Origin: Stenotrophomonas maltophilia
GTDB taxonomy: Bacteria; Pseudomonadota; Gammaproteobacteria; Xanthomonadales; Xanthomonadaceae
Direction: 5' to 3'
Assembly: GCF_023518235.1 (NCBI RefSeq)
Contig: NZ_CP090423.1
Span: 1,364,001 to 1,428,000, forward strand
DNA length: 64,000 nucleotides
The notes under the pieces are model-generated. The model was not told the DNA's origin. It was given only the letters and a program-made list of their open reading frames with translations, and did no database searches. Both the position numbers and the translations under genes were made by a program. Positions 1 to 64,000 of this stretch are shown here, piece by piece (the stretch's first letter is position 1; every line of letters begins with the position of its first letter).

Positions 1-795
1 GTTCGGCTTCTGCTCGCCTTCCATGCTGTGGCGCGCACCGGGCAGGCCACCGCCCTCGCCCCAGGTGCCGTGCGCCTTGAACGGGCGGTCGAACTCGATG
101 CGGAACCAGGTCGTGTACTGGTGCCCACCACAGAAACTCTTGGTGACCAGCTTGCCTTCCACCACGCGGTCACCGACCACGTCGACCACACTGCCGATCA
201 CCGAATGGCGCTCGTTGGCCTGGCCGACATTGACCAGCACGTGGCCGTCGCCGCTGCGCTGGCTGAAGGTGTAGCGCTCGGCGGCGGCGCGGGTACGCGC
301 GGTCGCCTCGGCGTCGATGCCGCCATAGCTGGTCAACCGCACCTTGTAGTAGCCGGCCTGTCCGATTTCGCCGTCATGGGTATAGGACGCGGCGTAGGCC
401 TTGTGATCGAACTGCTTGGGGTTGCCGGTATCGAAATCGCCGCCCGGGCCGATGCTGCCCGTCACCGGCAGTACCGACACCTGGCCGCCCTGTTCCCAGC
501 AACCGGCACCGGAAATGAACGAATGGCCGAAACCGCGGATCTTCTCGTCGTCGTAGCGCCAGCCCGAGTAATGGCTGCCGATCGGGCTGACCTGGATCAG
601 GCCGAACGGCGCCGATGCGCCCGGGAAGGTGTTGCCATCGTCCTTGCTGCCGATGAAGGTGTTGACCTCGCGTTCCAGCGCCGCCGGCGCGGCCTGCAGC
701 AGCATCGGCATCGCCGACAGCGCGAGCAGGCAGGCCAGGCGCGCCAGCGGGCGCTCGGACAAGGGGACGGCGGGAGCGGACGGCACTGGACGCAT
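1..795 (-). CDS. GH92 family alpha-mannosidase, N-terminal part (gene runs off the window)
   Basis: This is the first 265 codons of an exported glycoside hydrolase family 92 enzyme. GH92 enzymes are calcium-dependent exo-alpha-mannosidases, usually around 750 residues, that trim high-mannose N-glycans. The start has a hydrophobic signal region (about residues 17-36), then the GH92 hallmark VNTFIGSKDDGNTFPGA, followed by GLIQVSP and GWRYDD. The ATG at 795 is preceded by AGGAA at good spacing. The catalytic C-terminal half lies to the left of the window. An ATCGAT-type palindrome lies about 130 bp upstream, shared with the receptor and glucokinase genes to the right, which points to one glycan regulon. 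Family is confident; linkage specificity is not determined. Confidence 0.88.
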   Translation of the reverse strand, partial: MRPVPSAPAVPLSERPLARLACLLALSAMPMLLQAAPAALEREVNTFIGSKDDGNTFPGASAPFGLIQVSPIGSHYSGWRYDDEKIRGFGHSFISGAGCWEQGGQVSVLPVTGSIGPGGDFDTGNPKQFDHKAYAASYTHDGEIGQAGYYKVRLTSYGGIDAEATARTRAAAERYTFSQRSGDGHVLVNVGQANERHSVIGSVVDVVGDRVVEGKLVTKSFCGGHQYTTWFRIEFDRPFKAHGTWGEGGGLPGARHSMEGEQKPN

Positions 796-922
796 GTCGG
801 GTTCCTGTAGTCGATGACGCGAAGGCAGACGATCGGGGCCGTCCGGCACCGTTCCGCTGAACCTTGCCCGCATCGGCAGATGGCTCCCCCTGGAATGACG
901 CCCGACCCACGCGACCGTGGTT

Positions 923-936
923 TTAGATCGATTCAA
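923..936. promoter_or_regulatory. Predicted LacI-family operator, site A
   Basis: TTAGATCGATTCAA is an imperfect palindrome around ATCGAT. It lies upstream of the GH92 gene. The same 14-mer recurs at 1820-1833, with close variants at 1699-1712, 11603-11616 and 14644-14657, each upstream of a sugar-related unit. The even-spaced, central-CG palindrome is typical of LacI/GalR regulators; the regulator itself is not visible here. Confidence 0.6.
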
Positions 937-995
937 GTAGAGCATGCAGGTTCAGCCGAATGCATTCTGCGGCGCAGCATGAGATGGGGGTGTTC

Positions 996-1177
996 GGCAG
1001 GGCTGCGCCCTGCACCTGCTCCGAGCTGGAGCAACAGCAACAGCAGAAGCAACAGCAGAAGCCGGTTTCATGTGGGGAGCCGGGGTGGGTCCGGTTGCGG
1101 GGGACGCCGTAAACCCGTCCCTGGGGGCTTGGCCGCGGCATCCATGCCGCGGACACCCCCGCAACCGGACCCACCCC
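996..1177. repeat. Composite inverted-repeat element, copy 1
   Basis: The element begins with a hairpin of GCAGGGC and GCCCTGC (997-1013). A run of GCAACA/GCAGAA-like units follows (about 1030-1062), then a long inverted repeat with perfect 22-bp arms (1082-1103 and 1156-1177) enclosing an inner hairpin, CCGCGGCA and TGCCGCGG (1133-1152). Copy 2 at 1357-1564 has the same module order in the opposite orientation. Apparent reading frames here are low-complexity and I do not accept them as genes. Confidence 0.7.
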
Positions 1178-1256
1178 GCCTTCGACAGATTTCCGCGATC
1201 TGCGACGGATCCACGCCATGCTTGGATCAATCTCTGTCAGATAACGAAATCAATCC

Positions 1257-1297
1257 GGGGTCATATCCGTTTTCCTACGGAAAATGGATCTGACCCC
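1257..1297. repeat. 41-bp palindrome ending in GGGGTCA / TGACCCC
   Basis: Arms 1257-1275 and 1279-1297 match at 17 of 19 positions around a TAC loop. A relative lies at 24234-24275, so this is a dispersed intergenic palindrome family distinct from the SMAG type. Function is unknown. Confidence 0.6.
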
Positions 1298-1356
1298 AGG
1301 CCGTTACCCCCTGCCGTCCCCAGGCCCCATCCAACCGTCACCGGGAAACTGTCGAA

Positions 1357-1564
1357 GGCGGGGCGGTGTCGGATTGCGGGGTGTCTGCGGCATGGATGCC
1401 GCGGCCAAGCCTACAGGGACGTACTTGCGGCGTCCCCGCAATCCGACACCGCCCCGCCAAACCACAGACAACCCAGAGCCGCTTTGGCTTTGGCTTTGGC
1501 TTTGGCTTTGGCTGTTGCCGGCCAGCGGCCGGCACTACCCGCAGGTGCAGGGCGCCGCCCTGCC
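1357..1564. repeat. Composite inverted-repeat element, copy 2 (inverted relative to copy 1)
   Basis: Perfect 25-bp arms lie at 1357-1381 and 1434-1458. The inner hairpin GCGGCATGGATGCCGC matches copy 1 in reverse complement. Five tandem GCTTTG hexamers follow (1481-1510), then a SMAG palindrome (1514-1538) and the GCAGGGC/GCCCTGC hairpin (1547-1563). The outer arms differ in sequence from copy 1 yet remain perfectly paired. The 796-1878 gap holds these repeats and the operators, and no credible gene. Confidence 0.7.
1514..1538. repeat. SMAG-type GTAG palindrome
   Basis: TGCCGGCC and GGCCGGCA pair around AGC, and the complementary strand begins GTAG. This is the signature of the S. maltophilia GTAG repeats. 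It sits inside composite element copy 2. Confidence 0.7.
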
Positions 1565-1698
1565 GACCCACCCTCCCCTGCGCACGAAAACGTTTCCACT
1601 GTTTTCAGCAAACCGTCACAGCATTGCCACGCCAGTACCATATTGCGCAGCAGCATGCGCCCACGGGCGACCCATGCTAAAAATCGCCCGCCCATCGC

Positions 1699-1712
1699 TT
1701 AGATCGATCCAA
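1699..1712. promoter_or_regulatory. Predicted LacI-family operator, site B
   Basis: TTAGATCGATCCAA lies 167 bp upstream of the TonB receptor start. It forms a pair with site C, 121 bp further down, a spacing compatible with looping or with separate control of divergent units. Confidence 0.6.
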
Positions 1713-1819
1713 GACGACATTGCGATGGCCGGGAGTTGGGGAAGCGGGAACAGGACGTACCAGGCCACGCGCACGGTGCCACTGCCACTGCATGGCGACA
1801 GCGACAATGTCACTTCAAA

Positions 1820-1833
1820 TTAGATCGATTCAA
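1820..1833. promoter_or_regulatory. Predicted LacI-family operator, site C
   Basis: TTAGATCGATTCAA is identical to site A and lies 45 bp before the ATG of the receptor gene, where it could block promoter clearance. Confidence 0.62.
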
Positions 1834-1878
1834 GTTGTCCGTGCCACGTCACCGGATCAATCCAGGAGAGAGGGAGAG

Positions 1879-4800
1879 ATGGGAATGAAGCATTCAACAC
1901 GTACGCATGGCCAGGACGCATTGTCGTTGGCCATCGCGCTGGCCCTGGCTGCCGCCGTTCTGCCGGCTGGCGCCGCCGCGCAGCAGGCCGCCAGCACCGG
2001 CACGCAGGACGCCACCACCCTGGACAGTGTCCAGGTCACCGGCTACCGCTACGCCATCGAGAAGAGCCTCGAGCAGAAGCGCGACGCCAACGCCGTGGTC
2101 GAAGTGATCACCGCCGAAGACGTCGGCAAGTTCCCCGACAAGAATGTCGCCGATGCGCTGCAGCGCGTCCCCGGCGTGGTCATCACCCGTAGTGGCGGTG
2201 AAGGCAAAAGCGTCAGCGTGCGCGGCCTGGCACCGGACCTGACCCTGACCCAGTTGAACGGCAACTACGTTGCTACTTCGGAAACCAACGACGAAGCCAC
2301 GCGTTCGTTCAACTACACCCTGCTGCCGTCGAACATGCTGTCCAGCGCCGAGCTGTTCAAGTCGCCGGAAGCGCGCATCGATGAAGGCGGCATCGGCGGC
2401 ACGGTCATCCTGCACACCCGACGCCCGCTGGACATGGAATCCAACTCGGGCTTCGTCACGCTCGAGGGCACCTCCTCCGACACCCATCACGATATCGATC
2501 CGCAGGCGTCTGCGCTGTACTCATGGCACAGCCAGGACGAACGCTTCGGCGTGCTGGTGGGCGTGACCCAGCAGAAGCGCACCACCCGGACCATGGAGGC
2601 CAGCACCGAGGATTACCAGTGGTATGGCGCCGGCAAGGCGCGTGATGCCTACGGCAATACGCAGGCACAGGATGGCATCCACTACTGGTGGGGCCGCTCC
2701 GGCTTCAACAACCAGTCCGGCCAGAACTACACCGACTTCTTCATGCCCACCTCGGTGAATTTCGCGGTGAAGGAAGAGAAGCGCGAGCGCAAGGGCGGCC
2801 AGCTGACCTTCCAGTTCAAGCCGGTCGACAACCTCACCCTGACCGCGAACTACTTCCGCTTCGAGCTTCAGGGTGACTACACCCAGAACATGCTGAAAAT
2901 TCCCGAATGGAGCATGGCCCGCTTCAACGGCGACGGCAACTGGGCCGGCGGCCGCCTGCTCAACGGCCTGGACTTCGATCCCAGTGGCAGCATCGTCACC
3001 GGTGGCCAGTTCGAGAAGCTGGCCGGTAAAACCTATTACTGCAGCGAGGACGAGGCCAAGGCCGCCGGTCTTGCACCCGGCGGCTGGGGCCCGGACGACT
3101 GCACCGTTCCCACCCCGCAGCTGACCGGTGGCTACAGTAAGGAAAAGGCACTCTCGCAGACCGCCGACCTGAGCATCGACTGGGATATCAGCCCGCTGTG
3201 GAAGGCTTCGTTCACCGGTGGCCGCACCTGGTCCGAAGGTGGCCCGTCGATGAACTTCCGCATGTCGGCCAAGCCGCGCCGCAAGGACGGCAACGTCTAC
3301 CTGCCCGGCAATCTGTACAGCGCGTGGGATCTGACCGGCACCCCGTCTGCGACCTTCTCGCCGGACCTGCAGCAGCAGCTGATGAACGGCATCGCCGAAG
3401 TCGATACCGGCTCCACCGATTCGTCGTGGAAGCGCACCGAGGTCAAGCAGAGCTACTTCCAGGCCGATGTGACCAAGCTGTTCGAGTCCGGCTGGCTGGA
3501 TTCGATCCAGTTCGGCGCCAAGTACCGTGACGGCAAGGTCCACCGCAACACCGGCAATACCTACTGGGTGTGCCCGGGCCGCGACCCGGCCGACTATGAC
3601 AACAGCCGCTACCAGAGCGGCTGCGACCCGACCGCCGGCAACGCGCAGCCGGGCTTCTTCCTGTCCAACCCGATCAGCAACATTGCCGGCGGCTTCAACG
3701 CCAATGTATTCCCGGGCATCAACTACCCGGCCTACATCGACTACCTGAACCAGACCTACGGCGGTTCGCACAACAGGACCGAGGAAGACTTCGTCTACAA
3801 CGTCAACGAGAAGATCTACTCCGGATACTTCCAGGCCAACTTCCGTACCGAGCGCCTGCGCGGCAATGTCGGCGTGCGCGTGGTGCGTACCAAGCAGTTC
3901 GCCCAGTCCTCCGACTCGATCGAGAAGTTCAACGACTACTTCCTGGACAACGCCTCCGGCGCGCCGATGGCGTGCACCGATCCGGCCGCGGCGGCCTATC
4001 CGACCTACAGCTGCGAAAGTGGCTTCGTGCGCCTTCCGCATGATCTGGCGCAGAGCAAGACCTACGACCTGATCGGCGTGGACCGCACCTACACCGATGT
4101 GCTGCCGAGCTTCAACATCGCCTGGGACATCACCGATACGCTGGTCCTGCGTGGCGCGGCGTCCAAGGTCATCGCCCGCCCCGGCTACACCGACATCGCC
4201 GCGCCCGGTGCACTGAGCTACTACAGCCAGGAGTACGTCAATGATCGCCGCGTGGCGGGCGGTGCATCGACCGCCGGCTGGGTCGGCCAGGGCAGCAACA
4301 AGCAGCTGGAGCCGTTCAAGGCCACCCAGTTCGACCTGGGCCTGGAGTGGTACTTCCAGCCCGGTGCCGTTGCCGGCGTGGGCCTGTTCCGCAAGAACGT
4401 GGACAACTTCACCCTGCCGGTGGTGCGTGACACGCCGATGGTCATCGGTGGCGAGGCGGTGACCGTGCAGCGCTACGAGACCCAGGCCAACGGCCGTGAT
4501 GGCGTTTCCCAGGGCGTGGAGCTGTACGGCCAGTACACCTTCGATTTTGGCGTGGGCGTGCAGGCCAACTACACCTACAACGACACCAACCTGGCATCGA
4601 TCGTGCTGGATGGCCAGGAGATCGGCTCCTCGCCGCTGGTCGGCAGTGCCAAGAACCAGGCCAACGTGACCGTCTTCTACGAGAACGAGAAGTTCCTCGC
4701 ACGCGCTTCGTTCAACCGGCGTGGCCAGGTGGTGGGCGGGCTCAACAACGGCCTGACCGTCTACACCGAGCCCTACGATCAGCTGGATCTGAACGTTGCC

Positions 4801-4956
4801 TACAACCTGACCCCGGACTGGACGCTGACCGCCTCGGTGATCAACGCCACCAAGTCCGAACAGCGCGTGCACCTGGGCAGTGACAGCAAGGCCCGCCTCA
4901 TCTCCAACACCTATGCAGGCCGCCAGCTGTACTTCGGCGCCACCTGGAAGTTCTGA
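1879..4956 (+). CDS. TonB-dependent outer-membrane receptor, Xanthomonas/Caulobacter type, glycan locus
   Basis: This encodes a 1025-residue ligand-gated outer-membrane channel energised by TonB, predicted to import a glycan fragment. The ATG at 1879 follows a strong AGGAGAG ribosome site; longer open frame upstream would include operator site C and is unlikely. A signal peptide (about residues 1-36) ends in AGAAAQQ. The plug domain starts near VQVTGYRYAIEKSLEQ and has VGKFPDKNVADALQRVPGV and GEGKSVSVRGLAPDLT, hallmarks of the large Xanthomonas/Caulobacter subfamily. The barrel ends in an aromatic residue (RQLYFGATWKF). Two upstream operators link it to the GH92 and glucokinase units. The substrate is inferred from context only. 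Confidence 0.9.
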   Translation: MGMKHSTRTHGQDALSLAIALALAAAVLPAGAAAQQAASTGTQDATTLDSVQVTGYRYAIEKSLEQKRDANAVVEVITAEDVGKFPDKNVADALQRVPGVVITRSGGEGKSVSVRGLAPDLTLTQLNGNYVATSETNDEATRSFNYTLLPSNMLSSAELFKSPEARIDEGGIGGTVILHTRRPLDMESNSGFVTLEGTSSDTHHDIDPQASALYSWHSQDERFGVLVGVTQQKRTTRTMEASTEDYQWYGAGKARDAYGNTQAQDGIHYWWGRSGFNNQSGQNYTDFFMPTSVNFAVKEEKRERKGGQLTFQFKPVDNLTLTANYFRFELQGDYTQNMLKIPEWSMARFNGDGNWAGGRLLNGLDFDPSGSIVTGGQFEKLAGKTYYCSEDEAKAAGLAPGGWGPDDCTVPTPQLTGGYSKEKALSQTADLSIDWDISPLWKASFTGGRTWSEGGPSMNFRMSAKPRRKDGNVYLPGNLYSAWDLTGTPSATFSPDLQQQLMNGIAEVDTGSTDSSWKRTEVKQSYFQADVTKLFESGWLDSIQFGAKYRDGKVHRNTGNTYWVCPGRDPADYDNSRYQSGCDPTAGNAQPGFFLSNPISNIAGGFNANVFPGINYPAYIDYLNQTYGGSHNRTEEDFVYNVNEKIYSGYFQANFRTERLRGNVGVRVVRTKQFAQSSDSIEKFNDYFLDNASGAPMACTDPAAAAYPTYSCESGFVRLPHDLAQSKTYDLIGVDRTYTDVLPSFNIAWDITDTLVLRGAASKVIARPGYTDIAAPGALSYYSQEYVNDRRVAGGASTAGWVGQGSNKQLEPFKATQFDLGLEWYFQPGAVAGVGLFRKNVDNFTLPVVRDTPMVIGGEAVTVQRYETQANGRDGVSQGVELYGQYTFDFGVGVQANYTYNDTNLASIVLDGQEIGSSPLVGSAKNQANVTVFYENEKFLARASFNRRGQVVGGLNNGLTVYTEPYDQLDLNVAYNLTPDWTLTASVINATKSEQRVHLGSDSKARLISNTYAGRQLYFGATWKF

Positions 4957-5024
4957 CGTCGCACCGGGTGGCCCGGGCCTGACCCGGTGCTGCCCCGCCC
5001 CGCCGCGCGCGGGGTCATTCCTCC

Positions 5025-5061
5025 ACGGCAGCCACGCTGGTACAGGTGGCTGCCGTTTTTG
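5025..5061 (+). terminator. Intrinsic terminator after the TonB receptor
   Basis: A perfect 11-bp stem, ACGGCAGCCAC with GTGGCTGCCGT, is followed directly by a T tract. Confidence 0.85.
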
Positions 5062-5111
5062 TTGGAAGGGGTGACGCGTTGGCGGCGCTGGCCTGGCGTT
5101 CAGCCCCGCGC

Positions 5112-5142
5112 TTGACCCTGCCATCGTTGGAAGGTGCACACT
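5112..5142 (+). promoter_or_regulatory. CueR-type copper-responsive promoter of copZ
   Basis: A -35 box TTGACC (5112-5117) and a -10 region CACACT (5137-5142) are separated by 19 bp, the overlong spacer expected for MerR-family control. The spacer carries a dyad from ACC at 5115 to GGT at 5135. Almost the same layout is at 8443-8473 before copA. Transcription should start near 5149, which rules out an upstream copZ start. Confidence 0.82.
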
Positions 5143-5175
5143 GGATCCCTCTCAAGAGCAGCGACGGAGCGACAG

Positions 5176-5370
5176 ATGGAATTCCATGTTGACGGCATGA
5201 CCTGCGGCGGCTGCGCGCGCAGCGTGACCCGTGCGATCCAGCAGATTGATCCGGACGCCCGCGTGGAGGCCGACCCGCCGACCGGGCGGGTCAAGGTGCA
5301 GACCACCGCCTCGCAGGAGCGGGTGTTTGCCGCGGTGAACGACGCAGGCTTCCCGCCGCGCACCGCCTGA
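5176..5370 (+). CDS. copZ: CopZ-like copper chaperone (single HMA domain)
   Basis: This 64-residue protein is a stand-alone heavy-metal-associated domain. It begins MEFHVDGMTCGGCARSV, with the Cu(I)-binding MTCGGC motif at residues 8-13. Such chaperones carry Cu(I) in the cytoplasm and hand it to a CopA ATPase. I chose the ATG at 5176 because it follows GGAG and lies downstream of the predicted CueR promoter. It is a separate transcription unit, convergent with cueR. Confidence 0.85.
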   Translation: MEFHVDGMTCGGCARSVTRAIQQIDPDARVEADPPTGRVKVQTTASQERVFAAVNDAGFPPRTA

Positions 5371-5395
5371 TCCGCAGCCTCGCGTCGATGACCAG

Positions 5396-5430
5396 GCCCG
5401 CCCGGTGCAATCACATCCGGCGGGCTTTTT
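5396..5430. terminator. Terminator between convergent copZ and cueR
   Basis: GCCCGCCCGG pairs with CCGGCGGGC (one bulge) and TTTTT follows on the plus strand; the complementary strand also offers a T-rich flank, so it may serve both genes. Confidence 0.75.
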
Positions 5431-5448
5431 CATATGCGCGACAGCGTC

Positions 5449-5904
5449 TCAGTGCTTGTGCGCGCGCCGCCGCACCGCGCCGGTCTTCGGTGCATCCACC
5501 GGCAGCTGCATTTCTTCATCCTTACCCAACCGCTCCAGGATCGGGCATTCCGGACGTTCGTCGCCTGCGCAGCAGCTGATCAGGGACTTCAGCGTGTCGG
5601 CCATCTGCCGCATGCTTTCGATGCGTTGTTCCAGGTCGACGATGTGCTGTTCGGCCAGGCGCTTGACGTCGGCACTGTGCCGCGAGGTGTCGTTCCAGAG
5701 GCCGAGCAGATCGGTGATCTCGGCCACCTGGAAGCCCAGATCGCGTGCGCGGCGGATGAAGCGCAGGCGGTGGATGTCCGCCTGCGAGTACGCCCGGTAG
5801 CCCGACTCGGTGCGATCGGCCGCGGGAATCAGGCCGATCTGTTCGTAGTAGCGGATCATCTTCGCCGAGACATTGGAGGCCTTGGCGGCTTCACCGATGT
5901 TCAT
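5449..5904 (-). CDS. cueR: CueR, MerR-family copper-responsive regulator
   Basis: This 151-residue regulator has an N-terminal winged helix (MNIGEAAKASNVSAKMIRYYE) and a C-terminal metal loop. Cys112 and Cys120 (CCAGDERPEC) match the Cu(I) ligands of E. coli CueR, and Ser77 marks selectivity for monovalent ions. It should activate both CueR-type promoters in this window. The ATG at 5904 follows AAGGAG that begins right at the copA stop, so copA and cueR form an operon and regulator synthesis rises with induction. The tail after residue 125 is basic and His-containing. Confidence 0.92.
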   Translation of the reverse strand: MNIGEAAKASNVSAKMIRYYEQIGLIPAADRTESGYRAYSQADIHRLRFIRRARDLGFQVAEITDLLGLWNDTSRHSADVKRLAEQHIVDLEQRIESMRQMADTLKSLISCCAGDERPECPILERLGKDEEMQLPVDAPKTGAVRRRAHKH

Positions 5905-5915
5905 GCAGGTCTCCT

Positions 5916-8408
<2,493 letters not shown>

Positions 8409-8442
8409 GATCGGATTCCCGGGCTTGCTTGTGGATGCGCAC

Positions 8443-8473
8443 AGGCTAAACCTTGCCATCGTGGGAAGGTCAA
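8443..8473 (-). promoter_or_regulatory. CueR-type promoter of copA-cueR
   Basis: On the minus strand TTGACC (8473-8468) is separated by 19 bp from TAGCCT (8448-8443). The dyad spans 8450-8470, with ACCTT and AAGGT half-sites. It closely resembles the copZ promoter. Confidence 0.85.
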
Positions 8474-8497
8474 ATCCAGCCGCCCCGGGAACGACCG

Positions 8498-8522
8498 GTA
8501 GCGCCGGGCCAGGCCCGGCGTA
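8498..8522. repeat. SMAG-type GTAG palindrome
   Basis: It starts GTAGCGCCGGGCC and folds back with GGCCCGGCG. It lies between copA and the second receptor. Confidence 0.7.
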
Positions 8523-8538
8523 CCGCCCGCAATCCACC

Positions 8539-11496
8539 TCAGAAGGTGAACACGTACTCCAGCGCGAACTCGCGGCCCACCGCGCTCAACAGGCGGGTCG
8601 GCGCGAAGTCGTAGTCCAGCTTGTACGGGTCTTTGTGGTTCCAGCTGGCCGAGTTGAACGCGTTGTTGACGTACACGTTGACCTTGGCGTGCTCGGTCAC
8701 CTGGTAGCCCACGTTGAAATTCCAGGTGATGAACGGCCCGACCCGGCCGAAGTAGCGCGCGGTCCGCTGGCCTGCATTCGGGTTCGGATTGGGCGAGCCA
8801 TCCGGACGCGTCGACGGCTCCAGGCAGTTCAGCGAGGGGCTGTCACTGGGCACGTAGCCATCGGCGAACGGCAGGCAGCCACCCGGGTTGTCGAGGCGGT
8901 CGGTGCCCCAGTGGTAGCGCACGCCCGGCACCGAGCCCACACGGTCGGCATAGACATTGGCGTTCCAGTTGCCCCGCTGCCAGGCCAGGCTCGCACGCAG
9001 CTTGCTGCGCAGGTCGCGGTCACGGCGTTCCGGGTTGGGGTCGGCGGCGTAACGCTGCTCCTTGGTGGAAATCTGGTTGGTGTAGTTCAGGCCCAGCTGG
9101 AAGCTGCCCCATTGCGCGGTGTCCAGCCGATAACGCGCGGTCAGGTCGATGCCACGCACTTCACGGCTGGCCAGGTTGAACGGGCCACGCTCGATCGACA
9201 CCAGGCGCCCGTTGCTGTCGCGGTTCACACGGGCCAGGATGCCGGCGCAGTACTCGCCACCGGCCGGATTGGCCCACGGCGTACCGTCCATGTTCTTGCC
9301 GGTCAGGCAGCCCGCCTCGCTGGCCAGCACTTCGTCGGCCCCCACATCGACGATCATGTCTTCCAGCTTGATCGCCCAGTAATCAGCGCTGACCGACAGG
9401 TTCGGCATCACGTCCCACACGAAGCCCACCGTCCACGAATCGCCGGTCTCCGAGCGCAGCAGCGGTGTGCCACGACGGTTCACGTCGAACGCGTACCAGA
9501 CATCGGTGTTGCCCACACCGCAGTTGTTGACCAGGTAGGCGCCACTCTGGATGCAGCGCAGCCGATCGTAGGTCAGCACCTCCGAACTGCTCGGCTGGCC
9601 CAGCAGGTAATGCATGTCCGGTGCGTGGAAGCTGGTGGCGTACGAACCCCGCACCAGCAGCGCTTCGACCGGCCGCCACTCCAGGCCGACGTTCCAGGTG
9701 GTTTCCTTCTGGCTGCCGATGTTCAGCGCTTCGCTGCTGTCGTCGGCCTTGTAGTTGCCATAGCGGTCATAACGCGCGGCCGCAGTGGCGGTCACGCTTT
9801 CCAGCAGCGGAATCTTGAATTCGACACCGGCCGAATAGCGGGTGCGCTCGCCGCCACCGCGATCGACGTTCTGCAGGTCGAAGTCGATGCCCGCGCGCGG
9901 GTCGGGGCTGAGGTGATAGCCCTGCTGTGCGACTTCAGCCACCGCTGCGAACGAGATCGGGCCGGCCCAGCCCTGGAACAGCTCTCCGGTGATGTCCGCC
10001 GAGGCCTGGTTGACCCACGAGGCGGCGCGGTTCTTGGCCACCGTGCCCATCTGCCAGTACTGGTCCGGCGTGATCGGGTTCCACCAGCGCGATTCGTTCA
10101 GTGCGTAGATCGCCTCGCCATCGGCGGTGGTGCCCAGGCGCGGGCCGAGGAAGAAATCATAGGACTTCTGCTCGTCCACCACGTTCTGCCGCTCCTCCAC
10201 CCGGTAGTACGAGCGCCCCACCGACGCGCTCCAGTCGAAGCGCTCGGCCAGGCGTCCGCGCAGGCCGGCGCTCCAGTCCCAGGAGAGTTCGCGGTTGGTG
10301 TTGCGCAGGGTATCCAGGCCACCCACCTCGTTCGGGGTGAACTGGCGCACGCCGAGGATCGGGCGGTTGCGGTTGGCATCCCAGTAGTAGCCGTTGGCAT
10401 CGTCGATCAGCGACACGCCGGGCGGGTTGGTGCCCCAGATCGCTTCGGAGCGGTAGACCGCGAGGTTGGTCCAGGCCTGCAGGTCGTTGCTGAAATCGAA
10501 GGTGGCGTACAGGTTGCCGGACACGTTCTCGGCACCGCCGGTGAGCAGCCAGTTGGCGTAGTCGGCGCTCATGCCGCACAGGCGGCCGGTGTTGCTGACG
10601 GTGTTGGCGGCGTAGTTGTAGACCAGGCGGTCGGCGGTGTAGTACTCGCCGTCGAACTTCTCGCAGGTGCCAGCCGGTGGCGCCAGGCGCTGGCCGTTGC
10701 TCGGATCGATCAGCGCCAGGCCCGCGGTGGGACGGAAGCCGACCTTGCGCTGTTCCATGTTCCAGGACGGGTACGGCGCATCGTCGGCATCGTCCATCTG
10801 CGGGCGGTCGCGGCCGAACAGCGGGTCGCGCTTGGTGTACTGCAGCGCGTAGGTCACGCTCCAGTGGTCGCCGGTCTTGCCGCCAGCCCAGGACAGGTCC
10901 CAGGTATCGCGGCCGCCTTCGGTGGAAGTGCCTCCGCGTACGCGCACTTCGTCGCCGTCGTAATTGGTTTTCAGGATGACGTTGACCACGCCGGCAATCG
11001 CGTCGGAACCATAGATGGCCGAGGCGCCGCCGGTCAGCACTTCGATGCGCTCGACCGCGGCAGCGGGAATGTTGCCGTAGTTGGAGAAGTTGGTTTCACC
11101 GCCGTAAGGCAGCGGGTAGTCCGCCACACGGCGACCGTTGACCAGCAGCAGCGAACGGTTCGGGCCCATCCCGCGCAGGTTCAGGCCACTGGCGTTGGGC
11201 GTGTGCGAGCCCCACTGCGAAGCCGCCTCGACGGTGCCGGTGGCCTCGGTGAGGGTCTTCAGCGCGTCGTACACGCTGACGAAGCCTTCCTTCTGGATCT
11301 GCTGGGCGGTGATCACATTGACCGGCGCCGGGCCCTCGACGCTGGCGCGCTTGATGCGCGAGCCGGTCACGGTGACCGCGTCGAGATCCTTGGTGGAGGA
11401 ACTGGCCGCCTCCTGCGCGCTGGCAGCCAGGGGCAACAGGGCCAGGACCAGAGCCTGGGACAGCAGGTGACGGCGCTTGCGGACGGACTGAGCCAT
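8539..11496 (-). CDS. TonB-dependent outer-membrane receptor, second of the glycan locus
   Basis: This 985-residue receptor has a signal peptide ([20 protein letters not shown], cleaved after SAQ), a TonB-proximal [12 protein letters not shown] segment, a plug with [18 protein letters not shown] and [20 protein letters not shown], and a barrel ending in an aromatic residue (LEYVFTF). It belongs to a different subfamily from the receptor at 1879-4956. I chose the ATG at 11496, where the signal peptide begins; a longer frame would place it 90 codons downstream of the start. Operator site D lies 107 bp upstream. The substrate is unknown; the context favours a glycan or glycopeptide. Confidence 0.9.
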
Positions 11497-11602
11497 GGGT
11501 GGTTGCTCTTGGAAAGTGTGGACGCACAGACGGGTGGTGGCGTGGCACGACGGCTGATCCGGGCGCCTGGATCGGTTCAACACCGTCCCGGCACCCTCCC
11601 CT

Positions 11603-11616
11603 GTGGATCGATCCAA
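11603..11616. promoter_or_regulatory. Predicted LacI-family operator, site D
   Basis: GTGGATCGATCCAA contains the perfect 12-bp palindrome TGGATCGATCCA. It lies upstream of the receptor gene that starts at 11496. The rest of the 11497-11832 gap holds only this site and the hairpin at 11808-11826. Confidence 0.65.
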
Positions 11617-11807
11617 ACTAAAGCACAGCTGAACCATGCCGGGCATGCGGCGACGCAGCAAGCGGCGGCGGAATGCTGCTATTGGCTGCCGGTATCGAGA
11701 GTAATCAATAGGTTGCGGACTATCGCCTAGAGAGCGGCGCAGGAACGCATGACACGAACGCGACAATCACGCGCGGAACGGTTTTGTCCGGGATCCGGAT
11801 GCGCGTT

Positions 11808-11826
11808 CGCCGGGCATGGCCCGGCG
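11808..11826. repeat. SMAG-like hairpin downstream of cutC
   Basis: CGCCGGGC and GCCCGGCG pair around ATG. It lies 6 bp past the cutC stop and may act as a terminator, though no T tract follows. Confidence 0.6.
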
Positions 11827-11832
11827 GATTGG

Positions 11833-12564
11833 TCAATCGTCCAGCGCCTGCCGTAGTGCGGCCACGGTGGCGGTGGCGGTCTGGCTCCAGTCCGGGTCCA
11901 GCCCGCGCAGGGCCGTATTCTGGAACTGCATGGCCGAGCGGCGCAGACCCTTGGCCGAGGCGTGCAGCTCGGTGCAGCCGCTCTGCCGCGCGACAGCGGC
12001 GATATTGCCCGGAGCCAATCCAGCGCCGGCCATCACCGAGATGCGCCCTGCCGCCTGGGCAACCAGGCCGGCCAACAGGCTGGCACCGGCCTCGGCGCTG
12101 ACCTGGCCACCGGAGGTCAGCACGCGCTGGCAGCCGAGTGCGATCACCTGCTCCAGCGCGGCCGGCAGATCACGCGCGGCGTCGAAGGCGCGATGGAAGG
12201 TCACCTGCAGCGGCCCGGCGGCCTGCACCAGTTCACGGCACAACGCGAGGTCGATGTTGCCCTGCACATCCAGCGCGCCGATCACCACGCCATCGCAACC
12301 GAGCGCACGGCACTGCGCGATGTCACGCAGCATCAGTTCGGTTTCCAGCGCGTCGTAGTGGAAGTCGCCCGGGCGCGGGCGCACCAGCACGAACAGCGGA
12401 ATCGACAGGCGTTCGCGGGCGATGGCGATGCTGGCGAACGACGGCGTGGTGCCACCCTCGGCCAGGTTGTCGAACAGCTCGATGCGGTCGGCGCCGCCGG
12501 CCTGCGCGGCCAACGCCGAGGCCAGCGAGTTGCTGGCGATCTCCAGGGTGAGCCGCGTGCTCAC
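11833..12564 (-). CDS. cutC: CutC family TIM-barrel protein
   Basis: This 243-residue protein matches the CutC family (LEIASNSLASALAAQAGGADRIELF, then VLVRPRPGDFHY, GVVIGALD, THRAFD-type VTFHRAFD, RVLTSGGQ and VMAGAGL). CutC was first linked to copper tolerance, but that role is disputed and its reaction is not settled. The GTG start overlaps the glycosylasparaginase stop (GTGA), so the two are translationally coupled. The operon also holds glucokinase, which argues for a role in glycan or amino-sugar use here rather than copper. The copA genes 3.4 kb away are a separate unit with CueR control. Confidence 0.85.
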   Translation of the reverse strand: MSTRLTLEIASNSLASALAAQAGGADRIELFDNLAEGGTTPSFASIAIARERLSIPLFVLVRPRPGDFHYDALETELMLRDIAQCRALGCDGVVIGALDVQGNIDLALCRELVQAAGPLQVTFHRAFDAARDLPAALEQVIALGCQRVLTSGGQVSAEAGASLLAGLVAQAAGRISVMAGAGLAPGNIAAVARQSGCTELHASAKGLRRSAMQFQNTALRGLDPDWSQTATATVAALRQALDD

Positions 12565-13559
12565 GCCTGCGTGCTCGTGTAGATAGACGGCGAATCGCGC
12601 AGGTCGTCCTGGCGTTGCGCATCGCACACCGCATAGACGAAGCCACGATGCAGCGCATACGCGCCCACCTCGCCCTGCTTGTTCATGGCCAGGAAGCACA
12701 CCTGCAGGGTCCTGCTCGCTTCGGGGCGCTTGCGCACGACGCGGTCGATCGCCTCGCGGCAGGCCTGCGCCGGCGAGCGCCCCTGGCGCATCAGCTCGAC
12801 CACCAGGAACGAGGCGGCGTTGCGGATCATCTCCTCACCCACGCCCGAAGCAGTCGCCGCACCCACCTCGTTATCGACATACAGGCCGGCACCGATGATC
12901 GGGCTGTCGCCGACCCGGCCGTGCAGCTTCCAGGCCATGCCGCTGGTGGTGCAGGCGCCGGCCAGGTTGCCGCGCGCATCCAGTGCCAGCATGCCGATGG
13001 TGTCGTGGTTGTCGCTGTTGCCGGGGATGCCGCGGCGCTCGGCGTTGATCTGCGGCTGGTACTTCTCGGTCTTCAGCCACTCACGCCATGCGGCCTCGGC
13101 CTGTGGCGTCAGCAGGTGCTTGCGTTCGAAGCCCTGCTGCACCGCGAACTGCTGCGCGCCCTCGCCCACCAGCAGCACATGCGGGCTGTTCTCCATCACT
13201 TTGCGGGCCACCGACACCGGATGCAGGATGTCGACCAGCGCGGCCACCGCTCCACAACGGCCATCGCCATCCATGATGCTCGCGTCCAGGCTCAGCACGC
13301 CGTCGCGATCGGGGTTGCCGCAATGGCCGACGGTGGGGTTGCACAGTTCGCTCTCGGCCCAGCGTGCGCCGGCTTCGACCGCATCCAGCGCGCTGCCGCC
13401 GCCGGCCAGCACCTTCCACGCCGCCTGGTTGGCCGGCACGCCGAAATCCCAGGTTGAAACGACCTTCGCCCCGCCCTGGCTGCGCGCCTGCACGCCCGGT
13501 AATGCTGCGATGCCTGCGGCCAGTGCGCTGGCCTGCAGGAACTGCCTGCGATCCACCAT
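12561..13559 (-). CDS. N4-(beta-N-acetylglucosaminyl)-L-asparaginase (glycosylasparaginase)
   Basis: This 332-residue Ntn hydrolase should cleave the GlcNAc-Asn bond left after N-glycoprotein breakdown. The N terminus (MVDRRQFLQASALAAG) looks like a Tat-type signal with a single RR, suggesting periplasmic placement. The autocleavage and nucleophile motif NHDTIGMLALD puts the catalytic Thr at residue 187; GRVGDSPIIGAGLYVDN and the TTSG loop are also present. The ATG at 13559 follows GGGAGGGG. The gene lies between glucokinase and cutC, in one operon with an upstream ATCGAT operator. The family call is strong. Confidence 0.92.
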   Translation of the reverse strand: MVDRRQFLQASALAAGIAALPGVQARSQGGAKVVSTWDFGVPANQAAWKVLAGGGSALDAVEAGARWAESELCNPTVGHCGNPDRDGVLSLDASIMDGDGRCGAVAALVDILHPVSVARKVMENSPHVLLVGEGAQQFAVQQGFERKHLLTPQAEAAWREWLKTEKYQPQINAERRGIPGNSDNHDTIGMLALDARGNLAGACTTSGMAWKLHGRVGDSPIIGAGLYVDNEVGAATASGVGEEMIRNAASFLVVELMRQGRSPAQACREAIDRVVRKRPEASRTLQVCFLAMNKQGEVGAYALHRGFVYAVCDAQRQDDLRDSPSIYTSTQA

Positions 13560-13610
13560 CTTCCCCTCCCAGTCTGCAATGCGCGGCCGGCCCGATGCCG
13601 GTCGCAACGA

Positions 13611-14633
13611 TCAGTCGTGCGTGGGTTGCCGCGCGGCATGCCAGACCGCCGCGCCGAGCACGCCCAGCTGGCCATGCTCCACCCGCCACACCGGCACCTG
13701 GCGCAGCACCTCGGTCAGCACGCCCTTGTTGAGGAAACGCTCACGGAAGCGCCCATCGGCCAGGAAATGCTGCACATGCGCGGAGATGCCGCCGGCCAGG
13801 TACACCGAGCGCGCGCCGACGGCGATTGCCGCGTCACCAGCCAGGCTGCCCAGCCAGGCGCAGAACACCTGCAGCGTCTCGACCGCCAGCGCATCCTCAC
13901 CGCTGCGGGCGGCGCCGATCAGCGCTTCGGTACTGGTCCACACCGGGGCGACGCCGCGCAGTTCACACAGGCACGGATACAGGTTCATCAGGCCGCTACC
14001 GGACAGCACGCGCTCGTTGTCCACGTGCGCCCAGCGCTGCAGCAGCTTGCCCAGCACCTGCAGTTCCAGCGCATTGCCGGCGCCGAGCGCGGCATGGCCG
14101 ATTTCGCTGGCCAGCACCGGGCGCTCGCCGTCGGCAAAGCGCAGTGCGGCGCCCAGGCCGGTGCCGGCGCCCAGCACCAGGGCCGGAAACGCGTGCGCCG
14201 GATCGGCATCGCCGTTCAGCGGTACCAGCGTGTCAGGCTGCAGGTAGGGAATGGCCAGCGCCACCGCCTCGAAATCATTGATCAGCTGCAGCTCGCGCAG
14301 CCCGGACTGCGCGCGGGTGGCCGACAGCGACACCGTCCACGGCAGGTTGGCGTTGATCAGTACATCGCCATCGAGCAGGCCGGCGATGGCGACCACCGCG
14401 GTCTGCACCGGCTGGCCGAGGCCGGCGGTGAAGTCGGCCAGGATCGCGGCCAGGCTGGGATGGTCGGCGCAGGCGTAGGTGCGGTAGCCGCCCAGGCGCG
14501 GGGCTTGGCCGGGCTGCGCTTCGGCCAGCGCCAGACGCGCGAAGGTGCCGCCGACATCGGCGACAACCAGGCTGCGTGGAAGCCCGCCGCGGGCGGAGTC
14601 GGAAGAAACCGGAGACGCTGCTGCGATGGTCAC
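13611..14633 (-). CDS. glk: Glucokinase (Glk family)
   Basis: This 340-residue cytoplasmic sugar kinase has the ATP-binding start VVADVGGTFARLALAEA, NLPWTVS, LINDFEAVALAIPYL, LGAGTGLGAALRF, the glucose-binding SEIGHAALGAG and the C-terminal VYLAGGISAHV. It would phosphorylate glucose or a related hexose released from glycans. The only start I can defend is the GTG at 14633, with a weak ribosome site; operator E ends 11 bp upstream, so the transcript leader must be very short or the start is further in. It leads the operon with glycosylasparaginase and cutC. Confidence 0.92.
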   Translation of the reverse strand: MTIAAASPVSSDSARGGLPRSLVVADVGGTFARLALAEAQPGQAPRLGGYRTYACADHPSLAAILADFTAGLGQPVQTAVVAIAGLLDGDVLINANLPWTVSLSATRAQSGLRELQLINDFEAVALAIPYLQPDTLVPLNGDADPAHAFPALVLGAGTGLGAALRFADGERPVLASEIGHAALGAGNALELQVLGKLLQRWAHVDNERVLSGSGLMNLYPCLCELRGVAPVWTSTEALIGAARSGEDALAVETLQVFCAWLGSLAGDAAIAVGARSVYLAGGISAHVQHFLADGRFRERFLNKGVLTEVLRQVPVWRVEHGQLGVLGAAVWHAARQPTHD

Positions 14634-14643
14634 GCTGGCCTGC

Positions 14644-14657
14644 TTGGATCGATTGAA
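14644..14657. promoter_or_regulatory. Predicted LacI-family operator, site E
   Basis: TTGGATCGATTGAA keeps the ATCGAT core. It lies just before the glucokinase start and would control the glk-glycosylasparaginase-cutC operon. Confidence 0.58.
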
Positions 14658-14717
14658 TCGCCCCGATTCTCAGGCATCGGGGCGGCTTTGCCTAGCGCGC
14701 CGGTGGTTCAGGTGGGC

Positions 14718-15002
14718 CTACATGCCTTCCTGTTCGGCCACCTGTACGCCATCCACCAGCACGCGCAGGCGTTGCGGGCGGAAGCCGGCGAACAGCAGCG
14801 GCCGGGTGCGCTCGACCAGCACTTCGTGGCCGGCGATGTGGCGCAGCCACGACTGTACCAGCGAGAACGAGAAATGCGTGCCCGGGTGCCAGGGATGCTG
14901 CACCCAGACCCTCTCGGTGGCGCTCTGCAGCAGCATCGCGCCGGTGAACCAGTGACGGCTGAGAGTGACCGGCGTGGTGCCGGCCATGAAACGGATATCC
15001 AT
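14718..15002 (-). CDS. Small conserved-looking protein of unknown function
   Basis: This 94-residue protein (MDIRFMAGTTPVTLSR...) has no signal peptide or membrane segment that I can see. It is rich in aromatic and hydrophobic residues with a VWVQHPWHPGTHFSFS stretch. The ATG at 15002 follows AAAGGA at proper spacing. It sits 45 bp downstream of the metallophosphoesterase gene in the same direction and may share its transcript. I do not recognise the family. Confidence 0.6.
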   Translation of the reverse strand: MDIRFMAGTTPVTLSRHWFTGAMLLQSATERVWVQHPWHPGTHFSFSLVQSWLRHIAGHEVLVERTRPLLFAGFRPQRLRVLVDGVQVAEQEGM

Positions 15003-15047
15003 GCTGCGTCCTTTCGTGATGGGAACCGTGGGCCTGAAGTGCCGGGC

Positions 15048-16637
15048 TCAGGGCTGGGCCGTCTGCAGGCTGTAGCTGGTGGTGGCGGTGAACACTGCGC
15101 CGTCCGGCTGGGTCGAGCGTACTTCAACCTTGTGGCTGCCTACCGCCAGATCAGTCGGCAGCGCGCCACGCCACAGGTGCGGCGACGCGGTGGCTTCCGG
15201 CGAGCGGTCGTAGCCGCGCAGGGTGCTGGCCAGATCATCGGCCACGTTCTCCACCATCAGGCGCGGATCGGGCTGGCTGACCTGCTTCATCGGCTGCCAG
15301 GCGCCGCCATCGACGCGGTACTCGACCACGCTGGCGTCCTCGCCCATGTAGACGTTGGCATAGATGCCCCACGCCGGGTAGGCACCCTGGCGCAGCACCT
15401 TGGGTGCATGCAGGCCGATCTGTTCGCTGGCCGGCTTGCCCGCCACCCGGTAGTGCAGCGTGTAGCTGCCGTTGCCGGCCACATCCAGCAGCGCGTAGCC
15501 CTTGGGTGTGCCATCGCTCATGGTGCTGTCCGGCACCCCAGCGGCATTCTTCACGCCCGACCAGAACGCGCCGCAGTTGGCACCGACGTTGTACTCGTGC
15601 AGCGGCTTGTCGCCCTTCCAGCCGTCGGCCTTGCCATGGTAGACGTGCTGCTGGGTGTGGCTGTGGCCGCTGAGCACCAGCACATTGCGGAAGTCCTTGA
15701 GCAGATCGAACAGGCGCTGGCGATCGGCGTGGCGGAACGTCTCGCGCCCCGGCGCCGCATCGAACAGCGGGATGTGCATGCCCAGTACCAGCAGGCGGTC
15801 CTTGTGCAGGCCCTTCAGGTAGTTGGCGAGGAACGCGAACTGATCTTCGCGCAGGCCACCGACATACTTCGGCTTGGCCTTCGGGTCATACACCACATCA
15901 TCAAGGAACACGAAGCTGGCACCGCCCTCTTCCACTGCGTAGGTATCCGGGCCATAGATGTTGCGCCAGCTGTCCAGCGAATGCTCGTCGCTGGCCGCAT
16001 CGAAGTCGAGGTCGTGGTTGCCCGGCACATGGAACCACGGCACGCCCAGGGAGGTGGTGACCGTGTTGATCGCCGGATACAGGGTCAGATCGTCGTTGAC
16101 GATGTCGCCCAGGGTGGTGCCCATGCGCGCCTTGGTCTGGCCAACCAGCGGTGCCACGATCGACTGCTGGTAGTAGCCGATGTCCTTCAGGCTGGCGGTC
16201 TGCGAATCGGTGAACACCAGCATCTGGAAACCGCGGCGGCTGTCATGGCGATCCGGCTGCAGGGCGAAATCCCAGTTGCGGGTGACATCGCTGGTGGCGG
16301 CGATGCCACCGTACTTCAGCGCCGGCGAGCCGTTCGGGCGGTAATGGCGCCAGAACGAGGGCAGGCCATCGACCGCCTTCGGGAACGAATACGCATCGGG
16401 CTTGATCACGAACACGGTCTGGCCATCGCGCACCGGCAGGCTGTAGCTGCCGTCGGCGGCGGTCTTGACGATGGCCTCGCCGTTGGAGACCTGCACCCCG
16501 GCCAGGCCCGGATCGGTCGCGCCCCGCCCCGGCCTGCCGTCGCGCTCCAGATAGACCTTGCCGCTGACCAGGGTATCGGCGGCCCAGGCCGGCGAGGTCA
16601 GCAACAGGCAGCACAGCCAGGCGGCAGGCAGTTTCAT
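15048..16637 (-). CDS. Exported calcineurin-like metallophosphoesterase with flanking beta domains
   Basis: This 529-residue protein has a signal peptide ending PAWAAD, an N-terminal beta domain (about residues 22-125) and a central metallophosphoesterase domain. Motifs are GDIVNDD, VPGNHDLD, GMHIPLF and LSGHSHTQQ. The usual first D-x-H metal motif reads FTDSQ, with Gln in place of His. A C-terminal beta domain follows (about 370-529). It belongs to the type with N- and C-terminal beta domains around the phosphoesterase core. It should hydrolyse phosphate esters outside the cytoplasm; the substrate is unknown. A SMAG repeat lies upstream. Confidence 0.88.
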   Translation of the reverse strand: MKLPAAWLCCLLLTSPAWAADTLVSGKVYLERDGRPGRGATDPGLAGVQVSNGEAIVKTAADGSYSLPVRDGQTVFVIKPDAYSFPKAVDGLPSFWRHYRPNGSPALKYGGIAATSDVTRNWDFALQPDRHDSRRGFQMLVFTDSQTASLKDIGYYQQSIVAPLVGQTKARMGTTLGDIVNDDLTLYPAINTVTTSLGVPWFHVPGNHDLDFDAASDEHSLDSWRNIYGPDTYAVEEGGASFVFLDDVVYDPKAKPKYVGGLREDQFAFLANYLKGLHKDRLLVLGMHIPLFDAAPGRETFRHADRQRLFDLLKDFRNVLVLSGHSHTQQHVYHGKADGWKGDKPLHEYNVGANCGAFWSGVKNAAGVPDSTMSDGTPKGYALLDVAGNGSYTLHYRVAGKPASEQIGLHAPKVLRQGAYPAWGIYANVYMGEDASVVEYRVDGGAWQPMKQVSQPDPRLMVENVADDLASTLRGYDRSPEATASPHLWRGALPTDLAVGSHKVEVRSTQPDGAVFTATTSYSLQTAQP

Positions 16638-16669
16638 GGGGGCGGTCCGGGAAAGAAAGACCGCCTATT

Positions 16670-16694
16670 GTAGAGCCGAGCCATGCTCGGCTGC
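16670..16694. repeat. SMAG-type GTAG palindrome
   Basis: GTAGAGCCGAGC pairs with GCTCGGCT around CAT. It lies between the phosphoesterase and his genes. Confidence 0.7.
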
Positions 16695-16707
16695 ATCGCA
16701 AAGGTGG

Positions 16708-16728
16708 GTGCGGACCGTTGGTCCGCAC
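16708..16728. terminator. Hairpin at the end of the his operon
   Basis: GTGCGGACC pairs perfectly with GGTCCGCAC around GTT. It lies 7 bp past the hisIE stop. No T tract is seen, so termination is likely but not certain; it also resembles a second SMAG sequence class. Confidence 0.5.
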
Positions 16729-16735
16729 GCCTTCC

Positions 16736-17356
16736 TCAACGATGGCGCCTTTCCAGCATCGCCCGCGCATCATCCAGCGACAACCCGCGCGCGCGCAGCA
16801 GCACCAGCAGGTGATACAGCAGGTCCGAGGCCTCGCCCAGCAGCGCGTCGTCATCCTGCGCCACCGCCGCCAGCGCGGTCTCCACGCCCTCCTCGCCCAC
16901 CTTCTGCGCGATGCGGCGGATGCCGCCTTCGAACAGGCTCGTGGTGTAGCTGCCCGGTGGCCGCTGCGCGTCGCGCATCGCCACCAGCTGGCCCAGCCCG
17001 CCGAGGAAGTCCTTCGGCGCGCCATCGAAACAGCTATCGGCGCCGGTGTGGCAGGTCGGCCCCGCCGGGCGCGCCATCACCAGCAGCGTATCGGCGTCGC
17101 AGTCGACACTGATCGACTGCACCTCCAGCACGTTTCCGGACTGCTCGCCCTTGGTCCACAACCGCTGCTTGCTACGGCTGAAGAAGGTCATGTGGCCGAT
17201 CGCCAGGGTCGCCGCCAGCGATTCGGCGCTCACGTAGCCCAGCATCAGCACCTGCAATGTATCGACGTCCTGCACCACCGCCGGCAGCAGGCCTTCGCCC
17301 TTGCCCCAGTCCAGTTTCTGCAGTGCGTCCAATGACGGCTTGATTTCAATAGACAT
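16736..17356 (-). CDS. hisIE: HisIE, phosphoribosyl-AMP cyclohydrolase / phosphoribosyl-ATP pyrophosphatase
   Basis: This 206-residue bifunctional enzyme performs histidine steps 2 and 3. The N-terminal HisI domain (about 1-115) has [30 protein letters not shown] and the metal motif CDADTLL with GPTCHTG. The C-terminal HisE domain has [24 protein letters not shown] and the [13 protein letters not shown] helix. It overlaps hisF by 11 bp and ends the operon. Confidence 0.96.
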
Positions 17357-18122
17357 CCCGCACCTCGATCTGCTGCTCGCGCAGGTAGCGCTTCAAGTCC
17401 GCAATGGCAATCGCGCCGCTGTGGAACACGCTGGCGGCCAGTGCGCCATCGACATCGGCCTGGTCGAACGCTTCAGCAAAGTGGTCCATCGTGCCGGCGC
17501 CACCGGAGGCGATCAGCGGCACCAGGCACAGTGCCCGCGCCTGCTGCAGCTGCGCGATATCGTAGCCGCGGCGCACGCCGTCGCTGTCCATGCAGTTCAA
17601 CACGATCTCGCCGGCGCCACGGCGCTGTGCCTCGACGATCCAGTCCAGGGTGCGCAATGGCACCGCCTGGGTCTTGTCCGGATCGCCACTGAAGCGGCGC
17701 ACCCGCCATTGCCCGTCGGCCTCGCGCACCGAATCGACACCCACCACCACGCACTGCACGCCGAACTCGTCGGCCAGCTCGGTGATCAGTTCGGGGCGCC
17801 CCAACGCCGGTGAATTGATCGAGACCTTGTCGGCACCGGCAAACAACACGCGACGCGCCGTCTCGACACTGTCGATGCCACCGGCCACGCAGAACGGAAT
17901 GTCGATCAGCCGCGCGATGCGCTCGATCCAGGCCACATCCACCGAACGTGCCTCGGGACTGGCGCCGATGTCATAGAACACCAGCTCGTCGGCGCCCTGG
18001 TCGCGGTAGCGCTGTGCCAGTTCGGCGATGTCGCCCATGTCGACGTGATCCCGGAAGCGCACGCCCTTGACCACGCGGCCATCGCGTACATCCAGGCAGG
18101 GAATGATGCGGCGGCTCAACAT
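17346..18122 (-). CDS. hisF: HisF, imidazole glycerol phosphate synthase cyclase subunit
   Basis: This 258-residue TIM barrel forms the synthase complex with HisH and makes IGP and AICAR from PRFAR. It starts [20 protein letters not shown] with the catalytic Asp in CLDVRDG, and has the phosphate-binding GGIDSVE and [10 protein letters not shown] loops. It overlaps both neighbours. Confidence 0.97.
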
Positions 18123-18850
18123 GCCAGCGCCTCGCCCAGGTCCATGCGCTGCTCCAGCAGCGCCTTGCCGAGGACCGCACCGCCGCAGCCCGCCGCGCGC
18201 GCCTCGGCGACGTCGGCCACGTCACGGATGCCACCGGAGGCCTGCACCGCCACACCCGGCAGCAGTGCCGACAGGTGCTGGTAGAGGCTGATGTTGGGCC
18301 CGGCCAGCATGCCGTCACGGGCGATGTCGGTGCACAACAGATGACGCATCCCGGCGCGCGCGTAGCGCTGGGCCAGATCATCCAGAGTCACCCCGGCGTT
18401 CTCGGTCCAGCCGTGCACCGGCAGCTGCCATTGTCCCTGCGCGTCCTGGCGTGCATCGAGTGCAAGGGTGATGCGTTCGGCGCCGAATTCCTCCAGCCAG
18501 CCGACGACTTCGTCGGGGCGGCGCACCGCCAGCGAACCGACCACGACGCGGTGTGCGCCGGCATCGAGGATACGCGCCAGATCATCGCGGCCGCGCACGC
18601 CGCCACCGGTCTGCACCTGCAGCGGCGTGTTCGCGCGGATCGCCGCCAGCAGCGGCGCCAGCGTATAGCCGCCGGCACGCGCGGCATCCAGGTCGACCAG
18701 ATGCATCCACTGCGCACCCTGTGCGGCGAACGCCTGCGCGCGCGGCAACGGATCGTCGCCATAGGAGGTTTCCTGCCCGTAGTCGCCCTGCCGCAGCCGT
18801 ACCACACGGCCATCGCGGATATCCAGTGCGGGGTAGACGATGAAACTCAT
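18116..18850 (-). CDS. hisA: HisA, ProFAR isomerase
   Basis: This 244-residue TIM barrel converts ProFAR to PRFAR. It starts [19 protein letters not shown], with the catalytic Asp in ALDIRDG, and has [10 protein letters not shown] and [11 protein letters not shown] phosphate loops. The ATG overlaps the hisH stop by 4 bp and the 3' end overlaps hisF by 7 bp. Confidence 0.97.
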
Positions 18851-19449
18851 GCAACGGTGCCCTCGAGAAAATTTCGCAGCATCAGCGAACCGGTGTCGCC
18901 GGAACGCTCGGGATGGAACTGCGCGCCGTAGTAGCGGCCCTGCTCCACCACGGCAGTGAACAGGCCACCGTGATCGCAGGCGGCCACGGTGTGGCTGTTC
19001 AGGGGGGCCGCATAGCTGTGCACGAAGTAGGCACTGGCGCGCTCCGGCACGCCGCGCAGCAGCAATGACTCGCGCAGCGGCAGCAGCCGGTTCCAGCCCA
19101 TGTGCGGCACGCGGATGCCGCAGGCCGGCACCAGCTTGCGTACCACGCCGGGAATCAGCCCCAGCGTCTCCACGCCCGCTTCCTCGGAGCGTTCGAACAG
19201 CAGCTGCATGCCCAGGCAGATGCCCATCAGCGGCACCTCCAGTCGCTGCAGCGGTTCCACCAGGCCCTGCGCGTGCAGGCGCTGCATACCCGGGCCTGCG
19301 GCGCCGACGCCGGGCAGGATCACCCGCCGCGCATCGACCAGGCCATCGGCATCGCGCACCAGCCGAACGCTGGCGCCGAGTCGTTCAAGCGCATAGCGCA
19401 CCGAGCCCAGATTGGCACCGCCGGCATCGATCAGCGCGACGTCGCTCAC
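18847..19449 (-). CDS. hisH: HisH, imidazole glycerol phosphate synthase glutaminase subunit
   Basis: This 200-residue class I amidotransferase supplies ammonia to HisF. The nucleophile Cys is in [11 protein letters not shown], and His and Glu follow in [14 protein letters not shown]. The N terminus [19 protein letters not shown] is typical. It overlaps hisB and hisA by 4 bp each. Confidence 0.97.
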
Positions 19450-20519
19450 AGGGCCCCCTTGGTGGTCGGCAACGCCGTGCCCTGCCGCGCCAACGCCGGC
19501 CGCAGCGCGCGCGCCAGCGCCTTGAAGCAGGCCTCCACCTTGTGGTGATCGTTGTCACCGCGCACCTGCAGGTTCAGGTTCAGGCCGCTGGCATCGCACA
19601 GCGAACGGAAGAAGTGCGGCACCAGCTCGGTTGGCATGTCGCCCACCCGTTCGCGCTTGAATTCACCTTCGAACACGAAGTACGGCCGACCACTGAAATC
19701 CAGCGCAGCGCTGGCCAGGGTTTCATCCATCGGCAGGGTGAAGCCATAGCGACCAATGCCGCGCTTGTCGCCCAGCGCCTCGCGCAGCGCCTGACCCAGC
19801 GCCAGGCCGGTATCCTCGATGGTGTGGTGCTCGTCGATGTGCAGGTCACCCTCTGTCTGGATGTCCAGGGCGAAGCCGCCGTGCTTGCCGATCTGCTCCA
19901 GCATGTGGTCGAAGAATGGCAGGCCGGTGGAGATGCGCGCATCGCCTGCGCGATCCAGGTCCAGTTCGACGCGGATCTTCGTCTCTTTCGTATTGCGCTG
20001 GACCACGGCGGTGCGCGGCGCATCGGCCAGCGCGTGGGCGATGCCCGGCCAGTCCCACTCGCCACCAAACTGCTCGGTGCGCAGCTGGAAACCTCGGATG
20101 TTGAGGTTGTCGGCGAACTGCAGGTCGGTGATGCGGTCCCCCACCATGCCCGAACGCGACCAGTCGATGCTGCGGTCCTGCAGGTAGGCGGTCATCAGGC
20201 CGATGCCCGGCTTGCGGGTCGGCGCGTTGTCCTGCGGCCAGCTGCAATCGATCAGTACGTCACGGAAAGTGATGCCCTGGCTCTCGAAGATCTGCAGCAT
20301 CAGCTCGTTGGGGCCATCGAAGCTGGCACGCGGGTAACTGTCGCTGCCCAGGCCATCCTGGTTGGTGACGATCACGAACTGGTAGCCGGCATCACGCAGC
20401 TTCAGCAGCGCCGGGATCACCTGCGGGACGAAGCGCAGCTTCTCGTAGGCGTCGATCTGGAAATCGGACGGCTCCTCGATGAGGGTGCCGTCGCGGTCGA
20501 TGAACAGGATCGGGGTCAT
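19446..20519 (-). CDS. hisB: HisB, bifunctional histidinol-phosphatase / IGP dehydratase
   Basis: This 357-residue fusion covers histidine steps 6 and 8, as in enterobacteria. The N-terminal HAD phosphatase has [13 protein letters not shown] and VTNQDGLG. The C-terminal IGP dehydratase (from about residue 170) has the metal motifs DEHHTIEDT and [14 protein letters not shown]. It is 4 bp overlapped with both hisC and hisH. Confidence 0.97.
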
Positions 20520-21610
20520 GCTGCGGCCCTCCGCGCCGACAGGGCCGCGAGTACGCGGTCATTCTCTTCGGGGCTGCCGATACTGATGCGCAGCGCATCA
20601 CCCAGCTGCGGTGCGGCGCGCTGGTCGCGCACCACCACGCCTGCATCCAGCAGCGCATCGAACGCGACCTGGGCATCGGCGAAGCGGACCAGCAGGTAGT
20701 TGCCGGACGAGCGGTACACGCGACGAACACCGGGCAGGCCCGGCAGCGCCGCGAACAGGCGTTCGCGCTCGGCGATGACCGTGGCCACGCGCTCGGCAGT
20801 GCGTGCCAGCGCGGCCGGTTGCAGTGCCTGCACAGCCAGATCGGCGCACGGGGTCGGCACTGGATAGGGTGCCTGGCAGCGGCGCAGCACGGCAATCAGC
20901 TCGGGGGCTGCAATCAGGGTTCCGATACGGGCGGCCGCCAGCGCGTGCGCCTTCGACAGCGTGCGCAGTACCGCCAGATTGGCGTGCGCGGCCAGCAGCG
21001 TGGTCGCCGAAGCACGCTGCGTGTACTCGACGTAGGCCTCGTCCACCACCACCAGTGCCTGCCCGCGCAACGCGGTGGCCACACGCCCGATCTCGTCCAG
21101 GCTGATATCGCTTCCGCCCGGGTTGGACGGTGCGCACAGGAACACCAGCGTGGCATGGCGTGCCTTGGCGGTGTCGATCACCGCATCCAGATCGGCGCGC
21201 AGGCCGTCCTCGCTGTCCACCAGCGGCACTTCAATCAATGCGGCCCCCTGCAGGCGTGCGCAGACCGCGTACATGCCGAACACCGGCGGCGTGACCAGCA
21301 CGCCATCACGACCCGGCACGCACAGCGCGCGTACCAGCAGGTCAATCGCTTCGTCGCTACCGCGACCGATCAGCAGCTGCTGTGGCGTCACGCCGTACAG
21401 CGCCGCCAGTCCTTCGCGCAGCGCGAGCGGTTGCGGCTCCGGATAGCGCCGGCTGCTGCCTGCGGCATCAGCGGGATTGGCCCAGGCCGATTCGTTGGCG
21501 TTCAACCAGACCTCACCCTGCACCGCCGCACTGCGCGCCGAACTGTAGCCGGCGAAGGCCTGCAGATCGGGGCGTACCAATGCCAGCACATCATCAATGG
21601 CAGTGCTCAT
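20516..21610 (-). CDS. hisC: HisC, histidinol-phosphate aminotransferase
   Basis: This 364-residue PLP enzyme has NANES near the N terminus, [28 protein letters not shown] and the cofactor Lys in [16 protein letters not shown]. The ATG at 21610 overlaps the hisD stop (ATGA); the open frame upstream runs into hisD and is not used. Confidence 0.96.
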
Positions 21611-22902
21611 GCGGCCACCTCCATGCGCAGTGCCACCGCACGCTCGTGCGCATCCAGGCCCTCGGCGCGGGCGATGATGCGCGCGCAGCCGCCGATCGCG
21701 GTCAGCCCGGCAGCACTGGCGCTCTGCACGCTGATCAGGTTCTGGAAGCTGGCGACGCTGACACCGCTGTAGGCACGCGCGGCGCCGGCGGTGGGCAGCA
21801 CGTGGTTGGTGCCGCTGCAATAGTCGCCAAGTGCTTCAGGCGTGTAATCGCCGAGGAACACCGAGCCCGCAGCCTGCACCTGCGGCAACCAGTCGCGCGG
21901 CTCGCGCAGCGCCAGGATCAGGTGCTCAGGTGCATAGCGGTTGCTGATGGCGAAGGCTTCACCCAGTGTCTCCACCTGGATCAACCGAGACGCCGACAAT
22001 GCCTGGCGCGCGATCTGCTGGCGCGGCAGCAGCGCGACCTGGCGCTCTACTTCCGCCTCGACCGCCGCCAGCATCGCGGCATCGTCGGTCAACAGCAGCA
22101 CCTGCGAATCCGGGCCGTGCTCGGCCTGCGACAGCAGGTCGGCCGCAACGAACGCCGGGTTCGCGCCGGCATCGGCAATCACCAGCACTTCGGAGGGACC
22201 AGCCGGCATATCGATGGCGGCGGCGCCGTCCTGTGCGACCTGCTGCTTGGCTTCGGTGACGAAGCTGTTGCCCGGCCCGAACAGCTTGTCGCAGGCGGGA
22301 ATGCTGTCGGTGCCATAGGCCATCGCGGCAATGGCCTGCGCACCGCCGAGCTTGAACACCCGCTGCACACCAGTCAGCCGCGCGGCCACCAGTACCGCCG
22401 GATCGGCCGTGCCATCGGCACGCGGCGGCGTGCACAGCACCACCTGCGGGCAGCCGGCCAGCTGCGCCGGCACGCCCAGCATCAGCGCCGTGGACGGCAG
22501 CGGCGCGCTGCCCGCCGGCACGTACAGGCCGACCCGGCCGATCGGCCGCAGCATGCGTTCGCAGACCACACCCGGCGCCGTTTCCACCGCGTAGCCCTGG
22601 CCCATGCCGGCCTTGTGGAAGCGCGTGATGCGATCGGCAGCTTCGACCATCGCCTGGCGCAGTTCGGTGGGTACCGCCGCTTCGGCGGCCACGAATTCGG
22701 CGTTCGACACTTCGAAAGACGCCAGCGACACGCCATCGAAGCGCGCGGTGATCGCACGCAGCGCGTCGTCGCCCTGCGCGCGCACCTGCGATATCAGCGC
22801 CGCCACCGCATCGCGGGTCTGCTGGGCCACGGTCTGCACCGGGCGGGTCAAGGCCTCGGTGCGCGCGGCGTCATCAAGTTGCGACCAGATCAGACGATTC
22901 AT
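21607..22902 (-). CDS. hisD: HisD, histidinol dehydrogenase
   Basis: This 431-residue zinc enzyme oxidises histidinol twice to histidine using NAD. It starts [11 protein letters not shown] at 22902, overlapping the hisG stop by 4 bp. Motifs include [17 protein letters not shown], the [11 protein letters not shown] loop, [24 protein letters not shown] and the C-terminal GTNHVLPT with metal-binding His. Confidence 0.97.
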
Positions 22903-23810
22903 GCCAGCGACCGCTCCACGCTCAATACCATCAGGCCCTGCGCGCCGGCGCGCTCGAGTTCTTCCATGCGCTGCCAGCTCAACGGGCCGGGGCACATGGT
23001 CTGCAGGCGCAGCGCGCCGCCATCGGCCGGCAGCCGCACCAGCGGCTCGGCATCGGTCAGCAGCTGCGCCAACGCATCCACGCGGTCCTCGCTGGCGCGG
23101 AACATCAGCAGCTTGCGGTCCTGGCGCTGCACCACACCGTCGAGGCGGCGCAACAGCATCGCGCGCAGCGACGCACGCGCATCGTCCGGCACGCGTACCG
23201 CACCGGCCAGCACCGCCTCGCTCTCAAGCAGGTTGTGCACCGGAGTCAACTGGTTGGCGCGCAGCGTGGCGCCGCTGGACACCAGATCGCAGATCAGGTC
23301 GGCGGTGCCCAGCCGCGGAGCGATCTCCACCGAACCGGACAGCTCCACCACCTGTGCGTCCACGCCCTGTTCGGCCAGCCACTGCTTGAGGATGGCCGGG
23401 TAGCTGGTGGCAATGCGGGTGCCGGCCAGCTGCGCCGGCCCCTGCCACTGCCATTCCTCGGGCACCGCCAGCATCAGCCGGCACTGGCCGAAGCCCAGCC
23501 CGCGCAGCGCCTGGTAAGCATCCGGCAGGCCAATCTGGCGACGTGCGGCGGCCTGCTCGTCCAGTTCGTTGCGGCCGACGATGCCGAGGTCGCAGACGCC
23601 GTCGGCAATCAGCCCGGGGATATCGTCGTCGCGTACCAGCAACAGATCCACCGGCAGCGACTCGCCATAGCAGAACAGCTTGTCGCGGCTTTCGCGCCAG
23701 CTCAGGCCACAGGCGCTGAGCAGGTTGCGGGCGGGCTCGGCCAGCCGGCCACTCTTCTGGATGGCGATACGCAGCCGGTCTCGTGCCGGCGCTGCCTGGG
23801 TTGCACTCAT
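22899..23810 (-). CDS. hisG: HisG, ATP phosphoribosyltransferase (long form)
   Basis: This 303-residue enzyme starts the pathway. It carries the catalytic domain ([26 protein letters not shown], the PRPP loop around [13 protein letters not shown]) plus a C-terminal regulatory domain, so it is the long form that does not need HisZ. I chose the ATG at 23810 ([13 protein letters not shown]) because the extra upstream residues are not family-like. It lies 34 bp after the TrpR-like regulator gene. Confidence 0.95.
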
Positions 23811-23844
23811 GGGGGAGATCTCGAAGTTCGGAACGGGGCGCGGG

Positions 23845-24171
23845 TCAGCGCGCAGCAAGGCGGTCGATGGCGGCGGCATAGCCTCGATGGCCATGCTCGA
23901 GTGTGCGTGCCACCCGTCCGGTGGTGGTCACGCTGACGCCGGTGCGCTCGTGGATCTCGCGGTACGGCACACCCTGCTGCAGCAGCGGCACCACCTTCCA
24001 GCGGTCGGCCATGGCTTCCAGCTCGGCCGGCGTGCACAGGTCACGCAGGAATGCCTCGACCTGCTCCGGCTCGCGCAGGGCGGCAAAGGCCTGGGCCAGG
24101 GCATGCAGGTCGGCCTTCGGGTCTTTGGCGGCAATCTCGGGGCGGGCTTTCATGGAGTCGTGTTCATGCAT
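23845..24171 (-). CDS. TrpR/YerC-family DNA-binding protein heading the his operon
   Basis: This 108-residue protein has the TrpR-superfamily helices: [24 protein letters not shown], then [27 protein letters not shown] as the DNA-reading helix-turn-helix. It resembles the YerC/YecD group. From memory, regulon collections describe a TrpR-family histidine regulator (called HisR) in Xanthomonadales; position as first gene of the his operon and a dyad operator just upstream fit that role. The start may be the ATG at 24171 or the one at 24153. Effector not shown; histidine is an inference. Confidence 0.85.
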
Positions 24172-24183
24172 CAATGTAATAGC

Positions 24184-24201
24184 GCGTTAGTACATTAACG
24201 C
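24184..24201. promoter_or_regulatory. Dyad operator of the his operon
   Basis: GCGTTA-N6-TAACGC is a perfect dyad with GTACAT in the centre, 13 bp before the first possible start of the TrpR-like gene. A related half (CGCTATTACATTG) lies between it and the ATG. TrpR-family operators share the GTACTA-type half, so autoregulation is likely. Confidence 0.6.
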
Positions 24202-24233
24202 ATTCTTGCGCAGTGCGTCAAACCCGGACGACA

Positions 24234-24275
24234 GGGGGCCGGATCCGTTTTCCTGCGCAAAACGGATCTGACCCC
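24234..24275. repeat. Palindrome of the GGATCCGTTTTCC / TGACCCC family
   Basis: GATCCGTTTT pairs with AAAACGGATC, and the flanks GGGG and CCCC also match. It is related to the palindrome at 1257-1297. Confidence 0.6.
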
Positions 24276-24297
24276 TCGAACGGGGCTCCGGAAACGA

Positions 24298-24330
24298 CAA
24301 ACGCCCACCAATGGCGGGCGTTTTTTCTTT
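24298..24330. terminator. Bidirectional terminator downstream of the lipoprotein gene
   Basis: AACGCCC pairs with GGGCGTT, with a strong T run on the plus strand and a weaker T-rich tail on the minus strand, where it would end the hisS-lipoprotein transcript. Confidence 0.65.
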
Positions 24331-24352
24331 TAAATCATTAACCTGGATCACC

Positions 24353-24649
24353 TCAAGGCGTCAGGCAGCGCACCTCGGCCTGCAGCGCAGCGCGGCGCAG
24401 GCACTCGCCAAACAGGCTGCCCTGCCGGCTCGGCAGGGACTGGATGTTTTCCAGCGCACCCGCGCCCGCCGGGCACTTCCGCGCGGCCAGGACCCGCAGG
24501 TCACCTTCGAGTTGCGCGCGGTCGATCACGTGGCAGCGATCGACCTGCAACCGGTACTGTGTCGGGCCGATCCGCGACGCATGCAGTGCCGGATCGCTCT
24601 GGCAGCCCGCCAGCAGGAGCACGAGAAGCACTCCTGCGGCGGTGCGCAT
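24353..24649 (-). CDS. Small predicted lipoprotein, unknown function
   Basis: This 98-residue protein has a lipoprotein signal peptide ([16 protein letters not shown]) with the lipobox Leu-Ala-Gly-Cys. The mature part has four further cysteines (DRCHVID, RKCPAG, GECLRR, VRCLTP), which could form two disulfides. The ATG overlaps the hisS stop (TGATG), so it is coupled to hisS. I do not recognise the family. Confidence 0.75.
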   Translation of the reverse strand: MRTAAGVLLVLLLAGCQSDPALHASRIGPTQYRLQVDRCHVIDRAQLEGDLRVLAARKCPAGAGALENIQSLPSRQGSLFGECLRRAALQAEVRCLTP

Positions 24650-26046
24650 CACGCCATCGCCTTCGACTGCTCCAGTTCCACCTGAAGGGTGCTGGCCAGC
24701 TCCTCGCGCGACACCTCGAACTGCTGTTCGCGCAGCAGATCCTTCACCGCCACCACGCCACGGGCCAGCTCATCCTCACCGGCCAGCACCACGAAGCGGA
24801 TACCGGCCTTGGCCGCGTACTGGAACTGCTTGCCGATCTTCTTCGGCTCCATCTGCACTTCGGTGTTGATGCCACCGCTGCGCAGGCGGCGGGCGATGTC
24901 CAGCGACTGCGCCATGCCCTGCTCGTCCATCAGCGCCACCAGCGCCTGCACGCTGCTGGCCTCGATGCCGTCGATCAGGCCGGCTTCGCGCAGCTGCCAG
25001 AACAGGCGCGACAGGCCGATGGAAATGCCCACGCCCGGCAGCTTCGACTTGCTGTAGTGGCTGGCGAGGTCTTCATAACGACCGCCCGAGCAGATCGAGC
25101 CGATCTGCGGGTGGTCGGTCAGCGTGGTCTCGTACACGGTGCCGGTGTAGTAATCCAGGCCGCGCGCGATCGAGAAATTAAGGCAATACGCGCTCTCCGG
25201 CACACCCAGCGCCTGCACCAGCTGCAGCACTTCCCGCAGCTCGGCCACCCCGGTACGCAACGTCTCCGACGATGCCGCACCCGCTTCAAGTGCGGCCAGC
25301 TGGGCCAGTGCATCGTCGTGCCCCTGCGAACGCACGGCGACGAAGGCCAGGATCTTCTCGACCTGTGCGGCCGGGATCTCGAAGCCCTCGCCCACCAGCG
25401 TCTCGCGCACGTAATCGGCGCCACGCTTGTCCAGCTTGTCCACCTCACGCAGCACCGCCAGCTGGCGCTCGCCTTCGGCCACGCCCAGGCTTTCGAAGAA
25501 GCCTCGCATCAGCTTGCGGTTGTTCAACTGGATGCTGAAGTCACCGATGCGCAGTTCCGAGAACACCGCATGGATCACCGCCAGCACTTCGGCGTCATAG
25601 CGCACGCTCAGGCTGTCCTTGCCGATCACATCGATGTCGCACTGGTAGAACTCGCGGAAGCGCCCGCGCTGGGCACGCTCACCGCGGTACACGCGCTGCA
25701 TCTGGTAGCGGCGGAACGGGAAGGTCAGCTCGTGCTCGTGCTCGGCCACGTAGCGGGCCAGCGGCACGGTCAGGTCGAAGCGCAGTGCCATTTCCGGCAG
25801 CGAGCGGTCACCGGACTCGGCGGCGTTGGCAAGCGCACCGGTGGACTGCACGAAATACACCTGGCGCTCGGTCTCACCGCCGGACTTGGTCAGCAACACG
25901 TCGGACAGCTCGAACACCGGCGTCTCCACCGGCAGGAACCCGAAGCGCTCGTAGTTGCGACGGATCACGTCCAGCATGCGCTGGAACGCAATCTGCTCGC
26001 GCGGCAGCAGTTCAAGGGTGCCGGGCGGGGTACGGGGCTTGATCAC
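24649..26046 (-). CDS. hisS: Histidyl-tRNA synthetase
   Basis: This 465-residue class II synthetase charges tRNA-His. It has the motif 2 region [20 protein letters not shown], the histidine-specific [14 protein letters not shown] and [11 protein letters not shown], and motif 3 in [14 protein letters not shown]-terminal anticodon-binding domain follows (from about residue 370). I chose the GTG at 26046 ([15 protein letters not shown]), which follows AGGAG at 8 bp; the longer frame lacks a ribosome site. It lies directly before the his operon in the same direction, separated by a lipoprotein gene and a terminator. Confidence 0.96.
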
Positions 26047-26183
26047 GGGCGGAACTCCTGCTGGAACGGGACGTGGGAGGGGGCGACATTCTAGCGCCCC
26101 GCAGCGCTCAGCCGCCGATAGGGGGCCGCAAGGCCGCATGAAGTATCATAAAGGCCTCCCCGCCCGTGATACGCCCCCGCAAC

Positions 26184-26936
26184 ATGTCCCGGCCTTCCGG
26201 CGCTCCGCCCGCCACCCCCGATCCCGCCTCGCCGTCCTGCAGCACGCTGGACTGCCTGCATTGCTCGGTCCGCCACCTTGCGGTGTGCTCGGCGCTGTCG
26301 CCCGATGAAGTGCAGGCGCTGGAACAGGTCACCCATTCGCAGCAGATCACCCTGGGCAGTACGCTGGCCCGCACCGGCGAAGAACGCCAGCATGTCTATA
26401 CATTGACCGCCGGGGCGCTGCGCCTGGTGCGCACTCTGGCCGATGGCCGCCGCCAGATCAGTGGATTCGTGTTGCCGGGCGATTATCTGGGCCTGAGTGG
26501 CAGCGACCACCATCGCTACGATATCGAAGCCATCGCCGACAGCCGCGTGTGCCGCGTCGCGCTGCCGCAGATGAAAGCGCTGCGCAGCCGCTTCCCGCAC
26601 CTGGAGCGCAAGCTGCTGCAACGTGCCTGCCAGGAACTGGATGCGGCGCAGGACGCCGCGCTGGCGCTGGCCCGGCTGCAGCCGGCGGAGAAGGTGGCCG
26701 ATTTCCTGCTGCGCCTGGCCGCACGCGAAGCCCGGCTTGGCGGCAACGGCCTGCGGGTGTCGCTGCCGATGGGGCGTGGTGACATCGCCGACCATCTGGG
26801 CCTGACCATGGAAACGGTCAGCCGTACGTTCACCAAGCTGCGCCAGCAGGGGCTGATCGCCCTGCCCCACCTGAACGTGGTGGAGATCCTCGACGAGGAT
26901 GGATTGCGCGGGCTGGCCGGTGAAGGGTTGATCTGA
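26184..26936 (+). CDS. fnr: FNR-type transcription regulator (Crp/Fnr family, predicted 4Fe-4S)
   Basis: This roughly 250-residue regulator has a Cys cluster near the N terminus (CSTLDCLHCSVRHLAVC), a cyclic-nucleotide-like beta roll, a later Cys in ADSRVCRVALP where E. coli FNR has its fourth ligand, a dimer helix and a C-terminal helix-turn-helix with the FNR-type recognition residues ETVSRTFTKLRQQGLI. It should sense oxygen through a 4Fe-4S cluster. The Cys spacing after the CxxC is seven rather than the five of E. coli FNR. The start is uncertain: ATG 26184 or GTG 26166. It is divergent from hisS. Confidence 0.88.
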   Translation: MSRPSGAPPATPDPASPSCSTLDCLHCSVRHLAVCSALSPDEVQALEQVTHSQQITLGSTLARTGEERQHVYTLTAGALRLVRTLADGRRQISGFVLPGDYLGLSGSDHHRYDIEAIADSRVCRVALPQMKALRSRFPHLERKLLQRACQELDAAQDAALALARLQPAEKVADFLLRLAAREARLGGNGLRVSLPMGRGDIADHLGLTMETVSRTFTKLRQQGLIALPHLNVVEILDEDGLRGLAGEGLI

Positions 26937-26952
26937 GGGTTATGTAGTTCAT

Positions 26953-27055
26953 GGGGTTGCCGGCCAGCGGCCGGCACTACCGGTCGGCACCCCTCCGGTC
27001 GTGCCCAACCCGCGTTGCATCCTTCCGGTAGTGCCGGCCGCTGGCCGGCAACCCC
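26953..27055. repeat. Paired inverted SMAG repeats
   Basis: Two SMAG units at 26953-26983 and 27025-27055 are perfect 31-bp reverse complements of each other across a 41-bp loop, while each also folds alone (GCCGGCC with GGCCGGC). They sit between convergent fnr and thrC and may serve as a terminator or RNA-stability element. Confidence 0.8.
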
Positions 27056-27067
27056 GGACATCCTCGA

Positions 27068-28354
27068 TCAACGCAACAACACCCCACGCAGCGCCGCGTA
27101 GTCTGCCGCCAACGGTTCAGCATGCGCCGGCCGCTGCAGCAGCGCCTCCAGCGCCGGCGGCACCGCCACCGTTTCGCCGATCAACGGCTCCACCACCGCC
27201 TCGAACTTGGCCGGATGCGCGGTAGCCACCACCGCCCAGTCGCCCTTGGCGCCACGCGCACGCAGGTCCTGCAGTACCTTCACCGCCGTCGCCGTGTGCG
27301 GGCAGAACAGCTCGCCGCGGCTGGCATGCGCACTGGCAATCGTGGCACGGATGGTCACATCATCCACCGCGAATGCACGGAACGCCGCGCGCAATTCGGC
27401 ATCATCGCCGTGGTAGAGCCAGCGCAGCCGCTCGAAGTTGCTCGGCGCGCCCACGTCCATCGCATTGGCCACGGTCGCCACGCTGGCCTGCGGCTGGTAG
27501 TCGCCGCCATTGAAGTACGCCGGCAGTACGGCATTGGCGTTGGTCGCCAGCACGATCTGGCCGATCGGCACGCCCAGCGCGCGCGCCAGCACCGCGGCCA
27601 TCGCATTGCCGAGGTTGCCGGTCGGTACCACCAGGTTGAGCCGACGCCGGGTCTGAGCATGATGGGTCAGTGCCGCATGCGCATAGTAGCTCATCTGCGG
27701 CAGCAGGCGCCCCAGGCTGATGCTGTTGGCCGAACTCAACGGCACCTGGGCCTGTAGTTCGCGGTCGGCCAGCGCCTGCTTGACCATTGCCTGGCAGTCG
27801 TCGAACGCACCGGCCACGCGCAGGGCCACGATGTTGTCGCCGAAGCAGCCAAGCTGATGCGCCTGCCGGGGCGACACGCGGCCATCCGGATACAGCACCA
27901 CCACGCGCACACCAGGCTGGCGATGGAACGCCGCCGCCACCGCGGCACCGGTATCGCCGGAGGTGGCGACGACAATCGTCAGGTCGCGATCCTGGCCGGC
28001 CTGCAGCCGCGACAGCGTGCCGGCCAGGAAGCGCGCACCGATGTCCTTGAACGCGGCGGTCGGCCCATGGAACAGCTCCAGCACATGATCGCCGTCGCCA
28101 AGCGGACGCAGCGGCACCGGGAAGTCGAAGGCCTCATGGCAGATCGACGGCAACGCGGACGCCAGCGCATCGCCGGCAAAGAACGGCACCAGCAGATCAG
28201 CTGCGGTCTCGGCCAGTGTCGCGCCGGCGTGCAGTTCACGCGCAGCCTGCAGCGTCCCGGGCACATACAGGCCGCCATCGGGCGCCAATCCAGCAGCGAT
28301 GGCCGCGCTGAGGCCGACGGCCGGCGATTGGCCACGGGTCGAAACAAAGTGCAT
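27068..28354 (-). CDS. thrC: Threonine synthase
   Basis: This 428-residue PLP enzyme converts O-phosphohomoserine to threonine. It starts MHFVSTRGQSPAVGLSAAIA, has the cofactor Lys in FHGPTAAFKDIGARFLA, VVATSGDTGAAVAAAF and VPTGNLGNAMA. The canonical start is the ATG at 28354, although no clear ribosome site precedes it. It is the last gene of the thrABC operon and lies next to the paired SMAG repeats. Confidence 0.95.
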   Translation of the reverse strand: MHFVSTRGQSPAVGLSAAIAAGLAPDGGLYVPGTLQAARELHAGATLAETAADLLVPFFAGDALASALPSICHEAFDFPVPLRPLGDGDHVLELFHGPTAAFKDIGARFLAGTLSRLQAGQDRDLTIVVATSGDTGAAVAAAFHRQPGVRVVVLYPDGRVSPRQAHQLGCFGDNIVALRVAGAFDDCQAMVKQALADRELQAQVPLSSANSISLGRLLPQMSYYAHAALTHHAQTRRRLNLVVPTGNLGNAMAAVLARALGVPIGQIVLATNANAVLPAYFNGGDYQPQASVATVANAMDVGAPSNFERLRWLYHGDDAELRAAFRAFAVDDVTIRATIASAHASRGELFCPHTATAVKVLQDLRARGAKGDWAVVATAHPAKFEAVVEPLIGETVAVPPALEALLQRPAHAEPLAADYAALRGVLLR

Positions 28355-28383
28355 GGGTTCGGTATCCAGTAAAGGGGAAGGAT

Positions 28384-29298
28384 TCAGCACAGCCGGGCTC
28401 CCGGCGCGTCCAGCGGCGACACCCAGGCGTCACTGTCGAAGCCGGCGGCAGCAAAGGCCGCCTGCACCGGCGCGGCGGCGGCGTGGGCCTGCCCGGCATC
28501 TTCAAACCAGGCGAATACGCTGGGACCGGCACCGGAGATGCCCGCACCCATCGCCTGCGCCGCCAGCGCTGCGTCGCGCGCCGCGTCAAAGCCCGCGATC
28601 AGGCCAGCCCGCCGCGGCTCGACCAGCACATCGCGCAGCCCGGACCGCACCAGTCCGGCATCGCTGCGGTGGCAGCCACTGAGCACCAGCGCCAGATTCG
28701 CGCTCTGCGCCACGAACTCGCCCAAGGCATAACTGCCCTGCAACGCCTGTCGTGCGCGTCGCGTTTCCAGCACCGCGTGCGGATGTACCAGCAGGCTGTG
28801 CCACTGCGCCGGCACCGGAATCGGCAGCAGCCGATCGGCCGTGCACAACGCCAGCCCGCCCAGCAGCAGCGGGCCCACGTTATCGCCGTGGCGGCCGCCA
28901 CTGGCCACCGCCTCGCCCTCCAGCGCGAATGGATACAACGCCTCACGCGACAGCGGCAGCTCCAACAGCGCGTTGGCGGCGACCAGTGCCGCCACGCAGG
29001 AGGCTGCCGAACCACCCATGCCCGAGCCGAATGGAATGCCCTTGTCGATCTCGATGGCGAAGCCGAATGCCAGCCCCAGCCGCTCGCGCAGCGATATCAA
29101 CGCGGCGCCGGCGGTATTGCCGGCCGCCTCCAGCGGCAACTCGACCGCGCTGCCGCGGATGGCATCGATGCGCACCACCGGTTCATCGATGCGACGCACG
29201 CTCACGGTATCGCCGATGCCCGCAATCGCGTGGCCAAGAATGTCAAAGCCGACCGCAACGTTGGCCACCGAAGCAGGCGCGAACGCACGTGCGATCAC
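28384..29298 (-). CDS. thrB: Homoserine kinase
   Basis: This 304-residue GHMP kinase phosphorylates homoserine. The ATP loop is [19 protein letters not shown]; the N terminus [20 protein letters not shown] and the C-terminal [17 protein letters not shown] are typical. The GTG start overlaps the thrA stop (GTGA), so translation is coupled. Confidence 0.96.
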
Positions 29299-31799
29299 AG
29301 GCGTGCTCCTTCACCGGCGGCCACCCGCAGCAGGTCGGCGAACACACCGGCGGCGGTCACTTCCGGTCCGGCACCGGGGCCCTGCACCACCAGCGGGTTG
29401 TCGCAGTAGCGACGGGTACGGAACTGCACCACGTTGTCGGTCAGCCGCAGGTTGGCGAAGGCGTGGTCGGCCGGCAGCTCCTGCAGGCCGACCGAAGCGC
29501 CATCGGCACCGAGCCGCGCCACGTAGCGCAGTACCGCACCGCGCTTGCGCGACTCCTGCAGCCGCTGCAGCAGGCTGGCATCGGACTCGCCCAGGCGCGC
29601 CATGAAGTCGTCCACGCTGCCCTCGCGCAGCAGCGCTGGCACCAGGCTTTCGACCTGTACCTGTTCCAGGCTCAGCGCGTGCCCAGCCTCGCGCGCCAGG
29701 ATCACCAGCTTGCGCGCCACGTCCACACCGGACAGATCATCGCGCGGGTCCGGTTCGGTGTAGCCCATCGAGCGCGCCTGCGCCACCAGCGCCGAGAACG
29801 GCTGGCTGCCATCGAAGCGGTTGAACAGCCAGGCCAGCGTGCCGGAGAAAATGCCGTCGATGGCCAGCACCTCGTCACCGGTATCGACCAGATCGCGCAG
29901 CGTAGTGATCACCGGCAGGCCCGCACCTACCGTGGCTTCGTAGCGGAAGCGCGCCCCGCTGGCGGCGGCGGCCGCACGGATGCGCTGGTAGCGCGGCAAC
30001 GGGCCGGCCCCAGCCTGCTTGTTCGGCGTGACCACATGGATGCCAGCTGCCAGCCAGCCCTCGTAGCGTTCGGCCACCTCGGCACTGCCACTGCAGTCGA
30101 TCACCACCGCATGCGGCAGGTGTGCGCCCAGCAGATGCTCGGTGAAACGATCCAGGTCACTGGCCTCACCGGCCTGCTGCAACGCCTGCCGCCAGTCGGC
30201 GTGCAGGCCGTCGTCTTCCAGGCGCATGCGCGAACGCGAGGCCAGCGCGCGCAGGCGCAGGTCGACGTTGGCCTTGGCCAGCAGCTGCGGCCGCGCCACC
30301 AGCAACTGGTCCAGCAGCGCGGCGCCCACATTGCCCGGCCCGATCACACCCACCGCGAAGGTCTGCGGCGACAGCCAGAACCCGGCATGTGCAGCGCGCA
30401 GCGCGCGGGTGGCATCGGCGCTGTCCACCGCCACCGAAATGTTGCGCTCGGACGAGCCCTGGGCGATGGCCAGGATGTTCACCTGCGCACGGCCCAGCGC
30501 CTCGAACAGGCGCGCCGCCACACCCGGCTGGCCGGCCATGCCGTCGCCGACCGCCGCCAGCACACTCACTCCCTCGCTGACCTGCACGCGCTGCACCTGG
30601 CCGACCGACAGTTCATGCGCGAACGCGTGCAGCAGTGCTTCGCGACCGCGCGCGGCTTCGGCGGCGCGTACCACGCAGCAGATCGAATGTTCCGACGAGC
30701 CCTGCGAGATCATCACCACCGACACCTGTGCCTGGCGCAGCGCAGCGAACACTCGCTCGGCCGTACCGGGCACGCCGATCAGGCCGGTGCCTTCCAGATT
30801 CAGCAGGGCCAGCCCAGGGCTCAGGGTCAACCCTTTCACCGGCCCGCGCGGCGAGCGCTCGGCGCTGATGCGCGTACCCGGATGTGCCGGCTGGAAGGTA
30901 TTGCGGATGAAGATCGGCAGGCCGAGGCGGATCGCCGGCGACATCGTCTGCGGGTGCACTACCTTGGCGCCGAAATAGGCCAGCTCGCAGGCTTCGTCGT
31001 AGCTCAGCGACTCCAGCTGCACCGCCTCGGGCACCAGCCGTGGGTCGGCCGACAGCACGCCATCGACATCGGTCCAGATGTGCAGCTCATCCGCATTGAA
31101 CAGCGCGGCGAAGATCGCACCGGAGTAATCGCTGCCATTGCGGCCGAGCGTAGTGATGCGGTCGTGGCGGTCACGGGCGACGAAGCCGGTGGCGACCAGC
31201 CGCGACTGCTGATGCTGCAGGCGCCATTTGGCCAGGCGGTCCGCACTGGCTTCCCAGTCGACGTCCACGCCCAGCTCACCATGCCCCACCACCAGCACGT
31301 CGCGCGCATCGAGCACCGCGCAGTCTTCGCCCAGCGCGCGCAGATGGGTACCCAACAACTGTGCGGAGAACACTTCGCCCAGGCCCTGCACGCGGTCGAG
31401 CACCTCGCGCGGCAGCTCGCCGATCACCGCCAGCGCCGCCAGCACCTCTGCCAGTTGATCGAAGCGCGCATCGATCCACTCCACGGTGTCGCCCACCTGC
31501 TCGCCGAGCAGGGCCACGGCAGCGCCGCGATGACGGGCGCGCAGCGCATGCCAGGCCTCGCGCCAGCCTGCATCGCCCTTGGCCGCCAGCTGCGCCAGCT
31601 CGATCAGTGCGTCGGTGACGCCCTTCATCGCCGAGACAACGGTGACCTGCAGGGTTTCGGGGCGGGCCAGCAGCAGGCCGGCGACATGGCGGTAGCGCTC
31701 GGCATCGGCCACGGAGGTGCCACCGAACTTGTGCACGACAGTGGTCGGCGCAGCCAGATCGGCCGGGGCTACGGGATGGGCGGGGGCGTGGAGAGACAT
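29295..31799 (-). CDS. thrA: Bifunctional aspartokinase / homoserine dehydrogenase I
   Basis: This 834-residue fusion does the first and third steps from aspartate to homoserine. The kinase domain starts [18 protein letters not shown], two ACT regulatory domains lie around residues 330-470, and the NAD(P)-binding homoserine dehydrogenase starts at [18 protein letters not shown], with [11 protein letters not shown] and [14 protein letters not shown]. The ATG at 31799 has GAGG at good spacing. It is preceded by a threonine-rich leader peptide gene, so attenuation by threonyl-tRNA is expected, and feedback by threonine is usual for this family. Confidence 0.96.
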
Positions 31800-31843
31800 G
31801 CAGACCTCGGCAGGAGGCCCCGTCGCATGCAGGTGTCGAGTTT

Positions 31844-31870
31844 CCCCGCCACCTGGATGGTGCGGGGCCG
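31844..31870 (-). promoter_or_regulatory. Attenuator hairpin in the thr leader
   Basis: On the transcript CCCCGCACC pairs with GGTGGCGGGG (one bulge). The same CCCCGCACC segment can instead pair with GGTGCGG at the end of the leader-peptide gene, giving two alternative folds. No U tract follows the hairpin, and a further GGCCTC/GAGGTC stem covers the thrA ribosome site, so control may be at translation or Rho level. Confidence 0.5.
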
Positions 31871-31883
31871 TGGTTTTCGGGAG

Positions 31884-32018
31884 TTACACGAAGACGACGG
31901 GCCGCACCAGGGCAGTGGTGACGGTGGTGGTGGTAATGGTGGTAATGGCGACCGGCGCAGTCGAACGGCCCGCGGTGGCGGGAGCGATCAGGCTGGCGTG
32001 GGCGGCATCAAGGACCAT
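31884..32018 (-). CDS. thrL: thr operon leader peptide
   Basis: This 44-codon frame encodes a peptide with the run AITTITTTTVTT near its middle, eight Thr in twelve residues interleaved with Ile and Val. It closely resembles the regulatory run of E. coli ThrL (Thr and Ile codons). It ends with TAA 84 bp before thrA and overlaps the first half of the predicted attenuator folds. The ATG at 32018 has no clear ribosome site; the predicted promoter would place the transcript start at or next to it, so translation may be leaderless. It is too short to appear in routine gene calls. Confidence 0.85.
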   Translation of the reverse strand: MVLDAAHASLIAPATAGRSTAPVAITTITTTTVTTALVRPVVFV

Positions 32019-32025
32019 GGCGTAC

Positions 32026-32055
32026 AGAAAACACTGCGCGCCGGGCGGCTGTCAA
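32026..32055 (-). promoter_or_regulatory. Predicted thr operon promoter
   Basis: A perfect -35 TTGACA (32055-32050) is followed after 18 bp by TTTTCT (32031-32026). The predicted start of transcription falls near the leader ATG. Confidence 0.5.
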
Positions 32056-32156
32056 GTGCTGCGATGCAAAAATCGACTGCCGTGATCATCGCTCAACGTG
32101 CCGGCATTTGGTTGCATCTGAGACAAAGCGAGCATCAGCGCGCTTGACGCCTGCAA

Positions 32157-33107
32157 CTAGCCTGCATGTTCGGCGATCGCCCGCGGCGCACGATGGGCAT
32201 GCGCGCACAGCATCACCCCGGCGACCAGGAACACGATGGCCAAAGCTTCCAGCAGGGTTGGCCAGCGCTGCTGCCAGACAAACGCGTACAACAGCGCGAA
32301 CAGGGTTTCGAACACGATCATCTGCCCGGTGAGGGTCAGTGGCAGCAGCCGGCTGGCGCGGTTCCAGAACGCGTTGCCGAGGATCGAGGCCACCACGGCC
32401 ACGCCGGCGCTGATCGCCCAGAAGCCGCTCCACTGTGCCGGGGTATGGCTGCCGGTGTGGCCGATGAACGCCATCGGCACCAGCAGCAGGGCCAGCCCGC
32501 CGGTGGTGACGCCGGTCAGCAGTGACCAGTCGTGGCTGGACAGGTCCGGGCGTCGGGCCAGCCAGCGGCTGTTGCCGATCGAATACAGCGCCCAGGAGAA
32601 CAACGCGCCGAACGCGCACAGCAGGCCGATCAGGCGCTGCCGCCACGGTGTTGCCAGATGCTCGGACATCAATGCTTCCCAGCCGACCAGCGCCACACCC
32701 GCCACGCACAGGCCCAACGCAGGCATCAGCTGTTTCAGCGGCACCGCGCCCTGCTCGCGCACACCGACCACGGTCACCACCACCGGAATCAAGCCGACGA
32801 TCAGCGATGCGGCCGCACCACCGGCCCACTGCACAGCGGTGGCCAGCAGCAGGAAATACACCAGGTTGCCGGCCAGGCTCAGCCACAGCAGGCCGAACCA
32901 CTCGGCGCGCCCCAGCTGCGGCGCCAACCGCTTCCAGCGCGGCAACAGCAGCAGCACCGCAATCAGCCCATAGACCAGATAGCGGCCAGCAGACAACTGC
33001 AGGGCATTGAATGACTGCAGCACGGCGGGCGCGAGGAAGACCACGCCCCACAGCGCGCCGGCGGCAACGCCATTGGCGATGCCCAGGGCCATCGGGTTGT
33101 TGCGCAT
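32157..33107 (-). CDS. EamA/DMT-family transporter
   Basis: This 316-residue protein has about ten membrane helices in two EamA repeats (ANGVAAGALWGVVFLAP at the start, ALFSWALYSIGNSRWLARRP near the start of the second half). DMT transporters often export amino acids or metabolites. It lies just downstream of an AraC regulator gene in the same direction, separated by a SMAG palindrome, so that regulator is a candidate controller. The substrate is unknown. The ATG at 33107 may be replaced by the one at 33092. Confidence 0.85.
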   Translation of the reverse strand: MRNNPMALGIANGVAAGALWGVVFLAPAVLQSFNALQLSAGRYLVYGLIAVLLLLPRWKRLAPQLGRAEWFGLLWLSLAGNLVYFLLLATAVQWAGGAAASLIVGLIPVVVTVVGVREQGAVPLKQLMPALGLCVAGVALVGWEALMSEHLATPWRQRLIGLLCAFGALFSWALYSIGNSRWLARRPDLSSHDWSLLTGVTTGGLALLLVPMAFIGHTGSHTPAQWSGFWAISAGVAVVASILGNAFWNRASRLLPLTLTGQMIVFETLFALLYAFVWQQRWPTLLEALAIVFLVAGVMLCAHAHRAPRAIAEHAG

Positions 33108-33198
33108 TGGAATTGTCAGGGGGAGAGCACAGGCCGCGCAGTGTAAGCGGCGGCGCGGCGAGCGCGCTTGACCCAGGCTACTGCCCGTCGCTGTCGCT

Positions 33199-33236
33199 GA
33201 TCTGTAGAGCCGAGCCCATGCTCGGCTCTACAGATC
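33199..33236. repeat. SMAG-type palindrome with 16-bp perfect arms
   Basis: GATCTGTAGAGCCGAG and CTCGGCTCTACAGATC pair perfectly around CCCATG. It overlaps the last two bases of the AraC gene stop codon and separates it from the transporter. Confidence 0.78.
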
Positions 33237-33930
33237 AGATGGCGCCCCGGCGCCAGGCGGCGGGCGTTTGCCCATATTCGCGGCGCAGTGCCCGGGTCAG
33301 TGCACTCTGCTCCGAATAACCTGCGGCCAGGGCGATATCGCTGATCGGCGCAGCGCTGGTGCGCAGCTGGTGCTTGGCCCAACGCAGCCGGCAGGCACTG
33401 AGCCAGGCCTGCGGACTGAGCCCGAACTCACGCTGGAACAGCGCATGCAGGCGGCTTTCGCTGACGCCTACGACAACCGCCATGCGCGCCACTGGCCACG
33501 CCCTTCCGGGATCGGCCTGCACCTGCGCGCACAGGCTCTGCAGCCGTGCACCGCTGCCGGCAGGCGCGAACATCTGCAGCAGCTGCGGCAACAGCGCCGG
33601 CAATGGCTGATCCTCGCGCACCTGTGCCAGCCGCTGGCGCACTGACAATGGCAGGTACAGCCAACGCTGGCGGCGCAGGTGCTCCTGGGTATCGTCATCC
33701 AGCACGCCAGGAGGGCAATCCACGATCACGAAGCCATTGGGACCATCGGCCATCTGGTCGTGTGCCTCGCCAGCGGCAACGAAGGCTCCCTGCAGCAGAT
33801 CCAACCGGCCACCCTGGCCTTCCATCTCGAACTGAAGCTCACCCTGCAGCGGCAGCACCCACTGCGCATAGTCATGGCGGTCCAGGCCGGTGGCCTGTCC
33901 ATAGTGCCGAAGGTGGAAGATCGCGCCCAT
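33235..33930 (-). CDS. AraC-family transcription regulator
   Basis: This 231-residue protein has an N-terminal cupin sensor (MGAIFHLRHYGQATGLDRHD, then LQGAFVAAGEAHDQM) and a C-terminal double helix-turn-helix, with MAVVVGVSESRLHALFQREF and ISDIALAAGYSEQSALTRAL. I chose the ATG at 33930 where the family similarity begins; a much longer open frame upstream is not convincing. The pairing with a downstream DMT exporter is common for regulators that control efflux of their own ligand. Confidence 0.88.
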   Translation of the reverse strand: MGAIFHLRHYGQATGLDRHDYAQWVLPLQGELQFEMEGQGGRLDLLQGAFVAAGEAHDQMADGPNGFVIVDCPPGVLDDDTQEHLRRQRWLYLPLSVRQRLAQVREDQPLPALLPQLLQMFAPAGSGARLQSLCAQVQADPGRAWPVARMAVVVGVSESRLHALFQREFGLSPQAWLSACRLRWAKHQLRTSAAPISDIALAAGYSEQSALTRALRREYGQTPAAWRRGAI

Positions 33931-34023
33931 GTGACGAGTGTGCGCGCGCCGACATCTGCCTGCAACGCGGGCGCGGAGGGGCCATGCTATGGTGCAGCCG
34001 GCTCCGACCGCAGGGATGGCAGG

Positions 34024-34824
34024 ATGAACACCACGATCCGCACGCTTCCGCTGGTGCTTGCTGGCCTGCTGCCGATGGCCGCCGCTGGCCAGTTGCCGAC
34101 CGAGCGCGTTGCTCCTGCACCACACTGCCTGGACGCACGTGACGTACAGCAGGTCGAGCAGGAGACCGCAACGGCCATTGCCGTTCGCAATGGCCAGGGC
34201 CAGGCGTATCGCATCGATTTCAGCGCCGCCTGTCCCGGCATCAATGATGCCGGCACGCTGCGGCTGGAGGCACCGTCGGGCTGGGCCTGTGGACGCCCCA
34301 GCGAGCAGGTGGTGGTCGATGGACGCCGCTGCGCCGTGGCCGGCGTCACTCCGATCGACAACCGTGAATTCGCCAGTACGGCGCGGGCCAGTGGACGGCA
34401 ATATGCCGCCACGCTCCCCAGTGTCACGGTAACCGCCAAGGGCGAGGCGCGGCAGCCGCGCAGCCGCACCCGCCAGACCTTCCAGGCGTCGCCGGCGTTC
34501 TGCTTCGCCAGCCGCCATGTACGCAGCTGGAGCGAGGATGCACAGGGCGTGGTGGTCGAAACCAACCCACGCCGCAGCGGCGGGCACCGTTTCTACCGGG
34601 TCGAACTGGCCGGCAGCTGCCCGATCCTGGCCGGCGCCACCTCGGTGTATTTCCAGTCCGGCTTCCAGAATGGCCTGATCTGCGGCAATCCCGGCGACCG
34701 CATGGTGGAGACGCCGTCGGACATTCCAGGTGACCTGCGCTCGTTCACCCCACGCTTCATGCGACCGGCCTGCCCGGTGCTGGCGGTGTGTCCGAAGGAC
34801 GTCCCCGACCAGGCCTCGCGCTAG
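34024..34824 (+). CDS. Exported protein with two tandem Cys-rich modules, unknown function
   Basis: This 266-residue protein has a signal peptide (MNTTIRTLPLVLAGLLPMAAAG). The mature part consists of two repeats of about 75 residues: the first from HCLDARDVQQVE to VDGRRCAV, the second from FCFASRHVRSWS to CGNPGDRMVE. Each has Cys near the start, a Cys-Pro in SAACPGI or GSCPIL, and a third Cys (WACGRP, LICGNP). This resembles the small DUF6491-type exported family, but I am not sure. The ATG at 34024 follows GGCAGG. The stop overlaps the convergent amidase stop. Confidence 0.72.
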   Translation: MNTTIRTLPLVLAGLLPMAAAGQLPTERVAPAPHCLDARDVQQVEQETATAIAVRNGQGQAYRIDFSAACPGINDAGTLRLEAPSGWACGRPSEQVVVDGRRCAVAGVTPIDNREFASTARASGRQYAATLPSVTVTAKGEARQPRSRTRQTFQASPAFCFASRHVRSWSEDAQGVVVETNPRRSGGHRFYRVELAGSCPILAGATSVYFQSGFQNGLICGNPGDRMVETPSDIPGDLRSFTPRFMRPACPVLAVCPKDVPDQASR

Positions 34825-35873
34825 CCGTCGACCCCCAGGAAAGTAAACGGTGCGCTGGGCACGAACTGGCCCAGTGCATCACCTGCGAAGGTATTGCGCT
34901 GGTCCGGGCCGAGGTCGAGCTTGAGCACCTTGCCAGCAAAATCGACCTTGTTCAGATCGACCCAGAACGTGTTCGGGGTCAACGCCGATTCGAAAAAGTA
35001 CAGCCGGCGCTTGTGGTCAGCCACGGTGCGCCAGCGCGTGGACGAGATGTTCGGCTCGCCAGGCGTGGTGATGCCATAGGGCACCGACGTATTGCGGATG
35101 ACGCTGAACACACTGGCCAGCGCCACCACTGGATCTTCGGCCTTGGGGATGGCATTGATGTAGAAGGACGCCCGCGCGAAGCGGTCGGCCGAGCGGTTGG
35201 TGCCCGGCAGCATCACCGTGCCACCGATCTGCTGCCAGTAAGTGTTGAGCGCCAGCTGCTGCTCGAAGATCGGCGAGTTGGTCATCACCTGGTAGCGCCG
35301 GTCATGATGGATCACCTGGCGACCGCCGATGTACTCGACGATGGCGCTGTCACCGCTGGCATCGGACAGAGACAGGTGCAGCGTCGCCTGGCGATCCTCG
35401 CCCGGCACCTTGTCGGTGATGATCGAGTACGGCTCGCGCCGCAACGCCGCCACCGCTTCGTCCACCGTGGCGAAGTTGTCCAGCACGTACTGGGCCCACA
35501 GTGAGATGGCCAGGCCGGGCTTGTTGCCACGCTGCTGCGGGTACTCCGACTCGACCAGCCACAGCAGGTTGGCAACCAGACCCTTCTCGTTCATGCCGTC
35601 GGTGGTCGACACGTCGTAGCCGGTGGCCACCACGCTGCCGTAGCGCGCCGTCCACGCCAGCGATTTCGGCCCGGCCTGGCCGGTGCGTGCCATGCCACGC
35701 GGCAGCACGTAGAGATTGGTCGCCACATCGACCTTCCAGTCCATCGACCGCGCGGTGATCACATCGCCGTTGTCACCCAGGTACACCGCACGCGTGCAGG
35801 CCAGTGCGGGGGCGCCGGCCGCCACCAGTGCCACTGCCAGCATCGCCTTCTGCTTCCACGTCATCCGTGCCAT
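34821..35873 (-). CDS. Exported choloylglycine-hydrolase-family amidase (Ntn)
   Basis: This 350-residue Ntn hydrolase has a signal peptide ending in PALA followed by the nucleophile Cys26 (CTRAVYLGDNGDVITARSMDW). Arg42 and Asp45 lie at the family spacing from the Cys, and NEKGLVANLLWL and VMTNSP supply the Asn positions. The family includes bile-salt hydrolases, penicillin V acylases and acyl-homoserine-lactone acylases. Signal peptidase cleavage would expose the catalytic Cys as the new N terminus, in the periplasm. Which linear amide it cuts cannot be told from sequence; quorum-signal or peptide-derived amides are possible. Confidence 0.88.
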   Translation of the reverse strand: MARMTWKQKAMLAVALVAAGAPALACTRAVYLGDNGDVITARSMDWKVDVATNLYVLPRGMARTGQAGPKSLAWTARYGSVVATGYDVSTTDGMNEKGLVANLLWLVESEYPQQRGNKPGLAISLWAQYVLDNFATVDEAVAALRREPYSIITDKVPGEDRQATLHLSLSDASGDSAIVEYIGGRQVIHHDRRYQVMTNSPIFEQQLALNTYWQQIGGTVMLPGTNRSADRFARASFYINAIPKAEDPVVALASVFSVIRNTSVPYGITTPGEPNISSTRWRTVADHKRRLYFFESALTPNTFWVDLNKVDFAGKVLKLDLGPDQRNTFAGDALGQFVPSAPFTFLGVDG

Positions 35874-35907
35874 GTCGCTGCGCTCCGTTCCCCGTGATCA
35901 GCGGATC

Positions 35908-35925
35908 TCACCGCACGTGCGGTGA
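35908..35925. repeat. 18-bp perfect palindrome
   Basis: TCACCGCACGTGCGGTGA lies between the amidase start and the end of the YeeE gene. It could be an operator for the amidase gene or a terminator stem; there is no T tract. Confidence 0.5.
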
Positions 35926-35940
35926 CACAATGGTGAAAGC

Positions 35941-36354
35941 TCAGCGCGTGACCCGCGCGTGCAGCCAGAAGCCTGCCAGCATGGCGGGCACGAACCACAG
36001 CGCTTCACGCGACCCCACAGCCAGCCCGGCAAGGGCCGGTCCCGGGCAGTAGCCCGCCCAGCCCCAGCCGATGCCGAACAGGGCCGCGCCCAGCAGCAGA
36101 CGCGCATCGACGCCGGTCAGCGCGGGCCGCTGGAAACCCGTGGCGAACAGCGGCTGCGTGCGCCGCAGCACCCAGCGCTGGCCCAGCGCGCTGACCAGCA
36201 CGGCCGCGCCCAGCACCCAGGCCAGGGTCGGATCGAAGTCGCCGGCCACGTCGAGGAAGCCGAGCACCCGGCGCGGGTCGGTCATGCCGGCCAGTGCCAG
36301 CCCCGCGCCGAACAGCGCGCCGGACAGGCCTGCGGCCCAGATCGCGCGGCTCAT
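35941..36354 (-). CDS. YeeE/YedE-family inner-membrane protein, second subunit
   Basis: This 137-residue hydrophobic protein (MSRAIWAAGLSGALFGAGLALAGMTDPRRVLGFLDV) has four predicted helices and the GIGWGWAGYCPGPAL motif with the conserved Cys of the YeeE/YedE sulfur-transport family. Together with the upstream subunit, which it overlaps by 4 bp (ATGA), it would form a split transporter for thiosulfate or reduced sulfur species. Divergent control by the BigR-like gene supports a role in sulfide detoxification. Confidence 0.85.
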   Translation of the reverse strand: MSRAIWAAGLSGALFGAGLALAGMTDPRRVLGFLDVAGDFDPTLAWVLGAAVLVSALGQRWVLRRTQPLFATGFQRPALTGVDARLLLGAALFGIGWGWAGYCPGPALAGLAVGSREALWFVPAMLAGFWLHARVTR

Positions 36355-36788
36355 GCGATGGCTCCGCCGTGACGGATCACGAAGGTGGTCAGCATCGCGC
36401 AGCCCATGAACACCAGCACCGCGGCCAATGACCGGCGCGAACCACGCGCCATGCCGCACACGCCGTGTCCACTGGTGCAGCCATTGCCCAGCCGGGTTCC
36501 GAAGCCGACCAGAAGGCCCGCGCCGACCAGCTGCCAGGCTGGCAGCGCATCGCGGATCAGCGCGCGCGCCGGCTGCCCGGGCGCCGCTTGCCACCACAGC
36601 ACTGCGCCCGCTGCCAGCAGCAGACCGAGCAGGAAGGCCCAGCGCCAACCGCGCTCGCCCTGCGCGGGGCGCAGCGTGCCGGCCGCGATCCCGCTGATGC
36701 CGGCCACGCGGCCGGTGGTCGCCAGCAACAGCACCGCAGCCAGCCCGATCAGCCCGCCACCGGCCAGTGCCGCCCATGGCACGTTCAT
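36351..36788 (-). CDS. YeeE/YedE-family inner-membrane protein, first subunit
   Basis: This 145-residue protein has four predicted helices and the family motif GFGTRLGNGCTSGHGVCGMAR with its conserved Cys residues. The ATG at 36788 follows GAGGGCAGG. It is divergent from the ArsR-type regulator at 36875, with a perfect AT-rich dyad between them, the usual arrangement for BigR-controlled sulfur genes in related plant pathogens. Confidence 0.88.
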   Translation of the reverse strand: MNVPWAALAGGGLIGLAAVLLLATTGRVAGISGIAAGTLRPAQGERGWRWAFLLGLLLAAGAVLWWQAAPGQPARALIRDALPAWQLVGAGLLVGFGTRLGNGCTSGHGVCGMARGSRRSLAAVLVFMGCAMLTTFVIRHGGAIA

Positions 36789-36826
36789 GCCCTGCCCTCG
36801 CATGTTGCGCGCATTCGATTGCCACG

Positions 36827-36848
36827 TAATTTAGATTTCGCTAAATTA
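36827..36848. promoter_or_regulatory. Predicted BigR-type operator
   Basis: TAATTTAG-N6-CTAAATTA is a perfect AT-rich dyad in GC-rich DNA, placed between the divergent YeeE and ArsR-family genes. BigR of Xylella and Agrobacterium binds an AT-rich dyad of this kind. Confidence 0.75.
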
Positions 36849-36874
36849 GCGCCATCCAAACCACAAGGTCAACC

Positions 36875-37195
36875 ATGGCCCGCGCCCCGCTCGACGCCAC
36901 CGCGATGGCCGAACATGCCGCGCATGCGGCCGCCCTGCTCAAGAGCCTGGCCCACCCGGCGCGTCTGCAGGTGCTGTGCCGGCTGGTGGAAGGCGAAGCG
37001 CCGGTACCGGAACTGCAGGCGTTGACCGGGCTGAGCGCATCGGCGCTGTCGCAGCATCTGGCGGTGCTGCGCGCACTGGACATCGTGGCGACGCGGCGCC
37101 AGGCACAATCGATCCACTACCGGATGATCGAAGGCCCGGCACTGGGCGTACTGCAGGCATTGCACGCCGCCTACTGCGGCGGCCCGGCACGCTGA
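36875..37195 (+). CDS. bigR: BigR-like ArsR-family sulfide/redox-sensing repressor
   Basis: This 106-residue winged-helix regulator has the ArsR core LLKSLAHPARLQVLCRLVEG and recognition region ALTGLSASALSQHLAVLRAL. Cys35 and Cys101 are 66 residues apart, exactly the spacing of the Cys42-Cys108 redox pair I recall for Xylella BigR. It should derepress the divergent YeeE/YedE genes when the cysteines form a persulfide-driven bridge. The ATG follows AAGG. The BigR persulfide dioxygenase gene (blh) is not in this window. Confidence 0.85.
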   Translation: MARAPLDATAMAEHAAHAAALLKSLAHPARLQVLCRLVEGEAPVPELQALTGLSASALSQHLAVLRALDIVATRRQAQSIHYRMIEGPALGVLQALHAAYCGGPAR

Positions 37196-37210
37196 ACCGA
37201 GGGGGGGCAC

Positions 37211-37639
37211 TCAAACGGCGTGCAGCACCGGCTGCACGACGGTGTCGAGCAGGTCCACCGGCGTGGGCGCGGAACGGTCGCCCTGCAGGGCGCGGGTAAA
37301 CCCGGACCAGTCGCCGGATGAGAGCTGGCGCAGCAGCATCGCGTCCACCGCCAGTGCACGCATCGCCCAGTAGGGAAACTGGCGCTGGCCCAGACGCCCG
37401 CGCGCCAGCTCCACGATGTCGACATGGCTGCCCGCCTGCAGGATGCGTTCGTACACCGAATCGATGCCATCCGGCGGCCCTTCGATGTACTGCAGGAAGC
37501 GACCGCCGTCATGCAGCAGTACGCCTGTCACCCCGGCCAGCTTGTTGAAGCGCGCGGCGTCTTCGACCAATGCATCCAGCCTTTCGGGTGACAGGTCCGG
37601 TGACGCCTGGCTGACGTAGGCAATGGCGCGCAGAGGCAT
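37211..37639 (-). CDS. BLUF-domain blue-light sensor, stand-alone
   Basis: This 142-residue protein is a BLUF domain with a short C-terminal extension. Tyr8, Asn32, Gln50, Trp91 and Met93 all keep the spacing of the AppA flavin-switch residues (Tyr21, Asn45, Gln63, Trp104, Met106), so flavin binding and photochemistry are expected. Short BLUF proteins act through partner proteins. It lies 83 bp downstream of a phosphorelay cluster in the same direction and is convergent with the bigR-like gene. The partner is not known. Confidence 0.93.
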   Translation of the reverse strand: MPLRAIAYVSQASPDLSPERLDALVEDAARFNKLAGVTGVLLHDGGRFLQYIEGPPDGIDSVYERILQAGSHVDIVELARGRLGQRQFPYWAMRALAVDAMLLRQLSSGDWSGFTRALQGDRSAPTPVDLLDTVVQPVLHAV

Positions 37640-37722
37640 GGCGCTTCCCTGGCAGGAGGTGAAGCCACGGTAACAGTTGCGGACGAGCCCGTCTCAGAAG
37701 CGGTTCACGCTTGCTGAAGAGT

Positions 37723-38856
37723 TCAGTTTGCGGTCACGCCCGGGCCGTCGCAGCGTCGGGGCAGTCGCGCCTCGAACACCACCTGCCCGGCCTCGTTGCT
37801 GGCCTGGATGCGCCCGCCGTGGGCACGTACGAACTGATCGACGATGTACAGGCCCAGGCCCAACCCGTTGCTGGGATGGAAGCTGGCCTTGAACGGTTCG
37901 AACAGGCGCGGCAGCAGGGCTTCATCGATGTGCCCGGCATTGCTCACCCGCAGCAGCACGTTGCGCGCATCGCGGCCATCCACCTCCACCCTCGCCTCGT
38001 TGCCATGAGTCAGCGCATTGCCGATCAGGTTGGCCGCGACCTGGCCGAGGCGATCGAAATCGCCCTGCAGCGCGGTGTCACCGTGCATGTCCAGGCTGAT
38101 CCGCGAGTGGCCATGCGCGCTGCCGGCTTCGGCCACCACCGCACGCGCCACATCGCCCAGATCGCAGCTGCTCGCCTGCAGGCGCAGGCCGCCGCTGCGG
38201 ATCCGCGAGAAGTCCAGCAGCTGCTCCACCATCCGCGCCATGCGCAGCGTACTGGCCTCCAGGTGGGCCAGCGTCTGGCGGGCGCCGATGTTGTCGGCAG
38301 GCAGGTCCAGCGCCAGCTTGTCGGCGCACAACAGGATCGCCGACAACGGCGTGCGCAGGTCGTGGGTCAGCACCGCCGCCATGGTCTCGTTGAGCTTGAG
38401 GGCGCGCTCCAATGCCTCGTTGCGCGCCTTCAGCAGCTGCCGCTGCTGGTACAGCTCGATGAAGACATTGACCTTGCTCAGGATCACCTGCGGCGCCACC
38501 GGCTTGTGCAGGAAATCCACCGCGCCGGTCTCATAGCCCTTGAAGGCGCGCACCGGGTCATCCGGCGAGGCGGTCAGGAAGATGATCGGGATGGTGCGGC
38601 TGCGGTGCGAACCCCGCATCAGTTCGGCCAGGGTGAAGCCGTCGATCTCCGGCATGTGCACGTCCAGCAACGCCAACGCCACCTCATGTTCCAGCAGAAG
38701 CTCCAGCGCCTGTGCGCCCGAGCCGGCCAGCAGCAGATTCACGCCCTCGCGCTGCAGCAGCGCCTGCATGGCTACCAGGTTCTGCGGCACGTCATCGACG
38801 ATCAGCAGGTTGACCGGGGTCTGCGATTGCGCAGGGTCCGGTGGCAGCAGGTTCAT
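37723..38856 (-). CDS. Response-regulator/histidine-kinase fusion (REC-HisKA-HATPase)
   Basis: This 377-residue soluble protein begins with a receiver domain (NLLIVDDVPQN, phospho-acceptor Asp65 in LALLDVHMPE, FLHKP), then a coiled linker, a HisKA domain with His165 in LTHDLRTPLSA and a HATPase domain (NLIGNALTHGN, NGLGLGLYIVDQFV). It probably receives phosphate from the hybrid kinase of the same operon. The ATG at 38856 follows AAGGAG and overlaps the CheB stop by 4 bp. Confidence 0.92.
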   Translation of the reverse strand: MNLLPPDPAQSQTPVNLLIVDDVPQNLVAMQALLQREGVNLLLAGSGAQALELLLEHEVALALLDVHMPEIDGFTLAELMRGSHRSRTIPIIFLTASPDDPVRAFKGYETGAVDFLHKPVAPQVILSKVNVFIELYQQRQLLKARNEALERALKLNETMAAVLTHDLRTPLSAILLCADKLALDLPADNIGARQTLAHLEASTLRMARMVEQLLDFSRIRSGGLRLQASSCDLGDVARAVVAEAGSAHGHSRISLDMHGDTALQGDFDRLGQVAANLIGNALTHGNEARVEVDGRDARNVLLRVSNAGHIDEALLPRLFEPFKASFHPSNGLGLGLYIVDQFVRAHGGRIQASNEAGQVVFEARLPRRCDGPGVTAN

Positions 38857-39428
38857 GCGGAGAACTCCTTCAGGCGACGGCACATCAGTTCAAGGGGCAG
38901 CACGGCATCGGCGCCAGCGTGCTGCAGGGCGGAGGCCGGCATCATCGATGCCTCGGCCTCCTCGGGACATTGCAGCCAGGCGTGGCCACCAGCAGCGCGA
39001 ACCGCAGCCACCCCTTCGCTGCCGTCGCTGCTGGCCCCGGTCAGCAACAGGGCCAGTACCTGCGGGCCAAACACCGCAGCAGCCGATTCGAACAACGGGT
39101 CGATGGCCGGGCGCGAATACAGCACCGGCGCGTCAACCGACAGCGCTACCGAGGCCGCGTCTTCCACCAGCAGATGATAGTCCGGCGGGGCGAAGGTGAC
39201 GGTTCCCGGCTGCAGCGGCTGCTTGTCCTCCGCCTCGCGCACCGGCAGCGCACAGCAGGGCGTCAGCACTTCGGCAATGCGGCTGGTGCGATCGCGTGGC
39301 AGATGCAGCACCGCCAGCACCGGCGCGGGAAACGTTGCGGGCAGCGCACCGAGCACCGATTGCAGGGCAGCAACCCCGCCTGCGGATGCGCCGATCACCA
39401 GCAACCCAGGCCGCGTGCTCATGGCCAT
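38853..39428 (-). CDS. CheB-type methylesterase domain protein without receiver
   Basis: This 191-residue protein is a bare CheB esterase. Ser15 (GASAGGVAALQ), His42 (LHLPRD) and Asp135 (GASSDGSEG) form the expected triad. It lacks the regulatory receiver domain of canonical CheB. The ATG overlaps the CheR stop (TGATG). In this four-gene operon CheR and CheB would methylate and demethylate a target other than classical chemoreceptors, as no MCP gene is nearby. Confidence 0.9.
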   Translation of the reverse strand: MAMSTRPGLLVIGASAGGVAALQSVLGALPATFPAPVLAVLHLPRDRTSRIAEVLTPCCALPVREAEDKQPLQPGTVTFAPPDYHLLVEDAASVALSVDAPVLYSRPAIDPLFESAAAVFGPQVLALLLTGASSDGSEGVAAVRAAGGHAWLQCPEEAEASMMPASALQHAGADAVLPLELMCRRLKEFSA

Positions 39429-40248
39429 CACGCAACCTTCCGGTACAGGCGATGTTCGCGCGAACAGACCTCGAAGGCATCATGGTGACGCCCGAACTGC
39501 AGCGACTCCTTGCTGCCCAGGCCGAGGAAGCCACGATGCACCAGCGCCTCGCGGAACAGGCCTACGGCGCGGTCCTGCAGATCGCGGTTGAAATAGATCA
39601 GCACATTGCGGCACGACACCAGGTGCACTTCGGAGAACACGGTATCGGTGGCCAGGCTGTGATCGGCGAACACTACGTTGCGGCGCAGCTGGCGGTCGAA
39701 CACGGCGCCGTCGTACGCGGTGGCGTAGTAGTCCGACAACGACGCGGTGCCACCGGCGGCCAGGTAGTTGCGGCTGAACTGGGCCATCCGGTCGATGCCA
39801 TAGGCGCCGGCCTCGGCCGTGGCCAGCGCCGACGGGTTGATGTCGGTGGCGTAGACAATGCTGCGCTCGAGCAGGCCTTCCTCGTGCAACAGGATCGCCA
39901 GCGACCAGACCTCCTCACCCGTGCTGCAACCGGCTACCCACAACTTCACCGAGGGATAGGTGCGCAGCACCGGCACCACCTGCTCGCGCAATTCGCGGAA
40001 GTAGGCCGGATCTCGGAACATCTCCGACACCTGCACGGTGAAGAACTGCATCGCCTGGGCGAACAGCTCCGGCTCGTGCAGCAGGCGATGCTGCAGGTCG
40101 GCCAGGCGTTCGCACTCGTAGCGCTGCATGGCCTGGCGCATGCGCCGCCGCAGCGATGACACCGCGTAGCTGCGGAAGTCGTAGTGGTAGCGCTGGTAGA
40201 TCGCCTCCAGCAGGACCTTCAGTTCCAGGTCGAACAGCGCCTGATCGT

Positions 40249-40252
<4 letters not shown>
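39428..40252 (-). CDS. CheR-type protein glutamate methyltransferase
   Basis: This 274-residue SAM-dependent enzyme has the N-terminal helical domain with YDFRSYAVSSLRRRMRQAM, then FRDPAYFRELRE, the SAM loop WVAGCSTGEEVWSLAI, YATDINPSALATAEAG and VSCRNVLIYFNRDLQ. All are CheR hallmarks. The ATG at 40252 overlaps the kinase stop by 4 bp (ATGA). Confidence 0.93.
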
Positions 40253-43359
<3,107 letters not shown>

Positions 43360-43510
43360 GCAGGTCGGTTCCAGAAGACAAAGGGTGGGAGATGGTACTC
43401 CGTGTCGCATTCAGCCGCACAGGACCATTGGCACGTGCCAGACCTCCACACACCCTTCACACTGCACTGCCTAGCTTCACGTCCCTCCCTGGGGTAATGC
43501 TCATTTCCAC

Positions 43511-44674
43511 GTGGACGCAGCCGCTTCTACGACGTCCGTGCTGACGGACCCTTCCCGCCAATTGCGACTGCTGATCGACAGCGTGCGCGACCATGCGCTG
43601 TACCTGCTTGATCCCGAAGGCATCGTGTGCAGCTGGAACCCGGGCGCAGAGCGCATCAAGGGCTATTCAGCCGCTGAAGTGGTTGGAACGCACTTCGGAC
43701 GCTTCTATCTGGCCACCGACCGCGAGGCCGGCGAGCCGCAACGCCTGCTTCGCGTCGCCGCGCAGCAGGGCCATGTCGCCAGCGAAGGCTGGCGGGTACG
43801 CCGTGATGGGTCTTCGTTCCGCGCCAGCGTGGTCATCGAGCCGGTGGTCGAAGCCGGCGAACTGCTCGGCTTCGTCAAGATCACCCGCGACATCACCGAG
43901 CAGTGGCAGGCACAACGGCTGCTGCGCGATGCCCAGCGTGCGCTGCGCAACACCCAGCAGTTCGAGACGGTGGGCCGGCTCAGCCGGGGGCTGTCGCACG
44001 AGTTCAACAACCTGCTGACCACCATCGGCAATGCGCTGGATCTGCTGGCCATGCGCGTAGGCAGCGACGACAGGCGCGCGGTCGAACTGCTGGATGCGGC
44101 CCAGGCCGCCACCGACCGCGGCGCGCTGCTGACCCGCCAGCTGCTGGCCTTCAGCACCGGGCAGACCCTGATCCGCGAGCCACTGGACATCAACGCACAG
44201 CTGCAGCACTGGCTGCCGGACCTGCAGCGCGCCTGCCCGCCCACGGTGGTGCTGGACCTGCGGCTGACGCCCGGCCTGCCCGCGGTGAGCACCGACGCGA
44301 TGCAGCTGCAGACCGCGCTGAGCAATCTGGTGGCCAATGCCGTGGAAGCTACCCTCGATGGCGGCCGCGTCCTGGTGGCCACCGCACTGGAGCATCGGCT
44401 CGACCCGGATGCGGACAGCACGTTGCAACGTGGCTATGTCACCCTCAGCGTCTGTGACGAGGGCCATGGCATGGCTGCCGACATCGCCGAGCGCGCAACC
44501 GAACCCTTCTTCACCACCAAGGACATCGGCAAGGGCAGCGGTCTGGGCCTGAGCCAGGTGTTCGGATTCACCACCCAGAGCGGCGGCTTCGTCGACGTGT
44601 CCACCACGCCCGGTGTCGGCACCACGGTCAGCCTGCTGCTCCCTGCAATAGAGGACCCTGCCGATGACCGATGA
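43511..44674 (+). CDS. PAS-domain sensor histidine kinase
   Basis: This 387-residue soluble kinase has a PAS domain (about residues 15-130, SVRDHALYLLDPEGIVCSWNPG and FRASVVIEPVVEAGELLGFVKITRDITEQ), then a His-kinase core with the acceptor in GRLSRGLSHEFNNLLTTIGN and HATPase motifs NAVEATLDGG, DEGHGMAADI and GSGLGLSQVFG. The start is a GTG at 43511 with no strong ribosome site; the true start may differ by a few codons. The stop overlaps the next receiver gene by 11 bp. It is divergent from the hybrid kinase operon. Confidence 0.9.
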   Translation: MDAAASTTSVLTDPSRQLRLLIDSVRDHALYLLDPEGIVCSWNPGAERIKGYSAAEVVGTHFGRFYLATDREAGEPQRLLRVAAQQGHVASEGWRVRRDGSSFRASVVIEPVVEAGELLGFVKITRDITEQWQAQRLLRDAQRALRNTQQFETVGRLSRGLSHEFNNLLTTIGNALDLLAMRVGSDDRRAVELLDAAQAATDRGALLTRQLLAFSTGQTLIREPLDINAQLQHWLPDLQRACPPTVVLDLRLTPGLPAVSTDAMQLQTALSNLVANAVEATLDGGRVLVATALEHRLDPDADSTLQRGYVTLSVCDEGHGMAADIAERATEPFFTTKDIGKGSGLGLSQVFGFTTQSGGFVDVSTTPGVGTTVSLLLPAIEDPADDR

Positions 44675-45023
44675 CCCGATCCGCGTACTGATGGTGGAGG
44701 ACCAGACCGATCTGCGCGAGATGATCGGCCTGGCCCTGCGCGACTTCGGCATCGACGTGTCCACGACCGCCGATGCCCAAGAAGCGGCCGCGCTGCTGAA
44801 GGGCGAAGCGCGTTTCGATGTGGTGTTCAGTGACATCAGCATGCCCAACGGCATGTCCGGCATCGAGCTGAGTGAACACGTCGCCCGCGAACAGCCACAG
44901 GCGCGGATGATCCTGTCGTCCGGCTATGCGCGTTCGCAGCTGCCCCCGCTGCCCGAGCAGGTGGAATTCCTGCCCAAGCCCTACCGCCTGCGCCAGTTGG
45001 TGCAGCTGCTGAAGCAGGAGTGA
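44664..45023 (+). CDS. Single-domain response regulator (REC)
   Basis: This 119-residue receiver has the acidic pair in VLMVEDQTD, the phospho-acceptor in VVFSDISMPNG and the Lys in FLPKPYRLRQL. It has no output domain and overlaps the PAS kinase gene by 11 bp, so it is the partner of that kinase. SMAG repeats follow directly. Confidence 0.92.
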   Translation: MTDDPIRVLMVEDQTDLREMIGLALRDFGIDVSTTADAQEAAALLKGEARFDVVFSDISMPNGMSGIELSEHVAREQPQARMILSSGYARSQLPPLPEQVEFLPKPYRLRQLVQLLKQE

Positions 45024-45118
45024 GTAGTCGCCGGGCATGGCCCGGCGCTACCAGCCCCTCTCCGCCGGGCATGGCCCGGCGTATCCGCTCCTGTAGCGCC
45101 GAGCCCACGCTCGGCTGC
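45024..45118. repeat. Cluster of three SMAG-type palindromes
   Basis: Three units lie in tandem: 45024-45051, 45063-45081 and 45093-45118. The first two share CGCCGGGC with GCCCGGCG around ATG; the third uses GCCGAGC and GCTCGGC. They fill the whole gap between the convergent receiver gene and the barrel gene. Confidence 0.8.
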
Positions 45119-45123
45119 CCTCA

Positions 45124-48100
45124 TCAATAGCGCCCCACCAGGTTCAGGTACCACCCGCGGTGGGTGTAGTCGAACCGGGTCAGGTCATCGCTGAAGTCGG
45201 TGAAGTTGTAGCCCACACCGACGCGGAAGTTGCGCCCGATATCGCGATCGACACCGGCCAGCCAGCCCTGCCGGCGACCGCCATCGCGCACGTCCAGCAG
45301 GCGATACTCCAGCAGGCCATGCCACTGGTAGTACAGGTCGTAGCGCAGCTGGCCCGAAGCAAAGTTGGTGGCCGAATCGAACCACGGCCCGGTGCCGCGC
45401 CCATAGCGCACCTCGCCCTCGCGGCGCGCCGCCTTGGCCGCCACTTCCCAGCGCTGGTCGATGCGGTAGACACCTTCCAGCGACAGCACCTGGGTGCGCT
45501 GGTCGTAATCCACACCATTGACCTGACCCATCGTGGACAGGTCATACAGGTAGCTGTAGCGGCCGAACAGCGCCCAGCGGTCGTTGTCCCAAGGGCGGTA
45601 GGCGAAGCCCAGGTTGCCTTCGATGAAGCGCGCGCCTGCCACCGGGTTGATCGCATCATCGGTGTCGGCGTAGTTGAAGCGCGCCGCGATCCGCCAGCTG
45701 TCGTTGAGACGATGGCTCAGGCGGTTGGTGCTGACCCATTGCGTGCGTCGCTCGGCACCGGTATCGCGGCGCCATTCCAGCTTGCTCTGCCATTCGGTGC
45801 CGGGCGAGGTCCGCCCGCCTGACAGGCTCACCGCCTTGCGGTCCACCTGGCCACTGCTGGAATCGAGCTTGCCGTCGCTGAGAGTGAAGCCGGCATTCCA
45901 CCCTACCGCCGGGTAGAAATCCATGCCGAAAGTATGCGCCAGCCCGGAGTCCTGCCCGGATTTGAGGAACTGGCTTTCATTGAACACATTGACCTGGTCG
46001 GACAGGCGCCAGCGCTGGCCCAGCGTCCAGCCATCCTGCGCGTTCGGGCTGAACAACGGGTCGTACTCGCTGCGATCAGTGGACTGGGTAAAGGCGCCAT
46101 AGAAGCTGTGCTGCGGGGTCAGCCGGTACTCGGCGTTGACCTGCGCGGCGGTGCCACGGTCGCCATCGCTCACCTCGGCACCAACGGTGGACAGGTTGGC
46201 GAAGGTCCAGGTACCACCGGCCACCACCGCATCGTTGTCGGCGTAGCGGCCATGGTCATCATCCACGGTCAGCTGGCCGCCTCCGTACACATCCAGCGAG
46301 GTGCCGATGCGGTGCGTATAGCGGGCGGCGGCCAGCACACCGGCTACGTTGCCGCCGGTACCACGGTCTTCCTGCACGCGACGCAGCTCGGCCGACAGGC
46401 GATCGTTCTCGCCGATCCGCCACTCGGCGGTGGCCTGTGCCTGGATCAGCGACTCGCTGCCACGGCGCGCCTCGCTGTAGCGGGCGTACAGGCTGAAGTC
46501 GTCGGTCACGTAACCCAGCAGCTCGGCACCCTGTTCGCGCACGCGCTGGCCGGTATCGAAGCGCCCCACCGAGTAGCCGCCGTCGACCTGGCGCCACCAG
46601 GCCCCGGCACTCCAGTCGCGCCGGGTCCAGCCAAGCTCGCGCAGGTTGATGCGCGCTTCCACAGCTGTCGCCTCGCCTTCGCGCGGCCCTTCCGGATTGA
46701 GGCGGCTGAAGCTCAGGCCGCCGTTGTCGGAGAAGAACACCGGCGCACTGGTGGCTTCGCTGCGGCTGTGTTCCACCTTCAGGTAGGTGCCACGGCCGGC
46801 CTGCAGGGTCAGGTCCGCGCCCTTCAGCGAATAGTCCTGACCGGCGCGCTGCTCGTCCACGTAGGTAGCGCCGAGGGCCACGTGATCGCCGAACCAGTGC
46901 TTGCCGCGCACGCCGGCGGTGATGTCGTCGCTGTCGAAGCCGGTCGGCACCCACTCGTAGTCCACGATCAAGCGCTGCTCATAGCCGTCCAGCGGCACGT
47001 CGCGGCTGATCCGGCGCAGGTTCTCGCGACTGACCTGGGCCAGCGGCCGGGTCAACAGGATGCGGCCCTGCAGGGCGTCGATCTCGTAGTCGGCGCCACG
47101 CACCATCGGCACGCGCTGCTCCACGCGGCCGGTGGTGCGGTCACGGATTTCCAGCACCACCTGGTCCGAGCCACTGAGAATGCTGGCGTGGCGCAGGTAG
47201 TACAGGCTGCCGCCGGTACCGATGAACTCGCTGTGGCCCGGCGCCGTCTCGGCCTGCGAGCCGAACAGGCGCAGCTCGCTGCGCGCATCGCCCCAGGCGT
47301 TGGCACCACGCGAACGCCACGACAGTGCCGCACCGTACAGCGAACGCACGTACTGCGCGTACTCGGTGCCGGTCAGGCCGGTGTTGTAGTTGCCCCACAG
47401 CGCCTGGTTCTTGTCCCAGTCCATGCGCAGGTAGAAGCGGCCCATGCTGTCCACGTCGCGCTGGGTCAGCGAGTCATCGCCATAGGTCGGGTAATACAGG
47501 TCCGGGTCCAGGCTGCGGAACAGGTCGCGCGGGTCGGCAGTGGTGAAGCCGGTGAACAGCTCGTCCAGCGGACGGTTCTGGGTGTCGGCCTGCGCGGTCA
47601 ACAGGTAGCGGCCGCGCGTCTTGGCCTTCAGGTAGAACGCCAGGCGGCCATCGCTGAGCACATCGTCATTGCGCTCGCCACGGGCCAGGTCCTGCCCTGC
47701 CCCGCTGGCCTTGTTCTGGTACACGGTGATGTCGGCCAGGCCGACACCGAACAGGTACTGGCCACTGACATCAACCTCCAGCGTACGCGCGATGGCCGGG
47801 GCATCCGGCCGCTCCACACGCACGTCGAAGGCGTGGTGGCCGATCGGCATCAGGTACTCGGCGGCGAACTTGCGGTCCTGGTCCAGTGGGTAGCTGTCGC
47901 CGTTGATCTTCAGTGCGGCACCCAGCGGAAGGTCGCGGCCACGCAGGCGGACCCGCGAGCCGTACACCGGAATGTTCTGCTGGCGCAGGCCATTGCCGTC
48001 GAACACCTGCTGCAGCAACGACAGCGACGCGGCCTGGCTGGCGTCCACCGAGGTGCCGCGACGGTCTTCCAGCGCGTCACGCAACTGCTGGTTGCCACGC

Positions 48101-48813
48101 TCGAACTCCGCCGGCGTCACCAGCTGCATCGACTGCGCGGTGGTTTCATCCACGTTGCCATCAGCGTCGAAGGCGCGCAGCACATAGACCAGGCGATCGC
48201 CCCGGCGCAGCGGCGTAGACGCTGGCATCGTCCCGTCCCAGTATCCCTGCGACACCGCCGCCACCGGCAGCTCGAAGGTCGCCAGTGCTGCCACACGATC
48301 CGTGTCGCTGCCGCGGTAGACGCTGACTTCCAGGCGCTGGATGAAGGCGGTGTAGTTGCCGCGCACGTAGAACTCGACCGGCCGCACGATGCGGCCTTCA
48401 TCGAAGGCGACCATGCCCGGCGCCGACACCGACAGCTCGGGCTGGCCCATCGCCGGATCCTCGGTGGCCCAGATCGCGCCACCTTCCGGCAGGCGGATCA
48501 TGAACTCACCGCGCACGGTGGCCTTGCCCGGCTCATCGATGGCCAAGCTGACCCGGCGATCCGGCTGCAGTGCCTGCGAGCCGGAACGCGCCGAGGTGCC
48601 CTCGGTGACCGGTTCGTCATAGCTGCGCGAGCGCAGGCTGAACAACAGCTCGCCCTCGGCGTTGCACTGGGTGCCGTCACAACGAATCGGCGTCGGTTCG
48701 GCAGCCGGCGGGGCCGCCTGGGCCGTTGCGGCCAGGCCCAGTAACAGCGCCTGGTACAGGGCGGCGCGCGGCAGGCGGGCCGCACGGCGGGCGGCAGAGT
48801 GATGCGCGCTCAT
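45124..48813 (-). CDS. Large predicted outer-membrane beta-barrel protein paired with an OmpA-repeat protein
   Basis: This 1229-residue protein has a signal peptide ending AATAQAAPP, an N-terminal periplasmic part (about 35-480) of beta and Ig-like segments, and a long C-terminal region of alternating aromatic and polar residues typical of barrel strands, ending in Tyr (GWYLNLVGRY), the usual assembly signal for BAM. I do not see a TonB plug. Its ATG overlaps the stop of the upstream 2057-residue gene (ATGA), so the two are made together and probably act as one surface complex. Function is unknown; adhesion, secretion of the partner, or surface-layer anchoring are possibilities. Confidence 0.75.
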   Translation of the reverse strand: MSAHHSAARRAARLPRAALYQALLLGLAATAQAAPPAAEPTPIRCDGTQCNAEGELLFSLRSRSYDEPVTEGTSARSGSQALQPDRRVSLAIDEPGKATVRGEFMIRLPEGGAIWATEDPAMGQPELSVSAPGMVAFDEGRIVRPVEFYVRGNYTAFIQRLEVSVYRGSDTDRVAALATFELPVAAVSQGYWDGTMPASTPLRRGDRLVYVLRAFDADGNVDETTAQSMQLVTPAEFERGNQQLRDALEDRRGTSVDASQAASLSLLQQVFDGNGLRQQNIPVYGSRVRLRGRDLPLGAALKINGDSYPLDQDRKFAAEYLMPIGHHAFDVRVERPDAPAIARTLEVDVSGQYLFGVGLADITVYQNKASGAGQDLARGERNDDVLSDGRLAFYLKAKTRGRYLLTAQADTQNRPLDELFTGFTTADPRDLFRSLDPDLYYPTYGDDSLTQRDVDSMGRFYLRMDWDKNQALWGNYNTGLTGTEYAQYVRSLYGAALSWRSRGANAWGDARSELRLFGSQAETAPGHSEFIGTGGSLYYLRHASILSGSDQVVLEIRDRTTGRVEQRVPMVRGADYEIDALQGRILLTRPLAQVSRENLRRISRDVPLDGYEQRLIVDYEWVPTGFDSDDITAGVRGKHWFGDHVALGATYVDEQRAGQDYSLKGADLTLQAGRGTYLKVEHSRSEATSAPVFFSDNGGLSFSRLNPEGPREGEATAVEARINLRELGWTRRDWSAGAWWRQVDGGYSVGRFDTGQRVREQGAELLGYVTDDFSLYARYSEARRGSESLIQAQATAEWRIGENDRLSAELRRVQEDRGTGGNVAGVLAAARYTHRIGTSLDVYGGGQLTVDDDHGRYADNDAVVAGGTWTFANLSTVGAEVSDGDRGTAAQVNAEYRLTPQHSFYGAFTQSTDRSEYDPLFSPNAQDGWTLGQRWRLSDQVNVFNESQFLKSGQDSGLAHTFGMDFYPAVGWNAGFTLSDGKLDSSSGQVDRKAVSLSGGRTSPGTEWQSKLEWRRDTGAERRTQWVSTNRLSHRLNDSWRIAARFNYADTDDAINPVAGARFIEGNLGFAYRPWDNDRWALFGRYSYLYDLSTMGQVNGVDYDQRTQVLSLEGVYRIDQRWEVAAKAARREGEVRYGRGTGPWFDSATNFASGQLRYDLYYQWHGLLEYRLLDVRDGGRRQGWLAGVDRDIGRNFRVGVGYNFTDFSDDLTRFDYTHRGWYLNLVGRY

Positions 48814-51800
48814 CGGCGGGCCTCCTGTTGGCGGGCGGCCGCGCGGGTGGCGGCGCTCTCCTCGTTGCGTACGCGCAGGCGTTGCTGCACGGCGGGACTG
48901 AGCTGGCTGCGCAGCGCCTCGAACACGGCGTTGGCACGACGCAGGCCCAGCGCCTGGTTGTAGGCGTGGCTGCCGCGCACATCGGTGTGACCGACCAGGC
49001 TGACCTGGCCACCGCCCAGCGCCTCCAGGCGTGCGGCGATGGCGGCCAGCAATGGCTTGAACTCCTCACGCACGGTGGCCTTGTCGGTGTCGAACAGCAC
49101 GTTGCCGAGCAGTGCGCCACCGGCATCCACGCCGGCCAGCAGCGAGTGCGGATCCCGCACGTCGGTGCGCAGCTGCACGGTCAGGCCGGCGCGTGCGCTC
49201 TCGGCCACCTCGTCCTGCAGCGCATCGCGTACCGCTACGGCGCGGGCAAAGGCCAGTGCCTGGCTCTCGCCATTGGCAGCGATCACCACATCGCCGCCCT
49301 GGTAGCGGTCCACCACCTCGGCCATCTTCTTCAGCACCGGGCGATAGCTGGACTGCAGCTCGCTGCTGCCCGGTGCGAACAGCACCTCGCCCAGCGCAAT
49401 CTCCATGCGCTCGGCGCCGGCCTGCGGCGACGGCGGCAGGCGCACGCCGAAGCTGAAGCGGGTCGGCACGCCCTGCGTCACCCGACGCAGCAGCGGGTTT
49501 TCGGTGGTCAGCTCGGCACCGCCCGGCAACGTCGCCGGATCCAGCTTGATGATGAAGTTGCGGCCCAGGCGCGCGTCACCTCCGTGTACATCGGCCAGGT
49601 GATAGCGGCCGAACGGATCGGTCTCCACCAGCAGGCCTTCCACCGTAGCCAGGCGCACGCCGGGGATGCCCTGCTCCTGGATACCGTCGTTGCCGATCAC
49701 ATAGGCCACCTCGTAGCCCTCGGCGACGCGGGCGATCTCGCGGCGCACGCTCGGTTCGGCTGCGGTCAGGCCCTTGCCGGCCTCGCCACTGCGCTCCACA
49801 CGCGTGACGCCCTGTGCATCCATCCGCAGGCGATGGCCCTGTGCGCTTTCCAGCACGAAGTCATCGGTAAACGTCAGCTCGCGCAAACGCTGGCGCAGCA
49901 CTACCTGATGCATTTCGGCCGTGTCGGAGGTCGACGCGCGGCCATGCACCACGCCGATCTGCACGCCATGCAGCAACGGCGCACTGGCGTCGGCCACCGG
50001 CTGCGGACCTTCGCCGCGATCCAGCGTGGTCGAGCCCGGCACATAGGCCGACGCGGCGAAGCCACCCTGCACGCGCACCCCGGTCAGCTCGGCGCTGTCC
50101 TGCCAGCCGTCGCCGTCGCGATCATCGAACACGGTGCCGAACACCAGGCTGTCTTCCAGCAACGGATCGGCGTCCATCGCCACTTCGGCGGTGGCCACGT
50201 TCGACACGGGGCTTCCATCTTCCGCCGTCGCCACGGCCTGGTTCACATGGGTACCGGCACGCACGCCAGCGCCCACCCGCAGCAGGTAGGTGATGGTCGC
50301 GCTGCGGCCCACAGCAATATCCACCGCGCCGATGCGCAACGGCGACTGGCTGCTGGCCAGGGCGAACGCCCCGTCATCGTCGGCCACCCGCATCGAGCCA
50401 TCCACGTAGCTGAAGCCCGGCGGCGGCGTGTCCACCACCACGCCATCGCGCCAGTGGCTGCCGCCCACGTTCTCCACCACCAGCTGGTAGCGCACTAGGT
50501 CGCCCACCTTCACCCGGCGTGGGCTGGCCGTCTTGGTGATGCGCAGCGCAAAGTCGGACACCACCTTGTGGCGCGTCTCGCAGGTGGTGCATTCCGGCGG
50601 CGGCGAGCCGTCCGGATACTGGCCCCGCAGCCGGTTCAGCACTTCGGTGCGGGCTTCCTGGTTGACGATGGCCTGATAGACGTATTCGTAGCGACCCACC
50701 GGGGTTCCGCTGGGCACGGTGCAGACGATGTCCGCGCCCTGCTGTGCACAGCCCGCCGGCAGGCTCTCGATGCTCAGGCCTGCGTCCGGGGTATCCACCA
50801 GCTGCAGCGGCTGGCGCAGCGCTGCCCGCTCGACGGTGGCCACCAGCGTGTAGCGCAGGCGATCGCCCGGCCGTACTTCGGCACCGCTGGCCGGACCGGA
50901 CAGCTTCTCCAGCACGACACGCGGGTCGGCCAGTGCGTGCTCGGTGCTGCAGTCGCCGCTGCAGGTCGGCGTGTCACCGCCACTGCCCAGCACCGCATTG
51001 CGGACACTGCCGCTGGCCTGCGCATTGACCACCGCGCGATACCCCAGCGTGTAGGTGCCCGGGGCCGTTGCGGCCGGCAGCGTGCATACCAGCGGGTTGG
51101 CGCCGTTGCAGGTGAACGGACCGGGCTGGGTGACCGCCTGCAGGTCCAGGCCACGGCCGAGCGTATCGGTCAGGGTGACCACATCGGCGGTCTGCGAATT
51201 GGCCACGGTCACTTCCACCGTGTAGTCCACCGCATCGCCGATATCGACCGGGGCCACGGTGGCCGACTGCTTGCGGTAGGTCACCACGGCCGCCAGCACC
51301 GGCGTGGTGGTGCCGCAGTTGCTGGTGCAGGTGGTGACGCCCGTGCCGCCACCCAGGACCGCATTGCTGACGCTGCCCTTGGCCTGGGCGTTCACCGTGG
51401 CGGTGTAGTTCACCGTGTAGGTGCCCGGCACGGTGCCGGCCGGCAGCGTGCACACCAGCGGGTTGGCCGCATTGCAGCTGAAGCCCTGGCTGGCGGTCAC
51501 CGCACCGAAGTCCAGGCCGGTGCCCATGGTGTCGGTCAGGGTGAACACTGCCGTGGTGCGCGAGTTGCTGACCACTGCGGTGAGCGTGTAGGCGATGCTG
51601 TCGCCCACCTTCACCGCACCGGCTGCCGCCGAGGTCTTGCGGTAATCGATGGCGCTGCCGGTCACCGGCGTGGTGGTACCGCAGTTGGCGGTACACGAGG
51701 GGTTGTCGCCACCGCTGCCAAGCACGGCGTTGGTGACCTGGCCGGTGGCCTGCGCGTTCACCACGGCGGTGTAGGACAGGCTGTAGCTACCCGGCACGGT

Positions 51801-54800
51801 CCCGGCCGGCAGGGTGCACACCAGCGGATTGGCGGCATTGCAGGTGTAGGCGCCCGCGCTGGTCACCGCACCGAAGTCCAGGCCGGTGCCCAGGGTATCG
51901 GTCAGGGTCACCACGTCGGTAGTGCGCGAGTTGGTCACCACCGTGGTCAGGGTATAGGTCAGCCGATCACCCACGGCGACCGGGCCGGTGCTGTTCACCG
52001 ACTTGGCATAGCTCACGCCCGGCGTCGCCACCGGCGTGGTGGTATCGCAGTTCACGCTGCACGACGGGTTGTCGGTGCCACTGCCGAGTACGGCGTTGCG
52101 CACGCTGCCGCTGGCCTGTGCGTTGACGGTGGCGCCATAGGTGAGGCTGTAGGTGCCCGGCACGGTGCCGGCCGGCAGCGTGCACACCAGTGGATTGGCG
52201 GCGTTGCAGGTGAAGTTGCCCGCGCTGCTGACACCAGCGAAGTCCAGGCCACTGCCCAGGGTATCGGTCAGCGTGACCACGGCGCTGGTGCGCGCGCGCG
52301 TCACCGTTGCCGTCAGGGTGTAGTCGATGCGGTCACCCACGCGCACCGGGCCGCCGGTGGAGGCCTGTTTGGCGTAGACCACCTGCGCGCTGGCCATCGG
52401 CGTGGTGGTATCGCAAGCGCCCACGCAGGACGGGTTGTCGGTGCCGCTGGGCACCACCGCGTTGCGCACTTGGCCGCTGGCCTGCACGTTGACCACGCCG
52501 GTGTAGGAGAACGCATAGCTGCCCGGCACGGTACCGGCCGGCAGCGTGCAGACCAGCGGATTGCCCGGCACGCAGCTGAAGCTGCCGGCGCTGGTGATGC
52601 TGCCGAAGTCCAGGCCGGTGCCCAGCGTATCGGTCAGCGTGGTCACCGCCGTGGTGCGCGAATCGGCCACCAGCACGGTCACCGTGTAGGCCACGCTGTC
52701 ACCGATGGCAACCGGACCGGCGGTGCTGCTGGCCTTGGACACCGAGATGCGCGGCACCGCCACCGGCGTGGTGGTGGTGCAGCTGCCGCTGCAGGTGGGC
52801 GTATCGGTACCGGTGCCGACCACGGTGTTGACCACCTGCCCGCTGGCCTGCGCATTGACCGTGGCTGTGTAGCCCAGGCTGTAGGTGCCCGGTGCGGTGC
52901 CAGCCGGCAGCGTACACACCAGCGGATTGGCGGCATTGCAGGTGAATGCACCGGGGCTGCTGACGCTGGCGAAATCCAGGCCGGTGCCCAGGGTGTCGGT
53001 CAGGGTCAGCACATCGCGGGTGTTGCCGTCGGCCACGGTCACATCCACCGTGTAGCTGACCGTCGCCCCCACCGCGACCGGGCCGGCAGTGTTCGAACGC
53101 TTGGCGTAGCTCACGCGCGTCACCGGCACGGTAACGTCACTGCGCGTGCAGTGATCGGCATCGGTGCAACCCACACCCGGCGCCGGCGGCGTGCCGTTGT
53201 TGAACGGGTCGTGGCCTCCGCCCACGCTGGCATGGTTGGTCAGCGCACCGGTGGCAGCGGCGGTGACGGTCACCGGCAGGGTGAAGGCCGAGCTGGAGCC
53301 GGGGCTGCCCGCGGCGGCCAGCACCTGGCTGCTGGTACAGGTCACATCCTGGCCGCTGGCGGTACAACTCCAGCTGCCGCTCACATGGGTGCCCGTCCAG
53401 TTCGGCACGATGCCGGCCGGCAGCTGGTCGCGCACCACGATGGCCGCGGCCGGCACATTCGGCGGATTGCCGGTCGGCACATCGGTGGTGTTGCTCACGG
53501 TCAGCGTGTAGGTGGTACCGGCCTGGCCATAGTTCCAGACGCCGCCGGTGGCGTTGTTGCCCTTGACCACCTTCAGCGACGGCGCGGTGATGGTGACCCG
53601 GTGGTCTTCCACCTCACCATCATCGGCCACACCGGTCGGGTTCTGGATCTGCGTGGCCAGGCTGGCGTAACGCAGGCGCACGTAGCTGGTGCCGGCACTG
53701 ACCGCCGCCGGCACGGTCCAGCTCAGGTTGGCCTGGCCGCCACTGCACAGCGCGGTGTTGCTGCGCTCGTTGGCGTCGAACTGGCCATTACGGTTGAAGT
53801 CGATCCAGCCGGCCACGCTGCCGTTGCCCACGCAGGCCACCGGCTGGTTGATCAGCGTACCGGCCTGCATCACGGTCAGGCGGTAGCTCGTTGGCCACCC
53901 GTCTTCCTCGCGGCTGCCGGCCTGTGGCGAGTTGTCGTCGCCCAGTGCATCGGCGCTGTAGCTGCTGCGCTGCTCGGTATCAGGGCCCAGGCTGCCGAGG
54001 AAATCGGTCAGCGGCGGCGCCAGGCCGCCGGGTGTGTAGCCGGCGGTGTTGATGTTGAAGTTGCTGGCGCCGGCCGGAATGCCGTCGGAGCGGAACTGCA
54101 GATCGTCCACCACGTGCATGGCGTCGCCATAGCTGGCCGGCGCATCGCCAAAGTCGGCATACGGCACCAGCAGGCCGATGGCAATGGCAGTGGTGCCGCC
54201 GCCGCGCATCGAGAAGCCCATGTTCACCGCCAGGTTGCCCGGCGCGTGTGCGGCATTGTCGAAACTCAGGAAGGTGACCGCAGCAGTGTTGTCGTCGTTG
54301 CCGGGGCCGAAACGGATCACCTGGTTGGCGCCGCTGGTCGACTTGTTCACCAGATAGGGCGTGGCGTTGGCCAGGTTCTTGCGGACCTCGACCACGTTCC
54401 AGGTGCCCTGCGCGCTGGCCTCGACGAATTCACCGCTGTTGTTGATCGACTCGGCGTCGGCCATCACCACGCCGCGCAGGCGGTACGGCGCACCACCGAG
54501 GGTCGAGGTACAGGTGATGCTGAAGCTGGAGGTGCCACTGGCGCGCGCGATGCCGGCAATCAGCTGGTTGCTGGTACCGGTGCCGCCGATGTTGTACAGA
54601 TCGTCGAGGCTGTCGCCGCCGAAGTTGCCGGGACGATAGCTGCGCAGCACGTTGGTCTCGGCCGTGTTCAGGCGGCAATCGACGCGCAGGTTCACTCCGG
54701 CTGCGACCGGCATGTCGATCGACGAGGTCGCGCCGTCGTTGAGCACGACGTTGTTCACCCCGTTGGCGCCGCCCCCCCAGGTCAGCCACAGCACCGTATT

Positions 54801-54983
54801 GCGGTAGGGGCTGCTGCCGCCGGTGGCGTAGGCCGCCGCCCAGGCCAGCGAGGGCGCCAGCAGCGACACCAGGGCCAGCAGGCCCGCCACCAGCCAGCGG
54901 CTGGGTCGGCCCGACCGGGCATCATTTTCGGGATGAACGCGTTCACCGCCCGCGCTTGCGCGCGACGTCGTCGACTGCCACAT
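48810..54983 (-). CDS. Giant exported protein with DUF11-like tandem repeats and C-terminal OmpA-like domains
   Basis: This 2057-residue protein has a signal region (SRWLVAGLLALVSLLAPSLAWA), an N-terminal surface domain with Cys pairs (about 50-500), a DUF11-type beta repeat near 510-610, six near-identical 122-residue repeats (about 621-1350) each with NPLVCTLPAGT-like Cys motifs, and two diverged DUF11 repeats (about 1350-1600). Near the C terminus an OmpA-like peptidoglycan-binding domain holds GNVLFDTDKATVREEFKPL and VSLVGHTDVRGSHAYNQALG. A second, degenerate OmpA-like unit precedes it (ALGEVLFAPGSSELQSSY). It may span from peptidoglycan outward. The ATG at 54983 follows GGGGAAA. A Clp-type site lies upstream. 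Confidence 0.82.
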   Translation of the reverse strand: MWQSTTSRASAGGERVHPENDARSGRPSRWLVAGLLALVSLLAPSLAWAAAYATGGSSPYRNTVLWLTWGGGANGVNNVVLNDGATSSIDMPVAAGVNLRVDCRLNTAETNVLRSYRPGNFGGDSLDDLYNIGGTGTSNQLIAGIARASGTSSFSITCTSTLGGAPYRLRGVVMADAESINNSGEFVEASAQGTWNVVEVRKNLANATPYLVNKSTSGANQVIRFGPGNDDNTAAVTFLSFDNAAHAPGNLAVNMGFSMRGGGTTAIAIGLLVPYADFGDAPASYGDAMHVVDDLQFRSDGIPAGASNFNINTAGYTPGGLAPPLTDFLGSLGPDTEQRSSYSADALGDDNSPQAGSREEDGWPTSYRLTVMQAGTLINQPVACVGNGSVAGWIDFNRNGQFDANERSNTALCSGGQANLSWTVPAAVSAGTSYVRLRYASLATQIQNPTGVADDGEVEDHRVTITAPSLKVVKGNNATGGVWNYGQAGTTYTLTVSNTTDVPTGNPPNVPAAAIVVRDQLPAGIVPNWTGTHVSGSWSCTASGQDVTCTSSQVLAAAGSPGSSSAFTLPVTVTAAATGALTNHASVGGGHDPFNNGTPPAPGVGCTDADHCTRSDVTVPVTRVSYAKRSNTAGPVAVGATVSYTVDVTVADGNTRDVLTLTDTLGTGLDFASVSSPGAFTCNAANPLVCTLPAGTAPGTYSLGYTATVNAQASGQVVNTVVGTGTDTPTCSGSCTTTTPVAVPRISVSKASSTAGPVAIGDSVAYTVTVLVADSRTTAVTTLTDTLGTGLDFGSITSAGSFSCVPGNPLVCTLPAGTVPGSYAFSYTGVVNVQASGQVRNAVVPSGTDNPSCVGACDTTTPMASAQVVYAKQASTGGPVRVGDRIDYTLTATVTRARTSAVVTLTDTLGSGLDFAGVSSAGNFTCNAANPLVCTLPAGTVPGTYSLTYGATVNAQASGSVRNAVLGSGTDNPSCSVNCDTTTPVATPGVSYAKSVNSTGPVAVGDRLTYTLTTVVTNSRTTDVVTLTDTLGTGLDFGAVTSAGAYTCNAANPLVCTLPAGTVPGSYSLSYTAVVNAQATGQVTNAVLGSGGDNPSCTANCGTTTPVTGSAIDYRKTSAAAGAVKVGDSIAYTLTAVVSNSRTTAVFTLTDTMGTGLDFGAVTASQGFSCNAANPLVCTLPAGTVPGTYTVNYTATVNAQAKGSVSNAVLGGGTGVTTCTSNCGTTTPVLAAVVTYRKQSATVAPVDIGDAVDYTVEVTVANSQTADVVTLTDTLGRGLDLQAVTQPGPFTCNGANPLVCTLPAATAPGTYTLGYRAVVNAQASGSVRNAVLGSGGDTPTCSGDCSTEHALADPRVVLEKLSGPASGAEVRPGDRLRYTLVATVERAALRQPLQLVDTPDAGLSIESLPAGCAQQGADIVCTVPSGTPVGRYEYVYQAIVNQEARTEVLNRLRGQYPDGSPPPECTTCETRHKVVSDFALRITKTASPRRVKVGDLVRYQLVVENVGGSHWRDGVVVDTPPPGFSYVDGSMRVADDDGAFALASSQSPLRIGAVDIAVGRSATITYLLRVGAGVRAGTHVNQAVATAEDGSPVSNVATAEVAMDADPLLEDSLVFGTVFDDRDGDGWQDSAELTGVRVQGGFAASAYVPGSTTLDRGEGPQPVADASAPLLHGVQIGVVHGRASTSDTAEMHQVVLRQRLRELTFTDDFVLESAQGHRLRMDAQGVTRVERSGEAGKGLTAAEPSVRREIARVAEGYEVAYVIGNDGIQEQGIPGVRLATVEGLLVETDPFGRYHLADVHGGDARLGRNFIIKLDPATLPGGAELTTENPLLRRVTQGVPTRFSFGVRLPPSPQAGAERMEIALGEVLFAPGSSELQSSYRPVLKKMAEVVDRYQGGDVVIAANGESQALAFARAVAVRDALQDEVAESARAGLTVQLRTDVRDPHSLLAGVDAGGALLGNVLFDTDKATVREEFKPLLAAIAARLEALGGGQVSLVGHTDVRGSHAYNQALGLRRANAVFEALRSQLSPAVQQRLRVRNEESAATRAAARQQEARR
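50935..53123 (-). repeat. Six tandem 366-bp in-frame repeats
   Basis: The DNA between these points is six head-to-tail units of 366 bp, each encoding 122 residues. Conserved landmarks (for example the GGCGTGGTGGT box near 51301, 51665, 52031, 52398 and 52766) recur at that period. High identity suggests recent unit duplication and possible copy-number variation. Confidence 0.85.
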
Positions 54984-55169
54984 GGTTGATTTCCCCGTCG
55001 TCGGCCCTTGCCGGGCCGATGGTCAGTGGGCGGCCAGCGACGAATTCCGCGGGACGGCGGCACACCCGATTGCGTGTCCTGCCGGGCTCCATGGCAATCA
55101 CTTTCGTCCCTGGACCCCGTTGGTCAGGCACCTAATTCTGTGACCAAGATAACACATTACAAACAATTA

Positions 55170-55185
55170 TGTGATGCCCGTCACA
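55170..55185. promoter_or_regulatory. Clp/CRP-type binding site
   Basis: TGTGATGCCCGTCACA is a perfect TGTGA-N6-TCACA site, the consensus of Xanthomonas Clp and E. coli CRP. It lies 187 bp upstream of the giant repeat-protein gene. A -10-like TTATCT (55152-55147 on the minus strand) puts the site centre near -38, an activating position. Confidence 0.68.
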
Positions 55186-55333
55186 TTCAAGTTTGCGGAC
55201 TTTGGCGGCAAGCCCCACGGCCACAGTTATAGCCACCGGGGATGGACCGTCTCGGCACGAATCCGGCACCCCTCCCCCACTTTCCGGCAAAACGCCACGC
55301 AGATTCGGCAGCAGCGACAGACCTGGCTGCGGC

Positions 55334-55579
55334 TCAGGGCTTCATCGCCCCATGCTGGAACGACGCCAGCAACGTGGATGCCGCGGTGGCCGGGGCCAGC
55401 CGGCCGCGGGTCAGCGACCAGGTGATGCGGTAGAAGCAGGTCCAGTAGAAGTCGGCCAGCCACACGGCGGAGAAGCCGACGTTGAACACGCCTGCGGTCT
55501 GTCCACGCAGGAAAAAAGCTTCGAAACGCTCGCCCAGCGGCGCCCAGCGCGCCGGCAGCAGATGCAGGTCCCCGTGGCG
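55334..55579 (-). pseudogene. Truncated gene remnant, unknown family
   Basis: An open minus-strand frame without a usable start (in-frame TGA at 55582-55580) encodes a protein-like C terminus of about 80 residues. It has an aromatic hydrophobic stretch (VFNVGFSAVWLADFYWTCFY) and ends HGAMKP. Codon use looks genuine, unlike the neighbouring sequence. The upstream part is missing, so this is probably the tail of a deleted gene next to the tRNA. I do not recognise it. Confidence 0.4.
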
Positions 55580-55582
55580 TCA

Positions 55583-55870
55583 GCGGACTGTTTCCCCAGG
55601 TATCGCCGCAGATCGCGCACACAGCGCTTGGCGGTGAGATCGAGACGGAACAGGCGTTATCCAGGAACTGGCGCCGCTATCAGCCCTGTTGACCGCTTCG
55701 GCGGTATCCGTGTGATGGCGTGTGCAGGCGCTGATGGACTGTGCAGGGATGACTGCCTGCCACGACCACTGCTGGGACTTCGCGGAGATGACAAGGCGCT
55801 TGTGGCGGACGAACTGCAAAGGCTCGGGCCGCGCCAGCTGGGCAATGTGGACGCACCACCGGCAGTGCCA
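55583..55870. other. Non-coding stretch before tRNA-Arg
   Basis: I see no convincing gene, terminator or repeat here. Short frames exist on both strands but show no recognisable motif. Together with the remnant at 55334-55579 it may be a decayed island beside the tRNA. Confidence 0.4.
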
Positions 55871-55871
55871 C

Positions 55872-55948
55872 TGGTGACCCCGGCCCGATTCGAACGGGCG
55901 ACCTTCCCCTTAGGAGGGGGACGCTCTATCCAGCTGAGCTACGGGGCC
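55872..55948 (-). tRNA. tRNA-Arg (anticodon CCT, reads AGG)
   Basis: The 77-nt gene includes the encoded CCA. The acceptor stem pairs GGCCCCG with CGGGGTC (one G-U), the D arm is GCTC...GAGC, the anticodon stem TCCCC/GGGGA encloses CTCCTAA with anticodon CCT, and the T arm is GCCCG-TTCGAAT-CGGGC. Confidence 0.95.
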
Positions 55949-56060
55949 ATTGGCAGCTGCGAAGCATACCGCGTCCAGCTGAATGGACCAAGCCATTGAA
56001 AGGCCGCGGACAGGCAATCACGCCTAAGCTGAGGGCTTCCCGCTCGCGCATGACCGATCG

Positions 56061-56651
56061 ATGCAGAACCTCTGGTTGTCCCTCTCCGCCCTCGGTGACA
56101 GCCGCTGGCTCCTGCCGATGGCACTGGTGTTGCTGCTCACCCTGCCGCGCACCGACAGCGACCTGAAAGGGCGATGGTTGAGCGCCGTCGCAGTTGCCGC
56201 CGGCGTGACACTCGCCTCAAAGCTGGCCTTCATGGGCTGGGGCATCGGCATCAGCCGCCTGCACTTCACCGGGTTTTCCGGTCATGCGGCACTGTCCAGC
56301 GTTGTGTACCCGCTGGTGGGCGTGCTGCTGGCCGGCCCCGGCAGACCCGCGCGCGCAATCGGCCTGATGACTGGCGTGCTGCTGGCGATCGCCATCGCCT
56401 GGTCGCGCATCCCCCTGCACGCGCACAGTCTGTCTGAAGTCATCGCAGGGCTGATGCTCGGGCTGGGCTGCAGTGCATACGTGCTGCGCGGCGCACTGCC
56501 CGCCCGCCGACCGACTGCCGTGACGGCCACAGCCGCCGTGCTTGCCGGACTGATCCTGCCCCTCACCCTGCCCGACATCCAGACGCATCAGCTGGTCATC
56601 GCACTGGCAAAGCTCATCTCGGGGAAGGCTGAAATCTTCCAGCACCCCTGA
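56061..56651 (+). CDS. PAP2-family membrane phosphatase
   Basis: This 196-residue membrane protein has about five helices and PAP2 motifs: SRLHFTGFSGHAALSS (the SGH motif) and SRIPLHAHSLSEVIAG (the SRxxxxxH motif). The first KxxxxxxRP motif is weak. Such enzymes remove phosphate from lipid or undecaprenyl pyrophosphate. It is upstream of the polysaccharide export operon in the same direction, which fits a role in lipid-carrier recycling, but it has its own context and no clear operon link. The ribosome site is weak. Confidence 0.82.
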   Translation: MQNLWLSLSALGDSRWLLPMALVLLLTLPRTDSDLKGRWLSAVAVAAGVTLASKLAFMGWGIGISRLHFTGFSGHAALSSVVYPLVGVLLAGPGRPARAIGLMTGVLLAIAIAWSRIPLHAHSLSEVIAGLMLGLGCSAYVLRGALPARRPTAVTATAAVLAGLILPLTLPDIQTHQLVIALAKLISGKAEIFQHP

Positions 56652-56688
56652 AAACCGCGAAGACGACTCCACATTTCCTTCACATACC

Positions 56689-56718
56689 TTGACAGGGCAA
56701 ATGAACAGACACCACCAT
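56689..56718 (+). promoter_or_regulatory. Predicted promoter of the Yjb/Gfc operon
   Basis: A perfect -35 TTGACA (56689-56694) is followed after 18 bp by CACCAT as a weak -10. The first gene follows with AGGAG before its ATG. Confidence 0.5.
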
Positions 56719-56760
56719 AGCAGCGGAAAAATTTCCCTCACGGAGTAGGAGACCCCGTAG

Positions 56761-57066
56761 ATGAAGAAGATGATTGCCGCCCTGGCCCTGCTGGGCCTGT
56801 CCTCGCCGGTGTTCGCTCAGGAAGCTCCTGTAGCCGCCGAAACCAGCGCTGAAATTGCAGGCGCTGAAGCCGCCGGCGCCACTGCCGCTGGCACCCTGAC
56901 CACGGCTGCGACCATCGGTCTCGGCGTCGCAGCGGCCGCGGTCGTTTACAGCGTCGCCGCCGACAGCAGCAGCGACGATGCCGGCAACAACAATGGCGGC
57001 ACCACCAACCCGCCGGGCGGCACCACCGGTACCACCGGCACCACTGGCACCACCGGCACCCGCTGA
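56761..57066 (+). CDS. YjbE/GfcA-like small exported protein with Gly-Thr-Thr tail
   Basis: This 101-residue protein has a signal peptide (MKKMIAALALLGLSSPVFAQ), an Ala-rich hydrophobic middle (TIGLGVAAAAVVYSVAAD) and a tail of GTT repeats ending TGTR. E. coli GfcA and YjbE have the same plan with a Thr-rich C terminus. It heads the polysaccharide export operon. The tail is encoded by tandem 9-bp units and may vary in length. A strong terminator follows, so this gene is probably expressed far more than those after it. Molecular role is unknown. Confidence 0.75.
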   Translation: MKKMIAALALLGLSSPVFAQEAPVAAETSAEIAGAEAAGATAAGTLTTAATIGLGVAAAAVVYSVAADSSSDDAGNNNGGTTNPPGGTTGTTGTTGTTGTR

Positions 57067-57090
57067 TCGGGACGCCGTTGTAGTACCCAC

Positions 57091-57125
57091 GCCCTCGCCG
57101 GGCGGCAGTTCGGCGAGGGCTTTTT
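57091..57125 (+). terminator. Strong terminator between the first and second operon genes
   Basis: GCCCTCGCCG pairs perfectly with CGGCGAGGGC and TTTTT follows. It would stop most transcripts after the YjbE/GfcA-like gene, with read-through serving the export genes. Confidence 0.88.
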
Positions 57126-57155
57126 CATGCCCGTTCGGGCCAGGAATGATTAACG

Positions 57156-58262
57156 ATGGACTGCAAGCGTCTCGTCGCCGCCATGGCGTTCACCCTTACC
57201 ATGTCAGGTTGCATGTGGGCCCCGGGCCAGCACATGCGCTCCAATTCCCTGATGGGTAGCAGCCAGCAGGTTGGCAACGATCAGATCGAGCTGATTCCGA
57301 TCACGCCCAAGCTCATCGCCATGGAACGCGCCGAAAAGAGCGCGCCCGGCATTCCGGCCTCGTTGATGCAGTACCAGCCGGGTCCTTACCAGATCGGCGC
57401 AGGCGACATCCTGTACATCACGGTCTGGGACCACCCCGAACTGACCGTTCCGGCTGGCCCGCAGCAGCAGCTCAGCGCTGCCGGCCGCCTGGTGCAGTCC
57501 GACGGCACGCTGTTCTACCCCTACATCGGCAAGGTCACCGCCGCCGGCAAGACGCCGGCCGAGCTGCGTGATGAGATCACCACCCGCCTGGCCCGCTACA
57601 TCGAAGCGCCGCAGGTGGATGTCTCGATGCTGACCTACGCCAGCCAGCGCGTGTGGGTCACCGGCGCCTCACGCCAGCCGGCCACGGTGCCACTGACGGT
57701 CACCCCGCTCACCCTGGGCGATGCCGTCAGCCAGGCCGGCCTGGACCCGGCACAGGCCGACCTGTCCGGCGTTCGCCTCACCCGTGACGGCACCACCTAT
57801 ACCATCGACCTTGACGCGCTGGGCCGTAATGGCGGCGGCGATACGAACGTCTTCCTGAAGGCCGGCGATCATCTGTATGTGCCGTACCTGGACCGCAAGG
57901 AAGTCTTTGTTGTCGGCGAAGTGAATCAGCCTGGCGCCATGAGCTTCAAGACCGGCGAGATTTCATTGAGCCAGGCGCTGGGCCGCGCCCGTGGCCTGCT
58001 GCAGACCACCTCCAATGGCAACGCGGTGTATGTGATCCGCGGTTCGAACGACCTGCAGGATGCGCCGTCGCAGGTGTTCCACCTGGAAGCGAAGTCACCC
58101 TCCGCGTTCGCCGTTGCCAGCCAGTTCAACCTGCAGCCGGGTGATGTCGTGTTCGTCGGTGCAGCCGGCGTGACGCGCTGGAGCCGCTTCGTGAACCAGC
58201 TGCTGCCCTTCACCGCCATCATCAGCAACGCGGCCAGCGCGCGCAACGATCTGGACAATTGA
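57156..58262 (+). CDS. Wza/GfcE-type polysaccharide export lipoprotein
   Basis: This 368-residue outer-membrane lipoprotein has a lipobox (LTMSGC), the poly-export domain (YQIGAGDILYITVWDHPELT, LFYPYIGKVTAAGKTPAELR), SLBB-like domains (VFVVGEVNQPGAMSF) and a C-terminal helix region (RFVNQLLPFTAIISN) that in Wza forms the pore through the outer membrane. It would carry an exopolysaccharide out. No Wzc kinase or phosphatase gene is adjacent. Confidence 0.93.
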   Translation: MDCKRLVAAMAFTLTMSGCMWAPGQHMRSNSLMGSSQQVGNDQIELIPITPKLIAMERAEKSAPGIPASLMQYQPGPYQIGAGDILYITVWDHPELTVPAGPQQQLSAAGRLVQSDGTLFYPYIGKVTAAGKTPAELRDEITTRLARYIEAPQVDVSMLTYASQRVWVTGASRQPATVPLTVTPLTLGDAVSQAGLDPAQADLSGVRLTRDGTTYTIDLDALGRNGGGDTNVFLKAGDHLYVPYLDRKEVFVVGEVNQPGAMSFKTGEISLSQALGRARGLLQTTSNGNAVYVIRGSNDLQDAPSQVFHLEAKSPSAFAVASQFNLQPGDVVFVGAAGVTRWSRFVNQLLPFTAIISNAASARNDLDN

Positions 58263-58273
58263 CGAGGCTTCAG

Positions 58274-58960
58274 ATGAGCAGGAACGCTCGCTCCGGCCTC
58301 ATGCTCCGGAGTTTCCGCCTGGGCCTGCTGGCTGCCATCGCGGTCTCGGCAGCCGGCTGCGGCGTCGTCAGCCGCAGCAGCGTCAAGGCCGTGCAACTGG
58401 CCGTGCAGGGCGCACCGGATGTTCAGCCCACTGCCCAGGACGTTGCCCGCAACCGCTACCCGCAGATCAAGGTCAATGGACCGGCAGGCGGCGCCGTGCT
58501 GGTGCTTGGTGCAGTGGATGACGGTCGCCAGGCCTGGTACAGCAGCGAACGCAGCATCGTGTTCCTGCGCAACGGGCTGATCGAAGCCACCCACGGCGGT
58601 GCGCCCGAGCTGCAGCAGATGCAGATCATCGGGCCGAACCCGTTCCTCGACCTGCGCAAGGTGCACGAGGGCCAGGTCGTGCAACGACGCTATGACCTCA
58701 TGCCCGGCTATCGCTTCGGCATCGAGGTGACCGGCACCCTGTACCCGCTGGGCACCGAGCGCGTCGATATCCTGGGCCGCACGCTCGAGCTGCTGCACAT
58801 CCGCGAGCAGCTGCGCGGTGAGGGCTGGAAGCAGGACAACCACTTCTGGGTGGACCCGGCCAACGGCTTCATCTGGAAAAGCCGCCAGGCCATCGCGCCG
58901 GACACCCATCTGGACATCATCCAGCTCAAACCCTATTCGCCGGACCTGCAGCCCCGATGA
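58274..58960 (+). CDS. GfcB/YjbF-family outer-membrane lipoprotein
   Basis: This 228-residue protein has a lipoprotein signal peptide with lipobox AAGC and the GfcB/YjbF-type body (GLIEATHGGAPELQQMQ, YDLMPGYRFGIEV, FWVDPANGFIWKSRQ). The ATG at 58274 follows GAGG. It lies 11 bp after the Wza-like gene and overlaps the next by 4 bp. The family accompanies group 4 capsule and Yjb exopolysaccharide secretion; its exact action is unknown. Confidence 0.85.
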   Translation: MSRNARSGLMLRSFRLGLLAAIAVSAAGCGVVSRSSVKAVQLAVQGAPDVQPTAQDVARNRYPQIKVNGPAGGAVLVLGAVDDGRQAWYSSERSIVFLRNGLIEATHGGAPELQQMQIIGPNPFLDLRKVHEGQVVQRRYDLMPGYRFGIEVTGTLYPLGTERVDILGRTLELLHIREQLRGEGWKQDNHFWVDPANGFIWKSRQAIAPDTHLDIIQLKPYSPDLQPR

Positions 58961-59730
58961 CGCCGCACCTTATCGTCATGGCCCTTGGCGCCGTACTCGC
59001 CGGCACTGTCCAGGCGGCCTCTCCGATCGTGGTTGAGGCCTATGGCCAGGTACGCGGCCCAGGCCCACATACCCTGGCAGGCAACGCGCGCCTCAGCGCC
59101 GCCGCCCTTGCCGCCGCCCCCGACGAGCACGCCTACTTTGCAGGCGCCGCCCTGCTGCGCGCGGACAACACGGCACAACAGACGCGCCTGAAGGCTGGCG
59201 TGCTGTTCGACCTTGAGACACTGGCCGCCCTTGACGACGCGCCCGACATCGCCGACGCCGCCGCCCGGATGGCCCGCGAGTTCGGCGCACTTCCGGTCAC
59301 CGGCCGCGAACCGCAACTGCTCCAACCGCGCTCGCTGGAGGCCGACCGCCCACAGGATCGATCGGCACGACCCGGCGACCGGCTGGTCTACCCGTCGCGA
59401 CCACAGACCGTGACTGTCACCGGTGCGGTTACCCAGCCATGCGCGGTGCCGCATGCGGCGATGCAGGACGCGCGCATCTACCGCAACCAGTGTGAACTGT
59501 TGCCCGCCGCCAGCCCTGACGATCTCTATGTGATCCAACCCGACGGCCGGGTCACGAAGATCGGCATTGCGTTGTGGAACCGCAGTGCACGGACCCCCTT
59601 GGCGCCGGGGGCAGTCGTCTACGTCCCCATTGCCGGATCCGCCGTGCGCTCCACCACCCCCGATATCAACGAAGAAGCCGCGCGCTTCCTCGCCACCCAG
59701 GTGCTGGATGCGCCCGGAGTTCCAGAGTGA
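58957..59730 (+). CDS. GfcC/YjbG-family periplasmic protein
   Basis: This 257-residue protein has a signal peptide (MTPHLIVMALGAVLAGTVQA) and the GfcC family layout: SLBB-like beta domains (VTVTGAVTQPCAVPHA) and DLYVIQPDGRVTKIGIALWN near the C terminus. E. coli GfcC is a soluble periplasmic helper of capsule secretion. The ATG overlaps the previous stop and the next ATG overlaps this stop (TGATG). Confidence 0.85.
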   Translation: MTPHLIVMALGAVLAGTVQAASPIVVEAYGQVRGPGPHTLAGNARLSAAALAAAPDEHAYFAGAALLRADNTAQQTRLKAGVLFDLETLAALDDAPDIADAAARMAREFGALPVTGREPQLLQPRSLEADRPQDRSARPGDRLVYPSRPQTVTVTGAVTQPCAVPHAAMQDARIYRNQCELLPAASPDDLYVIQPDGRVTKIGIALWNRSARTPLAPGAVVYVPIAGSAVRSTTPDINEEAARFLATQVLDAPGVPE

Positions 59731-61871
59731 TGTGCCGTAACCGATTGCCGCTGGCTCGCGCCGGCATCGCCCTGTTGAGCCTCAGCATCAGCGCAGCCCT
59801 GTACGCCCAGGAAGGTCCAGCTCCCACCGCCAGCGACTGGGGTGGCATCGGCCTGCTGCAGACACCCAGCGCCCGCATGAGCGAGGAAGGCGAGCTCAGC
59901 CTCACCGCCAGCCACACCTCGCCCTACAGCCGGTACACGGTGGTGATGCAACCCCTGCCGTGGGTGGAAGGATCATTCCGTTACATCTCGGTGGCCAACC
60001 GCCGTTATGGCTCGGAGTGGCTCAGCGGCAACCAGAACTACAAGGACAAGTCGATCGACCTCAAGCTGCGCCTGTGGCAGGAAGGTCGCTGGCTTCCGGA
60101 AGTGTCGGTCGGCGCGCGCGATCTCGGCGGTACCGGTCTGTTCTCAAGCGAGTACGTCGTTGCCAGCAAGCGCTTCGGCGCGTTTGACGCAAGCCTTGGC
60201 GTGGCGACCGGCTATATCGGCAACCGTGGCGACCTCGACAATCCCCTGGGCGCGATCGACGACCGCTTCAAGGAGCGCCCCGGCGTCAACACGCCCGGCG
60301 ACTTCAATACCAGCGCGATGTTCCGCGGCCGGCTCGGTGTGTTTGGCGGCGTCAGCTACCAGACGCCCTGGGACCGCCTGCAGCTGAAGCTCGAGTATGA
60401 CGGCAACGACTACCGCCACGAGCCGCAACGGAACAACCAGAAGCAGTCCTCGCCCATCAATCTGGGTGCCGTGTTCGCAGTGAACAACAGCGTGCTGCTG
60501 CACCTGGGCTGGGAGCGCGGGAACACGGCCATGGTCGGCATCACGCTGCATTCCAACCTGGCCCAGACCAAGCCCATGGCCAAGCTGATGGACCCACCGC
60601 CGGTTGCCAGGAAGCCTACCGCACAGAATGAGCCGCAGACCGTCGCTGCAACCGAGGCGGCAACCCCCACCGATTGGTCATCCATTGCCCACGAGCTGGA
60701 GGAAAATGCCGGCCTGCGCGTGAAGCGCATTGATCGAAGCGGCCAGGAACTGATCGTCAGTGCCGAGCAGCGCCGCTTCATCTACCCGGCACAGGGCATT
60801 GGTCGCGCGGCGCGCATTCTTGATCCGCAGACGCCACAGGATGTCAGCTGGTGGACATTGCGCAACGTCCGCCTCGGCCTGCCGGTGGTCGAGACCAGCC
60901 TGGAACGGAAGACCTTCAACCAGTACCTGGACGACCGGACCGATCTGGCAACCGTCAGCCGCCACGTCGAGATGAATGCCCCCTATGCGAGGCGCTCGGA
61001 AACGCTGTACGAAGCACCACTGAAGCGCTTCGACGGCGCGTTCAACGTCGGCTATCGGCAGAGCGTGGGCGGTCCCGACGGCTTCATCCTGTTCCAGGTT
61101 GCGGCGATGTACGGCGCGACCCTCCGCTTCAACGAGAACCTCTGGCTGAGCGGCACCGCCAGCTACAACGCCTACAACAACTACGACAAGTTCAAGTACG
61201 ACGCCCCCAGCAGGCTGCCGCGCGTGCGCACCTACGTGCGCCAGTATCTGACCACCTCGGACTTCACCCTGCCCAACCTGCAGCTGACCGGCACCAAGCA
61301 GCTCGGCCGCGACCTGTACGGCATGGCCTATGCCGGCATGCTGGAGTACATGTATGGCGGCGTCGGCGGTGAGCTCCTGTATCGCCCGATGGACGAACGC
61401 TGGGCGCTGGGTGCCGAACTGAACTGGGTCAAGCAGCGCGATTTCGATCAGCGTTTCAGCTTCCGCGACTACAGCGTCACCACCGGCCACGCCACGCTCT
61501 ATTACCTGTGGGGTGACCAGCGCCGTCTCATCAGCGCGGTCAGCGCGGGTCGCTACCTGGCCAAGGACTGGGGCGCGACGGTATCGGTGGCCCGCCTGTT
61601 CGACAACGGCGTGACCATGGGCGCCTACGCCACCAAGACCGACGTTTCATCGCGGGACTTCGGCGAAGGCAGTTTCGACAAGGGCATCTACTTCTCGGTA
61701 CCTTTCGACTTCATGCTGCCGCGCTCGACCCGTGCCCGCGCCGACTTCATGTGGAACCCCCTGTACCGGGACGGTGGCGCCCGTCTCTCGCACTCGCACA
61801 GCCTTTACCAGCTGACCTCCGAGCGCGATTCGGAGATCTTCTACCGGAACTTCGATGCGATCGCGAAATAG
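59730..61871 (+). CDS. GfcD/YjbH-family outer-membrane barrel protein
   Basis: This 713-residue protein has a signal peptide ending ALYAQEGP and the YjbH family start DWGGIGLLQTPSARMSEEGE, with PYSRYTVVMQPLPWVEGSFRY and GARDLGGTGLFSSEYVVASK. It is predicted to form an outer-membrane barrel with a periplasmic middle (about 300-420). The start may be the ATG at 59730 or a GTG one codon before. It ends the operon before a strong terminator. Confidence 0.9.
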   Translation: MCRNRLPLARAGIALLSLSISAALYAQEGPAPTASDWGGIGLLQTPSARMSEEGELSLTASHTSPYSRYTVVMQPLPWVEGSFRYISVANRRYGSEWLSGNQNYKDKSIDLKLRLWQEGRWLPEVSVGARDLGGTGLFSSEYVVASKRFGAFDASLGVATGYIGNRGDLDNPLGAIDDRFKERPGVNTPGDFNTSAMFRGRLGVFGGVSYQTPWDRLQLKLEYDGNDYRHEPQRNNQKQSSPINLGAVFAVNNSVLLHLGWERGNTAMVGITLHSNLAQTKPMAKLMDPPPVARKPTAQNEPQTVAATEAATPTDWSSIAHELEENAGLRVKRIDRSGQELIVSAEQRRFIYPAQGIGRAARILDPQTPQDVSWWTLRNVRLGLPVVETSLERKTFNQYLDDRTDLATVSRHVEMNAPYARRSETLYEAPLKRFDGAFNVGYRQSVGGPDGFILFQVAAMYGATLRFNENLWLSGTASYNAYNNYDKFKYDAPSRLPRVRTYVRQYLTTSDFTLPNLQLTGTKQLGRDLYGMAYAGMLEYMYGGVGGELLYRPMDERWALGAELNWVKQRDFDQRFSFRDYSVTTGHATLYYLWGDQRRLISAVSAGRYLAKDWGATVSVARLFDNGVTMGAYATKTDVSSRDFGEGSFDKGIYFSVPFDFMLPRSTRARADFMWNPLYRDGGARLSHSHSLYQLTSERDSEIFYRNFDAIAK

Positions 61872-61885
61872 TGCCGGAACATGAA

Positions 61886-61917
61886 GAAGGCGCCCTGCAA
61901 GGGCGCCTTCCTCTTTC
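61886..61917. terminator. Bidirectional terminator between the export operon and kdsD
   Basis: GAAGGCGCCCT pairs perfectly with AGGGCGCCTTC around GCA and a T-rich tail follows on the plus strand. It ends at the stop of the convergent kdsD gene, whose own T-rich side is weaker. Confidence 0.82.
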
Positions 61918-62864
61918 TACTTCTTGAAAACGCCGGCCAGCACGTCACCATCGAATACCAGCAACGACGAGATCCGCCGCCGCTCCATCAGTACCAGCGC
62001 ATCCTCAACCCGCGTCCCTACGCTCACCTGCGCAGGTGAGGCGGTCATCAGCTCGGCCGCAGACCTGTCGAACACCTCGCGACCATGGCGTTCGAGCGCA
62101 CGGCGCACGTCACCATCGGTAATGATCGCGTAGCCCGAGTCGGCCCGTACAATCGCCAAGCCCAGGCTGGAGCGGGTGATGGCCTGGAGAACGTCCATCA
62201 TCGTTGCTGCCGCCTCCACCACCGGCAGATCGCCAACGATCATCTCGTGTTCCACGCGCGACAGCAGGCGCCGACCCAGCGAGCCACCCGGGTGGAAACG
62301 CGCGAAATTCTCCGGCTGGAAGCCCCGCGCCTCCATCAATGCAACGGCCAGCGCATCGCCCATCGCCAGCGTCGCGGTCGTCGATGCGGTCGGTGCCAGC
62401 GCCAGCGGACAGGCTTCCTGCGCAACACCGGCATCCAGATGGCAATCGGCCGCCTGCGCCAGCGTCGAGGTCACACGGCCGGTGATCGCCACCAGGAAAT
62501 TGCCGTTGTCCTTCAGGAACGGCAGCAGTTTCACCACCTCTTCGGTTTCGCCGGAGTAGGAGATCGCAACGAACACATCGGTGGCGGTGACCATGCCCAG
62601 ATCGCCATGGAATGCCTCGCCTGGATGCATGAAGAAGCTGGGCGTGCCCGTGCTGGCCAACGTGGCGGCGATCTTGCGCCCGATGATGCCCGACTTGCCC
62701 ATGCCGCAGATGATGACCCGGCCCTGTGAGCCCAGCACCTGCTCTACCGCCTCGGTGAACTGCCCATCGAGCCTGTCGGCAAGCGCGGCGACGGCCGACG
62801 CCTCGATCTGCAGGACGCGTTTGGCCGATGCGATGTGATCGGCGACTGATACCACGGAGGACAT
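61917..62864 (-). CDS. kdsD: KdsD, arabinose-5-phosphate isomerase
   Basis: This 315-residue enzyme converts ribulose-5-phosphate to arabinose-5-phosphate for Kdo and LPS synthesis. The SIS domain has ICGMGKSGIIGRKIAATLAS, MHPGEAFHGDLGM, ISYSGETEEV and APTASTTATLAMGDALAVAL. Two CBS domains follow (about 200-315). The ATG at 62864 follows GAAGGAAG. The order kdsA-kdsC-kdsD makes a compact Kdo operon. Confidence 0.95.
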   Translation of the reverse strand: MSSVVSVADHIASAKRVLQIEASAVAALADRLDGQFTEAVEQVLGSQGRVIICGMGKSGIIGRKIAATLASTGTPSFFMHPGEAFHGDLGMVTATDVFVAISYSGETEEVVKLLPFLKDNGNFLVAITGRVTSTLAQAADCHLDAGVAQEACPLALAPTASTTATLAMGDALAVALMEARGFQPENFARFHPGGSLGRRLLSRVEHEMIVGDLPVVEAAATMMDVLQAITRSSLGLAIVRADSGYAIITDGDVRRALERHGREVFDRSAAELMTASPAQVSVGTRVEDALVLMERRRISSLLVFDGDVLAGVFKK

Positions 62865-62936
62865 ACGTGCTTCCTTCTGATGATCATTCGCGGCGCACCT
62901 GCGTGCGCCACGCTTACCCGCGCAACCCTGCGCCGG

Positions 62937-63488
62937 TTACTGCACCGCTCCCGCGGCGCTCCAACCTGCAACCAGCGGTGCGTACGCTTCCTGCAGGCCA
63001 ATGCCACCTTCGGCAAGAACGCGCTCGGCCACTTCCCGCCCGACGCCACGCCCGCCACAGGTATCGGCAACCACATCAGCGGCAGCCAATACCAGCGGAT
63101 GCGCATCGGCGGGCGCGTAGAAGCGCCCCACCCTGCCCGCCAATGGCAGGTCAACGACATCGTCACCGACATAGGCGATCTCGCCTTCAGCGATGCCAAG
63201 GTCGCCACAGATGGCGGCCAACGCATCGAGCTTCTCGAGCCGACCGGTCACTGCCACGTCCATGCCCAGCTGATGGATCCGGAAGTCCAGCGAGGGGCTC
63301 GCCTTGCCCGACAACACGCCACACCGGATGCCATGCACACGCAGCAACGCGACAGCCAGGCCATCGCGGACGTTGAACGTCTTGAACTGCTCGCCCTTGC
63401 CATCGATGTGCAGGCCACCATCCGTCAGTACGCCGTCCACGTCGAACAGGACCAGCTTGATCGGCCCCTGGTACTTCGCCGATTCCAT
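62937..63488 (-). CDS. kdsC: KdsC, Kdo-8-phosphate phosphatase
   Basis: This 183-residue HAD phosphatase has the catalytic LVLFDVDGVLTDGGL, RDGLAVALLRVHGIRCGVLSG, and YVGDDVVDLPL. It removes phosphate from Kdo8P before CMP activation. The ATG at 63488 comes one base after the kdsA stop. Confidence 0.94.
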   Translation of the reverse strand: MESAKYQGPIKLVLFDVDGVLTDGGLHIDGKGEQFKTFNVRDGLAVALLRVHGIRCGVLSGKASPSLDFRIHQLGMDVAVTGRLEKLDALAAICGDLGIAEGEIAYVGDDVVDLPLAGRVGRFYAPADAHPLVLAAADVVADTCGGRGVGREVAERVLAEGGIGLQEAYAPLVAGWSAAGAVQ

Positions 63489-63489
63489 G

Positions 63490-64000
<511 letters not shown>

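Follow-up and report, generated by a model that had tools for sequence, protein, structure and literature searches.

Among described systems, those closest to the locus reported here are the NR2-type adhesins. In Proteobacteria, OmpA-like anchors and DUF11 stalks are usual in such proteins, according to the accessible portion of PMC10952558. The NR2-like tip is shared with CshA and CshB of Streptococcus gordonii, and the Gram-positive CshA-type members are anchored by sortase in cells without an outer membrane (PMC10952558, accessible portion). In 2025, the fibrillar adhesin B9T28_05395 of Acinetobacter silvestris ANC 4999 was added, one of its CLIPPER domains having been crystallised (9IFR; PMC12617251, accessible portion). 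That paper treats the adhesin alone, and the words 'barrel', 'outer membrane', 'secretion' and 'operon' do not occur in its main text. How OmpA-anchored, CshA-like fibres pass the outer membrane is left unexplained in the accessible portions of PMC12617251, PMC10952558 and PMC9210967. Here we describe a gene pair in which an adhesin of this type, A, is accompanied by a predicted giant barrel, B, a concrete candidate for the partner that such fibres would need.

The pair lies in a 64,000-nucleotide stretch of the Stenotrophomonas maltophilia contig NZ_CP090423.1, referred to below as the window. An earlier note on this DNA had pointed out the pair. Both genes are real open reading frames, and their coordinates, lengths and ATGA overlap were confirmed. 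The features discussed in the text are as follows.

48810..54983, minus strand: gene A, predicted fibrillar adhesin, 2057 aa (ORF and domain scans)
54837..54983, minus strand: putative signal peptide of A for Sec export, roughly residues 1-49 (judged by eye, with a similar one in relatives)
54171..54800, minus strand: CshA_NR2 adhesive tip, residues 62-271 (Pfam E 1.2e-36)
53592..53816, minus strand: GEVED domain, residues 390-464 (Pfam)
50175..53588, minus strand: stalk of nine CLIPPER/DUF11-like domains, residues 466-1603
53117-50925, minus strand: six 122-residue stalk repeats, residues 623-1353
49431..50174, minus strand: base module, SdrD_B-like with a long insertion, residues 1604-1851
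49119..49418, minus strand: degenerate OmpA-like unit, about residues 1856-1955
48864..49112, minus strand: OmpA domain retaining D2001 and R2016, approximately residues 1958-2040
48810..48813, minus strand: ATGA overlap of the A stop and the B start
45124..48813, minus strand: gene B, predicted outer-membrane beta-barrel partner, 1229 aa
47809..48501, minus strand: predicted periplasmic region of B with beta domains and two helices, approximately residues 105-335 (AlphaFold2 model)
45127..47802, minus strand: predicted barrel of B, residues about 338-1229, C-terminal aromatic Y (AlphaFold2 model)
55170..55185, no strand assigned: CRP/Clp-like site TGTGA-N6-TCACA, 187 bp upstream of A (sequence)
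45025..55341, no strand assigned: A-B cassette, which four of the five fetched strains lacking a close B do not have

The large N-terminal surface domain claimed for A corresponds to a CshA_NR2 tip (PF18651, 127.2 bits against a cut-off of 24) followed by GEVED, and Pfam finds DUF11 in eight stretches of the protein (163.9 bits against a cut-off of 24.6). Across this genome, the seven DUF11 matches and the sole NR2 match all fall within A. The six 122-residue repeats, r1-r6, are not "nearly identical" as the earlier note had it, their pairwise identity being only 55-70%. Its two older repeats are present, with 17-37% identity to the others, and a third degenerate copy precedes the six (residues 466-622), bringing the stalk to nine domains. 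The A. silvestris adhesin has the same order of CshA_NR2, GEVED, CLIPPER stalk and OmpA end (PMC12617251, accessible portion), and 9IFR matches residues 991-1108 of A with an E-value of 8.7e-19. The isopeptide Lys and Asn of 9IFR are aligned in all six repeats; the Asp of the xDTxG motif is present in r1-r6 and in 9IFR, one column off the published number. On the contig of A. silvestris ANC 4999 itself (L077), an A-like ORF is the immediate 5' neighbour of a B homologue. Numbering this ORF from its end for 2129 residues places K715, N806 and CTTC 818-821 as published, with the Asp one residue off. By its domains, A is a fibrillar adhesin of described architecture, with isopeptide-type bonds predicted in its stalk. 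Its C-terminal region carries two OmpA units, one full and the other degenerate, as had been read from the letters. Within the full unit (PF00691), D2001 is kept in 61 of 62 aligned rows (the remaining row has a gap) and R2016 in 62 of 62. We take this Asp/Arg pair to be the peptidoglycan-binding pair of Acinetobacter baumannii OmpA, and the C-terminal domain is predicted to be of the peptidoglycan-binding type.

B had been described as a large barrel that has its own periplasmic domain and lacks a TonB plug, and the predictions made here agree, no TonB plug family being found at E<=1. B contains no Pfam or NCBIfam family above cut-off, and a profile of 104 B sequences retrieved no meaningful relative among solved structures (best E 0.56). 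The AlphaFold2 model built from 104 sequences (mean pLDDT 80.3, pTM 0.77) shows a region rich in beta structure at residues 72-302 of the mature protein (full-length numbering adds 33), followed by 40 predicted strands of at least 9 residues, or 44 of at least 7. Porins align their first and last strands onto the first and last strands of the model; because the alignment ranges meet these two ends, the model fits a single closed barrel. The C-terminal residue is Y or F in 74 of the 104 aligned rows, and in every row it is one of Y, F, M, I and L. With the model as query, Foldseek gave no good fit among the solved barrels listed (query-normalised TM-scores 0.10-0.19), and a search of a viral structure library gave no useful match. 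Counting membrane strands by alternating hydrophobicity was discarded as non-discriminating, with 41 of 47 strands of the barrel region and 9 of 13 of the soluble part passing, so the strand count is that of the AlphaFold2 model alone. If this count holds, B would be among the largest single-chain barrels known. Database names of B relatives include 'TonB-dependent receptor' and 'flagellar motor protein MotB', and the A-B pair bears on this naming.

The association of the two genes extends well beyond the window. The best-matching named contigs for B belong to Stenotrophomonas maltophilia and Stenotrophomonas MAGs (96-98% identity), and A lies directly 5' of B at 78 of 80 named loci, the other two (L029, L043) being contig ends that start within or at B. 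The A gene is broken at three named loci (L028, L054, L079). In a phylum-wide sample of 397 genomes, the barrel is matched in 50, in some of them distantly or by a fragment, and the 28 genomes with the base module all lie within these 50; the 28 of 50, which come from a single-sequence search, serve as an independent control for the base-module profile. Of the 50 genomes, 46 supplied 56 barrel ORFs, and that profile, which was partly trained on the same loci and applied at a lenient threshold, places the base module directly upstream in 28, directly downstream in 1 (G164) and in the same reading frame in 27. One candidate exception to the linkage, G164, was dismissed, A standing directly after B. 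The part that accompanies all 56 sampled barrels is the last ~80 residues of the SdrD_B-like base.

The single-chain forms are instructive in their order, which runs stalk, SdrD_B, [OmpA], barrel. Many come from Sphingomonas and its relatives, often under the name 'DUF11 domain-containing protein', and ahead of the barrel the four scanned by Pfam all have DUF11 together with either SdrD_B or CarboxypepD_reg. Relatives in which the two genes occur separately, which would have spoken against the proposed coupling, were not seen among the loci compared, and the coupling is strongly supported. Adjacency or fusion is near-invariant, and only two B remnants, in two Stenotrophomonas genomes, were without a detected A. 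The tip and stalk of A differ between species and the base and barrel persist; the constant core is the base module plus the barrel.

OmpA, by comparison, behaves as a movable module. Of the 56 barrels, 7 have it C-terminally in A, 4 N-terminally in B itself, 11 within a fused chain and 7 in a gene of its own next door, and it was undetected near the remaining 27. Six named loci retain only a degenerate OmpA. Because of these last two observations, OmpA is optional and peptidoglycan anchoring is not universal. The genus sample also contains a distant second type. At the four fetched loci of this type, genes for a repeat protein, a barrel and OmpA follow one another, and at one of the four the repeat protein is fused to the barrel. 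A module that moves between partners in this way gives good grounds for thinking that they act together.

Within the genus, the pair is an accessory element. A near full-length, close B is present in 31 of 61 sampled genomes; five others have the distant type only and two have fragments only. In four of five fetched strains without a close B, window base 45024 rejoins the sequence at 55327-55341 within about 40 bases, from which it follows that A, B and the promoter region are a cassette of roughly 10.3 kb. To its right, only about 240-250 bases (to 55579) are shared in four of the five loci before the sequences diverge, so the right flank is variable; L183 is without the shared right-hand edge. 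A tRNA-Arg(CCT) gene lies nearby at 55872-55948. The perfect Clp site reported upstream of A is indeed there and is the sole TGTGA-N6-TCACA in the window, against 0.015 expected from base composition alone. The start of A could be located in four of six relatives tried, and these four have the site at about the same distance, perfect in two and with one mismatch in two. This recurrence supports a CRP/Clp-like site that probably works, with no particular function implied; of the virulence or biofilm control through Clp suggested in the earlier note, the conserved site is the part borne out here.

We are highly confident that A and B form one functional system. The reading of that system which we favour, with some reserve, is that it is a display system in which B would be both the outer-membrane conduit and the anchor of A. 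On its own, the claim that B is the export route for A we put only slightly above an even chance. A would enter the periplasm via Sec, and the Sec-type signal peptide implies that an outer-membrane step is needed. The NR2 tip and CLIPPER stalk may then reach the cell surface through, or helped by, the barrel, while the SdrD_B-like base would remain at or in B. Where present, the C-terminal OmpA domain of A would tie the assembly to peptidoglycan. The neighbourhood of 20 loci, compared over ORFs other than those overlapping A and B in other frames, contains no further ORF family common to more than five of them. Because a large barrel is the only regular companion of A at these loci, and because the fusion order is autotransporter-like, we propose that B passes or guides A and holds its base. 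The computed basis of the proposal consists of the architecture, the gene overlap, the adjacency, the same-order fusions, the placement of OmpA in different partners, the conserved residues and the lack of any other widely conserved neighbour; from it we infer direct A-B contact, export through B and adhesion. Points that weigh against the proposal are the few stalk domains of the scanned fusions, the poor fit of solved barrels to B, the barrels with no OmpA detected near them and the two B remnants.

The main rival reading limits B to a docking or anchoring platform. Here A would cross the outer membrane otherwise, for example by type II secretion, and its base would then bind B and peptidoglycan. 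OmpA and SdrD_B modules at the base suit an anchor, and linkage and fusion would look identical under this reading. However, about 40 predicted strands are not obviously needed for an anchor, and the 20 loci hold no secretion-system gene, or other gene, beside the pair in more than five cases, although such genes could be encoded elsewhere. We consider a pure platform rather unlikely, though it deserves serious weight. Much less probable is an envelope tether, in which A would be a wholly periplasmic or envelope-spanning strut with B as its outer-membrane foot. The OmpA modules are compatible with such a strut, as are the few stalk domains of the scanned fusions; yet A bears an adhesin-type tip domain, and the open frames of relatives reach 4360 aa, a length that, stretched, far exceeds the width of the periplasm. 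Least probable of all, despite a 'TonB-dependent receptor' label in some records and unspecific matches of its barrel to porins and TonB receptors, is that B is an uptake receptor or porin tied to A by chance or co-regulation only, a reading rejected on the family scans (Pfam and NCBIfam give neither a TonB plug nor a receptor family at E<=1) together with the near-invariant linkage and in-frame fusion with A.

Returning to the display system, we tentatively suggest, at somewhat less than even confidence, that it is an undescribed outer-membrane display system of Pseudomonadota. Its single-chain barrel of roughly 40 strands, possibly larger than SprA, would export long isopeptide-stapled fibres and then hold them, an SdrD_B-like module serving as plug or dock. 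Its forms would be A plus B, A plus B with OmpA encoded separately, and one fused chain. The earlier note knew of no characterised system with this pair. That statement does not stand for A, whose architecture is published (accessible portions of PMC12617251 and PMC10952558); for the partner barrel, our partial search of the literature on the adhesin or the pair, which covered few subscription papers and included the accessible portions of PMC12617251, PMC10952558 and PMC9210967, found no description. Papers on the Caulobacter iron response and on Asaia secretion contain, in place of DUF11, other DUF numbers that start with 11 or OmpA-like table entries, and in the type XI secretion paper the string DUF11 occurs mainly within DUF1194. 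The candidate partner barrel is matched in 50 of the 397 genomes sampled from the phylum.

Secretion systems that join a surface protein to a barrel offer the nearest mechanistic comparisons. In two-partner secretion (type Vb) and in fused autotransporters, a secreted stalk and a barrel are encoded by neighbouring genes or in one chain, with the barrel C-terminal. The layout of A and B resembles this, but the type V barrels are far smaller than B, and no TPS, POTRA, TpsB/Omp85 or autotransporter barrel family was found in A or B at E<=1 (Pfam, NCBIfam). The same scans, at the same threshold, found no usher family and no DUF560 barrel family of type XI secretion (Slam) in B. The likeness of B to the usher FimD comes with a high rmsd and is treated as a lead, not homology, since both folds are common. 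The predicted B shares its great size with SprA, the type IX translocon, a very large single-chain barrel whose 36 strands made it, as of 2020, the largest reported (PMC7463736, accessible portion). SprA complexes rank second and sixth by E-value in the Foldseek search with the B model, with TM-scores of only 0.09-0.19; for the barrel fold, an E-value of 6e-8 stands beside TM-scores of 0.19 and 0.12. SprA comes from another phylum, no SprA family in B and no type IX sorting domain in A was found at E<=1 (Pfam, NCBIfam), and the T9SS PorE model touches only the OmpA part of A, with 30 bits against a cut-off of 600. The parallel with type V secretion extends to its coexisting split and fused forms, which we propose for the A-B system as well. 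What is known is the adhesin type to which A belongs; what appears to be new, within the literature covered, is its pairing with the barrel B.

The adhesive tip may be arranged differently in three Luteimonas loci, where an ORF carrying the NR2 and GEVED domains directly follows B, the gene for the predicted outer-membrane beta-barrel partner:

L014, 13483-15351: NR2 + GEVED ORF after B, Luteimonas
L016, 6236-7930: NR2 + GEVED ORF after B, Luteimonas
L017, 12658-15351: NR2 + GEVED ORF after B, Luteimonas

NR2 was not found in the available sequence of the fibrillar adhesin gene A of these three loci, A of L016 being cut by the contig end. Judging from the sequences, it looks as if the tip were encoded here by a separate gene.

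Two Stenotrophomonas genomes contain remnants of B, with no A detected, and perhaps reflect decay of the A-B system:

L140, 10206-10790: B remnant
L141, 8246-9061: B remnant

Both genes are present, with B 80% identical, in a record titled Bacillus subtilis SK7B5 (L006), which is probably a mislabelled Stenotrophomonas-like genome.

Upstream of A, a second CRP-like site (TGTTA-N6-TCACA, one mismatch) lies 31 bp from the Clp-like site; it is present in the related loci L005 and L007 and is also readable in the window sequence.

Two further features lie at or beside the accessory cassette that holds A and B:

45024-45101: GC-rich palindromic repeats (GCCGGGCATGGCCCGGC) at the cassette edge, separating B from its downstream neighbour
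57156-61871: gene run adjoining the cassette, Wza-like and YjbH-like proteins

From its translations, we take the gene run, with its Wza-like and YjbH-like proteins, to resemble an export and capsule set, and the palindromes are similar to the GTAG/SMAG repeats of S. maltophilia.
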